Virus record (IMG/VR): IMGVR_UViG_3300030225_000017
Location: 1-34,469 of that record
DNA: 34,469 nt
Reading direction: 5' to 3' (one strand)
Source: a virus
Positions within the stretch are counted from its first letter, which is position 1. Every line of letters starts with the position of its first letter. The notes beneath the pieces were generated by a model. That model saw only the letters and a list, made by a program, of their open reading frames with translations. It did not search any database and was not told the DNA's origin. A program made the position numbers and the translations under genes. Shown piece by piece: positions 1 to 34,469 of this stretch.

Positions 1-2
1 AC

Positions 3-1247
3 GCGCCGACCGAGTATGCGATCACGGAAAATGATCGCCCGATGCGTGGCCGCAACTTTGACACCCTTGAAGAGGCAAACCGCGTTTTGGCCTGGCTGAA
101 GAAGAACGCGCGCGGGGACGCCGCCCCTCAAACCAAGATGGAGAAGATCGACGCCATCGTCGCCCACTGCGACGCCCTGACCAAGCGCGCTGAGTCGCTG
201 TTCGCGAAGCGTAGGGCGAAGCGATCTGACGCAGCCCCACAACGATTCATTGTCACGTGCATCATGAAAGAACACCCCGCTATGCGATCTTTGGTTCCGG
301 GGCAGACAGAGGTCATGCGGACGATCGGCGTCGCGGCTGCCACGAAAGAAGAGGCAGAAGCCAAAGCCATCGGGTTCTACAAGAAGGATGGCTACCGGAC
401 CATCAAGGTCACGGGAGTTGACGTGAGGAAGGACGCCTCCTACCAAGCCAAGGGCACGGAAAACAATGGTGGTAAAGACATCAGCCCTGCAGAGGCCGAA
501 GACCTTGCAGAAGCTCATATCCGTCGTCTTGGTTCTGGCAAGGGCTCAACCTTGAGGCAGAACGCCAAAAGCTTCGGCTACAGCAAAGCTGCTGAGAGTG
601 CGATAATGGCCGCGCATGAAGCTATCCAGAACAAGTATAAGAAGAGGAAGGATTCCGCAACGTGCTCCGTCTGCGGAGGCGCGGCCGACCGACCCAAGCA
701 GCGCCGCGTCAACAACAAGATCGTTGAGCAGTGCGTTGCCAAGTTTCACGACCCTGAGATGAAAGGCAACACCTGGTCTGAAGGCGATTTCCATCGCTCC
801 GCCGTCAAGAAGTTCCGCGCTGCTGGCGCGAAGAGGCATGATGCCGGCCATCGAGGGTATAATTCCCCGGCCAACATGCGTCGTGCCAATGCGTCCTTTG
901 TCGGCAAGTCCTTCGAGGAAGGTTTCAAGGCGGCTAAGGCAGGTAAGCCAGCCAGCGCCAACCCTTATCCGTATGTTCCGGGCTTCAGTTCAGATGCCCG
1001 CCAAGCTTGGGCCAAGGGCCATGCTCGTGGCTCAGAGGGTCGTGGTGATTCCGACCTCGATGAACAACTCAAGCGGCGCGGATTGATAGCTGACGTCCGC
1101 ATCGGCGGACGGACCTATCGCATCAAGCAGACTGGCCCAAAAGAATGGCGCTACGAAGCTGGATCCATGTCGATGAACGGTTCCGGACTTGACGGGGCCG
1201 AAGTCAAAGCGGGTTTAATTGCGCGCATGAAGCGTGAGTTTGCCTAA
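3..1247 (+). CDS. Unrecognised phage protein, 5' partial, with RMF/CrpP-like segment
   Basis: The reading frame is open from the first bases of the window, so the true start probably lies upstream; the first in-window ATG is at 42. I do not recognise the whole protein. Counting from that ATG, a lysine/arginine-rich helical stretch (about 30-65) precedes a compact region (about 68-130). A Cys-x2-Cys motif (CSVCGG) lies near 207-212, and a segment near 285-330 has the pattern G-x2-A-A-x-A-G-K then NPYP then AW-x2-G. That pattern resembles the short fold of ribosome modulation factor and CrpP. The gene sits directly before the capsid protease, where portal or head-morphogenesis genes usually lie, but no portal motif is visible. 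The coding call is strong; function is unknown. Confidence 0.8.
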   Translation, partial: APTEYAITENDRPMRGRNFDTLEEANRVLAWLKKNARGDAAPQTKMEKIDAIVAHCDALTKRAESLFAKRRAKRSDAAPQRFIVTCIMKEHPAMRSLVPGQTEVMRTIGVAAATKEEAEAKAIGFYKKDGYRTIKVTGVDVRKDASYQAKGTENNGGKDISPAEAEDLAEAHIRRLGSGKGSTLRQNAKSFGYSKAAESAIMAAHEAIQNKYKKRKDSATCSVCGGAADRPKQRRVNNKIVEQCVAKFHDPEMKGNTWSEGDFHRSAVKKFRAAGAKRHDAGHRGYNSPANMRRANASFVGKSFEEGFKAAKAGKPASANPYPYVPGFSSDARQAWAKGHARGSEGRGDSDLDEQLKRRGLIADVRIGGRTYRIKQTGPKEWRYEAGSMSMNGSGLDGAEVKAGLIARMKREFA

Positions 1248-1278
1248 TTCGGGTCGGGGCACAACCGGAGAACATCCA

Positions 1279-1449
1279 ATGTTCCTCATCTTCGTGATCC
1301 TCGTCATTATGGGCTTTTTGTTCCATTTCCTTAGCACTTGGCCCGTCCACCCGCTCTGTCTCAGGATTGCCTGGGGCTGTTGGTTGATTGCCTCGATCCT
1401 CTGGGTCGTCATGGGCCACCCGCAGGGGCTGTCACTTCACGGAGGCTAG
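1279..1449 (+). CDS. Small two-helix membrane protein
   Basis: This is a 56-residue protein with two hydrophobic segments, about residues 2-20 (FLIFVILVIMGFLFHF) and 28-46 (IAWGCWLIASILWVVMG), separated by a short loop with a proline and a histidine. A GGAG about 9 bases before the ATG supports this start over an in-frame GTG at 1234. The stop codon touches the ATG of the NUDIX-DUF2213 gene (TAGATG), so the two are probably co-translated. Function is unknown. A hydrophobic miniprotein between a head gene and the capsid protease is not a standard morphogenesis component, so it may be a moron-like gene. Confidence 0.6.
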   Translation: MFLIFVILVIMGFLFHFLSTWPVHPLCLRIAWGCWLIASILWVVMGHPQGLSLHGG

Positions 1450-3258
1450 ATGATCCACGCCTCCGGCATCCTCATTACCACCCCGGCCCGGCAAGCCTTA
1501 TTCTTGAAGCGTGCTCCGGACACGGACAGCCCCGGCACTTGGGCCCTTCCTGGCGGCAAGATTGAGGGCGACGAGACACCTCAGCAGGCCGCCATCCGTG
1601 AGACGGCGGAAGAGACCTCCATCAGCCTCAAGCCTGAGGACCTGACTTTTCTAAGACGTGCCGCGTCTGTCGCTTCGGTGACGCCTGGATCCGAGAGCTC
1701 GGTTGTTCTCCCTTCCGGACCCTCGGATCCAGATGCCCAAGTTGACTTCACTACCTTCACCACCACCGTCCCACAACCAGTGGTCCCGACCCTTTGCCAT
1801 GAACACACGGCCTGGTGCTACGCCTCTCTAGACAATCCACCTGAACCCCTCCACCCTGGCGTGCGGGAGACCCTGACCGCCATGACACGGAACGACGCAC
1901 AAGAGGACGAGCTCTCTGTCGCCAGAGCCATTGCCTCTGGTGACAGAGATAGCCCTCAGCGCTACGACAACGTCACCCTGTTCGCCATGCGGATCACGGG
2001 CACTGGCGTTGCCTACCGCAGTTCCCTCGGCGAGTTTGTCTTCCGCAATCCTAAGGTCTACCTGAATGACGAGTTCCTGGCCCGGTGCAATGGCCTGTCC
2101 GTCATCATGGAACACCCAAAGGACGCGACCCTAAACTCTGACGAGTTCACCGACCGCATCATCGGTTCCATCATGTTGCCCTACATCAAGGGCGACGAGG
2201 TCTGGGGCGTGGCCAAGATCTACGATGACGTTGCTGTAAAGCTCATCGAAGACAAGAAACTGAGCACGTCGCCCTCGGTCGTGTTCCGTGATCCATCAGT
2301 CAACGAGAAGGTTCCGTTGGCCGACGGCAAACAACTCCTGATCGAGGGCAAACCATCACTACTCGATCACCTCGCAGTTTGCGAGATCGGTGTCTGGGAC
2401 AAGGGCCAAACGCCCTCAGGCATCCTCATCAACAACGACTCAACTGACGGAGACAAGACAGTGCCCGAACTCGAAGAAGCCAAGGAAGTTGCTGAAAAAG
2501 ACGCCGCCAAGGCTGACGCCGAGACCGGCGAGAAGCTGGACAAGGTCCTGGCGGCCATGGACTCCCTCCACAAGCGCATGGACGCCATGGAGGCGGAAGA
2601 CGACGAGGAAGAGCCCGAGAACGACGAGGGCGAAGAAGACGAACCCGTCGAGGACTCCGACGAGGACGAGGAGGAAGACCTCGAAGAAGACGAACCTGAG
2701 CCTGTCGTCGCCGACAAGGGCAAGAAGCGTCGTGACTCCAAGAAGAAGGACGGCGAGATGCCTGCCGCTCTCAAGGAGAGCTTGGACAAGAAGGCCGACA
2801 GCGCTGAGGTGGCCGACGCCATCAAGCGCGTCGAGGCCATGATCCCGAAAGAGCTCTCTGATGCAGAACGCGAAGAGATGGCTGGCGCCCAAGCCAAGGC
2901 CGACTCCGTGTTCGCATGCTTCGGCGACAGCGCGCCGCGTCCCCTCAACGGCGAGGACCTGCTCGGCTATCGCAAGCGTCTGGCCGGCAAGCTGCGGGAG
3001 CGCGCTCCCAAGTTCGCCAAGGTCAATCTCGCTGGCATCAGCGATCCTGCTGCCTTTGAGATCATCGAGGGTCAGATCTACTCCGATGCGATGGACGCGG
3101 GCATGAACCCGGCGGAGACCCCGGAAGGTGGCCTGCGAGAGATCGTCAGGACGGACAGCACGGGTCGTCGGATCAGCACCTTCATCGGCAAGCCCGGCCA
3201 TTGGATGGACGACTTCACTGGCCAACGGCGTCGCCTCGTGGGGATCCGTCAGGCTTAG
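1450..3258 (+). CDS. NUDIX hydrolase-DUF2213 fusion, likely capsid maturation protease/scaffold
   Basis: Residues 1-140 form a NUDIX domain: residues 35-58 fit the Nudix box G-x5-E-x7-RE-U-x-EE-x-G-U, except that the usual Gly near the end is Ser. Residues about 155-325 match the DUF2213 family of phage proteins encoded just before the major capsid protein. A His in MEHP (about 222) and a Ser in LSTSPS (about 273-277) are candidate protease residues by analogy with other prohead proteases; this is inference. Residues about 380-417 are an extremely acidic Asp/Glu run, followed by a Lys-rich, probably coiled segment and a conserved-looking C-terminus (about 485-602). The acidic/helical tail suits a scaffold. 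The likely role is procapsid assembly and cleavage; what the NUDIX domain does in the head module is unknown. Confidence 0.85.
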   Translation: MIHASGILITTPARQALFLKRAPDTDSPGTWALPGGKIEGDETPQQAAIRETAEETSISLKPEDLTFLRRAASVASVTPGSESSVVLPSGPSDPDAQVDFTTFTTTVPQPVVPTLCHEHTAWCYASLDNPPEPLHPGVRETLTAMTRNDAQEDELSVARAIASGDRDSPQRYDNVTLFAMRITGTGVAYRSSLGEFVFRNPKVYLNDEFLARCNGLSVIMEHPKDATLNSDEFTDRIIGSIMLPYIKGDEVWGVAKIYDDVAVKLIEDKKLSTSPSVVFRDPSVNEKVPLADGKQLLIEGKPSLLDHLAVCEIGVWDKGQTPSGILINNDSTDGDKTVPELEEAKEVAEKDAAKADAETGEKLDKVLAAMDSLHKRMDAMEAEDDEEEPENDEGEEDEPVEDSDEDEEEDLEEDEPEPVVADKGKKRRDSKKKDGEMPAALKESLDKKADSAEVADAIKRVEAMIPKELSDAEREEMAGAQAKADSVFACFGDSAPRPLNGEDLLGYRKRLAGKLRERAPKFAKVNLAGISDPAAFEIIEGQIYSDAMDAGMNPAETPEGGLREIVRTDSTGRRISTFIGKPGHWMDDFTGQRRRLVGIRQA

Positions 3259-3323
3259 GCCTGGCGATCCTCGCGACGCCACAACCCAACAACCCAAGCA
3301 AAATAGGCAAGGACCCCTAAGCG

Positions 3324-4193
3324 ATGTCCAACATCACCTTCAACCCCGTTGTGACGACCGTCGCTGCGGGGACCTTCAACATCACCTCTTCGGGCTACAT
3401 CCAAGGCAGCGCCATGGGTGACCCGTCGAGCCGCAACTGGCTCAGCGGCGGGTTGCTCGGACCCAACGAGACCCTCCCCATGTGGGGCGGCGTTGGCATC
3501 TCCGAGACCACGGCCCCGGTCGCCTCCAGCGGCAATATCCCTGTTCCGAACCTCGGCGGCTACGTCACCCGTGCGACCATCATCGGTTCGGCGGGCACCG
3601 CTGGCGCCCTCACCGGCTTCTCGGTGTTCGACCAAGACCATGCCATGGTCAACACCCCGCAGTCTCCGGTCCCGCTGGCCGGCAATGGAATGCTGGTCAA
3701 CTTCTACCGCTTCGGTTCCAACGCCCGCATCCCACTGGCCATCGACCCGTCGCTGATCACCCTGGACGGCAACATCATCACCCAGCTCGTCAGCTGGGAC
3801 TTTGCCCTGCAGCGCCTGGTTCCCTACGTGGCGGCCTATCCGGCCAACGTCATCACGGGGTCGACCTGGTCCGGCGGTCAAGTCACCTTCACCACCACGA
3901 CCAACCATGGTGTGGCCGTTGGCGACGACTTCACCATCACCGGCTCGGTCCCTGCGGCTTACAACGGCACCTACACGGCGATCGCCGGCACGGCAACCAA
4001 CTCCCTGGTCGCGGCGCTGACGGCCAACCCTGGGTCGATCGTGACCGAAGGCACCCTGGTCGCGGGCGGTGGCGCTGTTAACTGTCGGGTCTTGGACGTC
4101 CAGTCCACCAATAACATGACGGTCAGCTACGACCCGGTGACCGGCTTTGCCACCTGGAACCGCAACGGGGCCTGTGCCCTGGTGCTGATCTAA
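3324..4193 (+). CDS. Capsid cement/decoration-like virion protein with inserted beta-domain
   Basis: This 289-residue Gly/Thr/Val-rich protein has no membrane segment and lies between the capsid protease and the major capsid protein. That is where structural cement proteins sit in phages with DUF2184-type capsids. Residues about 1-170 and 247-289 appear to be the core; the C-terminus has the sandwich-like NNMTVSYDPVTGFATW. Residues 177-246 form an extra beta-rich domain with T-x-NHG, an AAYNGTY turn and EGTL; the same pattern appears in the sheath and baseplate proteins of this window and resembles the FCCH-type beta domain. The role as cement is inferred from position and composition; that it is a virion protein is fairly safe. 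Confidence 0.72.
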   Translation: MSNITFNPVVTTVAAGTFNITSSGYIQGSAMGDPSSRNWLSGGLLGPNETLPMWGGVGISETTAPVASSGNIPVPNLGGYVTRATIIGSAGTAGALTGFSVFDQDHAMVNTPQSPVPLAGNGMLVNFYRFGSNARIPLAIDPSLITLDGNIITQLVSWDFALQRLVPYVAAYPANVITGSTWSGGQVTFTTTTNHGVAVGDDFTITGSVPAAYNGTYTAIAGTATNSLVAALTANPGSIVTEGTLVAGGGAVNCRVLDVQSTNNMTVSYDPVTGFATWNRNGACALVLI

Positions 4194-4244
4194 CCGCAAC
4201 CCATCAACGCTCGCCATTGGCGGCACTGAAAAGGACATCATCCA

Positions 4245-5267
4245 ATGGCGAATATCGCCTCGTCTTTCACCATCGTCAACCCCAGCTACATCGAGCCGGG
4301 GATCCTGCTGCCCTACACCCAAGCCTCCGGGGCCTTTGACCTCCTGGCCGGTGGCGAGCCGCTCACGCGCCTGAGCGACGGCGACCTCTACGCCTACATC
4401 AAGCGCATGGACCTCCGCACAAAGGTCGCCGCTGGCGCTAGCGCCTACAACGCGCTGCCGTCCATCGCGACGACCCTCAGCATGATCAGCACCCCGTCCT
4501 ACCTTCTGCGGGTGCGGGGCGAGTATGACCACCACGATACGGCGGCCATGAGCCGTTGGGGCGTCAGCATCGTCGAGGCGCAACGCCTGGGCATGCGTCA
4601 GGGCCACTTCCAACTGGCCCGCACGGCTCTGCTCTACGGCATGAACCCGGCCAACGGCGAAGGGATCGTCAACACCCCCGGCGCCACAGCCCTGAACCTG
4701 CCGAACGACTCCAACGGCAACAACACCGTCGTCACCTACGACAACGGTCAGATGGCCACCTTCCTGCTGACTCAGATCAGCGCGCTGAAGACCCGCACCA
4801 ACCAACTGGGCATCGGCCGGAAGTTCGTCATCCTCGGCCCGCAGCGTGTCCTTGGTGCGTTCGAATACCAGAACATCGTGCAGCTGGTCCAGTTCCAGCG
4901 TGAAGGCGCTGGCACCTTGCCGACTGCCGGAGTGGTCAAGGACGTTCTGGCCATGAACGACGATGAGATCGTCTGGGTCTACGATGACACCCTCATCGGA
5001 AAAGGCGCGGGTGGCACCGACGCGGTCATCATCAACATGCCCGAGGTCGAGAAGCCAAAGGGCGGACGGATCAACACCAACGAGTTCGCCCAACTCGCTC
5101 CCGGCATCGATGCCTGCGCTCTGATGTATGCGGACATGGCGGCTCCTCGTGAGATCCCCACCCCGCTGCCCGGTGGCGCCATCGACGTTCTCAGTGAGTG
5201 GCGCATCACGTCGGGCTGGGGAATTCGACCTGAAACAGTGACGATCGTGAGCATGACCTATTCCTAG
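4245..5267 (+). CDS. Major capsid protein (DUF2184 type)
   Basis: At 340 residues this is within the usual length of DUF2184-type major capsid proteins, and its order after the NUDIX-DUF2213 and cement genes is the usual one. Recognisable features are the N-terminal region ending in YIEPGILLPY, the helix around EAQRLGMRQGHF, the central FVILGPQR, and the C-terminal EWRITSGWGIRPET. I read it as an HK97-fold capsomer subunit that forms the icosahedral shell. An AAAGGA lies upstream of the ATG. A strong hairpin directly after the stop probably protects or limits the transcript, as expected for a highly expressed capsid gene. Confidence 0.9.
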   Translation: MANIASSFTIVNPSYIEPGILLPYTQASGAFDLLAGGEPLTRLSDGDLYAYIKRMDLRTKVAAGASAYNALPSIATTLSMISTPSYLLRVRGEYDHHDTAAMSRWGVSIVEAQRLGMRQGHFQLARTALLYGMNPANGEGIVNTPGATALNLPNDSNGNNTVVTYDNGQMATFLLTQISALKTRTNQLGIGRKFVILGPQRVLGAFEYQNIVQLVQFQREGAGTLPTAGVVKDVLAMNDDEIVWVYDDTLIGKGAGGTDAVIINMPEVEKPKGGRINTNEFAQLAPGIDACALMYADMAAPREIPTPLPGGAIDVLSEWRITSGWGIRPETVTIVSMTYS

Positions 5268-5277
5268 TCTGCAACCC

Positions 5278-5299
5278 GGACCCCTCTTCGGAGGGGTCC
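5278..5299 (+). terminator. UUCG-tetraloop hairpin after the major capsid gene
   Basis: A perfect 9-base-pair stem (GGACCCCTC paired with GAGGGGTCC) closes a TTCG loop, giving the very stable cUUCGg form. It begins 11 bases after the capsid stop. Only a weak pyrimidine stretch (TCACTTC) follows, not a T tract. It may therefore be a partial terminator or a 3' stabiliser that raises capsid over neck expression, rather than a full stop. Confidence 0.75.
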
Positions 5300-5337
5300 T
5301 CACTTCAACCAATCATGGACAAGGGAGAAACTTCGCC

Positions 5338-5850
5338 ATGAAGATGTATATCGCCAACTGCACGCCGCAGGTTCAGGACTTTCACTACCGCCTGCCCGAG
5401 AACGCCAAGCTACTCAAGCAGACCATCCCTCTCGGCCAACAGATCCAGATCCCTGGCGACCTGACCCAGTTCGACATCGACGCCATCATCGAACAGCACA
5501 GCCGCTACGGCATGGTCCGCGTCGGCGAGATCGACCGCACCAAGGCGTTCATCGGCGTCTGCTACGATATTGACCGCAAGGTCGACATGGACCGGGTGCG
5601 CAATGCCATCGAGCACAACTACGAGGTTCTTGAAGAGCGCGGAAAGATCATTCGCCAAGAGGCGGCGGTGGCCGTCAACAACTCGATCGAGGAGCAGACA
5701 GGCGGCGGCCTGAACGCTCTCGAGGCGAGGATCGAGGAAGTCGGCAAGGACGCCACCATGGACGAGACGATCCGTGTGACGCGACACGAGGACCCGACCC
5801 CCAAGGGCACCACTGGCCGCCGTCCGTCGCGTACTCGCAGAGCGGCCTAA
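5338..5850 (+). CDS. Unrecognised head/neck-region protein
   Basis: This 170-residue protein is mostly helical and charged. The N-terminal half contains an IDAIIEQHSRYGMVRVGEID stretch, and the second half (about 85-140) looks like a coiled coil around NAIEHNYEVLEERGKIIRQE. It ends in a basic Arg-rich tail (RRPSRTRRAA). It lies right after the capsid hairpin with its own GGGAGAAA ribosome binding site, and its stop overlaps the next ATG by one base (TAATG). Position suggests a virion or head-completion role; the basic tail could bind DNA, but I have no family assignment. Confidence 0.75.
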   Translation: MKMYIANCTPQVQDFHYRLPENAKLLKQTIPLGQQIQIPGDLTQFDIDAIIEQHSRYGMVRVGEIDRTKAFIGVCYDIDRKVDMDRVRNAIEHNYEVLEERGKIIRQEAAVAVNNSIEEQTGGGLNALEARIEEVGKDATMDETIRVTRHEDPTPKGTTGRRPSRTRRAA

Positions 5851-6308
5851 TGATCCCAACCCTGGCCGGGTTCATCGCTTGGTTGTACCCGGCCATGGGC
5901 GTGACAACCGCGCAACTGCCGACCAACTCGCCGTTCATCGGCTACGCCTACAACGTGGCCATCACCTTGGTCAACCCCTACTTGCAGCAGGTTCCTACCC
6001 CGGCCCCAAACCAGGGCCTGATCTACATGCTGGCAGTCTACAACCTTGGCGCCAGCAACCTGCTCAACTGGTGCCCGGACACACCGCCGTCCACCTTCTT
6101 CGCTGACGCCCGCAAGGGCTACGGCATCAACTCCTTCGTCGCGGGCGTGGTCACCGCGTCCAGTGACGAAGGAACCAGCAACTCCTTGACCACGCCGGAG
6201 TGGGCCAGCAACTTGACCATCGCCAACCTTCAACAGCTGAAGGACCCGTTTGGCCGTCAATACCTCGCGTTTGCCGCCGATTACGGGTCGCTTTGGGGAA
6301 TCAGTTGA
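5850..6308 (+). CDS. Putative head-tail adaptor/connector
   Basis: The protein has 152 residues. An N-terminal helix (GFIAWLYPAMGV) is followed by a segment about PYLQQVP, a YMLAVYNLGASNLLNW helix and a C-terminal QQLKDPFGRQYLAFAADYG. It occupies the slot filled by DUF4054-type head-tail connectors in related phages, immediately after the capsid genes and before the neck gene, and it has the small, all-helical look of those adaptors. No decisive motif was seen, so the role rests on synteny. Start and stop are coupled by one-base overlaps on both sides. Confidence 0.65.
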   Translation: MIPTLAGFIAWLYPAMGVTTAQLPTNSPFIGYAYNVAITLVNPYLQQVPTPAPNQGLIYMLAVYNLGASNLLNWCPDTPPSTFFADARKGYGINSFVAGVVTASSDEGTSNSLTTPEWASNLTIANLQQLKDPFGRQYLAFAADYGSLWGIS

Positions 6309-6859
6309 TGCCGACGCTGACCCTCGGCGTGATCGAAATACCCTACGAACAGAAGGCTGAAGATGTCCAGCACAAAATCCCCCGGCCACACATCACCAAA
6401 AAGGGAAAGCTCAGCAAAGTCTCAGCTCGAGCTGCCGCCAGAGCCTACCAAAGTCCGTGGCGCCACGGCGAAAGCGGCGGCCAAGACACGGGCACCGTCG
6501 CAGAGTTTCTCGAGGCTCGCTACGGCGTCATGGCGACGTTTTACGAACTTCATGAAGATGAGATAGCGCAGGCCCTGGCGGAAACCTACAACAAAAAGGT
6601 TGAAATGCTGCTCTCGGGCGCACCGGCTGAACAAGTTCTGGAGCAGCCCTTCATCGATCCGATCGCGGTCCTCTTCAACCAGTTCATCGACAACCGGGAG
6701 ATGGACGGCAGACTCGGCGTCCCGACGAAGGCCTCGCTCGAAGGAAAGAGCTCAAGGTTCAAAGCCGGTCGTGGCCCGAAGCCTCGTGTTTCTTTTTATG
6801 ACACCGGTAATTTTGAGGGAAGCATGAGGGCCTGGATAGACGATGCCAACGGTAGCTGA
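6308..6859 (+). CDS. Neck/tail-completion protein (HK97 gp10-like style)
   Basis: I chose the ATG at 6308, which overlaps the upstream stop by one base (TGATG); a longer in-frame start at 6200 would run deep into the previous gene. The 183-residue product has a helical middle (residues about 60-95, TFYELHEDEIAQALAETYN) and a C-terminal block with GVPTKA, SSRFK, and PRVSFYDTGNFEGSMRAW. This pattern recalls neck or tail-completion proteins in DUF3383-type myoviruses, where a Phe-x-Asp-Thr-Gly-x-(Tyr/Phe) motif precedes an Arg-Ala-Trp. The role is to join the finished head to the tail. Family recognition is from memory. Confidence 0.65.
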   Translation: MPTLTLGVIEIPYEQKAEDVQHKIPRPHITKKGKLSKVSARAAARAYQSPWRHGESGGQDTGTVAEFLEARYGVMATFYELHEDEIAQALAETYNKKVEMLLSGAPAEQVLEQPFIDPIAVLFNQFIDNREMDGRLGVPTKASLEGKSSRFKAGRGPKPRVSFYDTGNFEGSMRAWIDDANGS

Positions 6860-7841
6860 GACCCAGAACGCCAAAGGCCGTCTTGCCGCACCCTTGGCCG
6901 CTGGCGTCGATGAGATAAGCCAGTCCCAGACTATTACCTTCACGCTCTACCGCCGCCTCGTCCTGCCAATGGACGGCTTCATCTTCTGGGTCAAGGCTGA
7001 CTTACTCGGCCCATCGGCCACCGTCGATACCACCGCGATCGACGGCTTCTACGTCAACCAAGGCCAACGGATCACCACCCCGGCTCAAACGCTAACCGTC
7101 GCTGGATCGTTCCATTACGCCAGCACCCAGACCCAGCAACAAGATGAGAACTACGTCAACAACCGGGTGATCTTTACCGCATTGAGCGAGGTCCACGACT
7201 TTAATGACGTTGATCCCACTACAATGTATATCGGCACATTCGATGAGATCCGCTTCGCCTTTTCCCAGCGGTCCTCATTCTACAAGCAAGCCGATCTTTA
7301 CCATTACACTGGTGACGCAGTTTACTCAATCCTGGAATCCCAGATCATCGATGATCTCGCAGGCTTCGATCCCTTCAACGTCGTCACAAGCAACTCCCTC
7401 CCGGCATGGCTTACACTGAACAGCATCTGCCCGGTGTTCCCGAGTTACTTGGTGCCGGACAATCAGACACCGCCGTATGTGTCCATTCACATAGCGCAGA
7501 CAGAGGCGATCCAGGCGACGCCGCTGTTTGATAACTTCGGCTCCCAATACCAGCTAGCCAAGGACAACGTCACCGCGACGGTCTATGGCCTGCGAAACTT
7601 CAACGCCCAAGACTTCTACAAGGGCGTGCTGGACTACATCGGGCCTGACGGCCAGGTCCTGGGCCTGATGAATATGCCGATCATCCAGGACGAAAAGACC
7701 GCTCAGGTCGAGCTCACGGCCTTGGCCATGAAGAAAACCATCAAGTTCGAGGTCAGCTACTACCAAGCCCGGATGCGCGACGTCGCGGTCCAATACATTC
7801 TCCACTGTGTCCCCAAATTCGTCATAGAAGGTCTTGTCTGA
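6843..7841 (+). CDS. Tail-neck virion protein, unassigned
   Basis: This 332-residue protein overlaps the neck gene by 17 bases. It is rich in aromatic residues and beta-prone: LYRRLVLPMDGFIFWVKAD near the N-terminus, a central AFSQRSSFYKQADLYHYTGD, SICPVFPSYLVPDNQTPPY, and a C-terminal FEVSYYQARMRDVAVQYILH. Genes of this size and style lie between the neck protein and sheath in related myoviruses. I infer a tail-terminator or neck structural role, but no fold is recognisable by eye. It contains no signal or membrane segment. Confidence 0.7.
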   Translation: MPTVAETQNAKGRLAAPLAAGVDEISQSQTITFTLYRRLVLPMDGFIFWVKADLLGPSATVDTTAIDGFYVNQGQRITTPAQTLTVAGSFHYASTQTQQQDENYVNNRVIFTALSEVHDFNDVDPTTMYIGTFDEIRFAFSQRSSFYKQADLYHYTGDAVYSILESQIIDDLAGFDPFNVVTSNSLPAWLTLNSICPVFPSYLVPDNQTPPYVSIHIAQTEAIQATPLFDNFGSQYQLAKDNVTATVYGLRNFNAQDFYKGVLDYIGPDGQVLGLMNMPIIQDEKTAQVELTALAMKKTIKFEVSYYQARMRDVAVQYILHCVPKFVIEGLV

Positions 7842-7842
7842 C

Positions 7843-8232
7843 ATGCCCCAAACCCCCCTCAACCAGAACACCCAAACCTTTGGGACGACGACCCTGGTCA
7901 ACCAGAAGGCCGACGCGGCTGGCCTGCTGCTCTCCACCCAAGGTGGCGCCAAGTCGGCCCTCAATGTGACGGCTGCGTCGGTCATCAAGGCCAGCCCTGG
8001 CCGTGTCGCCAAGCTCGTCATCGTCGCCCCCGGCTCTGGCTCTGGCTCCTTCACCCTGAACGATTGCCTCACGACTGGCGCGGCAGCGGCCTCGAATGAG
8101 GTGTTCACCATCGGCTACGCAGCCGCTGCGGTTGGCGCCGTCTATAACCTGGACTTCCCGTTCCAGGTCGGCATCGTCCTGTCCGCCGTCCCGGGAGCTG
8201 GCAGCCCGGTCGTGGCGATCAGCTACACCTAA
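7843..8232 (+). CDS. Small beta-structured virion protein (head fibre/decoration-like)
   Basis: The product has 129 residues from the ATG at 7843, one base after the upstream stop. An in-frame TTG at 7834 would overlap the upstream gene; AGAAGG at 7826-7831 is too close to that TTG but workable for the ATG, about 11 bases away. The sequence is Ala/Gly/Val-rich with SVIKASPGRVAKLVIVAPG, a central NDCLTTG, and a C-terminal PVVAISYT. Small beta-sandwich virion proteins with a K-A-x-P-G-R-V/I motif and a C-terminal SYT/SYS are common in phage structural clusters. Exact location in the virion is unknown. Confidence 0.65.
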   Translation: MPQTPLNQNTQTFGTTTLVNQKADAAGLLLSTQGGAKSALNVTAASVIKASPGRVAKLVIVAPGSGSGSFTLNDCLTTGAAAASNEVFTIGYAAAAVGAVYNLDFPFQVGIVLSAVPGAGSPVVAISYT

Positions 8233-8265
8233 GCCGAACCCACAAACTCCACGAGGTAAGGCCAG

Positions 8266-9666
8266 ATGGTCAATCGCATAGTCACGGTAAACGTGGCGAC
8301 GCAAGTCGCCCCCACCCCGTCCACGCTTCAGCAAACTGGGGCGTTGATCTCTCAGGGCGGAACGACGACTGCCGTCAACACCCTGAGCTTCCTGACGCAG
8401 TTGTCCGATCTGACGGCGCTCTTGGTGACGCCCAAGGCCATCACATCGATGGTCTGGGCCGGCAACGTGGTGACGGTCACCACGACCGTCGCCCATGGCT
8501 TGACGAATGCCGGGGTCTTCACTCTGGCCATCGCCGGAGTCACGCCTGCAGCCTACAACGGCACCTTCTCCTGTACGGTGACCGGCACCACGACCTTTAC
8601 CTACCCCTTGACTCCGAACCCCGGCGCTGTGACTGTCCAGGGAACATGGCAACCGCAGAGCGCCATCGAAGTCAGACAGATGGCGACGACCTTCTTCGCC
8701 CAGGGCTCCTCGGTTGGCGTCTATGTCCTAGAGTTCGGCATCGGGACGTCGGCGGCGGGCGTCACGGCCTTGACCTCCTTCATAACGGCCAACCCCAACA
8801 CGATTTACTCCTACCTGACGCCGCGCAGTTGGGGGAGCGAGACGACCTACCCGACATTCCTGGCCAACTACACCAGCCCAACGGCCAAGACCTACTTCTT
8901 CACGACTGTCACATCGGCCAACTACACAAACTTCTCAGGCATCGATCCAAAGTGCCTGTTCCTATTGGTGGAAGCCCCGGCTGTTCCTCCTCTGGACAAT
9001 GCGGCCAGCACAGAGTTTACAACCGCATCGGCCTTTCATGTCCCGCTGGCCTATGCTCCAAGCTCGGCCCAACAAGTCACACCAACGGCCTACAGCTTCC
9101 TGTATGGCGTCACCCCATGGCCCCCGGCCAATAACAACTCGACGCTGGCCAACTACTCCTCTCTCGACATCAACTACGTGGCGACAGGGGCAGAAGGCGG
9201 CCTGAGTACCTCAGTGCTGTACTATGGTAAGCTGAACGACGGCAACGACTTCACCTACTGGTATTCGGTCGACTGGGTCCAGATCAATTGCGACACGGCG
9301 ATCTCTAACGCCATCATCAACGGGTCCAACAACCCGCAGGCTCCTCTCTACTACAATCAGGCCGGCATCAACGTCCTGCAATCGGTTGTGGTGGCGACCA
9401 TGAAGTCTGCAATCGGCAATGGGCTCGCCCTCGGCACCCTCACACAAACCACGCTCCCGGCTGCCCAGTTCACGGCCAACCTGGAACAGGGAATGTATGA
9501 GGGACAGGTCGTGGTGAACGCAGAGCCGTTCCTGGCCTACTCCAACGAGAACCCCGGAGACTATGCAATCGGGAACTACGCTGGCTTGAGCGTGGCCTAC
9601 ACGCCTGCTCGCGGCTTCCTGACCATCGTCTTCAACATCACTGTCAGCAACTTTGTGGCGATATAA
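8266..9666 (+). CDS. Tail sheath protein (DUF3383 type)
   Basis: The 466-residue protein sits directly before the tail tube gene and resembles DUF3383-type sheath subunits: an N-terminal LQQTGALISQGG, a middle block with FFAQGSSVGVYVLEFG, and TIYSYLTPRSWGS, then a C-terminal QGMYEGQVVVNAEPFLAYS and PARGFLTIVFNITVSNFVAI. Contraction of the sheath around the tube drives infection, so this identifies the phage as a myovirus. Residues 58-128 are an additional beta domain (VTTTVAHG, AAYNGTF, QGTW) also present in the cement and baseplate J-like proteins; sheaths often carry such surface insertions. Confidence 0.85.
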   Translation: MVNRIVTVNVATQVAPTPSTLQQTGALISQGGTTTAVNTLSFLTQLSDLTALLVTPKAITSMVWAGNVVTVTTTVAHGLTNAGVFTLAIAGVTPAAYNGTFSCTVTGTTTFTYPLTPNPGAVTVQGTWQPQSAIEVRQMATTFFAQGSSVGVYVLEFGIGTSAAGVTALTSFITANPNTIYSYLTPRSWGSETTYPTFLANYTSPTAKTYFFTTVTSANYTNFSGIDPKCLFLLVEAPAVPPLDNAASTEFTTASAFHVPLAYAPSSAQQVTPTAYSFLYGVTPWPPANNNSTLANYSSLDINYVATGAEGGLSTSVLYYGKLNDGNDFTYWYSVDWVQINCDTAISNAIINGSNNPQAPLYYNQAGINVLQSVVVATMKSAIGNGLALGTLTQTTLPAAQFTANLEQGMYEGQVVVNAEPFLAYSNENPGDYAIGNYAGLSVAYTPARGFLTIVFNITVSNFVAI

Positions 9667-9669
9667 AAC

Positions 9670-10113
9670 ATGGCAAATCAACTCGTCAATCAAGGCACGC
9701 TGAACCGGCTCCGAGCGTCGGTTGTGGTGGCCAATTTCCCTCAGTTGAACATCACCTCATCGTTTCTCGGCAAGGAGGGCATCCGGCTCTCCTTGGACGG
9801 TGAGAGCACCATCTACATTCCAACCATGACCGGTGCGGTCACCAGTCCAGAACCTTACCAGATGGCCTCTGTGACGGCTCACTTGCTCAAGACCCAAAAC
9901 CTTGCGTCGGTCTACAAGGGGCAAGTGGAAAGCGCCTCCCTGATCGGCGACCTCACGGTTGTCCCGGACGCCTCGACCTTGCCGTCCTATCCCATTATCA
10001 ACTGCTCAATCGCCTCCGTCCAGGAGCTCAACTTCAGCGGCGACGACGCTGGCTGGGTGGTGATGCTGCGCGGGTACTACCTCATCAACTCCTCACTCTT
10101 CGCTTCAACTTAG
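9670..10113 (+). CDS. Tail tube protein
   Basis: The protein has 147 residues, the usual size for a tube subunit, and starts three bases after the sheath stop. It contains SFLGKEGIRLSLDGEST, a central PYQMASVTAHLLKTQNLASV and a C-terminal WVVMLRGYYLINSS. The alternating beta pattern with one central helix fits the conserved tube fold shared with Hcp and gpV. Sheath-tube-chaperone-tape measure is the canonical order, and it is preserved here. Tube rings stack inside the sheath and conduct the DNA. Confidence comes from size, order and pattern rather than a diagnostic motif. Confidence 0.8.
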   Translation: MANQLVNQGTLNRLRASVVVANFPQLNITSSFLGKEGIRLSLDGESTIYIPTMTGAVTSPEPYQMASVTAHLLKTQNLASVYKGQVESASLIGDLTVVPDASTLPSYPIINCSIASVQELNFSGDDAGWVVMLRGYYLINSSLFAST

Positions 10114-10146
10114 GAACTGCCTGAACCACAATAGGGAGAAACTGTT

Positions 10147-10722
10147 GTGAAAATCGACCGCCGCCTCAATCTGGTCATCCCGATTGAGAGGGAAGATGAA
10201 CCGACCATCTACGTCCACTCAATGCCCCTCAGCCGCGAGGTATTCGAACGTTACTTTCTGGTCATAAGCAAGGCGTTCAGCACCATCTATGCGGAAGGTC
10301 TCAGCATCATCGCAGGCCCACGGATAGCGGCTATGCTGATCCGAAAGGTCGCGGAGGATGCGGGCGTCCTAGACGACGTGACTCAGGGTCTCCTGATGGA
10401 GATCAAACGCCTGACCAATGTGATGGCCTTGACGCCCGAAGGTTGGACCATGACTCCTCTGCAGAATGCGGAGGACCGTGGTCTCCTTGACGAGGATGAG
10501 GTATCGGAGGTCGAGGGCGTCATTTGTTTTTTTATGCTCGCCTCGGCGATGCACAAGAAGGCGGAGCTGAGGGGGATATTGGAGAAAGCCGCTTCGCTGT
10601 GGGGAGCGGAGCTCTCCTCTTTGAGTGCTATGGAGCACGTCAAATCCTTGCCGACATTGACGCCCGCCGCTGTCCATGGCAAGAGGGTAAAAGTGTCCTC
10701 CACGACCTCCTCACCTGGGTGA
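10147..10722 (+). CDS. Tail assembly chaperone (gpG-like)
   Basis: It starts with GTG at 10147, 7 bases after AGGGAGAA. The 191-residue, helix-rich product includes MPLSREVFERYFLVISKAF, EIKRLTNVMALTPEGW, CFFMLASAMHKKAELRG and EHVKSLPTLTPAA. Genes between the tail tube and tape measure encode chaperones that coat the tape measure protein during tail assembly. As in lambda G/GT, an overlapping frame downstream supplies an alternative C-terminus. By eye, third-position GC stays high in this frame until about 10680 and then is high in the -1 frame, which suggests that the last dozen codons here are used only in the short form. Confidence 0.8.
   Translation: MKIDRRLNLVIPIEREDEPTIYVHSMPLSREVFERYFLVISKAFSTIYAEGLSIIAGPRIAAMLIRKVAEDAGVLDDVTQGLLMEIKRLTNVMALTPEGWTMTPLQNAEDRGLLDEDEVSEVEGVICFFMLASAMHKKAELRGILEKAASLWGAELSSLSAMEHVKSLPTLTPAAVHGKRVKVSSTTSSPG
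10527..10533 (+). other. Perfect T7 slippery heptamer in chaperone frame
   Basis: In the chaperone frame the codons read TGT TTT TTT, giving a T TTT TTT heptamer in exactly the phase needed for -1 slippage. A slip here would add about 102 residues from the -1 frame. Against it, the chaperone frame downstream still looks coding and the site lies about 190 bases before the chaperone stop, farther than usual for gpG/gpGT systems. Confidence 0.4.
10689..10692 (+). other. A4 candidate -1 slip site near chaperone end
   Basis: The codons GTA AAA GTG contain an A AAA tetramer on which a lysyl-tRNA could slip back by one base. This lies about 30 bases before the chaperone stop and exactly where the coding signal moves to the -1 frame. 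It is not a full X XXY YYZ heptamer, so it is weaker as a motif but better placed. Confidence 0.4.
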
Positions 10723-10838
10723 TGGAAGACGGCTTCTACGAGATGTTTCATGAGGCATTCGAGGCGGCCAAGAAGCCCTATCTGACAGACGCAGAAGCCT
10801 ACCGCCAACGCCACTTGATCGAGGCCACGAGGAGGTAA
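10722..10838 (+). CDS. Frameshift extension of the tail assembly chaperone (gpT-like)
   Basis: This frame, -1 relative to the chaperone, is open from 10524 to 10838 and ends four bases before the tape measure ATG. Its protein-like part begins near 10692 (SVLHDLLTWV) and continues through GFYEMFHEAFEAAKKPYLTD to a basic end. That is the kind of helical, aromatic extension that gives gpGT-type proteins their tape-measure-binding domain. Candidate slip sites are listed separately. Alternatively it is a stand-alone 38-residue gene starting at the ATG at 10722, coupled to the chaperone stop by TGATG. I favour the frameshift because the coding signal extends upstream of that ATG. Confidence 0.6.
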   Translation: MEDGFYEMFHEAFEAAKKPYLTDAEAYRQRHLIEATRR

Positions 10839-10841
10839 CCG

Positions 10842-12671
10842 ATGGCCACTAAACCGATCATCCAGATTGACGTCAATGACGACAAGTTCAAGGACTTTCA
10901 GAAAGCGTTTGATCGCTACCGCAAGCAGCTGACCAGCATGCCCAAATCTTGGGCGGAGACAGGCAAGCTGACGGGCGAGGCCGCTGAGTTTGTCGCCGGC
11001 ATGACGGCGGCCATGAAGTCTCAGAACGACTTGTTGGCTAAAAGGTCCAAGGACCCGGCCTTCAAGAAGGCACAAGAGAACCACAAGGTCGAGCTGAAGC
11101 GCGAAAAGGCCATCCGTGAGGAGACCGAGCGCCGTCAAAAAGCCACCAAGAAGATGGCTGAAGACACCAAGGCCATCGCTAAGTCGGTCGTCGAGGCCAC
11201 GAGCGGCCTTCTCAAGTGGGTTGGGGTCGGTGGCATCCTCGGAACGCTCGTGGGCCTCGGCGGCTCGCTCTTCGGCCTCCGCGACCTAGCGGAAGGCGCT
11301 TACGACCTCAAGAAGACCTCGTCCGGCTTTGGCATCAATCCCGGACAGCTGCAAGCGTCCCGCATTGCCTTTGGTCAATACACCAATCCAGAGGCAAATC
11401 TTGCCGGACTGACTGGAGCCCAAACAGATCCCTCAAAGGCCTGGATCTTTGGCGCCATGGGCGTCAACCGCAACCAAGACGTCCTGCAGATGCAGGAGGA
11501 CTTCTTCGAGAAGACCGTAGCGCTGATGCGCCGCACCCCTCTCGGCGCCATTCACCCGATTGCTGAGGCACGTGGCCTCTACGAGGCGGGCTACACCGAC
11601 CAAGACCTGCGCCAGATGCATGGCCTCAGCGCCGGAGATCTGGCTCAGCATAAGGTCGACTTCGCTAAGTCTGCCCGCGTCTTGCAGCTCACCAACGACA
11701 CTGCGGCAGGCTTCGCTCATTTTGCCGTGACTTTGAAGATGGCTGAGGCGACTGTCGAAGACGCCTTTATGAACCGCCTCAAGAAGATGGCCCCTGCCCT
11801 GGACAGCATCACCGGCACACTGACCGCTGCCCTTGTCAAGCTCATAAACTCCAAGGGCTTCGGCAACCTGGTCGATGAGTTGGTCGTCGGCATCGAGAAC
11901 TTGTCAAAGTGGCTGGCCGGTCCGACATTCCAGAGCGACGTAGAGACCTTCGTCAAGGACTTCGGCCTGATCTGCCAGAAGATAGCTGATGGCTTGATAT
12001 ATCTCGGAGTCATTCCCGACAATCGTCCAGTCGCCAAACCGGGGTCTGGTGTTGATAACCCAAACCCTTTCGCCCCACGAAACATAGCCAGACTTCAACG
12101 CAGCTGGCACGATACAACATCAGCCGTTGGGGGATTCTTTGGGGGCATCAAGGCTCCAGACGTAAGCGGCGGCCTTGGGGTTGGCATAGGCAATCCAGCC
12201 ATGATGATCCCCCTTCTCGGTCTTGGAGGCACAGCCGCTCTCTGGGCGGAGAGCGCGGGAGGGAAGATCAACGCTTTCTTGCATGACAAGGGCATGGGAG
12301 CTCGTGGCATGGCTCAATGGCGCGGGCAGCGCATCCTTGATTTCAGGGCTCACGAAGGCGTTGACCCGCTCAATGCGACGCAAGCGCAACAATATGACTT
12401 CATCGCCTATGAGTTGTCCCACAAGTACAAGTCAGTGGCAATGGCGATGGCCAAGGCAAAGAATGAGATTGAGCGCGCCCGCATCTTCATCCATGGTTAC
12501 GAAGCTCCTAAAGCGCGTGGAGAGGCCCACGACCTGATGCTCGCCAAGATGTACATGGCCAATGGCTTCCACACCCCTTCGCGCCACCATCATGGCACCC
12601 ACATCAAGATCACCAACCAAACGGGTGGCAGCGCACAAGCCACTGTTGCTCCTCTAGCTGTCGGAGGCTAG
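10842..12671 (+). CDS. Tape measure protein with C-terminal lysozyme-like domain
   Basis: At 609 residues this is short for a tape measure. Residues about 1-125 are charged and helical (KAQENHKVELKREKAIREE), followed by a Gly-rich hydrophobic segment about 126-145 (WVGVGGILGTLVGLGGSLFG), typical of the membrane-inserting part. A helical middle runs to about 400. From about 455 a phage tail lysozyme-like domain (Phage_lysozyme2 style) appears: LWAESAGGK with a candidate catalytic Glu at 470, then GARGMAQWRGQR and QQYDFIAYEL. A basic His-rich end (SRHHHGTHIK) follows. It sets tail length and probably cuts peptidoglycan during entry. By the usual 0.15 nm per residue rule the tail would be at most about 90 nm. 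Confidence 0.85.
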   Translation: MATKPIIQIDVNDDKFKDFQKAFDRYRKQLTSMPKSWAETGKLTGEAAEFVAGMTAAMKSQNDLLAKRSKDPAFKKAQENHKVELKREKAIREETERRQKATKKMAEDTKAIAKSVVEATSGLLKWVGVGGILGTLVGLGGSLFGLRDLAEGAYDLKKTSSGFGINPGQLQASRIAFGQYTNPEANLAGLTGAQTDPSKAWIFGAMGVNRNQDVLQMQEDFFEKTVALMRRTPLGAIHPIAEARGLYEAGYTDQDLRQMHGLSAGDLAQHKVDFAKSARVLQLTNDTAAGFAHFAVTLKMAEATVEDAFMNRLKKMAPALDSITGTLTAALVKLINSKGFGNLVDELVVGIENLSKWLAGPTFQSDVETFVKDFGLICQKIADGLIYLGVIPDNRPVAKPGSGVDNPNPFAPRNIARLQRSWHDTTSAVGGFFGGIKAPDVSGGLGVGIGNPAMMIPLLGLGGTAALWAESAGGKINAFLHDKGMGARGMAQWRGQRILDFRAHEGVDPLNATQAQQYDFIAYELSHKYKSVAMAMAKAKNEIERARIFIHGYEAPKARGEAHDLMLAKMYMANGFHTPSRHHHGTHIKITNQTGGSAQATVAPLAVGG

Positions 12672-12672
12672 T

Positions 12673-13473
12673 TTGGCTGACTCCTCCGGCATTGCGCAGT
12701 TTCAGCGCAGCTTTCAGATCTCGCCCATCATCCTGGTCGGCGGCATCGCTGGGTCGCTGCCCGGCAGCAGCCTGCCGATATACTCTCTGACCGAGTCGAG
12801 CATCTTCCCGACTGGCGCTCTGTCGCAGGCGGACACTTCGGCCCAGAGCGACTACGATTGGTTCGCCTTCTATGAGCCGATGCCAGGCAGCACCCTGATC
12901 GAGAATGAAGTCGCCACCTACCCATTCGCCAACCAGACCATCGCAGCCAATGCCATCATAACGCAGCCGCTGCGCATCTCTCTGAAGATGATCTGCCCGG
13001 TCCGCGACTCCTATGCCGCCAAGCTGACGACTTTTACGGCGATGCAGAATGCCCTGGCCCAGCACATTCAACTCGGCGGCGTGTTCAACGTGGCCACGCC
13101 TGCCTATCTCTATACCAACTGCCTGTTGGTGACTCTGCGCGACATCTCCGGTGGAGAGACCAAGCAGACCCAGATGGAATATCAGTGGGACTTTATGCAG
13201 CCCCTGCTGACCCAAGACCAAGCGACCCAGACCTATAACGGGGCCATGAACAAATTCTCAACCGGCGTGGCCCTAACGGGTGATCCTCCGGCGACTTCTG
13301 GCGGGCCGCCTAACGTAGGCAGCACTACCTCTGTGGCAGCCCCCTCCGTCGTCCCTGCAGCCCAACCCTTGGTCGGCGCGTCCTTGTCCTCGGCCACGCA
13401 GCCCTTCAGCTCCTCTGCGTTTGCCTCTGGAGCCTCAGCCTTCAATCCCATCCTGAAGCTCCCTGGAACATGA
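12673..13473 (+). CDS. Baseplate/tail initiator protein
   Basis: It starts at TTG 12673, five bases after a GGAGG that overlaps the tape measure end; no better start fits. The 266-residue protein contains QISPIILVGGIAG, a central PLRISLKMICPVRD followed by a helix TFTAMQNALAQHI, then LVTLRDISGGETKQTQMEYQ. This beta-helix-beta arrangement with a QxxxxW/F strand resembles tube-like initiator proteins at the tail tip, such as LysM-less gp53/gp54-type proteins. The last 70 residues are low-complexity Ser/Ala/Pro. Position right after the tape measure supports a first-baseplate-ring role; specific homology is unknown. Confidence 0.65.
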   Translation: MADSSGIAQFQRSFQISPIILVGGIAGSLPGSSLPIYSLTESSIFPTGALSQADTSAQSDYDWFAFYEPMPGSTLIENEVATYPFANQTIAANAIITQPLRISLKMICPVRDSYAAKLTTFTAMQNALAQHIQLGGVFNVATPAYLYTNCLLVTLRDISGGETKQTQMEYQWDFMQPLLTQDQATQTYNGAMNKFSTGVALTGDPPATSGGPPNVGSTTSVAAPSVVPAAQPLVGASLSSATQPFSSSAFASGASAFNPILKLPGT

Positions 13474-13742
13474 CGACCTTTGTCGACTTCGTCCCGAGCC
13501 AACAGGCTCCATTCCAGTTCCAGGCCACGTTCGACACCAACCTGTATACGGTGTACTGCACCTGGAACATGTCTGGCCAGCGCTATTACGTGAATGTCTA
13601 TGACCTGGGCAATAATTTGGTCGCTTGTCTGCCGCAGGTCGGCTCGCCGCAAGGTTACGACATAAACATCTTGGCCGGTTACTTCACGACCTCGACCTTA
13701 GTCTGGAGACCGGCGAACAATCAGTTTGAGATCAGCCCCTAG
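13470..13742 (+). CDS. Baseplate plug protein (cyanophage Pam3 gp18-like)
   Basis: This 90-residue beta-rich protein has the pattern of the Pam3-type baseplate plug family: a Pro/Gln-rich start (PSQQAPFQFQATF), a central pair of strands with W-x-M-S-G-Q-R-YYVNVYD, LGNNLVACLPQVGS, and a last strand with STLVWRPANN. The family fills the lumen at the base of the tube until contraction. It overlaps the initiator gene by four bases (ATGA) and the hub GTG by one base (TAGTG). The assignment is from remembered pattern and gene order. Confidence 0.7.
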   Translation: MTTFVDFVPSQQAPFQFQATFDTNLYTVYCTWNMSGQRYYVNVYDLGNNLVACLPQVGSPQGYDINILAGYFTTSTLVWRPANNQFEISP

Positions 13743-14731
13743 TGCGTTACTACAACCTATCAATACTGGACCCAAACACAGACGAGGTCAAGGCTCAATA
13801 CACCTCAGTCGTGAATGGCGCGTCCATACCCAGTGCCCTGCAAGTCGAGTTCGACATACCTGTCACCTATTTCTCTCAGCCAATCAGCCAAGCCCTGATC
13901 CGCGTTCATGGCATTGGCATCGACGCCATTAAGCAAGGTTCTAACTTCAATAAGATGAACTGCGTCTTCTACGGCGGCATGAAGAAGGGCCTTCCGCTCG
14001 CCAACCCTACGCAGTCCGGCCTACTGGTGTCTGGGACGATCTTCCAGTGCTTTGGCAACTGGGTCGGGACCGATCAGGTCCTGAACATCATCTTGACGTC
14101 AAACGGAGGGACAGACGACCAACCAAAGAACATCGTGTTCAATTGGCTGGCGGGCGAACCGATGGCAAATCCCATCAGCAATGCCTTGACGACCGCCTTT
14201 CCCGAGTATGGCACGCCGCAAATAAGCATCAGCGACAAGTTGGTGCGGCAGACCGATGAGCCCGCGTTCAATTCAACTCTGGCTGAGTTTGCCCGACACA
14301 TTAACGAAGACTCAAAGGCCATCATCACCGACGCCAACTACTCCGGCGTCCAGATGTATCTGAACCAGAACAATCAGTTCGTCGTCTATGATAGCCTGGC
14401 AACATCGGCCACGCCTGGAGGCTCGACGCTTTCTTCTCCTAAGGTGATTGCCTTCACCGACCTGATCGGCCAACCAACGTGGTTCGCCCCCAATCAGATC
14501 ACGTTTGACTGCGTGTTGCGCGCCGATATTGGCATTGGCGACTTCATCCAGATGCCCAAGACACCGACCACCGTCTTGGCACAGGCACACCCTGAAGCCC
14601 AAGACACTTCGATCTTTCAGGGCACGTTTCAGATCAGTTTCATGCGCCACATCGGGAACTACCGCCAACCGTCTGGTGACTCCTGGGTGACGACCTTCCA
14701 GGCCTTCCAGACTGGAACATCAACGTCATGA
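13742..14731 (+). CDS. Baseplate hub protein (gp27/gp44-like)
   Basis: It starts at GTG 13742, overlapping the plug stop. The 329-residue protein has the signs of a hub: an N-terminal strand region (LQVEFDIPVTYFSQPISQAL), a tube-like domain near FQCFGNWVGTDQVLNIIL, and a central domain with EFARHINEDSKAIITD and YLNQNNQFVVYD, then LIGQPTWFAPNQITFDCVLR before a C-terminal beta region. The central LxQPTW-x-x-x-x-I pattern is frequent in phage hub proteins. Hub trimers connect the six-fold tube to the three-fold spike, which is the next gene. Confidence 0.75.
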   Translation: MRYYNLSILDPNTDEVKAQYTSVVNGASIPSALQVEFDIPVTYFSQPISQALIRVHGIGIDAIKQGSNFNKMNCVFYGGMKKGLPLANPTQSGLLVSGTIFQCFGNWVGTDQVLNIILTSNGGTDDQPKNIVFNWLAGEPMANPISNALTTAFPEYGTPQISISDKLVRQTDEPAFNSTLAEFARHINEDSKAIITDANYSGVQMYLNQNNQFVVYDSLATSATPGGSTLSSPKVIAFTDLIGQPTWFAPNQITFDCVLRADIGIGDFIQMPKTPTTVLAQAHPEAQDTSIFQGTFQISFMRHIGNYRQPSGDSWVTTFQAFQTGTSTS

Positions 14732-15300
14732 CCCTCGCCCTCAAGGTCCCTCTAGCCCAAACCCTAGACAACTGGCACGACAAGAAGACCAACGCAGCCT
14801 TCAACCTGCAAGGCAAGTCATTGCCGGCAACGGTTGCAGCGATCGACGGATCAATTGTGACGGTCAACTTTGAGGTCACTTCGCCCTTCACGTTGCCGCA
14901 AGTCAAGTGTCCGTTGTTCGGGCCGGAATATATCCGCTACCCTGTTCGTGTTGGAGACAAAGGCTTCGTGGTCGCTGCCGATGCGCGCCTCGGAGGGGTC
15001 AGCGGTCTTGGCGGCGGGACCGCTGACCTTTCCCAGCCCTCCAACCTTGGGGCCTTGGTGTTCTTTCCGATTGGCAATGCCAAGTTCTACCCCGTCGATG
15101 CCACGGCCCTGGTCCTTTATTCTGTCCGCGCCTCTTGCTCAATGACCATCGCCCCGTCTGGAGTCAGCATCACGGGCACCGCCGCGTCGCTTGAGTCTGA
15201 TGGAAACGTCGTCGGCAACAATGGAGCATCCGGATCCTTTGCCACCGGCACAGGCCAGATGATCACCGTCCAAGATGGCATAATAACCAATATTTACTAG
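14728..15300 (+). CDS. Baseplate central spike (Gp138 N-terminal/gpV-like)
   Basis: The protein has 190 residues. An OB-fold-like N-terminus includes LPATVAAIDGSIVTVNFEVT and FTLPQVKCPLFGPEYIRYPV, then VGDKGFVVAADARLGGVSGLG, which is the hallmark of the Gp138 N-terminal/spike family. The C-terminus is a short Gly/Ser/Thr-rich beta region (SITGTAASLESDGNVVGNNG) that can form the triple-stranded needle. It lacks the His-x-His metal motif often seen at spike tips. It punctures the outer membrane on contraction. It overlaps the hub stop by four bases. Confidence 0.85.
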   Translation: MTLALKVPLAQTLDNWHDKKTNAAFNLQGKSLPATVAAIDGSIVTVNFEVTSPFTLPQVKCPLFGPEYIRYPVRVGDKGFVVAADARLGGVSGLGGGTADLSQPSNLGALVFFPIGNAKFYPVDATALVLYSVRASCSMTIAPSGVSITGTAASLESDGNVVGNNGASGSFATGTGQMITVQDGIITNIY

Positions 15301-15313
15301 GGAGCCGCATCCC

Positions 15314-15703
15314 ATGTCTGTAGCCCAAGGGTCGACGATCTTTAACACTCAGGTGATTGACACGATCACGGCCCAAGTCAATGCCGCTCAGTCCTGTGCA
15401 GAGCTCCAAGCCTTGATCACCAGCCGCATGGACAGCCTGATCGCCACTAAGCTTGGCATCAACGACCAGATCGCGCTCCTTGCGCCACTGGTGTCCTTGG
15501 TCACGGCCCCGACCAACCCGGCAGAGGTCTTGACCTGGATCACGAACTTCATCACGGGCTTTTTGGAGCCTTACATCCTCCCCTACAACAACTACTCATT
15601 GCAGCTCATTCAGTTCGAGGCGCAGGTGACGACCTTGGTGGCGGCGATGACAGCGAAGGCCAATTCCTTTGAGCACTGCACCGTCACGATCCCGGTGTTT
15701 TGA
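15314..15703 (+). CDS. Baseplate-region helical protein, unassigned
   Basis: This 129-residue protein is mostly helical (ITAQVNAAQSCAELQALITS, then SLQLIQFEAQVTTLVAAMTA) with one moderately hydrophobic stretch about 55-90 that is not convincing as a membrane helix. AGGGAG precedes the ATG. The stop is directly followed by the GTG of the next gene (TGAGTG). It sits between the spike and the gp25-like gene and is therefore likely a baseplate or spike-associated protein. I recognise no family. Confidence 0.65.
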   Translation: MSVAQGSTIFNTQVIDTITAQVNAAQSCAELQALITSRMDSLIATKLGINDQIALLAPLVSLVTAPTNPAEVLTWITNFITGFLEPYILPYNNYSLQLIQFEAQVTTLVAAMTAKANSFEHCTVTIPVF

Positions 15704-16066
15704 GTGAGGACCTACGGTCGCGTCTATGACGAGTATGACAACCCGAGCTGGGTCGAGGTCGTCACAGACAACAATGGCGCAAATGACTTCGTCTTCTTGA
15801 CAACCTTGATCCAGTGCCTGCTGCTGAATCTTGGCGAGTCTCCATTCTACGCTAACTATGGCATCCCAGGTCAACAGTCTGTGATCCAACAGATCTTTCC
15901 GGACTACTACGTCGTCCAGACCCAGACGCAGTTCGCTCCTTTCTTCGCGGCCTTGATAATCAATAAGTTGGCCCTTCGCGACGCAGAGGGTGTTCCTTAT
16001 CCGGCCTACAAGGTCAATGTGACGACCAATCAAGGCGTCGGCGTGGAGGCGACAGTCCCGATATGA
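15704..16066 (+). CDS. Baseplate wedge protein, gp25-like slot
   Basis: The GTG at 15704 abuts the previous stop. The 120-residue product starts with MRTYGRVYDEYDNPSWVEV, then FVFLTTLIQCLLLNLGESPF, YANYGIPGQQSVIQQIFPDY and a C-terminal YPAYKVNVTTNQGVGVEATV. A small alpha/beta protein directly before the baseplate J-like gene is where gp25/gpW-type wedge proteins lie, and the early LNLGESPFYANYGI resembles their N-L-x-T-x-x-G-E-x-P-x-x-P/Y-x-Y-G motif. It would link baseplate wedges to the first sheath ring. It overlaps the J-like gene by four bases. Confidence 0.72.
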   Translation: MRTYGRVYDEYDNPSWVEVVTDNNGANDFVFLTTLIQCLLLNLGESPFYANYGIPGQQSVIQQIFPDYYVVQTQTQFAPFFAALIINKLALRDAEGVPYPAYKVNVTTNQGVGVEATVPI

Positions 16067-17487
16067 CTACTGTTCCTCTCGTCGTGGTCCCCTCTACCGG
16101 CCTCCAACCTGCCAACCCGACCGCCGTCCTCAACACCTTGATCTCGAACGTAACGGAGACCAACCCTGGCTACACAGCCAACTTGCCGGGTTCTATGATC
16201 GAGGACATCTCCTCGACAGACGTTGCTGCTATACTCCTGATGGACGCGGCGCTGGTCGACTTGGTCAACTCTCTGACGCCTTATGCGGCCAACCCGTTCC
16301 TGCTCAATCAACTTGGGCAAATGTACGGAGTTGCCCAGGGCGTCGGAGTCAATACGAATGTATATGTTGTGTTCGAGGGGCCAGCGGGGCTCGTGATCAG
16401 CCAAGGCTTCACGGTCACCGACGGAACCTACCAATATATCATTCAAGACGGCGGCGTGATTCAATCTGGAGGCTACTCGCAGCCGCTCTATGCCCTGGCC
16501 ACCGTCTCAGGTTCTTGGGCTGTCCCGGCCAACACCGTCAACCAACTGGTGACCTCTGTCCCTCTCGGCGACACCCTGACTGTCAACAACCCTAACCCTG
16601 GCACCCCGGCGACAGGCACGCAGACCGAAGAGCAATATCGAGCACAGGTCATCCAGTCTGGCCTCGCTTCCTCACAAGGAATGCCGCGCTATCTGAAGTC
16701 GCTGATCCAAGCCATACCGGGCGTACTACCTCAGCTGGTGTCTGTGGTGCAGATCAACGGCGGCGGCTGGGAGGTCATCGTCGGTGGCGGCGACCCCTAC
16801 GCAGTGGCCTACGCCATCTACGAAGCTTTGTTTGATGTCTCTTCCTTGGTCGGCTCGACCACCTACGTCACGGGCGTGACCAACGCCAACCCTGGCGTGG
16901 TGACGACCAACCTCAACCACGGCTTCACGACTGGGCAGAACAACGTCCACATCGCTGGCGTCAACGGAACCACGGGCGTCAACGGTGGCCCCTACACCGT
17001 AACGGCCATCACGGAAAACACCTTCAGCTTCGGGGTCAACACGACGAGTTCTGGAGCCTACACGAGCGGCGGGACCGTCACGCCAAACACCAGAACCTTG
17101 AGCATCAACATATCAGACTACCCCGACACCTACACCATCCCCCTCGTGATACCTCCGGTTCAAACGGTCGTCATCCAGTTGACGTGGAATACAAGCTCTC
17201 CAAACTATGTGTCACCGACTGCTGTCGCTCAGCTAGGCGCCCCGGCCCTGGCTCAATATGTCAACTCCGTGGCCGTCGGCGCTCCCATGAACTTGTTCGA
17301 GCTTCAGAACGTGTTCCAGATTGCTGTCGTGAGCCTGATATCGACCCAGTTTCTGACGCGTATGGTCTTCACGGTCAGCATCAATGGTGTCGACGTCAGT
17401 CCAGAAAGTGGCACAGGCATCATTGCCGGCGACCCAGAAAGCTACTTCTCTTGTTCGGCCAGCGGCGTGACGATAAGTCAGGGCTAA
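16063..17487 (+). CDS. Baseplate wedge protein, J/Mu gp47-like
   Basis: The 474-residue protein has the baseplate J arrangement: an N-terminal helical region with PGSMIEDISSTDVAAILLMD and NPFLLNQLGQMYGVAQGVGV, a beta domain (YVVFEGPAGLVISQGFTVTD), the typical GTQTEEQYRAQVIQ, and the RYLKSLIQAIPGVLPQLVSV helix. Residues 268-339 are an extra beta domain (TTNLNHGFTTGQ, VNGGPYTV, SGGTV) similar to those inserted in the cement and sheath proteins. The core resumes with PPVQTVVIQLTW and ends in a C-terminal Gly/Ser tail. It forms the hexagonal baseplate belt whose rearrangement triggers sheath contraction. Confidence 0.85.
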   Translation: MTTVPLVVVPSTGLQPANPTAVLNTLISNVTETNPGYTANLPGSMIEDISSTDVAAILLMDAALVDLVNSLTPYAANPFLLNQLGQMYGVAQGVGVNTNVYVVFEGPAGLVISQGFTVTDGTYQYIIQDGGVIQSGGYSQPLYALATVSGSWAVPANTVNQLVTSVPLGDTLTVNNPNPGTPATGTQTEEQYRAQVIQSGLASSQGMPRYLKSLIQAIPGVLPQLVSVVQINGGGWEVIVGGGDPYAVAYAIYEALFDVSSLVGSTTYVTGVTNANPGVVTTNLNHGFTTGQNNVHIAGVNGTTGVNGGPYTVTAITENTFSFGVNTTSSGAYTSGGTVTPNTRTLSINISDYPDTYTIPLVIPPVQTVVIQLTWNTSSPNYVSPTAVAQLGAPALAQYVNSVAVGAPMNLFELQNVFQIAVVSLISTQFLTRMVFTVSINGVDVSPESGTGIIAGDPESYFSCSASGVTISQG

Positions 17488-17491
17488 GACC

Positions 17492-18085
17492 ATGCAAATC
17501 TTTGCCAACAACGCCACTTCGGCCCTTGCTTCAGCGGTCACTGCTTCAGCCACAACCATTTTCCTTGCGGCTGGCTCCGGGGAGCTCTTCCCTAGCCCTG
17601 CCGCCAACCAATACTTTGCCTTGACTCTCAATGACCTAGCCACCGGCCTGTTGACCGAGATCTGCTACTGCACCAGCCGCAACATTGATACTTTGACGGT
17701 CATCCGGGCGCAAGAGGGCACAACGGCCATAGCCTGGAGCGCGGGCGACCTCGCTGCAAACAAGATCACAGCCGGCACGCTGGCAAATTTCAACCAAACC
17801 ATCGTCAACCCAACGCCTCTTGGCTATGGAAAGATCACCAACCTGACGGCGGCTGTTGGGTTCTCTGCCATCTCCGGGGGCATCCCGGTCGGCGCAGCCT
17901 ATGCCATGGTCCAGTCTGAGGGAGCCAATGTCCGCTGGCGCGATGACGGGACAGCGCCTACCGCGCTCCTAGGCATGCCAATCTACGCAGGAGCATCGCC
18001 TCTGGTGTTCTCAAATAACCTGGCAGCCATAAAGTTCATACAGGTCGCGCCGACCGCAACCCTGGACGTGAGCTTCTACAGCTGA
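17492..18085 (+). CDS. Two-module tail fibre/baseplate-associated protein
   Basis: This 197-residue protein joins two modules. Residues 1-105 (MQIFANNATSALASAV, IRAQEGTTAIAW, AGDLAANKITAGTL) match the start of the fibre gene at 20090. Residues about 106-197 (LGYGKITNLTAAVGF, EGANVRWRDDGT, AAIKFIQVAPTATLDVSFY) match nearly all of the gene at 21026. Both modules recur widely near phage fibres; the second resembles a small beta-jelly-roll-like virion protein. It lies four bases after the J-like gene and overlaps the next gene by one base. The role is probably attaching or capping fibres at the baseplate. Confidence 0.7.
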   Translation: MQIFANNATSALASAVTASATTIFLAAGSGELFPSPAANQYFALTLNDLATGLLTEICYCTSRNIDTLTVIRAQEGTTAIAWSAGDLAANKITAGTLANFNQTIVNPTPLGYGKITNLTAAVGFSAISGGIPVGAAYAMVQSEGANVRWRDDGTAPTALLGMPIYAGASPLVFSNNLAAIKFIQVAPTATLDVSFYS

Positions 18086-18762
18086 TGTGGCCGCCGCCAG
18101 CAGCAGGTAGCTCGGTTCAAAATGTCATACCGAGTTACCTCTACGTCCAATATAACGACGACAGCGACCTTCAAGCCTTTGTCGCCTCATACAATTCCTA
18201 TGCTCAGACGTATCTGAACACCTTCAATCAACTTAACCTGCCTGTCTATACTAACGGCGGCATATCTGGGACGCTCCTCGACTGGGTCGCGACTGGGCTC
18301 TATGGTTATCCGCGCCCTGGCCTGCCGACGACAGGCACGCCTGAAATTGGCCCATTCAATACCTACACGCTCGATGGCCTGGCCTTCAACGCCACAATTC
18401 CTCCGGTTGGGCAGACCTACTACGCCACCACCGATGACATCTACAAGCGATGCCTGACTTGGCACTTCTACAAGGGCGACGGCAAGGTCTTCAACATAAA
18501 GTGGCTGAAGCGGCGCATCATTCGGTTCCTCTACGGCATCAATGGTTCCAATCCCAACATCGACCAGACTTACGGCATTAGTGTTGCCTTCACAGGCGAC
18601 TTTGCCATCACCATCACGGTCCCGGTCTTGCCGGCCGCGACCGTCTTCAAGGAAGCCATCAGAGCGGGCATTCTTGAGATGCCTTTTCAATTAACGACCA
18701 CCGTGGTCATAGCAGCGGGCGGTGCCTTTGGCGACTTCACGTTTGGGGAAAGCCCTTTCTGA
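18085..18762 (+). CDS. Late baseplate wedge/fibre-adaptor protein
   Basis: The 225-residue protein has an N-terminal Pro-rich lead followed by YNDDSDLQAFVASYNSYAQT, LNTFNQLNLPVYT and ISGTLLDWVATGLYGYPRPG. This pattern is found in phage baseplate proteins in the gpI/gp48-like position after J. The middle includes DDIYKRCLTWHFYKGDGKVF and LKRRIIRFLYGINGSN; the C-terminus is beta (DFAITITVPVLPA). In this position proteins bind the tail fibre N-terminus to the wedge. It overlaps the preceding gene by one base and the following fibre gene by about 40 bases. Confidence 0.7.
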   Translation: MWPPPAAGSSVQNVIPSYLYVQYNDDSDLQAFVASYNSYAQTYLNTFNQLNLPVYTNGGISGTLLDWVATGLYGYPRPGLPTTGTPEIGPFNTYTLDGLAFNATIPPVGQTYYATTDDIYKRCLTWHFYKGDGKVFNIKWLKRRIIRFLYGINGSNPNIDQTYGISVAFTGDFAITITVPVLPAATVFKEAIRAGILEMPFQLTTTVVIAAGGAFGDFTFGESPF

Positions 18763-19654
18763 TCTCTTTCTGATCATTCTTTGTGTCTTGATTGCCCCAA
18801 CCTTGCTGGAGGGGCAATCGGTCCCGAATGGCGGCACGATCACGAATGGCCAAATTTGGACGGCGGCGCAGTGGAACGCGGCATGGGAGTCGAAGACCGA
18901 CTACCCAGTCAGCGCTAGCGCCATTGGAACAGGGACTTTGGCGGCTGCCTATGGAGGCACCGGCGCCAACAGCCTCACATCTCACGCCGTTGTCCTTGGC
19001 AATGGCACCGGTGCTTTGTATCCTGTCGGTTCCTTGGGGACGTCCGGTCAATGTTTTGTAAGCAACGGAGGGAGCTCTGACCCTTCATTTCAAAGTTGTC
19101 CGGGGGGCGGGAGCGGCGTCAGCTCGATCACCGGATCGAGCGGCGTCAGCGCCTCTGCCTCAACGGGTGCTGTGACCCTGAGTCTATCTACGATCGCTGC
19201 CGGAACCATTCTGGGGAACAACACCGGGTCCTCTGGTGTGCCTCTGGCCCTGACTGCGGCTCAGGCCGCATCCATCCTGGCTGGTACCGGATCTGGAACC
19301 CTTGCAGCCGGAAATGACACCCGGTTTGCTGGTCCGACTCAGAACTCGCAGTCGGCCTCATACACCTTGGTAATCGGAGATGCCGGTGGCCAGATCTACC
19401 ACCCTTCGAGTGATACTACGGCCAGAACCTGGACAATCCCAGCGAATTCTTCCGTGGCGTTTCAAGTTGTGACCAAGATCGACCTCGTCAACGATTGTAG
19501 CGCCGGGATAGTGACCATAGCCATCACGAGCGACACGCTGGTCTACCTTCCTTCTGGGGGGACAGGCTCTAGAAGCCTAGCGCCTTGTGGCGAGGCCACC
19601 TTGACAAAGGTCGGCGCGACACGCTGGGTGATCGCTGGGGCAGGCCTTTCCTGA
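18722..19654 (+). CDS. Tail fibre-like protein with signal-peptide-like N-terminus
   Basis: The start is uncertain: GTG 18722 overlaps the previous gene by 41 bases, and TTG 18743 is an alternative; neither has a clear ribosome binding site. Either form has a hydrophobic segment LFLIILCVLIAPTLLEGQS, like a Sec signal peptide. The 310-residue body is fibre-like: GGTGANSLTSHAVVLGNGTG, STIAAGTILGNNTGSSG, AGNDTRFAG and a C-terminal TRWVIAGAGLS. The GGTG-LTSH block recurs in the gene at 22056. Four Cys lie outside the hydrophobic segment. It is a likely receptor-binding or fibre-shaft component; the signal-like start is odd for a protein assembled in the cytoplasm. Confidence 0.7.
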   Translation: MPLATSRLGKALSDLFLIILCVLIAPTLLEGQSVPNGGTITNGQIWTAAQWNAAWESKTDYPVSASAIGTGTLAAAYGGTGANSLTSHAVVLGNGTGALYPVGSLGTSGQCFVSNGGSSDPSFQSCPGGGSGVSSITGSSGVSASASTGAVTLSLSTIAAGTILGNNTGSSGVPLALTAAQAASILAGTGSGTLAAGNDTRFAGPTQNSQSASYTLVIGDAGGQIYHPSSDTTARTWTIPANSSVAFQVVTKIDLVNDCSAGIVTIAITSDTLVYLPSGGTGSRSLAPCGEATLTKVGATRWVIAGAGLS

Positions 19655-20088
19655 TGGCTAGGTGGGGCGTCATCGCCTTCATCGCCTGTTGTGTGACTTT
19701 TGCTCTGGCGGTCTTTTTCTCCAGGCCAGTTGACGCCCAAGCCTCGACTTGGGGAGCGATATATTCAACGTTCGCTCCTGTCGTGGCCGTGGTGACGCCA
19801 ACCTCTGCCACCGGCAACAGCACAGTGACAGGGTCTGTGTCGACCAATACCGTCGTCCCTTCTGCCACTGGAGGGACCGGCACCTATAATTATCTATGGG
19901 CCTATGTGTCTGGAGATTCAGCCATCACAATCAACTCCTCGATCTCGACCCTCGCTCAGTGGAGCGGCCATGTCAACGGCGCTATACCGACAAGAGCTGC
20001 TGTATGGTCGTTGACGGCGACAGACACGTCAGGGAACATGGGCTCTACGACCTTGAACGTGTCCGTCAACTACAACAACCCGCACTGA
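19654..20088 (+). CDS. Small Ig/PKD-like protein with N-terminal signal or anchor
   Basis: I chose the ATG at 19654, which overlaps the preceding stop (TGATGG), over the longer in-frame GTG at 19585. The 144-residue product starts with MARWGVIAFIACCVTFALAV, continues to a possible signal-peptidase site after RPVDAQA, and ends as a beta-rich domain. The body has TGGTGTYNYLWAYVSGDS, then AVWSLTATDTSGNMGSTTLN, a classic PKD/Ig strand pattern with a Tyr-x-Trp core. It has no Cys after the hydrophobic segment. It may be a fibre accessory or surface-adhesion domain; family and location are inferred. Confidence 0.68.
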   Translation: MARWGVIAFIACCVTFALAVFFSRPVDAQASTWGAIYSTFAPVVAVVTPTSATGNSTVTGSVSTNTVVPSATGGTGTYNYLWAYVSGDSAITINSSISTLAQWSGHVNGAIPTRAAVWSLTATDTSGNMGSTTLNVSVNYNNPH

Positions 20089-20089
20089 C

Positions 20090-21010
20090 ATGACCATCCT
20101 CTTTGCCAACAACGCCGTCTCGACGCTCGCAGGCACACTGTCTTCAGGAGCGACAACTGCCAACCTTGCCACAGGGACCGGGGCCTTGTTCCCCAATCCA
20201 ACGGGCGGCGACTTCTTCGTGATGACGTTCCTGGATGCGGCTACGCAGACCACGCGTGAGATCGTCCACTGCACGGCCCGTAGCACAGACAGCCTGACCA
20301 TCGTTCGGGCGCAAGAGGGAACGACCGCGTTGAGCTGGGCCGTCGGCGACATCGCGGCCAACCTGTGGACGGCGGGCCAAGCTGGAGCTTTGCAGCAAGG
20401 CAACAACGCGGCGGGTGGCGACCTGACCGGAACCTATCCAAATCCAACAATCGCGGCTGGAGCCGTAACAAACTCAAAGCTAGCGGCCAACTCTGTCGGC
20501 TCGTCCAACATCATCAACAACTCCGTCGCTAATGCAGACCTTGCCCAGGCTCCGGCCGAAACGCTAAAAGGCAACCTGACCGCCGGCACCGCGACCGTTC
20601 AAGATGAACCTATTGCCACCGTCATCGGAGCTCTCGGTTTTAACTCGGGCGGGTCGACTGCGATCGTTACACCCGGAGCCAGTTCATCGCCCGGCACAGT
20701 AGGCTCCTCAGGATGGTGGACAGACGCCAATGGCCTGACGCACCAGTGGGCCTACATTCAACTTGAGGACTTTGGCGGCGGCTCAAGCGCAACGACGACC
20801 TGGACTTACCCAGTTGCTTTCACAGGCACAGGCCCAATCATAGTTCGCAGTCAGAACTGCGCGGCTCTGGCTGGCCAGCCAATCAGCCCTTCGTCGCTTG
20901 GGATCGCTGATCCAGCGACGATAGGAAAGATCAACTCAAAGTGGCAGGTCCACAACACCAACGTGACAGGAGCCCTTTGTTGTTTCCTCTTGGAAGTCGT
21001 TGGCTTTTAG
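20090..21010 (+). CDS. Tail fibre with gp53-like receptor-binding end
   Basis: The 306-residue protein begins with the same module as the gene at 17492 (FANNAVSTLAGTL, RAQEGTTALSWAVGDIAANL). A shaft follows with GGDLTGTYPNPTIAAGAVTN and alternating SKLAANSVGSSNIINNSVAN repeats, which are typical of phage fibre stems. The C-terminal about 110 residues contain SSGWWTDANGLTHQWAYIQL, the W-W...Q-W pattern of gp53/gpS-like fibre tips, and end in CCFLLEVVGF. No signal peptide is present, unlike its neighbours. It starts two bases after the previous stop. The C-terminal domain is the probable receptor binder. Confidence 0.78.
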   Translation: MTILFANNAVSTLAGTLSSGATTANLATGTGALFPNPTGGDFFVMTFLDAATQTTREIVHCTARSTDSLTIVRAQEGTTALSWAVGDIAANLWTAGQAGALQQGNNAAGGDLTGTYPNPTIAAGAVTNSKLAANSVGSSNIINNSVANADLAQAPAETLKGNLTAGTATVQDEPIATVIGALGFNSGGSTAIVTPGASSSPGTVGSSGWWTDANGLTHQWAYIQLEDFGGGSSATTTWTYPVAFTGTGPIIVRSQNCAALAGQPISPSSLGIADPATIGKINSKWQVHNTNVTGALCCFLLEVVGF

Positions 21011-21025
21011 AAACCGGAGATCAAA

Positions 21026-21412
21026 GTGGCAGGCTTCCCCAACTCACAGTCAAATCCTCAGGGCGCGATCCCTGTCATCCTCGTCAATACCACCTATGAC
21101 TTCTACACGGCAGCAGGGTCAAGTGGCGGCGCGGCAGCCCCCTACCAAGCCACGCCCCTTGGCTATGAGCAGATCACCAACCTGTCGGCAGCTGTTGGGT
21201 TCGCTTCCGTCCCAACAGGGGCGACCTTCGCCTACGTTGAGGTTGAGGGTGCAAACGTCCGTTGGCGCGACGATGGGACCAACCCTACGGCGTCTGTTGG
21301 TATGCCTGTCTATGCTGGGTCAGCTCCGACTCTGTTCTCAGGCGATCTTGCCGCGCTCAAATTCATCCAAGTCGTGGCCACAGCAACCCTCAACGTGAGC
21401 TTTTACAAATGA
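21026..21412 (+). CDS. Single-module small fibre-associated virion protein
   Basis: It starts at GTG 21026, six bases after GGAG. The 128-residue protein has a Pro/Gly lead and then the module LGYEQITNLSAAVGF, EGANVRWRDDGTNPTASVGM, LAALKFIQVVATATLNVSFY. This is nearly the same as residues 106-197 of the gene at 17492. The module is common as a stand-alone small virion protein in phages of many hosts. Its stop overlaps the ATG of the next gene by four bases. Probable role: fibre or baseplate decoration. Confidence 0.72.
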   Translation: MAGFPNSQSNPQGAIPVILVNTTYDFYTAAGSSGGAAAPYQATPLGYEQITNLSAAVGFASVPTGATFAYVEVEGANVRWRDDGTNPTASVGMPVYAGSAPTLFSGDLAALKFIQVVATATLNVSFYK

Positions 21413-22059
21413 TAAGGAACGCAATACTCGCTGTGGCTGGGATCGCCCTTGTGGCGAGCGGCGCGTTTGCCGCGCAACCCGTCTCCCAGCAAGACAGTGC
21501 CGGTGGAGACGCAACCGACACAGTCAACCATGCTGTCAATGTCAACGTTGTGGCGGGTGGCGGATCAACCACCATCACCGGCCCCCTCGGTTCCAATACC
21601 ATCGCGCAATCGCTCGCGGTCACGGCGTCTGACGGGTCAATCGTCACTCTTGGCCACATATCCGATACCATCTCTACTCCCTCGCTCATGGGCTACAATC
21701 TGGGGAGCAAGACCGACCTTGATTCGATTTTGGCGTCTCTGGCGACGCCTGCTCCGACCTACCCGAATGGTTACACAAGCACCGATGGCTCGGGCAGTCT
21801 GACAGCGGGAACGACAGCGAGCTTCACGACTATTCTGGCGTCCAGTTCCACGCGCCATGATTGCACCATCCAAAATCCGAGCACGGCTACTGAGGTCATA
21901 TATATCCATTCGACCACAGCCAGCCCGACCACGGCCAACAGCTTCACCCTCACGCCCGGATCGACGTTCAAATGCGCCGGCGGGGGGATCGTTATCACAG
22001 ATGCGATCTCGGCGTCCGCCGCGACCAACCCGCATCCCTATGTTCTGGTGTCACAATGA
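21409..22059 (+). CDS. Fibre-region protein with Sec signal peptide
   Basis: I chose the ATG at 21409 (ATGA overlap with the previous stop); the frame is open further upstream but inside the previous gene. The 216-residue product has a textbook signal peptide: a basic start (MIRNA), a hydrophobic core (ILAVAGIALVASGAF), and a cleavage site AFA before AQP. The mature part is Ser/Thr/Gly-rich and beta-prone with SNTIAQSLAVTASDGSIVTL and a C-terminal jelly-roll-like block (HDCTIQNPSTATEVIYIHS, FTLTPGSTFKC, GGIVITDAISASA) resembling small fibre-associated domains. The two Cys in that block could pair. It overlaps the next gene by four bases. Confidence 0.7.
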   Translation: MIRNAILAVAGIALVASGAFAAQPVSQQDSAGGDATDTVNHAVNVNVVAGGGSTTITGPLGSNTIAQSLAVTASDGSIVTLGHISDTISTPSLMGYNLGSKTDLDSILASLATPAPTYPNGYTSTDGSGSLTAGTTASFTTILASSSTRHDCTIQNPSTATEVIYIHSTTASPTTANSFTLTPGSTFKCAGGGIVITDAISASAATNPHPYVLVSQ

Positions 22060-23090
22060 GGCGTGCCGTTGCCGCGCTCTGCGCGTGTCTGCTGACTGCC
22101 CCGGCTTTCGCGCAGTCGATTAGTGGCCCCGGAATTGCCACGCCTGTAACCGTTGCCAATGGCGGCACAGGATCGGCCACCCTCACAAGTCATTCCGTAG
22201 TCGTCGGCGCGGGCACGTCCGCCGTCACCCTCGTCGCGCCGTCCTCAACTACGGGCTACGTCCTGACGAGCAACGGGGCTTCGGCGGACCCATCGTTTCA
22301 GGCGTCCACAGGGGGCGCGACGCTCGGAGCCAATACCTTTACCGGCCTGCAAACCATGGCGGCCGCAACAACGGCAGGCGCGGGCCTCAACCTGCCGCAA
22401 GGCACGGCCCCCACCAGCCCTAACAACGGTGACTTCTGGACGACATCGGCAGGTGCTTATGTCCGCATCAACGGAACGACCGTGGGGCCTTTGGTGGCGT
22501 CTGGAACGGGATCGCCAACAAACTTGAACCTTGGCGCCTACGCATCGGCGACCGCTGTTCAGTTCGCGGTCGGATCCACGTTCACAGCAACGGGCGCTTA
22601 CAGCTACGGTTTCACGATCCCCGGCGCTTACACCTACACCTTCCCGGCCAATACCGGAACGCTGGCGCAGCTTAATTTGGCCCAGAGCTTTAGCAACACG
22701 CAGACGTTTTCGACCGCCATCGCGGTATCCGGCACCGCCGCCATCCAGTTTCAGGGCGTCAAGGTTCTGCAAAATACCGTTCCGACGATCACGGCTACTT
22801 CTTGTGGGGGTGCGAGCGCAACGACCTCGATCACGCACGCGGCCGGCAGCGTCGCATTTGACTACACCGTCTCGGGAACAATCAGTGCGTCCACTTGCAC
22901 CGTCGCTTTGCCGGCCGCGACTAACGGCTGGGCTTGCGACGCTCACGATACAACCACCAATTCCGAAGTCGTCGAGGAAGCCTCGTTCACCACCGCGCAG
23001 GTAGTTTTCAACTACTACGCCAGAACTACGGGCCTTGGGACCAATCCGACGACCGGAGACGTAGTGGTTGTAAAATGCGCGGCCTTCTGA
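22056..23090 (+). CDS. Tail fibre-like protein with Sec signal peptide
   Basis: The ATG at 22056 overlaps the previous stop by four bases. The 344-residue protein begins with MRRAVAALCACLLTAPAFAQ, a convincing signal peptide with AFA before Q. Next comes a fibre module (VANGGTGSATLTSHSVVVGA, STTGYVLTSNGASADPSFQA) shared with the gene at 18722. The stem contains GANTFTGLQTM, PQGTAPTSPNNGDFW and NLAQSFSNTQTFSTAIAV. The C-terminal domain has four Cys and ends in VVVVKCAAF. This is a phage fibre by composition; the signal peptide is unexpected and shared with its neighbours. Confidence 0.72.
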   Translation: MRRAVAALCACLLTAPAFAQSISGPGIATPVTVANGGTGSATLTSHSVVVGAGTSAVTLVAPSSTTGYVLTSNGASADPSFQASTGGATLGANTFTGLQTMAAATTAGAGLNLPQGTAPTSPNNGDFWTTSAGAYVRINGTTVGPLVASGTGSPTNLNLGAYASATAVQFAVGSTFTATGAYSYGFTIPGAYTYTFPANTGTLAQLNLAQSFSNTQTFSTAIAVSGTAAIQFQGVKVLQNTVPTITATSCGGASATTSITHAAGSVAFDYTVSGTISASTCTVALPAATNGWACDAHDTTTNSEVVEEASFTTAQVVFNYYARTTGLGTNPTTGDVVVVKCAAF

Positions 23091-23092
23091 CT

Positions 23093-25543
23093 ATGCGTGC
23101 CATCATTGCCGCCATCGCCGCCCTGTTGATCGGGCTTGCGCCGGTTCACGCTTCAGCCAGTCGGTTCCGGCTAATCTACACTGGTAGCCAGGCTTTCCCG
23201 CCGATCAATCTCAACAGCGTGACCTATCCGTTCGGTGGCTACACCCCTCGGGGATTCGGCGGGGTCCACCTGAGCAATCAAGACGTTTCGTCCTACGGCG
23301 CTTTTGTCTTTGGTCTTGGCCTTCAGTCCGCAGGAGCCACGGTTCCTACCTCATGGACGATCTACCAGACGAGCGGGACATCAGGCGACTGGCAGCTAGG
23401 CCAAGGGTCGGGAACGACCATCCCAAGCACCGCAGGGGGCGCTCTGACGGTCGCTGAGGGCGCAGGAGCCTTGACGCCTACGCCCAGCGCCCAGGGCGTC
23501 ACGAACCATCTTAACGGCGGCCCTTATACCTTCAGCATTGTTGCCAAGAACTCCCTCGGAATAGGAGGCACGCCGGGGACGATCACGATCACCGTTCCGG
23601 GCGGCGCGACGCCCACGCCGGTTGTCAACTATGGCGATCTTGATGCCTCTACAGGCGTGGTTCCTACAGGGTTTTTGACCAACAATACGACGAACCCGAC
23701 GATCCAGTTTTCGGTCGGAATCAACCGAACCGTGAACCTCGGAAGCGGATCCAACAAATACCTGTTCACGCAGGACTTTGACTGCTCGGGCGGCTACCCT
23801 TGCATCTTCACCTGGGCCGACACGGCTCGCCCTGGCGGCCTTCTCGCGTTTGCCCAAAGCGGGCTTATGCGAAACATCCAGATCAACAACATCATTCTGA
23901 CCGGCGAACCCGCCACCGCAAACAATTTCCCCAGCGCCATTTACGGCTTTTGGACGTTCAGCAACACGAACGACTACACCAACACCAATGCCGGGATCAC
24001 GATGAACAATGATGGCGTAAATTTCGCCTCATTTCCGAACCCGACTTATCAGCAGAACGCCATCGTGGCGTCAAATGACTACCCGCGCGCCGCCGCTTCG
24101 GCACATGATACGTCCGCTACCGTCTGCCTGACGGTCAATAGCTTTGTCGGAACCAATGTTGTTTCGGGCTTCGCGGAGGGAGGCAAGATCGGCTTCAACT
24201 GCAATCCAACCGCGCCGGTTGTGTTCAACGACCTCTACATCAACGGTTTCGCCGGCAATGCGTTCTTCGTTTACAACGGCTGTTATCAGCTGACCCATAC
24301 GATTGTCATTCAGCCAGCGCGGGTAAACAACCAGCACCTTGACTATTTCCAGGCCGCGAATGGGGGCAATCCTCAATGCTGGATCGTCAACAAATTCATC
24401 GGCATTCAAGGCAACGGCTACGCCAATGCGCAGGGGCCGCCCTTTGCGGGCGGCAACGACAATTTTACCGGCTATATTTCGGGCGGTATTTTGCATGTCG
24501 TAACCAACACCACGGCCATCATTCCCAGCACCCGCCTTCTTTCCGCCAGCTGGACCGGCACGGCGCAGATCGCCAAGCTGTTGTCAGGCACCGGCGGTGC
24601 GGGAACAACCGCAAGTTTCTTCGGCTTCACGCCCGCCGACGTTGGCTCTGCTGGCGCTCCGATAACTTTTGCGAGTGCGGGCATGGGCCTCGTGCAATTG
24701 AACGATCTGATCTACAGCGGCGGCGAAACCAACGGCATGTCGTTCAACGGCGGCTTTGGTGACGTAGGAACGACGAACTACATCCAGAACGTAACGGTCG
24801 TTGAATACATCACAACGACCGCCGATGTTCCCTGGACCTACTTCAACGCGACGGTGAACAGCGCCACGAATATCACTATCACCGCCACTCCGACCCCCAT
24901 CGACATCGGCTTTGGCCCCCTTGAGACGATCTACTATGCGGACGGCAGTTCAGTGGGATCGCCTACGCCGTCATGGGCCAACTGCGCGCCGCCTTCCGCA
25001 GGCCACTGTAGCGCCGTCGAAAACATGCCGAAGGTTGGCGGCGTCTATGGTTGGAACGCCAATTTCCGCTCGACACAGGACTACCCGTCCTCGGTTCCGT
25101 GGATACAGTTTACCAAAGTCGGGCAGACATCCTCCACGCCTTCATGCACCCTGCCGATCACCTACTATGGCGGGACCACGACGCTCACAAACATCTTTGG
25201 CACGGGCCGGATCGTCAACGGCACCGCATCACCTTTCAGCAATAGTGACGGGTGCTTCAGCAGCCCCGTCAATTATCCGCCGCCAAACACGACGGTCACG
25301 AACGCCGCGAGCGCCAGCGCAAACCACGCCAACCAGGCCACGCTGTTTGCCAACGGAGACCCGACCGCAACCATGGGCACCGCGACATGGACGGGCCTCT
25401 CTGCTGCGGGTATCGAGGCCAAGGTGCTTATGCTGCTGACGCCGAGTGGCTCCATGCCCAAAGACGGCTCAGGCAATCCAGCCGGGGCGGTGACGGTCTG
25501 CCCGCCACCAGGGACGCCGCCCTGCACAGGAGTGTGGAAGTGA
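23093..25543 (+). CDS. Large secreted-type tailspike/adhesin
   Basis: The start could be ATG 23093 or ATG 23075 (16-base overlap); neither has a good ribosome binding site, and I prefer the former because it gives a normal signal peptide (MRAIIAAIAALLIGLAPVHA). The 816-residue protein has a small N-terminal domain and an Ig-like region (about 100-190, PYTFSIVAKNSLGIGG, TITVPG). A long repetitive beta region from about 200 to 600 follows (LMRNIQINNIILTG, FNDLYINGFAGNAFFV, VQLNDLIYSGGETNGM); it looks like a right-handed beta-helix as in tailspikes and polysaccharide lyases. Twelve Cys are in the mature part, many spaced for pairing (CSGGYPC, CPPPGTPPC). It is probably a receptor-degrading spike. 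No catalytic residues were identified. Confidence 0.68.
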   Translation: MRAIIAAIAALLIGLAPVHASASRFRLIYTGSQAFPPINLNSVTYPFGGYTPRGFGGVHLSNQDVSSYGAFVFGLGLQSAGATVPTSWTIYQTSGTSGDWQLGQGSGTTIPSTAGGALTVAEGAGALTPTPSAQGVTNHLNGGPYTFSIVAKNSLGIGGTPGTITITVPGGATPTPVVNYGDLDASTGVVPTGFLTNNTTNPTIQFSVGINRTVNLGSGSNKYLFTQDFDCSGGYPCIFTWADTARPGGLLAFAQSGLMRNIQINNIILTGEPATANNFPSAIYGFWTFSNTNDYTNTNAGITMNNDGVNFASFPNPTYQQNAIVASNDYPRAAASAHDTSATVCLTVNSFVGTNVVSGFAEGGKIGFNCNPTAPVVFNDLYINGFAGNAFFVYNGCYQLTHTIVIQPARVNNQHLDYFQAANGGNPQCWIVNKFIGIQGNGYANAQGPPFAGGNDNFTGYISGGILHVVTNTTAIIPSTRLLSASWTGTAQIAKLLSGTGGAGTTASFFGFTPADVGSAGAPITFASAGMGLVQLNDLIYSGGETNGMSFNGGFGDVGTTNYIQNVTVVEYITTTADVPWTYFNATVNSATNITITATPTPIDIGFGPLETIYYADGSSVGSPTPSWANCAPPSAGHCSAVENMPKVGGVYGWNANFRSTQDYPSSVPWIQFTKVGQTSSTPSCTLPITYYGGTTTLTNIFGTGRIVNGTASPFSNSDGCFSSPVNYPPPNTTVTNAASASANHANQATLFANGDPTATMGTATWTGLSAAGIEAKVLMLLTPSGSMPKDGSGNPAGAVTVCPPPGTPPCTGVWK

Positions 25544-25668
25544 TGCCGACCTCTGAGGAAGAGCGCAAACGCATCGAGTGGCTGGCGGAACATCCAGGCG
25601 AGCCATACCCGGAACCAGATGAGGATGGATTGGCGAACAGTGGAGGCGGAAGTCCGCCCTATTCATGA
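25543..25668 (+). CDS. Short acidic ORF after spike
   Basis: This 41-residue ORF starts at ATG 25543, overlapping the spike stop by one base (TGATG), with GGAAG five bases upstream. It is polar and Pro/Glu-rich (MPTSEEERKRIEWLAEHPGE, PYPEPDEDG) with no hydrophobic segment. The overlap and ribosome binding site suggest it is translated. Function is unknown. Confidence 0.5.
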   Translation: MPTSEEERKRIEWLAEHPGEPYPEPDEDGLANSGGGSPPYS

Positions 25669-25692
25669 ATTTGAGGCACGAAGGGGCTTGAC

Positions 25693-25965
25693 TTGTCGCA
25701 GAACAGTGGGGACAGATCTTTGGCGGGCGCATTTGCAAAGATTGACGCGCATGAGGAATTGTGCTCAGAGCGTTACAGGGGCATCGACGAGAAGCTGAAA
25801 TGGATTATGACCGGACTCGGCGTCTTGTTCATCGGCCTGCTGGGTTGGATGGCCTTCCAACTCTATCTTCTTGAGCCTTTGCGTGTGGCGGCCCAGCTTC
25901 AGAACAATCAGCCGCAGCAGGTCAACTCGACCATCATCCACTCATCCGGAGGGACCGGGAAGTGA
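25693..25965 (+). CDS. Single-helix membrane protein, lysis-region (XhlA-like style)
   Basis: The TTG at 25693 follows AAGGGG by about 8 bases; no ATG gives the full N-terminus. The 90-residue protein has a helical soluble part (FAKIDAHEELCSERYRGIDE), one membrane segment about residues 36-55 (WIMTGLGVLFIGLLGWMAFQ) and a polar Gln/Asn-rich tail. Helix-plus-one-TM proteins just before the holin and endolysin resemble haemolysin XhlA-type lysis accessories or small holins. Its stop overlaps the next GTG by four bases. The lysis role is inferred from position. Confidence 0.62.
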   Translation: MSQNSGDRSLAGAFAKIDAHEELCSERYRGIDEKLKWIMTGLGVLFIGLLGWMAFQLYLLEPLRVAAQLQNNQPQQVNSTIIHSSGGTGK

Positions 25966-26312
25966 ACACGAACAAAGCCGATGCCATTGCCAAGTTCATC
26001 CCCGGCGTCCGCGTCTGGGTGATGTTCGGCATTTTCGGCCTGGCCTTCAAGATCCTTACCATGGTTGAGGACCACGAGGACCTTCTCCAGAACACTCAGT
26101 TCATGACCATCGCCGTCCTGATCCTCGGCGGCTCGGGCCTTGGCGCGGTTGTCGCCTTCAACTTCGGTGGCACGGCCACCGGATCCAAGGTCATGGAACA
26201 GCAGAGCAACGCCGTCATCAACTCGACCCCGATCTCTTCCGACCATCCGCAGGAGGTCACGGTGAAGTCCAGCGCGGCTGATCCAGTGATTACGAAAGAG
26301 ACCGCAGCGTGA
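25962..26312 (+). CDS. Holin candidate
   Basis: It starts at GTG 25962 (GTGA overlap). The 116-residue protein has two hydrophobic segments, about 15-33 (GVRVWVMFGIFGLAFKILTM) and about 46-67 (QFMTIAVLILGGSGLGAVVA), and a polar tail. Two-TM holins with this size and position, directly before a muralytic enzyme, are common. It would make the inner-membrane hole that releases the endolysin. The upstream one-TM protein could instead be the holin and this a partner; sequence alone does not settle it. Confidence 0.65.
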   Translation: MNTNKADAIAKFIPGVRVWVMFGIFGLAFKILTMVEDHEDLLQNTQFMTIAVLILGGSGLGAVVAFNFGGTATGSKVMEQQSNAVINSTPISSDHPQEVTVKSSAADPVITKETAA

Positions 26313-26827
26313 GTTCCGCCAACTGGCCCAACTGCCTGGCCTTTACCCTTCAAGAAGAGGGCGGCTACGTCGACAACCCCCGTGATCCAGGGGGCGTGAC
26401 TAATCTTGGCGTGACGATTGCCACCCTCAGCCACTACGAGGGCCACCCTGCGACACCGGAGGACGTTGCAAATCTGACTCCGGAGCAAGTCGCCCCGATC
26501 TATCACAGCCTCTACTGGAATGTGGTGCAGTGTGACGGCCTAAAGACCGGCGTCGACCTGCTGGTGTTCGACGCCTGCGTCAACTCCGGCCCGGGACGGG
26601 CCGCCAAGACGCTTCAACAGGCGGCAGGCGTGACGGCTGATGGCATCATTGGACCCGCAACCTTAGCCGCCGTCAATGCCTTGAGCGCACCAGTCCTCGT
26701 GGCGAACTTCACCTCGGCTCATGAGGCGTTCTACCGTAGCCTATCGACCTACGACACGTTTGGCAGAGGGTGGGACAACCGCGCCCAGGCCGCCGCCGCA
26801 AAAGCCCTGGAGATGGCCAATGGTTGA
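26309..26827 (+). CDS. Endolysin, GH108-type glycosidase with C-terminal binding domain
   Basis: It starts at GTG 26309 (GTGA overlap with the holin candidate). The 172-residue protein has the GH108 signature EEGGYVDNPRDPGGVTNLGV near the N-terminus with candidate catalytic Glu17, then YHSLYWNVVQCDGLKTGVDL and FDACVNSGPGRAAKTLQQA. The C-terminal part (GVTADGIIGPATLAAVNA, then EAFYRSLSTYDTFGRGWDNR) fits the peptidoglycan-binding type 3 region usually paired with GH108. It cuts the glycan backbone of the cell wall at lysis. No signal peptide is present, so export depends on the holin. Confidence 0.9.
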   Translation: MSSANWPNCLAFTLQEEGGYVDNPRDPGGVTNLGVTIATLSHYEGHPATPEDVANLTPEQVAPIYHSLYWNVVQCDGLKTGVDLLVFDACVNSGPGRAAKTLQQAAGVTADGIIGPATLAAVNALSAPVLVANFTSAHEAFYRSLSTYDTFGRGWDNRAQAAAAKALEMANG

Positions 26828-27020
26828 TCTTGACAAGATCATTGATCAGGTCTTTGACGAAGACGCACACTTCACCAAGGTTGTGGATGGCAGGACCGTG
26901 CCCGCCTTTCCGCAGACCAAAGGCCAGTTTGGCTACTGGATAGGCCGCGTCTGCGCAACGCTTGATGGACCCCGCGACATCCTCGAGGTTAACAAGGCCG
27001 TCGGAGCCCGATTGGCATGA
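26820..27020 (+). CDS. Small unknown protein in lysis cassette
   Basis: The 66-residue product starts at ATG 26820, overlapping the endolysin by eight bases; longer in-frame starts lie inside the endolysin. It is polar and mixed alpha/beta (MVDLDKIIDQVFDEDAHFTK, then QTKGQFGYWIGRVCATLDGP). It has no membrane segment. Its stop overlaps the Rz-like ATG by four bases (ATGA). The function is unknown; the tight coupling ties it to the lysis genes. Confidence 0.6.
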   Translation: MVDLDKIIDQVFDEDAHFTKVVDGRTVPAFPQTKGQFGYWIGRVCATLDGPRDILEVNKAVGARLA

Positions 27021-27613
27021 TGGTCAAGGTCCTTCAGACCCTCATTGGCCTCTTCTGCGCGACGGCGCTCTATTGGATGGGTCTCGGCACCGGCCTGTGG
27101 TACGACCGCCGCCCTCCGGACTATCCCCAGTTTCATGTCCACGTGCTGTTCTTCCATTGGACCTGGATCGCGCCGCAGAGTCTCAAGGCTCAGTTGACCA
27201 CCATCAAGGCAGCTGAGGCCAAGGCAACGGCCCATGCCAAGGTGGTTGGCGCTGAGCAGTTACAAATCAGCGCCAGTGCAGACACACGAGAGCGTGCGGC
27301 GCAGGCGAAGATCGTTTACATAACCAGGACCCTCACCAAGGAGATCCCCGTTGTTATCACTCCTCAAGTGGACCGTAACTTCCCTCTGCCTGTTGGCCTT
27401 GTGCGCCTGCACGACGCCGCAGCAGACGGCGTTGACTTGTCCGCACTTCCCCTCCCCACCGGCGTCACTAATGACAGCCCCAGTCCCATTACAGCCAGCC
27501 GCTTTGGGTCTGTCATCGTCACCAACTATGGGGAATGTCGCGCCGACGCCGAAAGGTTGACCGCGCTCCAAGGCTGGATCACCGCACAGCAACGGGCCAT
27601 GAACGGTCCATAA
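27017..27613 (+). CDS. Inner-membrane spanin, Rz-like
   Basis: The 198-residue protein has one N-terminal membrane segment (about 5-27, VLQTLIGLFCATALYWMGLG) and then a periplasmic helical stretch (SLKAQLTTIKAAEAKATAHA) typical of i-spanins, followed by a C-terminal portion with a Cys (YGECRADAERLTALQGWITA). Fully inside it, in the +1 frame, lies a lipoprotein ORF with Rz1 features. The pair spans the periplasm and fuses inner and outer membranes at the last lysis step. Position after the endolysin fits. The length is a little above the usual 150. Confidence 0.8.
   Translation: MMVKVLQTLIGLFCATALYWMGLGTGLWYDRRPPDYPQFHVHVLFFHWTWIAPQSLKAQLTTIKAAEAKATAHAKVVGAEQLQISASADTRERAAQAKIVYITRTLTKEIPVVITPQVDRNFPLPVGLVRLHDAAADGVDLSALPLPTGVTNDSPSPITASRFGSVIVTNYGECRADAERLTALQGWITAQQRAMNGP
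27351..27560 (+). CDS. Outer-membrane lipoprotein spanin, Rz1-like, nested in Rz
   Basis: It starts at TTG 27351, about 7 bases after AAGGAG, and lies wholly inside the Rz-like gene in the +1 frame. The 69-residue product has a signal peptide with lipobox (SLCLLALCAC, lipidated Cys20 expected) and a Pro-rich mature part (CPHFPSPPASLMTAPVPLQP), which is the usual Rz1 look. As in lambda, the o-spanin is embedded in the i-spanin reading frame. The lipidated N-terminus would anchor in the outer membrane and bind the Rz C-terminus. Confidence 0.82.
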   Translation: MLSLLKWTVTSLCLLALCACTTPQQTALTCPHFPSPPASLMTAPVPLQPAALGLSSSPTMGNVAPTPKG

Positions 27614-27624
27614 GGGAGAATATC

Positions 27625-28110
27625 ATGCCGACGCTTGAACAAGACGTTCAGAACTTCCTCGCTCCGGTCGAGAAGGAAGCTGTTATGTTATGGGACGACT
27701 TTCTGAAGGGGATCAATTACCTCTCCAAGGAAGCTGCCCTGATCGCCAAATGGGTGGAGGGTGTTGATCCCGGCATCCAGAAACAGATCCAAGACTTCAT
27801 CACGGTCGGGGAAAACGCGGCGACCCTATTGGTCGCCAAAGGCAACCCGGCTATCGCCAACTTCATCACGACTGGCGTTGACGCGGCTGAGCAGGGCGCG
27901 GCCAACTTCATTCAGAAGGTGACAGGCAACTCGGCTCTTGGCGTGTCAGCGTCTGCTCTCGTCACGGCAGGCATCTCTGACCTTGGAGCCATTACGTCCA
28001 GTGTCGCCACTGTTGGCTTTACCCGCGCTGTTGCGGGCCTTGCTGCTGCTGCGGCCCCGCTCTCTGCCGTAGCAGCCCTGGCCCCGGCACCTTCCGCTCC
28101 CACCGGCTAG
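27625..28110 (+). CDS. Unknown helical Ala-rich protein downstream of spanins
   Basis: The ATG at 27625 follows AGGGAGA at good distance; an in-frame ATG at 27535 would overlap Rz and lacks a site. The 161-residue protein is helical, with LKGINYLSKEAALIAKWVEG and IQKQIQDFITVGENAATLLV, then an Ala-rich hydrophobic end (about 125-155, FTRAVAGLAAAAAPLSAVAA). Small proteins of this style recur in phages next to lysis genes, but I know no function. The Ala-rich end could be membrane-associated. Confidence 0.65.
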   Translation: MPTLEQDVQNFLAPVEKEAVMLWDDFLKGINYLSKEAALIAKWVEGVDPGIQKQIQDFITVGENAATLLVAKGNPAIANFITTGVDAAEQGAANFIQKVTGNSALGVSASALVTAGISDLGAITSSVATVGFTRAVAGLAAAAAPLSAVAALAPAPSAPTG

Positions 28111-28231
28111 AGCCATGTGCTCTGGCATGGCGGGGGCAATCGCCCTGTCCGTGCTCTTTTTGGCCGTGAGCATTGGACTAGCCATCTTAGGCCTCCAACT
28201 CTATATCATCTCTCTCCTCAGGAGGAACAAT

Positions 28232-28489
28232 ATGTCTACAGCCTCTGATCGTCTAACCGCCTCTGTGGGGGCGGTCGTCGCCTCTGTGGCGGCCAACACA
28301 ACGGCAACCGGCGTTGCCACGGCCGAGATTGCGTCGCTCCAGACTGGTCCGGATGAAACCGTCCTGACCAGTGCGGCCGATGCCCTCGACGCCGCCAACA
28401 CTCAGCTGGCCACCAACAACGCGGCCCTCAACCCGCCGCCCCCGGCTCCTGCCACTACGGCAGCGGATACCTCTGCCCCAACTGGCTAA
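28232..28489 (+). CDS. Small helical protein, last late gene (possible longer form)
   Basis: An AGGAGG eight bases before ATG 28232 defines a clear start for an 85-residue product (MSTASDRLTASVGAVVASVA, ending in a Pro/Ala-rich tail). The same frame is open upstream to ATG 28115, giving a 124-residue form with a membrane helix (IALSVLFLAVSIGLAILGLQ) then RR, but those ATGs have no ribosome binding site. The protein resembles small coiled phage proteins of unknown role (ADALDAANTQLATNNAAL). It is followed by the terminator at 28518. Which form is made cannot be told from sequence; the short one is better supported. Confidence 0.6.
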   Translation: MSTASDRLTASVGAVVASVAANTTATGVATAEIASLQTGPDETVLTSAADALDAANTQLATNNAALNPPPPAPATTAADTSAPTG

Positions 28490-28517
28490 TCCCGACTCAC
28501 AGTCAGGAACCATCAGA

Positions 28518-28545
28518 CCCACCGGTGCAAGCCGGTGGGTTTTTT
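28518..28545 (+). terminator. Rho-independent terminator of the plus-strand late operon
   Basis: A perfect 8-base-pair stem (CCCACCGG paired with CCGGTGGG) with a 6-base loop is followed directly by six T. It lies about 30 bases after the last plus-strand stop. The minus side lacks a T tract, so it acts for the plus strand only, where the two convergent operons meet. Confidence 0.92.
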
Positions 28546-28551
28546 GTTGCC

Positions 28552-28680
28552 TCACCTCGCCGCGCTCACATGACTACGGTAATGAGGGCTTGCCAGGGTA
28601 AGGGCTCCGACTGAGGCGTGTTGGACGATAGAGCAGCTTGATAGGAGGGTGAGGAGGAGAAGGGGGAGGGTGCGGGTCAT
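28552..28680 (-). CDS. 42-residue lipoprotein ending the minus-strand operon
   Basis: The ATG at 28680 overlaps the upstream stop by four bases (ATGA), as do many junctions in this operon. The product begins MTRTLPLLLLTLLSSC: a short basic start, a Leu-rich core and a lipobox LSSC with Cys16 as the lipidated residue, then a 26-residue polar tail (SIVQHASVGALTLASPHYRS). It is too short for standard size cutoffs. It could be a superinfection-exclusion lipoprotein (T5 Llp style) or another outer-membrane factor; that is inference. The gene lies just outside the late terminator. Confidence 0.62.
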   Translation of the reverse strand: MTRTLPLLLLTLLSSCSIVQHASVGALTLASPHYRSHVSAAR

Positions 28681-28898
28681 GGGGTGTTCATACCGTTGCC
28701 GTCATCGTCTGCCCGTCTTGACGCCTCAAGAGCGCCACGTCGGGCAGCGAAAATCAGAGAGCGCAGGTCACGATCCTCAATGAGAAGGCTGCCGCCGTCG
28801 TCATATTCGCCGAGGTCTTTCCCGACGCGCGCAAAGAACGATTCCCAATCGTGGTCTGCTTCTGGCGTGTCATCGAAGGCAGGAAGGTGACGGAGCAT
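28677..28898 (-). CDS. Downstream half of a gene pair split at a G7 tract
   Basis: From ATG 28898 this gives 73 residues: MLRHLPAFDDTPEADHDWES, VGKDLGEYDDGGSLLIEDRD, then LRSLIFAARRGALEASRRAD. The frame is open upstream to 29078, and the start lacks a ribosome binding site (CCTGCGCC precedes it). It overlaps the upstream gene by 145 bases, unlike the 1-4 base overlaps elsewhere, which suggests it may be the C-terminus of the upstream protein in another frame. See the G7 tract at 28929-28935. No family recognised. Confidence 0.55.
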   Translation of the reverse strand: MLRHLPAFDDTPEADHDWESFFARVGKDLGEYDDGGSLLIEDRDLRSLIFAARRGALEASRRADDDGNGMNTP

Positions 28899-29326
28899 GG
28901 CGCAGGACGGCTCGTCGCTTTCACGACTCCCCCCCTGATCGGCTCTGAAGGGCGGGAGGGAGCGTTGGGGGCGGCGGGTTGCACCGGATAGCTCCACGGC
29001 ATCCAATGTGTTGCCTTGTAAATGGACGACCAGCACCCGTATTTGCCGAAATGGTAACGCTCCTCTATTGAGTGCCATGCGAACATGCTCCCTGCTTCGG
29101 GTTTCATGTCATCGGCATAGTCTAGAAAGAACAGAGCCTTCATGTTTTGAGGGGTGTCTTTGTCCACAAGCCTCCACCCCTCCGGTTGAGCGCGGGCGAG
29201 GGCTAGGGCGAGAGCGTCGTAAACCGACCCGCACAAGCTATCGTGGAAACCGGGCGGCACTTCGTCGTATAAGTCCTCGACGGCGATCACGACGACCTCC
29301 GTGGCATGATCCAGCAGTGCGGTCAT
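28754..29326 (-). CDS. DUF551-like protein with out-of-frame-looking C-terminus
   Basis: ATG 29326 overlaps the upstream stop by four bases and is preceded by GGAGAG. Residues 1-about 115 look like a normal protein (TEVVVIAVEDLYDEVPPGFH, MKALFFLDYADDMKPEAGSM) and end with KATHWMPWSYPVQPA. The HWMP pattern recalls DUF551 proteins, which end soon after it. From about residue 130, after a G7 tract, the sequence turns Arg/Ser/Thr-rich and unlike protein, while another frame looks coding. With six G the frame would stop at once (after RGES); with eight it would join the downstream gene. Either a sequence error, an indel or slippage could explain this. Confidence 0.6.
   Translation of the reverse strand: MTALLDHATEVVVIAVEDLYDEVPPGFHDSLCGSVYDALALALARAQPEGWRLVDKDTPQNMKALFFLDYADDMKPEAGSMFAWHSIEERYHFGKYGCWSSIYKATHWMPWSYPVQPAAPNAPSRPSEPIRGGVVKATSRPAPCSVTFLPSMTRQKQTTIGNRSLRASGKTSANMTTAAAFSLRIVTCAL
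28929..28935 (-). other. G7 homopolymer at the frame break
   Basis: Seven G (seven C on the plus strand) sit where the coding signal changes frame. Losing one G closes the upstream gene at TGA a few codons later; gaining one joins both frames into a single ORF of about 216 residues. Such tracts are prone to polymerase slippage and to sequencing errors. Confidence 0.6.
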
Positions 29327-29631
29327 TGGTCTCTCCGATAGGTGACGCCCTGGTAAGTAAATTCTGCCGGGCGACGGTCGCCAACGTATTGCTCCGTCCA
29401 ATCATAGGGCTCCACAGGGGTCATCCCTTCCGCTAAACAGAGAACCCTGTAGGTGGCGTAGTCTGCCTGGGCTGCACGGATTTCCAATCGTCGAGCATCA
29501 CGCGAGAGTTCTGCCTGACCTTCCGGCACGCGACACAGATCACAAAGGCGATAGAAGAAAAGCGCATCGGAAAACCATCGCGCTGCCAAATCTGGCCGAA
29601 CCACTGGAAGGGGAGTGGGGTTTCTCTTCAT
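29323..29631 (-). CDS. Unknown small accessory protein
   Basis: The ATG at 29631 gives 102 residues: MKRNPTPLPVVRPDLAARWF, then DALFFYRLCDLCRVPEGQAE, LEIRAAQADYATYRVLCLAE and a C-terminal TPVEPYDWTEQYVGDR. The longer in-frame start at 29730 would overlap the upstream gene by more than 80 bases, so I reject it. A purine-rich GGTGGAAAGG lies right before the ATG. It is helical with a Cys-x2-Cys (CDLC), and its stop overlaps the next ATG by four bases. No family recognised. Confidence 0.6.
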   Translation of the reverse strand: MKRNPTPLPVVRPDLAARWFSDALFFYRLCDLCRVPEGQAELSRDARRLEIRAAQADYATYRVLCLAEGMTPVEPYDWTEQYVGDRRPAEFTYQGVTYRRDQ

Positions 29632-29645
29632 CCTTTCCACCCTTT

Positions 29646-30029
29646 TCACCCTTTTCCCCTGTACGCGATCAAGGCGGCGTAAGCATTCCGCATCGCTTCG
29701 TCGCCGGTCGTCGGCTTGGGGTTGATCCAAAAGGCGTTGCTCATAATGCGAACCTCCTCCTCGCTCAATCCCGGTGGATCAGGCGGTGTGGCGAGGGCTA
29801 GCCATCCGTGTTCGCGGGGCCATGCGTTGCCAAGCGTGCTCTCGAACGCGAACAGCGCGGGCTCCATGCGACGAACCGCCATCATGACGCCATCGGCTTG
29901 GTCTTTAGATATGAACCGCAGGGCCTTGTCGTGGTCATTTGTCCACCGGAAAGCGGGGTAATGGCCTATGGTGATCGTTTCGAGATATTGAGCGCCGGGG
30001 GCCTCGATCAGCCAAGCAAAGTCTGTCAT
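29646..30029 (-). CDS. Conserved-style phage accessory protein (WLIEAPGxxYL type)
   Basis: The 127-residue product begins MTDFAWLIEAPGAQYLETIT, continues with HYPAFRWTNDHDKALRFISK and DQADGVMMAVRRMEPALFAF, and GNAWPREHGWLA. I recall this WLIEAPG-x2-YL...W-T-x-D-x-x-K-A-x-R-F pattern from many small phage and prophage proteins of unknown function. The second half (about 85-127) is less typical. ATG 30029 overlaps the upstream stop by four bases. The fold is probably small alpha/beta; no enzymatic residues are evident. Confidence 0.72.
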   Translation of the reverse strand: MTDFAWLIEAPGAQYLETITIGHYPAFRWTNDHDKALRFISKDQADGVMMAVRRMEPALFAFESTLGNAWPREHGWLALATPPDPPGLSEEEVRIMSNAFWINPKPTTGDEAMRNAYAALIAYRGKG

Positions 30030-30583
30030 GGTTTCACCTTCACGATGTTTTCAGCCACCAACGCTGCAAGCACTGATCGCGCACCGTCGCGGTAGTTCCA
30101 GTCCATATCCATACTGTCGCCAATCGCGTCCGCGATCGTGTCAAGCAACTCCTCGCGGTCGTGTTCGGCTGGACCGGAGCGGGCTAGGGCGGCTTCTAGG
30201 GCGGCGCGGGCTTCGTCTTTCCAGTCCGACCATTCGCCTTCGAGATACTTGCGGTCCTTCTCGCGGGACAGGTCGAGCCCGTCGCGACTGATGCAGAGCG
30301 CCCTCGCCACCGCCTCCACCAGTTTGTCCGTGACGATCAGGGGAGGGCGCACTTCGCAGTCGGCGTCGTCAGGGTCAGAGGCGGTCTTGCGGTCAAGCCA
30401 TTCTTGACCGACAAGCATCGTCACTCCATCGTCCTGTGCGCGGCTGCGGTAGGCGTCCAAAGCGGCGTCGATCTCTTTGAGGTCGCGTCTGGCCTTGGCG
30501 GACTCCGAACACGTCACAACCCATCCGCGCGCATGTTTCAGCGCCTCCACCAGCTTGTCCGTGGGGTTTGTGGGGGAGGTCAT
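30026..30583 (-). CDS. Accessory protein with two TDKLVEA-type helical repeats
   Basis: I chose ATG 30583 (four-base overlap with the upstream stop); an in-frame start at 30736 lies inside the upstream gene. The 185-residue protein has two related segments: TDKLVEALKHARG then EIDAALDAYRSRAQDD near the start, and TDKLVEAVARALC then WKDEARAALEAALARSG in the middle, followed by ELLDTIADAIGDSMDMDWNY. Such phage proteins, made of short helix pairs with an Arg-Ala-Ala-Leu-Glu-Ala motif, are common in accessory operons. Their function is unknown. The repeat suggests internal duplication. Confidence 0.68.
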   Translation of the reverse strand: MTSPTNPTDKLVEALKHARGWVVTCSESAKARRDLKEIDAALDAYRSRAQDDGVTMLVGQEWLDRKTASDPDDADCEVRPPLIVTDKLVEAVARALCISRDGLDLSREKDRKYLEGEWSDWKDEARAALEAALARSGPAEHDREELLDTIADAIGDSMDMDWNYRDGARSVLAALVAENIVKVKP

Positions 30584-30822
30584 GGCTTCCACGTTAGCGC
30601 CTTCACCGCCCACATCTGGGCGCCTTGAAGTTCGGTAATGGCGATGGACGCGAGCCGCTTCGCCTCCGGCGAGGTTGTCGGCAGATTGCGGAAGGTGTCC
30701 ATCTGATCGATGGCCGCAGCGTGGGTTAGCTTGCACTCGTTCACGGCGGCATCAGCCGACGGATTGAATGTAAGGCCCACGGCCTTTTGTCCGAAAGTCA
30801 GGGTTTCGCCTGTAGTGGTCAT
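30580..30822 (-). CDS. Acb2/Tad1-like small protein, candidate cyclic-nucleotide sponge
   Basis: The 80-residue protein has LTFGQKAVGLTFNPSADAAV near the start and RLASIAITELQGAQMWAVKA near the end. I recall TFG-x-K-AVGLTFNPSG...Q-x-AQMWAVKA proteins as members of the Acb2/Tad1 hairpin group. The second helix also aligns with the better-known R-W-x-x-I-x-x-T-x-LQ-x-x-F-M-x-L-x-R-A motif of such sponges. Acb2 and Tad1 bind cyclic oligonucleotides and block CBASS or Thoeris signalling. The assignment is from memory. ATG 30822 overlaps the upstream stop by one base (TAATG). Confidence 0.6.
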   Translation of the reverse strand: MTTTGETLTFGQKAVGLTFNPSADAAVNECKLTHAAAIDQMDTFRNLPTTSPEAKRLASIAITELQGAQMWAVKALTWKP

Positions 30823-31097
30823 TATGCTGTTCCTTCTGGTGAAAGTCTGGCTTCGATGCGCGCTAGAACGTCTTTCAGCATCACCCGCACATCTAGTTTG
30901 TCGGCGTTGCTGATGTAGTTGAAACGACCCTCGGATTCATCAAGGTTGAACACGGTCAGGAAGAAGCCGACGCGCTTCTTGTCGGCGGGGCAGTCCTTGC
31001 CGTTGAAGATTTCGTCCAGACCGTGCGCCAGGCTGTTCATCAGCGCGTGATGCTCGGCAGAGATCGGCCCATGATCGGCGTGGTGCTTTTCAGCCAT
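30822..31097 (-). CDS. Conserved-style small phage protein (GPISAEHHALMN type)
   Basis: The 91-residue protein starts MAEKHHADHGPISAEHHALM, followed by HGLDEIFNGKDCPADKKRVG and FFLTVFNLDESEGRFNYISN, ending with a helix VRVMLKDVLARIEARLSPEG. I recall the GFxLxVFxF...GRxNYISNA...D...L+K pattern from many phages of Alpha- and Gammaproteobacteria with unknown function. Start at 31097 (four-base... one-base-step overlap of ATG with the upstream TGA) fits the operon's coupling. It sits directly upstream of the sponge-like gene and may share its expression. Confidence 0.72.
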   Translation of the reverse strand: MAEKHHADHGPISAEHHALMNSLAHGLDEIFNGKDCPADKKRVGFFLTVFNLDESEGRFNYISNADKLDVRVMLKDVLARIEARLSPEGTA

Positions 31098-31246
31098 CAC
31101 CCCACCTCTTCCGCATGGCGTTGAGGGTTGGCCATTGGTGGCGTTTCGGGCCTGGGTTCCGGCTTGCACTCGTAGCGGTCAAGGACGTAGGGACAGTCCA
31201 TGCCGTGCGGGCAAACTGCGTCGCGCTCTGGGCAGACTCGGATCAT
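31097..31246 (-). CDS. Small Cys-rich, possibly metal-binding protein
   Basis: From ATG 31246, preceded by GAGGGAGA, this gives 49 residues with four Cys and a His in the first 27: MIRVCPERDAVCPHGMDCPY then VLDRYEC. The spacing C-x6-C-x5-C-x8-C could hold a zinc ion, though it is not a standard finger. The rest is Pro/Glu-rich. It is linked by four-base-type overlaps on both sides. Function unknown; small metal-binding proteins in such operons often bind nucleic acid or host RNA polymerase, but nothing here proves it. Confidence 0.6.
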   Translation of the reverse strand: MIRVCPERDAVCPHGMDCPYVLDRYECKPEPRPETPPMANPQRHAEEVG

Positions 31247-31335
31247 TCTCCCTCTCCCTCTCTTGCGGTGCGGGCGGTTTGGTAGGCTGTCCATGCTTTG
31301 TCGCGTGCCGCCTTATTCGCATGGCCCGCGCTCAA
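31243..31335 (-). CDS. 30-residue Ala/Lys-rich ORF
   Basis: The frame read from TTG 31335 gives SAGHANKAARDKAWTAYQTA then RTAREGEGE, which looks like real protein, and its TGA overlaps the next ATG by four bases, as elsewhere in the operon. No ribosome binding site is clear and the start is uncertain (the frame is open a few codons more to an ATT near the previous stop). It fills what would otherwise be a 100-base gap. Confidence 0.45.
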   Translation of the reverse strand: MSAGHANKAARDKAWTAYQTARTAREGEGE

Positions 31336-31350
31336 CGGGCTGGGGTCCCG

Positions 31351-31893
31351 CTAATAAGCCTCCGCCGCCTCGATCCACGCCTCCCGCAACCGATCCACTT
31401 CCTCTTGTGTCATCTTGGGAGGTTCGGGCGGTAGGAAGTGGGCGCGTAGGCCAGCCACGATCCAGTTTTTGGTCATGGTCGGCACGTTTCCACGCGTTCC
31501 GACGTGCTTGCACACCGCCTCCACCGTCGCGATGTGATGGCCAGCGGGCGTGAAGTCGGGGGATGGGGTCTCGGACGTGGCTGCTTGTGACCCGCCATCG
31601 TTTAAGCCAGCGTGAGGCGCACCTATCTGGCTCCGAGTTTCAGTCTCCCCTCCCGCTGCATCACGGGCGGCGCGGAGGTTGCTGATGATGGCCTCTTTCG
31701 TCGTTTGGCCGTAGCCGAATTTCGGCGTTCCCTCGGCCTGTTTGATCGCTTCCTCCCAAACCTCCCGCCTCGCAGCATCGAGATCGGTGGCGGGGACGTA
31801 GCGGATGGCGTTGGGGAAGCGATACCTATATGTTTGATGCCAGAGAAGGCCGCTGGACCTCTCCATCCACACTTCCTTCGGGTGATCGGTCAT
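31351..31893 (-). CDS. Unknown accessory protein, helical with disordered middle
   Basis: The 180-residue protein begins MTDHPKEVWMERSSGLLWHQ, with a small beta-like N-terminal region to about 40 and a helix LDAARREVWEEAIKQAE. A polar Ser/Thr/Gly linker spans about 85-115, followed by HHIATVEAVCKHVGTRG, TKNWIVAGLRAHF and a terminal helix MTQEEVDRLREAWIEAAEAY. The N-terminal VWM-x-R...W...Y-x-x-x-x-Y-V-P style is common in small phage proteins where a short domain reports inputs like VPA/DL. ATG 31893 overlaps the repeat gene stop by four bases. No function assigned. Confidence 0.68.
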   Translation of the reverse strand: MTDHPKEVWMERSSGLLWHQTYRYRFPNAIRYVPATDLDAARREVWEEAIKQAEGTPKFGYGQTTKEAIISNLRAARDAAGGETETRSQIGAPHAGLNDGGSQAATSETPSPDFTPAGHHIATVEAVCKHVGTRGNVPTMTKNWIVAGLRAHFLPPEPPKMTQEEVDRLREAWIEAAEAY

Positions 31894-33113
31894 GCCGTTG
31901 GCTCCAGGTCTGCGTCAGACAGGGTGCACATGCGCTTGACCAGATCGACCGCAGAGGCCTGCAGGGCGGTCGTGGTCGGTTTGAGTGCGTCCCGTGCGGC
32001 GGCCCGTGCGACGACCCGTGCGGCGGCCCGTGCGGCGTCCCATGCGACGTCCCCTGCGACGTCGCATGCGACGTCCCCTGCGGCGGCCCGTGCGGCGTCC
32101 CATGCGACGTCCCCTGCGGCGGCCCGTGCGGCGTCCCGTGCGACGTCCCCTGCGGCGGCCCATGCGGCGGCCCATGCGGCGTCCCATGCGACGTCCCCTG
32201 CGACGACCCGTGCGGCGGCCAATGCGGCGGCCCATGCGGCGTCCCGTGCGACGTCCCGTGCGGCGTCCCCTGCGGCGGCCCATGCGGCGGCCCATGCGGC
32301 GTCCCATGCGACGTCCCCTGCGACGACCCGTGCGGCGGCCAATGCGGCGGCCCATGCGGCGTCCCGTGCGGCGACCCCTGCGACGACCCGTGCGGCGGCC
32401 CATGCGGCGTCCCATGCGGCGTCCCATGCGACGTCCCCTGCGACGTCCCCTGCGGCGGCCCGTGCGGCGTCCCATGCGACGTCCCCTGCGGCGGCCCGTG
32501 CGGCGTCCCATGCGACGTCCCCTGCGACGTCGCATGCGACGTCCCCTGCGACGTCCCCTGCGACGACCCGTGCGGCGGCCAATGCGGCGGCCCATGCGGC
32601 GTCCCGTGCGACGTCCCCTGCGACGTCCCCTGCGACGTCCCCTGCGGCGACCCCTGCGGCGGCCGAATCTTTGCGGATGGCCTGTAGTGTCGGCATGAGC
32701 GACGGGACTTTGGCGAAGTCGGTGATCTCGGGGAAAGCCTCAAGCGTCTCGGCTTGTTTCGTCAGTCCGGCGAGCCTAAGCCATGCGGGCGTCTGAACGC
32801 GGATAAACCAGTCTGCGGCCATGTTCGCCCGTCGCGCCTCAAGGGCTTTGCTTCCGCGTGTTCCGACGACGAGGGGGATCAGCGGCTTGAGAAGTTCGGT
32901 GCGCTCGTCGTCGGGGAGCGCATCGTTCCAACTCACCAGAAACTCCGTGATCACCGGACAGGCGCAGGCGGGATGATCCGACCATATCTCGCCCGCAACA
33001 TAGGCGACGGCTTCCATGACGCAGGCGCCATCCGTAATCCCACGATGGCCTCCTGATTTCAGGGTTTTGATCCGCGCGAGGCGCTTGGGATCAATCGTCA
33101 GGGTCTCGGTCAT
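31890..33113 (-). CDS. Protein with massive Ala-rich tetrapeptide repeat domain
   Basis: ATG 33113 has GGAGA upstream; an in-frame start at 33185 is disfavoured. The 407-residue protein has an N-terminal globular domain (about 1-145) with CVMEAVAYVAGEIWSDHPAC, FLVSWNDALPDDERTELLKP and GSKALEARRANMAADWFIRV, a pattern I recall from phage and actinobacterial proteins that carry Ala-rich tails. Residues about 148-375 are some 56 tetrapeptides of type (G/R/W/C/L)-(D/A)-(V/A)-A. A short conserved-looking end (LQASAVDLVKRM) closes it. The repeat is likely helical. Function unknown. Of the six open frames across the repeat, only this one joins conserved flanks on both sides. Confidence 0.78.
   Translation of the reverse strand: MTETLTIDPKRLARIKTLKSGGHRGITDGACVMEAVAYVAGEIWSDHPACACPVITEFLVSWNDALPDDERTELLKPLIPLVVGTRGSKALEARRANMAADWFIRVQTPAWLRLAGLTKQAETLEAFPEITDFAKVPSLMPTLQAIRKDSAAAGVAAGDVAGDVAGDVARDAAWAAALAAARVVAGDVAGDVACDVAGDVAWDAARAAAGDVAWDAARAAAGDVAGDVAWDAAWDAAWAAARVVAGVAARDAAWAAALAAARVVAGDVAWDAAWAAAWAAAGDAARDVARDAAWAAALAAARVVAGDVAWDAAWAAAWAAAGDVARDAARAAAGDVAWDAARAAAGDVACDVAGDVAWDAARAAARVVARAAARDALKPTTTALQASAVDLVKRMCTLSDADLEPTA
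31987..32658 (-). repeat. About 56 tandem copies of a 12-base unit
   Basis: On the plus strand the unit reads RCG-DCC-CNT-GCG (examples GCGGCCCGTGCG and ACGTCCCCTGCG), varying mainly at positions 1, 4, 7 and 8. Start and end are in phase with no indel, so 672 bases equals 56 units. Larger duplications are visible: 32161-32250 and 32281-32370 are the same for 90 bases, 120 apart. All six frames are open through it because the unit is a multiple of three with no stop. Confidence 0.93.
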
Positions 33114-33237
33114 GGGATCTCCGGGTCTGGTGGGGTGTTGGGGGCGTTTTCGTTGGCGAGGTCCAGCAGCACATCCGCATGGCATTCGGCAAGCCGAAAT
33201 AGCAACCGCCCGTCTCTACGTAGAGCGCCGCGATCAT
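33110..33237 (-). pseudogene. Decayed gene remnant between two coupled genes
   Basis: ATG 33237 overlaps the upstream stop by four bases and reads MIAALYVETGGCYFGLPNA, which I recognise as the start of a roughly 200-residue phage protein family (ALYV-x-x-GG-x-YFGLP-x-V-D-P-W...). Here it goes off after about 19 codons and ends at 33091. In a second frame the stretch RLAECHADVLLDLANENAPN then TPPDPEIP looks coding and its TGA overlaps the next ATG by four bases, but its only start is TTG 33205. The simplest reading is an internal deletion that fused the gene's head to a tail in another frame. Confidence 0.5.
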
Positions 33238-33428
33238 GGCGATTCCTCGGCTGGCGGCGTCCAGCCCGTATCGATCAGCGCGGCTTCAAAGGCCGAACAA
33301 TGTTGGAACAATGACCCATCTCGGCAGGCGCAGAACGCCGCATAGAGCGCGGCTCCTGGGATGCTACGGCTAACCGCGCTCGGCTCGTTGCCGCTGACAG
33401 ACGGCGGGGCGAATAGGTCGGGGGCCAT
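33234..33428 (-). CDS. Unknown small accessory protein
   Basis: ATG 33428 follows GGAGG by seven bases and overlaps the upstream stop by one base. The 64-residue protein has a Pro/Ser-rich start (MAPDLFAPPSVSGNEPSAVS) and then ALYAAFCACRDGSLFQHCSA, FEAALIDTGWTPPAEES. Three Cys and a His in the middle (C-x-C...HC) could bind a metal, but the spacing is not a known motif. It has no membrane segment. Its stop overlaps the remnant's ATG by four bases, which shows that the remnant was once a coupled gene. Confidence 0.62.
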   Translation of the reverse strand: MAPDLFAPPSVSGNEPSAVSRSIPGAALYAAFCACRDGSLFQHCSAFEAALIDTGWTPPAEESP

Positions 33429-33664
33429 CACAAATCCTCCGTCACATCCCGCACACACTCATCGCAAAGAGCGCAGAGGTCATGGGGTTTGGCAGGAGAG
33501 CCACAGCGTTCGCATCGCGCGCCCAATCTGAACCGTTCCAGGGCCTCCCACCCGTCCACGGCGATCCGCATCCACGCCGACTTGTCCGTCGAGCGCATGG
33601 AGTCGAACTCGGGAACCATGCCGCGAACCAGGGCAAGCTGTTCACCTTGGGATAGGGCGATCAT
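33428..33664 (-). CDS. Small zinc-ribbon protein
   Basis: ATG 33664 gives 78 residues; the longer in-frame start at 33736 would overlap the upstream membrane gene. The helical N-terminus (IALSQGEQLALVRGMVPEFD, AWMRIAVDGWEALERF) is followed by a C-terminal ribbon CERCGSPAKPHDLCALCDEC, with Cys-x2-Cys pairs 10 residues apart, a good zinc-ribbon pattern. It could bind nucleic acid or a host protein. Start and stop both overlap neighbours by one base. Confidence 0.68.
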   Translation of the reverse strand: MIALSQGEQLALVRGMVPEFDSMRSTDKSAWMRIAVDGWEALERFRLGARCERCGSPAKPHDLCALCDECVRDVTEDL

Positions 33665-33852
33665 CACAACCTCAGCAACAAAGCAAGGATGAATGGGAGC
33701 AGGCCCAGGGCCAGTCCTCCGACGAAAGCGGCCCACTGACGGCGGCCTTGTGGAACGGCCCAGACGTTCACATTCCCTTTAGATAAGGGAATGTGGCGGT
33801 CGGCGGTGGCCCTTGCGCGGTTGCCGCCGTGGTCAAAAGGTGACTGGGTCAT
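33664..33852 (-). CDS. Small membrane protein, C-terminal anchor
   Basis: ATG 33852 gives 62 residues and overlaps the upstream stop by four bases. A polar N-terminal half (FDHGGNRARATADRHIPLSK) leads into one membrane segment about residues 40-60 (WAAFVGGLALGLLPFILALL) at the very C-terminus, which ends in RL. Tail-anchored miniproteins are common in phage accessory operons and may act on the cell envelope or on membrane-linked defence systems. No specific role can be read. Confidence 0.6.
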   Translation of the reverse strand: MTQSPFDHGGNRARATADRHIPLSKGNVNVWAVPQGRRQWAAFVGGLALGLLPFILALLLRL

Positions 33853-33989
33853 TGCGCTGCCATCCACAGACGTTGGCAAAGGTTGAGGGCCAGGCGGACG
33901 AGGCCGATGGCCAGGAGGAAGGCGTAGTAGGTGATCTTCAGGAAGACCACCACGAAGGCCAGAAGGATGATGACCCAAAAGAATGCCAT
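33849..33989 (-). CDS. Hydrophobic miniprotein
   Basis: ATG 33989 overlaps the upstream stop by one base. The 46-residue product is mostly hydrophobic (MAFFWVIILLAFVVVFLKIT, then YYAFLLAIGLVRLALNL), enough for one long or two short membrane helices with a Lys at the turn, and ends WMAAQ. Longer in-frame starts lie inside the papain-like gene. Function unknown; coupled translation with the next membrane miniprotein suggests they act together. Confidence 0.58.
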   Translation of the reverse strand: MAFFWVIILLAFVVVFLKITYYAFLLAIGLVRLALNLCQRLWMAAQ

Positions 33990-34414
33990 CACAGGTAAAT
34001 AACGTCTGGCGCCACAACCGGCGCGTGGATGGGGGCGACGGACCAGATCTCTTCGATCGGCATGTCGCGGTTTGCGGACCAGTCCTTGAGTTCGCCCTTT
34101 GAAAAGGCGGCCACGTGAGTCGGGGCGAACACCAATGCATCTGGGTGATCTTCCCATGCGATGGGGTCCGTGATCACTGAACTCATCTTCGGTGACCTTA
34201 GGCCAAGGGCAGCGCTGACTGCGCCGCCCTTCCAAACGTGGGTGACGCGGTAGCCAAGGGCGGCCAGGGCTGTCCGGGTCTCGGACGGCTTGGTTCCCTC
34301 CCGCATCCGGCGACCGGCCTTGGCCAGAGCGTCGTGGCAGGTTTCGTAGCTGAACCCGGTCACGTTGGCCAGAGCCGTCACGGCGCAGTCGTCTGTTTCG
34401 ACGTCCCGGAGCAT
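33989..34414 (-). CDS. Papain/C39-like small protein
   Basis: ATG 34414 follows GGAGG by eight bases. The 141-residue protein opens with VETDDCAVTALANVTGFSYE, where DDCAV-x-A-L-A-x-x-T-G with Cys10 is the usual nucleophile motif of small C39/papain-like phage proteins; next is a helix CHDALAKAGRRMREGTKPSE. The second half has PTHVAAFSKGELKDWSANRD, where a His followed by an Asp-Trp fits the partner catalytic segment. It may be a protease or a related transferase acting on a host protein. Catalytic residues are assigned by pattern only. Confidence 0.65.
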   Translation of the reverse strand: MLRDVETDDCAVTALANVTGFSYETCHDALAKAGRRMREGTKPSETRTALAALGYRVTHVWKGGAVSAALGLRSPKMSSVITDPIAWEDHPDALVFAPTHVAAFSKGELKDWSANRDMPIEEIWSVAPIHAPVVAPDVIYL

Positions 34415-34469
34415 CAGCCGATCCTCCGGACGGACGCCGAATTCTCGGCCACTTGCTTGTTCAGGGAGA
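34414..34469 (-). CDS. 3' end of an upstream minus-strand gene (partial)
   Basis: The frame open from the window edge reads LNKQVAENSASVRRIG and stops at TGA, overlapping the papain-like ATG by one base (TGATG). The protein-like sequence and coupling indicate the tail of a further operon gene that starts outside the window. Nothing can be said about its function. Confidence 0.55.
   Translation of the reverse strand, partial: SLNKQVAENSASVRRIG

Follow-up and report, generated by a model that had tools for sequence, protein, structure and literature searches.

A block of tail fibre-type genes lies between the baseplate and lysis genes of IMGVR_UViG_3300030225_000017, a 34,469 nt IMG/VR record of a myovirus-like phage that was analyzed over its whole length and is referred to here as the window. 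It encodes tail sheath, baseplate hub and baseplate J proteins, followed by a mixed series of genes with and without predicted Sec signal peptides (SPs), and then endolysin and spanin genes. All features given with coordinate ranges are on the + strand, and genes are named by their first position. The block is preceded by a baseplate J-type wedge protein (16063..17487; phrog_6, E 9e-18) and an SP-less tail fibre (17492..18085; phrog_8469 tail fiber protein, E 8e-21). Next comes a phrog_8212/DUF2612-type baseplate-end protein (18085..18762; phrog_8212, E 2e-58), which is annotated as DUF2612 in Pantoea phage PdC23 and which we used as a synteny anchor. Two further SP-less genes are interleaved with the SP-bearing ones: a tail fibre with a DUF5907 repeat (20090..21010; phrog_8469, E 3e-18; PF19264, 29.1 bits, above its cut-off), and a fibre module (21026..21412) similar by eye to the C-terminal half of 17492, both translations containing the motif ITNL.AAVGF...GANVRWRDDGT. 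The lysis cassette (25693..27613) contains two small holin-like genes, the endolysin 26309 and the spanin-like 27017, with matches to phrog_315 endolysin (E 2e-45) and phrog_4952 "signal peptide motif" (E 1e-20). A 44 kb contig, IMGVR_UViG_3300029915_000057, carries 100%-identical copies of the proteins searched and is referred to below as the near-identical contig.

The initial annotation had pointed to five genes of this block, at 18722, 19654, 21409, 22056 and 23093, as fibre-region genes with signal-like N-termini, and this observation is confirmed, with all five ORFs present. Four of them (19654, 21409, 22056 and 23093) overlap or lie within a few bases of the preceding stop, so that their starts are well fixed. 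SPs were predicted with a simple rule of our own rather than with SignalP, based on charge, hydrophobic core and the residues at -3/-1. These four genes pass with textbook features, and the predicted cleavage sites (marked by a slash) are VDA/QAS in 19654, AFA/AQP in 21409, AFA/QSI in 22056 and VHA/SAS in 23093. Gene 18722 starts with GTG inside the end of the 18085 gene and has the strongest hydrophobic core of all (LFLIILCVLIAPTLL), but its site is weak (LEG/QSVPN) and it fails the cleavage part of the rule. With one start per gene, 6 of 36 window genes pass: four of the five, the spanin-like 27017, and one borderline gene, 6843. A liberal multi-start version of the rule fires on 17 of 309 upstream-module genes of related phages, at least two of them being real SPs. 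None of the five has a lipobox as in the Llp type of lipoprotein superinfection-exclusion factors, none matches the tail fibre family phrog_12796, and no muralytic domain was found in them in Pfam or PHROGs. Cysteine counts of the predicted mature parts are 4, 0, 2, 4 and 12, respectively, and 18722 has 5 when SP cysteines are counted.

Gene 18722 (18722..19654) encodes a fibre-like protein of 310 aa, in which SP-like residues 1-31 (18722-18814) are followed by the (P/W)TAAQWN N-domain and a tail-fibre-type C-terminal domain; a profile (A2) finds the N-domain in the near-identical contig at E 1.8e-15, and the C-terminal domain (204-309) is shared with SP-less proteins in the structural regions of Limnohabitans phage YIMV22061 and Manatee Spring phages. 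Gene 19654 (19654..20088) encodes 144 aa, with SP residues 1-28 (19654-19737) and a PKD-like beta domain (PF22352, E 0.0025, below its cut-off). Gene 21409 (21409..22059) encodes 216 aa, with SP residues 1-21 (21409-21471) and two Cys in the mature part; L006:12043 (L numbers denote the loci examined) shares 17 of the first 32 residues, SP included, and then diverges. Gene 22056 (22056..23090) encodes a fibre-like protein of 344 aa, with SP residues 1-19 (22056-22112), a GGTG-type repeat and a 4-Cys C-terminal domain. A self-search matches part of 18722 at 36%, and its C-terminal motif resembles that of an SP fibre in an Acetobacteraceae MAG, L111, and L054. Gene 23093 (23093..25543) encodes a beta-rich spike-like protein of 816 aa, with SP residues 1-20 (23093-23152) and 12 Cys in the mature part; a full-length homologue, L032:16461, is 31% identical and also has an SP. 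A PDB profile search for 23093 found nothing, and an AlphaFold model from two sequences reached a pLDDT of only 26.6, so that no fold claim is made for it.

The arrangement recurs well beyond the window. A first genome scan with the 18085 protein found no relative, but with the same protein as anchor 48 viral loci were fetched, and SP-bearing fibre-like genes follow the anchor in L006, L016, L017, L024 and L032, while L007-L013 have none. After its SP-like segment, 18722 begins with QSVPNGGTITNGQIWTAAQWNAAWESKTDYP, a version of a domain (SSPNLxxGQVPTAAQWNSYFAxKQD) that was found by a DNA pattern in IMG/VR. Of 35 distinct members of this PTAAQWN family, 31 carry an SP directly upstream of the domain, a count that includes two borderline cases, L064 and L079, which have a hydrophobic leader but fail the rule. 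A second, wider pattern gave 42 new loci, 39 of them with an SP; in this later sample L147 first looked SP-less but is probably a frameshifted SP, and L161 may be another family. Although 18722 itself has a weak cleavage site, it thus belongs to a family in which SPs are the rule. Among the 31 SP-bearing members the SPs are nearly unrelated in sequence (17% identity, 12% when shuffled) beside a conserved mature N-domain (73%), and positions -3/-1 are Ala in 25 and 29 of 31, respectively. The four SP-less homologues begin 13-16 residues before TAAQWN, within the range of the predicted mature ends (12-19), and L134 and L170 do much the same. Each of the 26 other contigs that matched the domain profile has one copy, and only the near-identical contig gives a second, marginal match. 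The family is frequent in IMG/VR, with about 75 contigs from two strict patterns, and yet almost absent from the named collections: tblastn found no hit among 50,697 phage records or among plasmids, and one strict pattern gave one hit in 84,980 genomes, an Acetobacteraceae MAG that also has an SP. A profile search of 120 genomes of that family gave one further, SP-less copy.

Independent support came from cysteine parity, since exported proteins that form disulfides tend to have even cysteine counts. The initial annotation had remarked that counts were even in all five proteins but also in the SP-less 17492 and 20090, and had considered this part weak; the point becomes significant with enough relatives. 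Taking one protein per 45%-identity cluster, mature SP-bearing proteins are even in 29 of 34 cases (p 3.9e-5), whereas counting the SP cysteines destroys the effect (18/36) and SP-less fibres show none (6/20; Fisher p 7e-5). Counts of Trp, His, Met, Lys and Phe behave as chance, being even in near half of the cases. Because the trend was noticed in this first set, the analysis was repeated on the later, separately fetched set, in which 19 of 22 are even (p 4e-4), and 12 of 22 with SP cysteines. The SP rule was used to choose the proteins, but the parity itself does not depend on it; on the other hand the clusters share the N-domain motif and are not fully independent. Cysteine density does not differ significantly between SP-bearing and SP-less fibres (p 0.11), and only parity does. 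These results support cleavage of the SP and disulfide pairing outside the cytoplasm.

Evidence connecting such proteins to the virion comes from two relatives, L115 (contig G424, 32 kb) and L118 (contig G421, 21.7 kb), in which both tail-fibre candidates carry SPs. One of them is a tail fibre of family phrog_12796 (E 5e-36 and 1e-32, respectively). After the SP the two proteins are 107/129 (83%) identical, against 6/24 within it, and the first mature residue aligns with the start Met of SP-less relatives. SP-less tail fibres of isolates such as Burkholderia phage Bcep781 and Pseudomonas phage Orisa03 occupy the same gene position. No SP-less tail-fibre candidate was seen on the two contigs, where the other fibre-like compositions were read by eye as sheath and head-module proteins, although the contigs may be incomplete and another fibre could be missing. 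The modelled mature N-domain is confident only over its last 55 residues, and those match phage tailspike N-domains. Other SP-bearing members of the block carry enzyme domains, namely a PF14099 polysaccharide lyase (82 bits) in L006:17410 and a GDSL lipase/esterase (36.4 bits) in L016:12424, and variable beta-rich repeats, which fits action on surface polysaccharide; PhiAO1_380 of Acetobacter phage phiAO1 is borderline pectate-lyase-like.

Taken together, we consider these genes to encode late fibre and spike proteins that are predicted to be exported. In this view each is made as a precursor with a Sec signal peptide that signal peptidase I removes, which is strongly supported, and the mature chains fold in the oxidizing periplasm and pair their cysteines into disulfides, which is supported. 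They would then wait in the periplasm until holin, endolysin and spanin open the cell, and would act outside the cell on surface polysaccharide, the favored route being docking through their N-terminal domain on tails that were assembled in the cytoplasm. What the sequences themselves show is the SP architecture and its conservation, the SP-less counterparts, the parity signature, the gene position, and fibre or tailspike homology for relatives, whereas translocation with cleavage, disulfides, release at lysis, docking and presence in the virion are inferred from sequence alone. Export with cleavage is very likely, docking is tentative and somewhat less likely than not, and the scenario as a whole is held with moderate confidence. 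The interpretation in the initial annotation is partly supported: that the proteins are exported, and that this is odd for fibres, is strongly supported by conserved SP architecture across many phages and by even cysteine counts in the mature proteins only, and of the options it listed, addition after lysis fits best because a virion-type tail-fibre N-domain is kept intact behind the SP in two relatives, while decoy and superinfection-exclusion roles are not excluded but fit less well. It should be kept in mind that the docking evidence is from relatives, that the window phage also has SP-less fibres that could be its real receptor binders, that SP proteins resembling plain enzymes need not dock, and that export during late infection would put fibres and immature virions in different compartments until lysis.

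The strongest alternative, which we regard as less likely but viable, is that the proteins are exported but never part of the virion, being soluble adhesins and depolymerases that accumulate in the periplasm and are freed at lysis, where they would clear exopolysaccharide, free progeny from debris, or act as a shared good for sibling phages. The enzyme domains are consistent with this, as is the coexistence of SP-less tail fibres in the window and in L006, L017, L024, L032 and L117. However, the SP-borne tail fibre of L115 and L118 keeps a complete virion-type N-domain, which is hard to explain if it never meets a virion, and those contigs show no other tail-fibre candidate. It is unlikely that the exported fibres are receptor blockers that mask the host receptor from the periplasm or surface and give superinfection exclusion or lysogenic conversion. 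They are predicted to be exported, have divergent C-termini, and two are in inducible temperate Acetobacter phages, but the genes lie late within the tail operon, a tyrosine integrase was found in only 1 of 10 SP-fibre contigs in a search that did not cover serine integrases, and there is no lipobox or membrane anchor after cleavage. That the N-termini only resemble signal peptides, as uncleaved hydrophobic segments or wrong start codons in GC-rich DNA, and that the proteins stay in the cytoplasm, is very unlikely despite the weak site of 18722, given the conserved Ala-X-Ala sites, SP character kept without sequence identity, matching SP-less start points, and even Cys counts only in the predicted mature part.

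Tail fibres decide which host a phage infects, and they are assumed to be made and attached inside the cell. A phage family that exports and disulfide-bonds its fibres would challenge that assumption and would add a use of host Sec beyond lysis enzymes. In its boldest form, which we consider possible but somewhat less likely than not, some tailed phages would build their virions in two compartments, with capsid and tail in the cytoplasm, receptor-binding fibres exported, cleaved and disulfide-bonded in the periplasm, and the two joined at or after lysis. It could also matter for annotation, since exported phage polysaccharide-active proteins may be read as metabolic genes when they belong to fibre modules. 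Literature searches found exported endolysins but no report of SP-bearing tail fibres, although this is weak evidence of novelty as only open-licence papers were covered.

Several known systems can be compared with these proteins. The cultured Acetobacter phages phiAO1 (PhiAO1_380) and phiAX1 (PhiAX1_440) carry SP-bearing fibre-like genes of other sequence families in the structural region, which makes the question testable; these are annotated only as hypothetical, and the paper describing the phages, which were obtained as mitomycin-inducible temperate phages, does not use the terms tail fiber or signal peptide (PMC8566455). In contrast, Komagataeibacter phages phiKM1 and phiKX1 showed no SP in the fibre-region genes that were translated. 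Among tailspike depolymerases, phiAB6, APK16 gp47 and Belisarius gp86 are matched by the confident part of the mature N-domain model of L107 (Foldseek prob 0.99-1.00, E 0.01-0.14), and polysaccharide-active domains occur among the SP proteins; the solved tailspikes matched are virion spikes, on which no signal peptide is known to us. Tail fibres of Bcep781-like myoviruses (phrog_12796; Bcep781 gp31, Orisa03) share the N-terminal domain with L115 and L118 at the same gene position, after baseplate J and the structural protein and before lysis, but the six isolate homologues checked have no SP, and the five window proteins are not in this family. The established precedent for phage late proteins that use host Sec is that of exported endolysins, of the SP type such as fOg44 Lys44 or of the SAR type (PMC6116005); those are lysis enzymes, whereas the proteins described here are fibre-like, with no muralytic domain found and with a predicted cleavable rather than SAR-type segment.

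Within these phages, signal peptides (SPs) may not be limited to tail fibers, since on contig G424, the contig of locus L107, a protein predicted to bear an SP is encoded at positions 25792-26529 on the minus strand and lies in the head gene region, its sequence reading MKKYWYSIMTAMLFAAPAFA before and ILQ after the predicted cleavage site. The gene L024:1109, at one of the other viral loci compared, looks similar in kind. The SP-fiber loci L138, L153, L154, L164, L168, and L175 come from IMG/VR records whose taxon numbers appear to be of the kind given to isolate genomes, and cultured lysogens may exist for them.

In the fiber region of the window, the gene at 17492-18085 looks like the fusion of the N-terminal part of the gene at 20090-21010 and the C-terminal part of the gene at 21026-21412, suggesting duplication and splitting of fiber modules. 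The baseplate J-type protein at 16063-17487 carries a domain that matches the Pfam family E1_FCCH above its cut-off (40 bits). In the protein encoded at 1450-3258, approximately 70 N-terminal residues match Nudix hydrolase profiles and are fused to a phrog_6216 protein. Lastly, a TTG-started ORF at 27351-27560, located inside the spanin-like gene that begins at 27017, contains a lipobox-like LCAC and looks like a nested Rz1 outer spanin.
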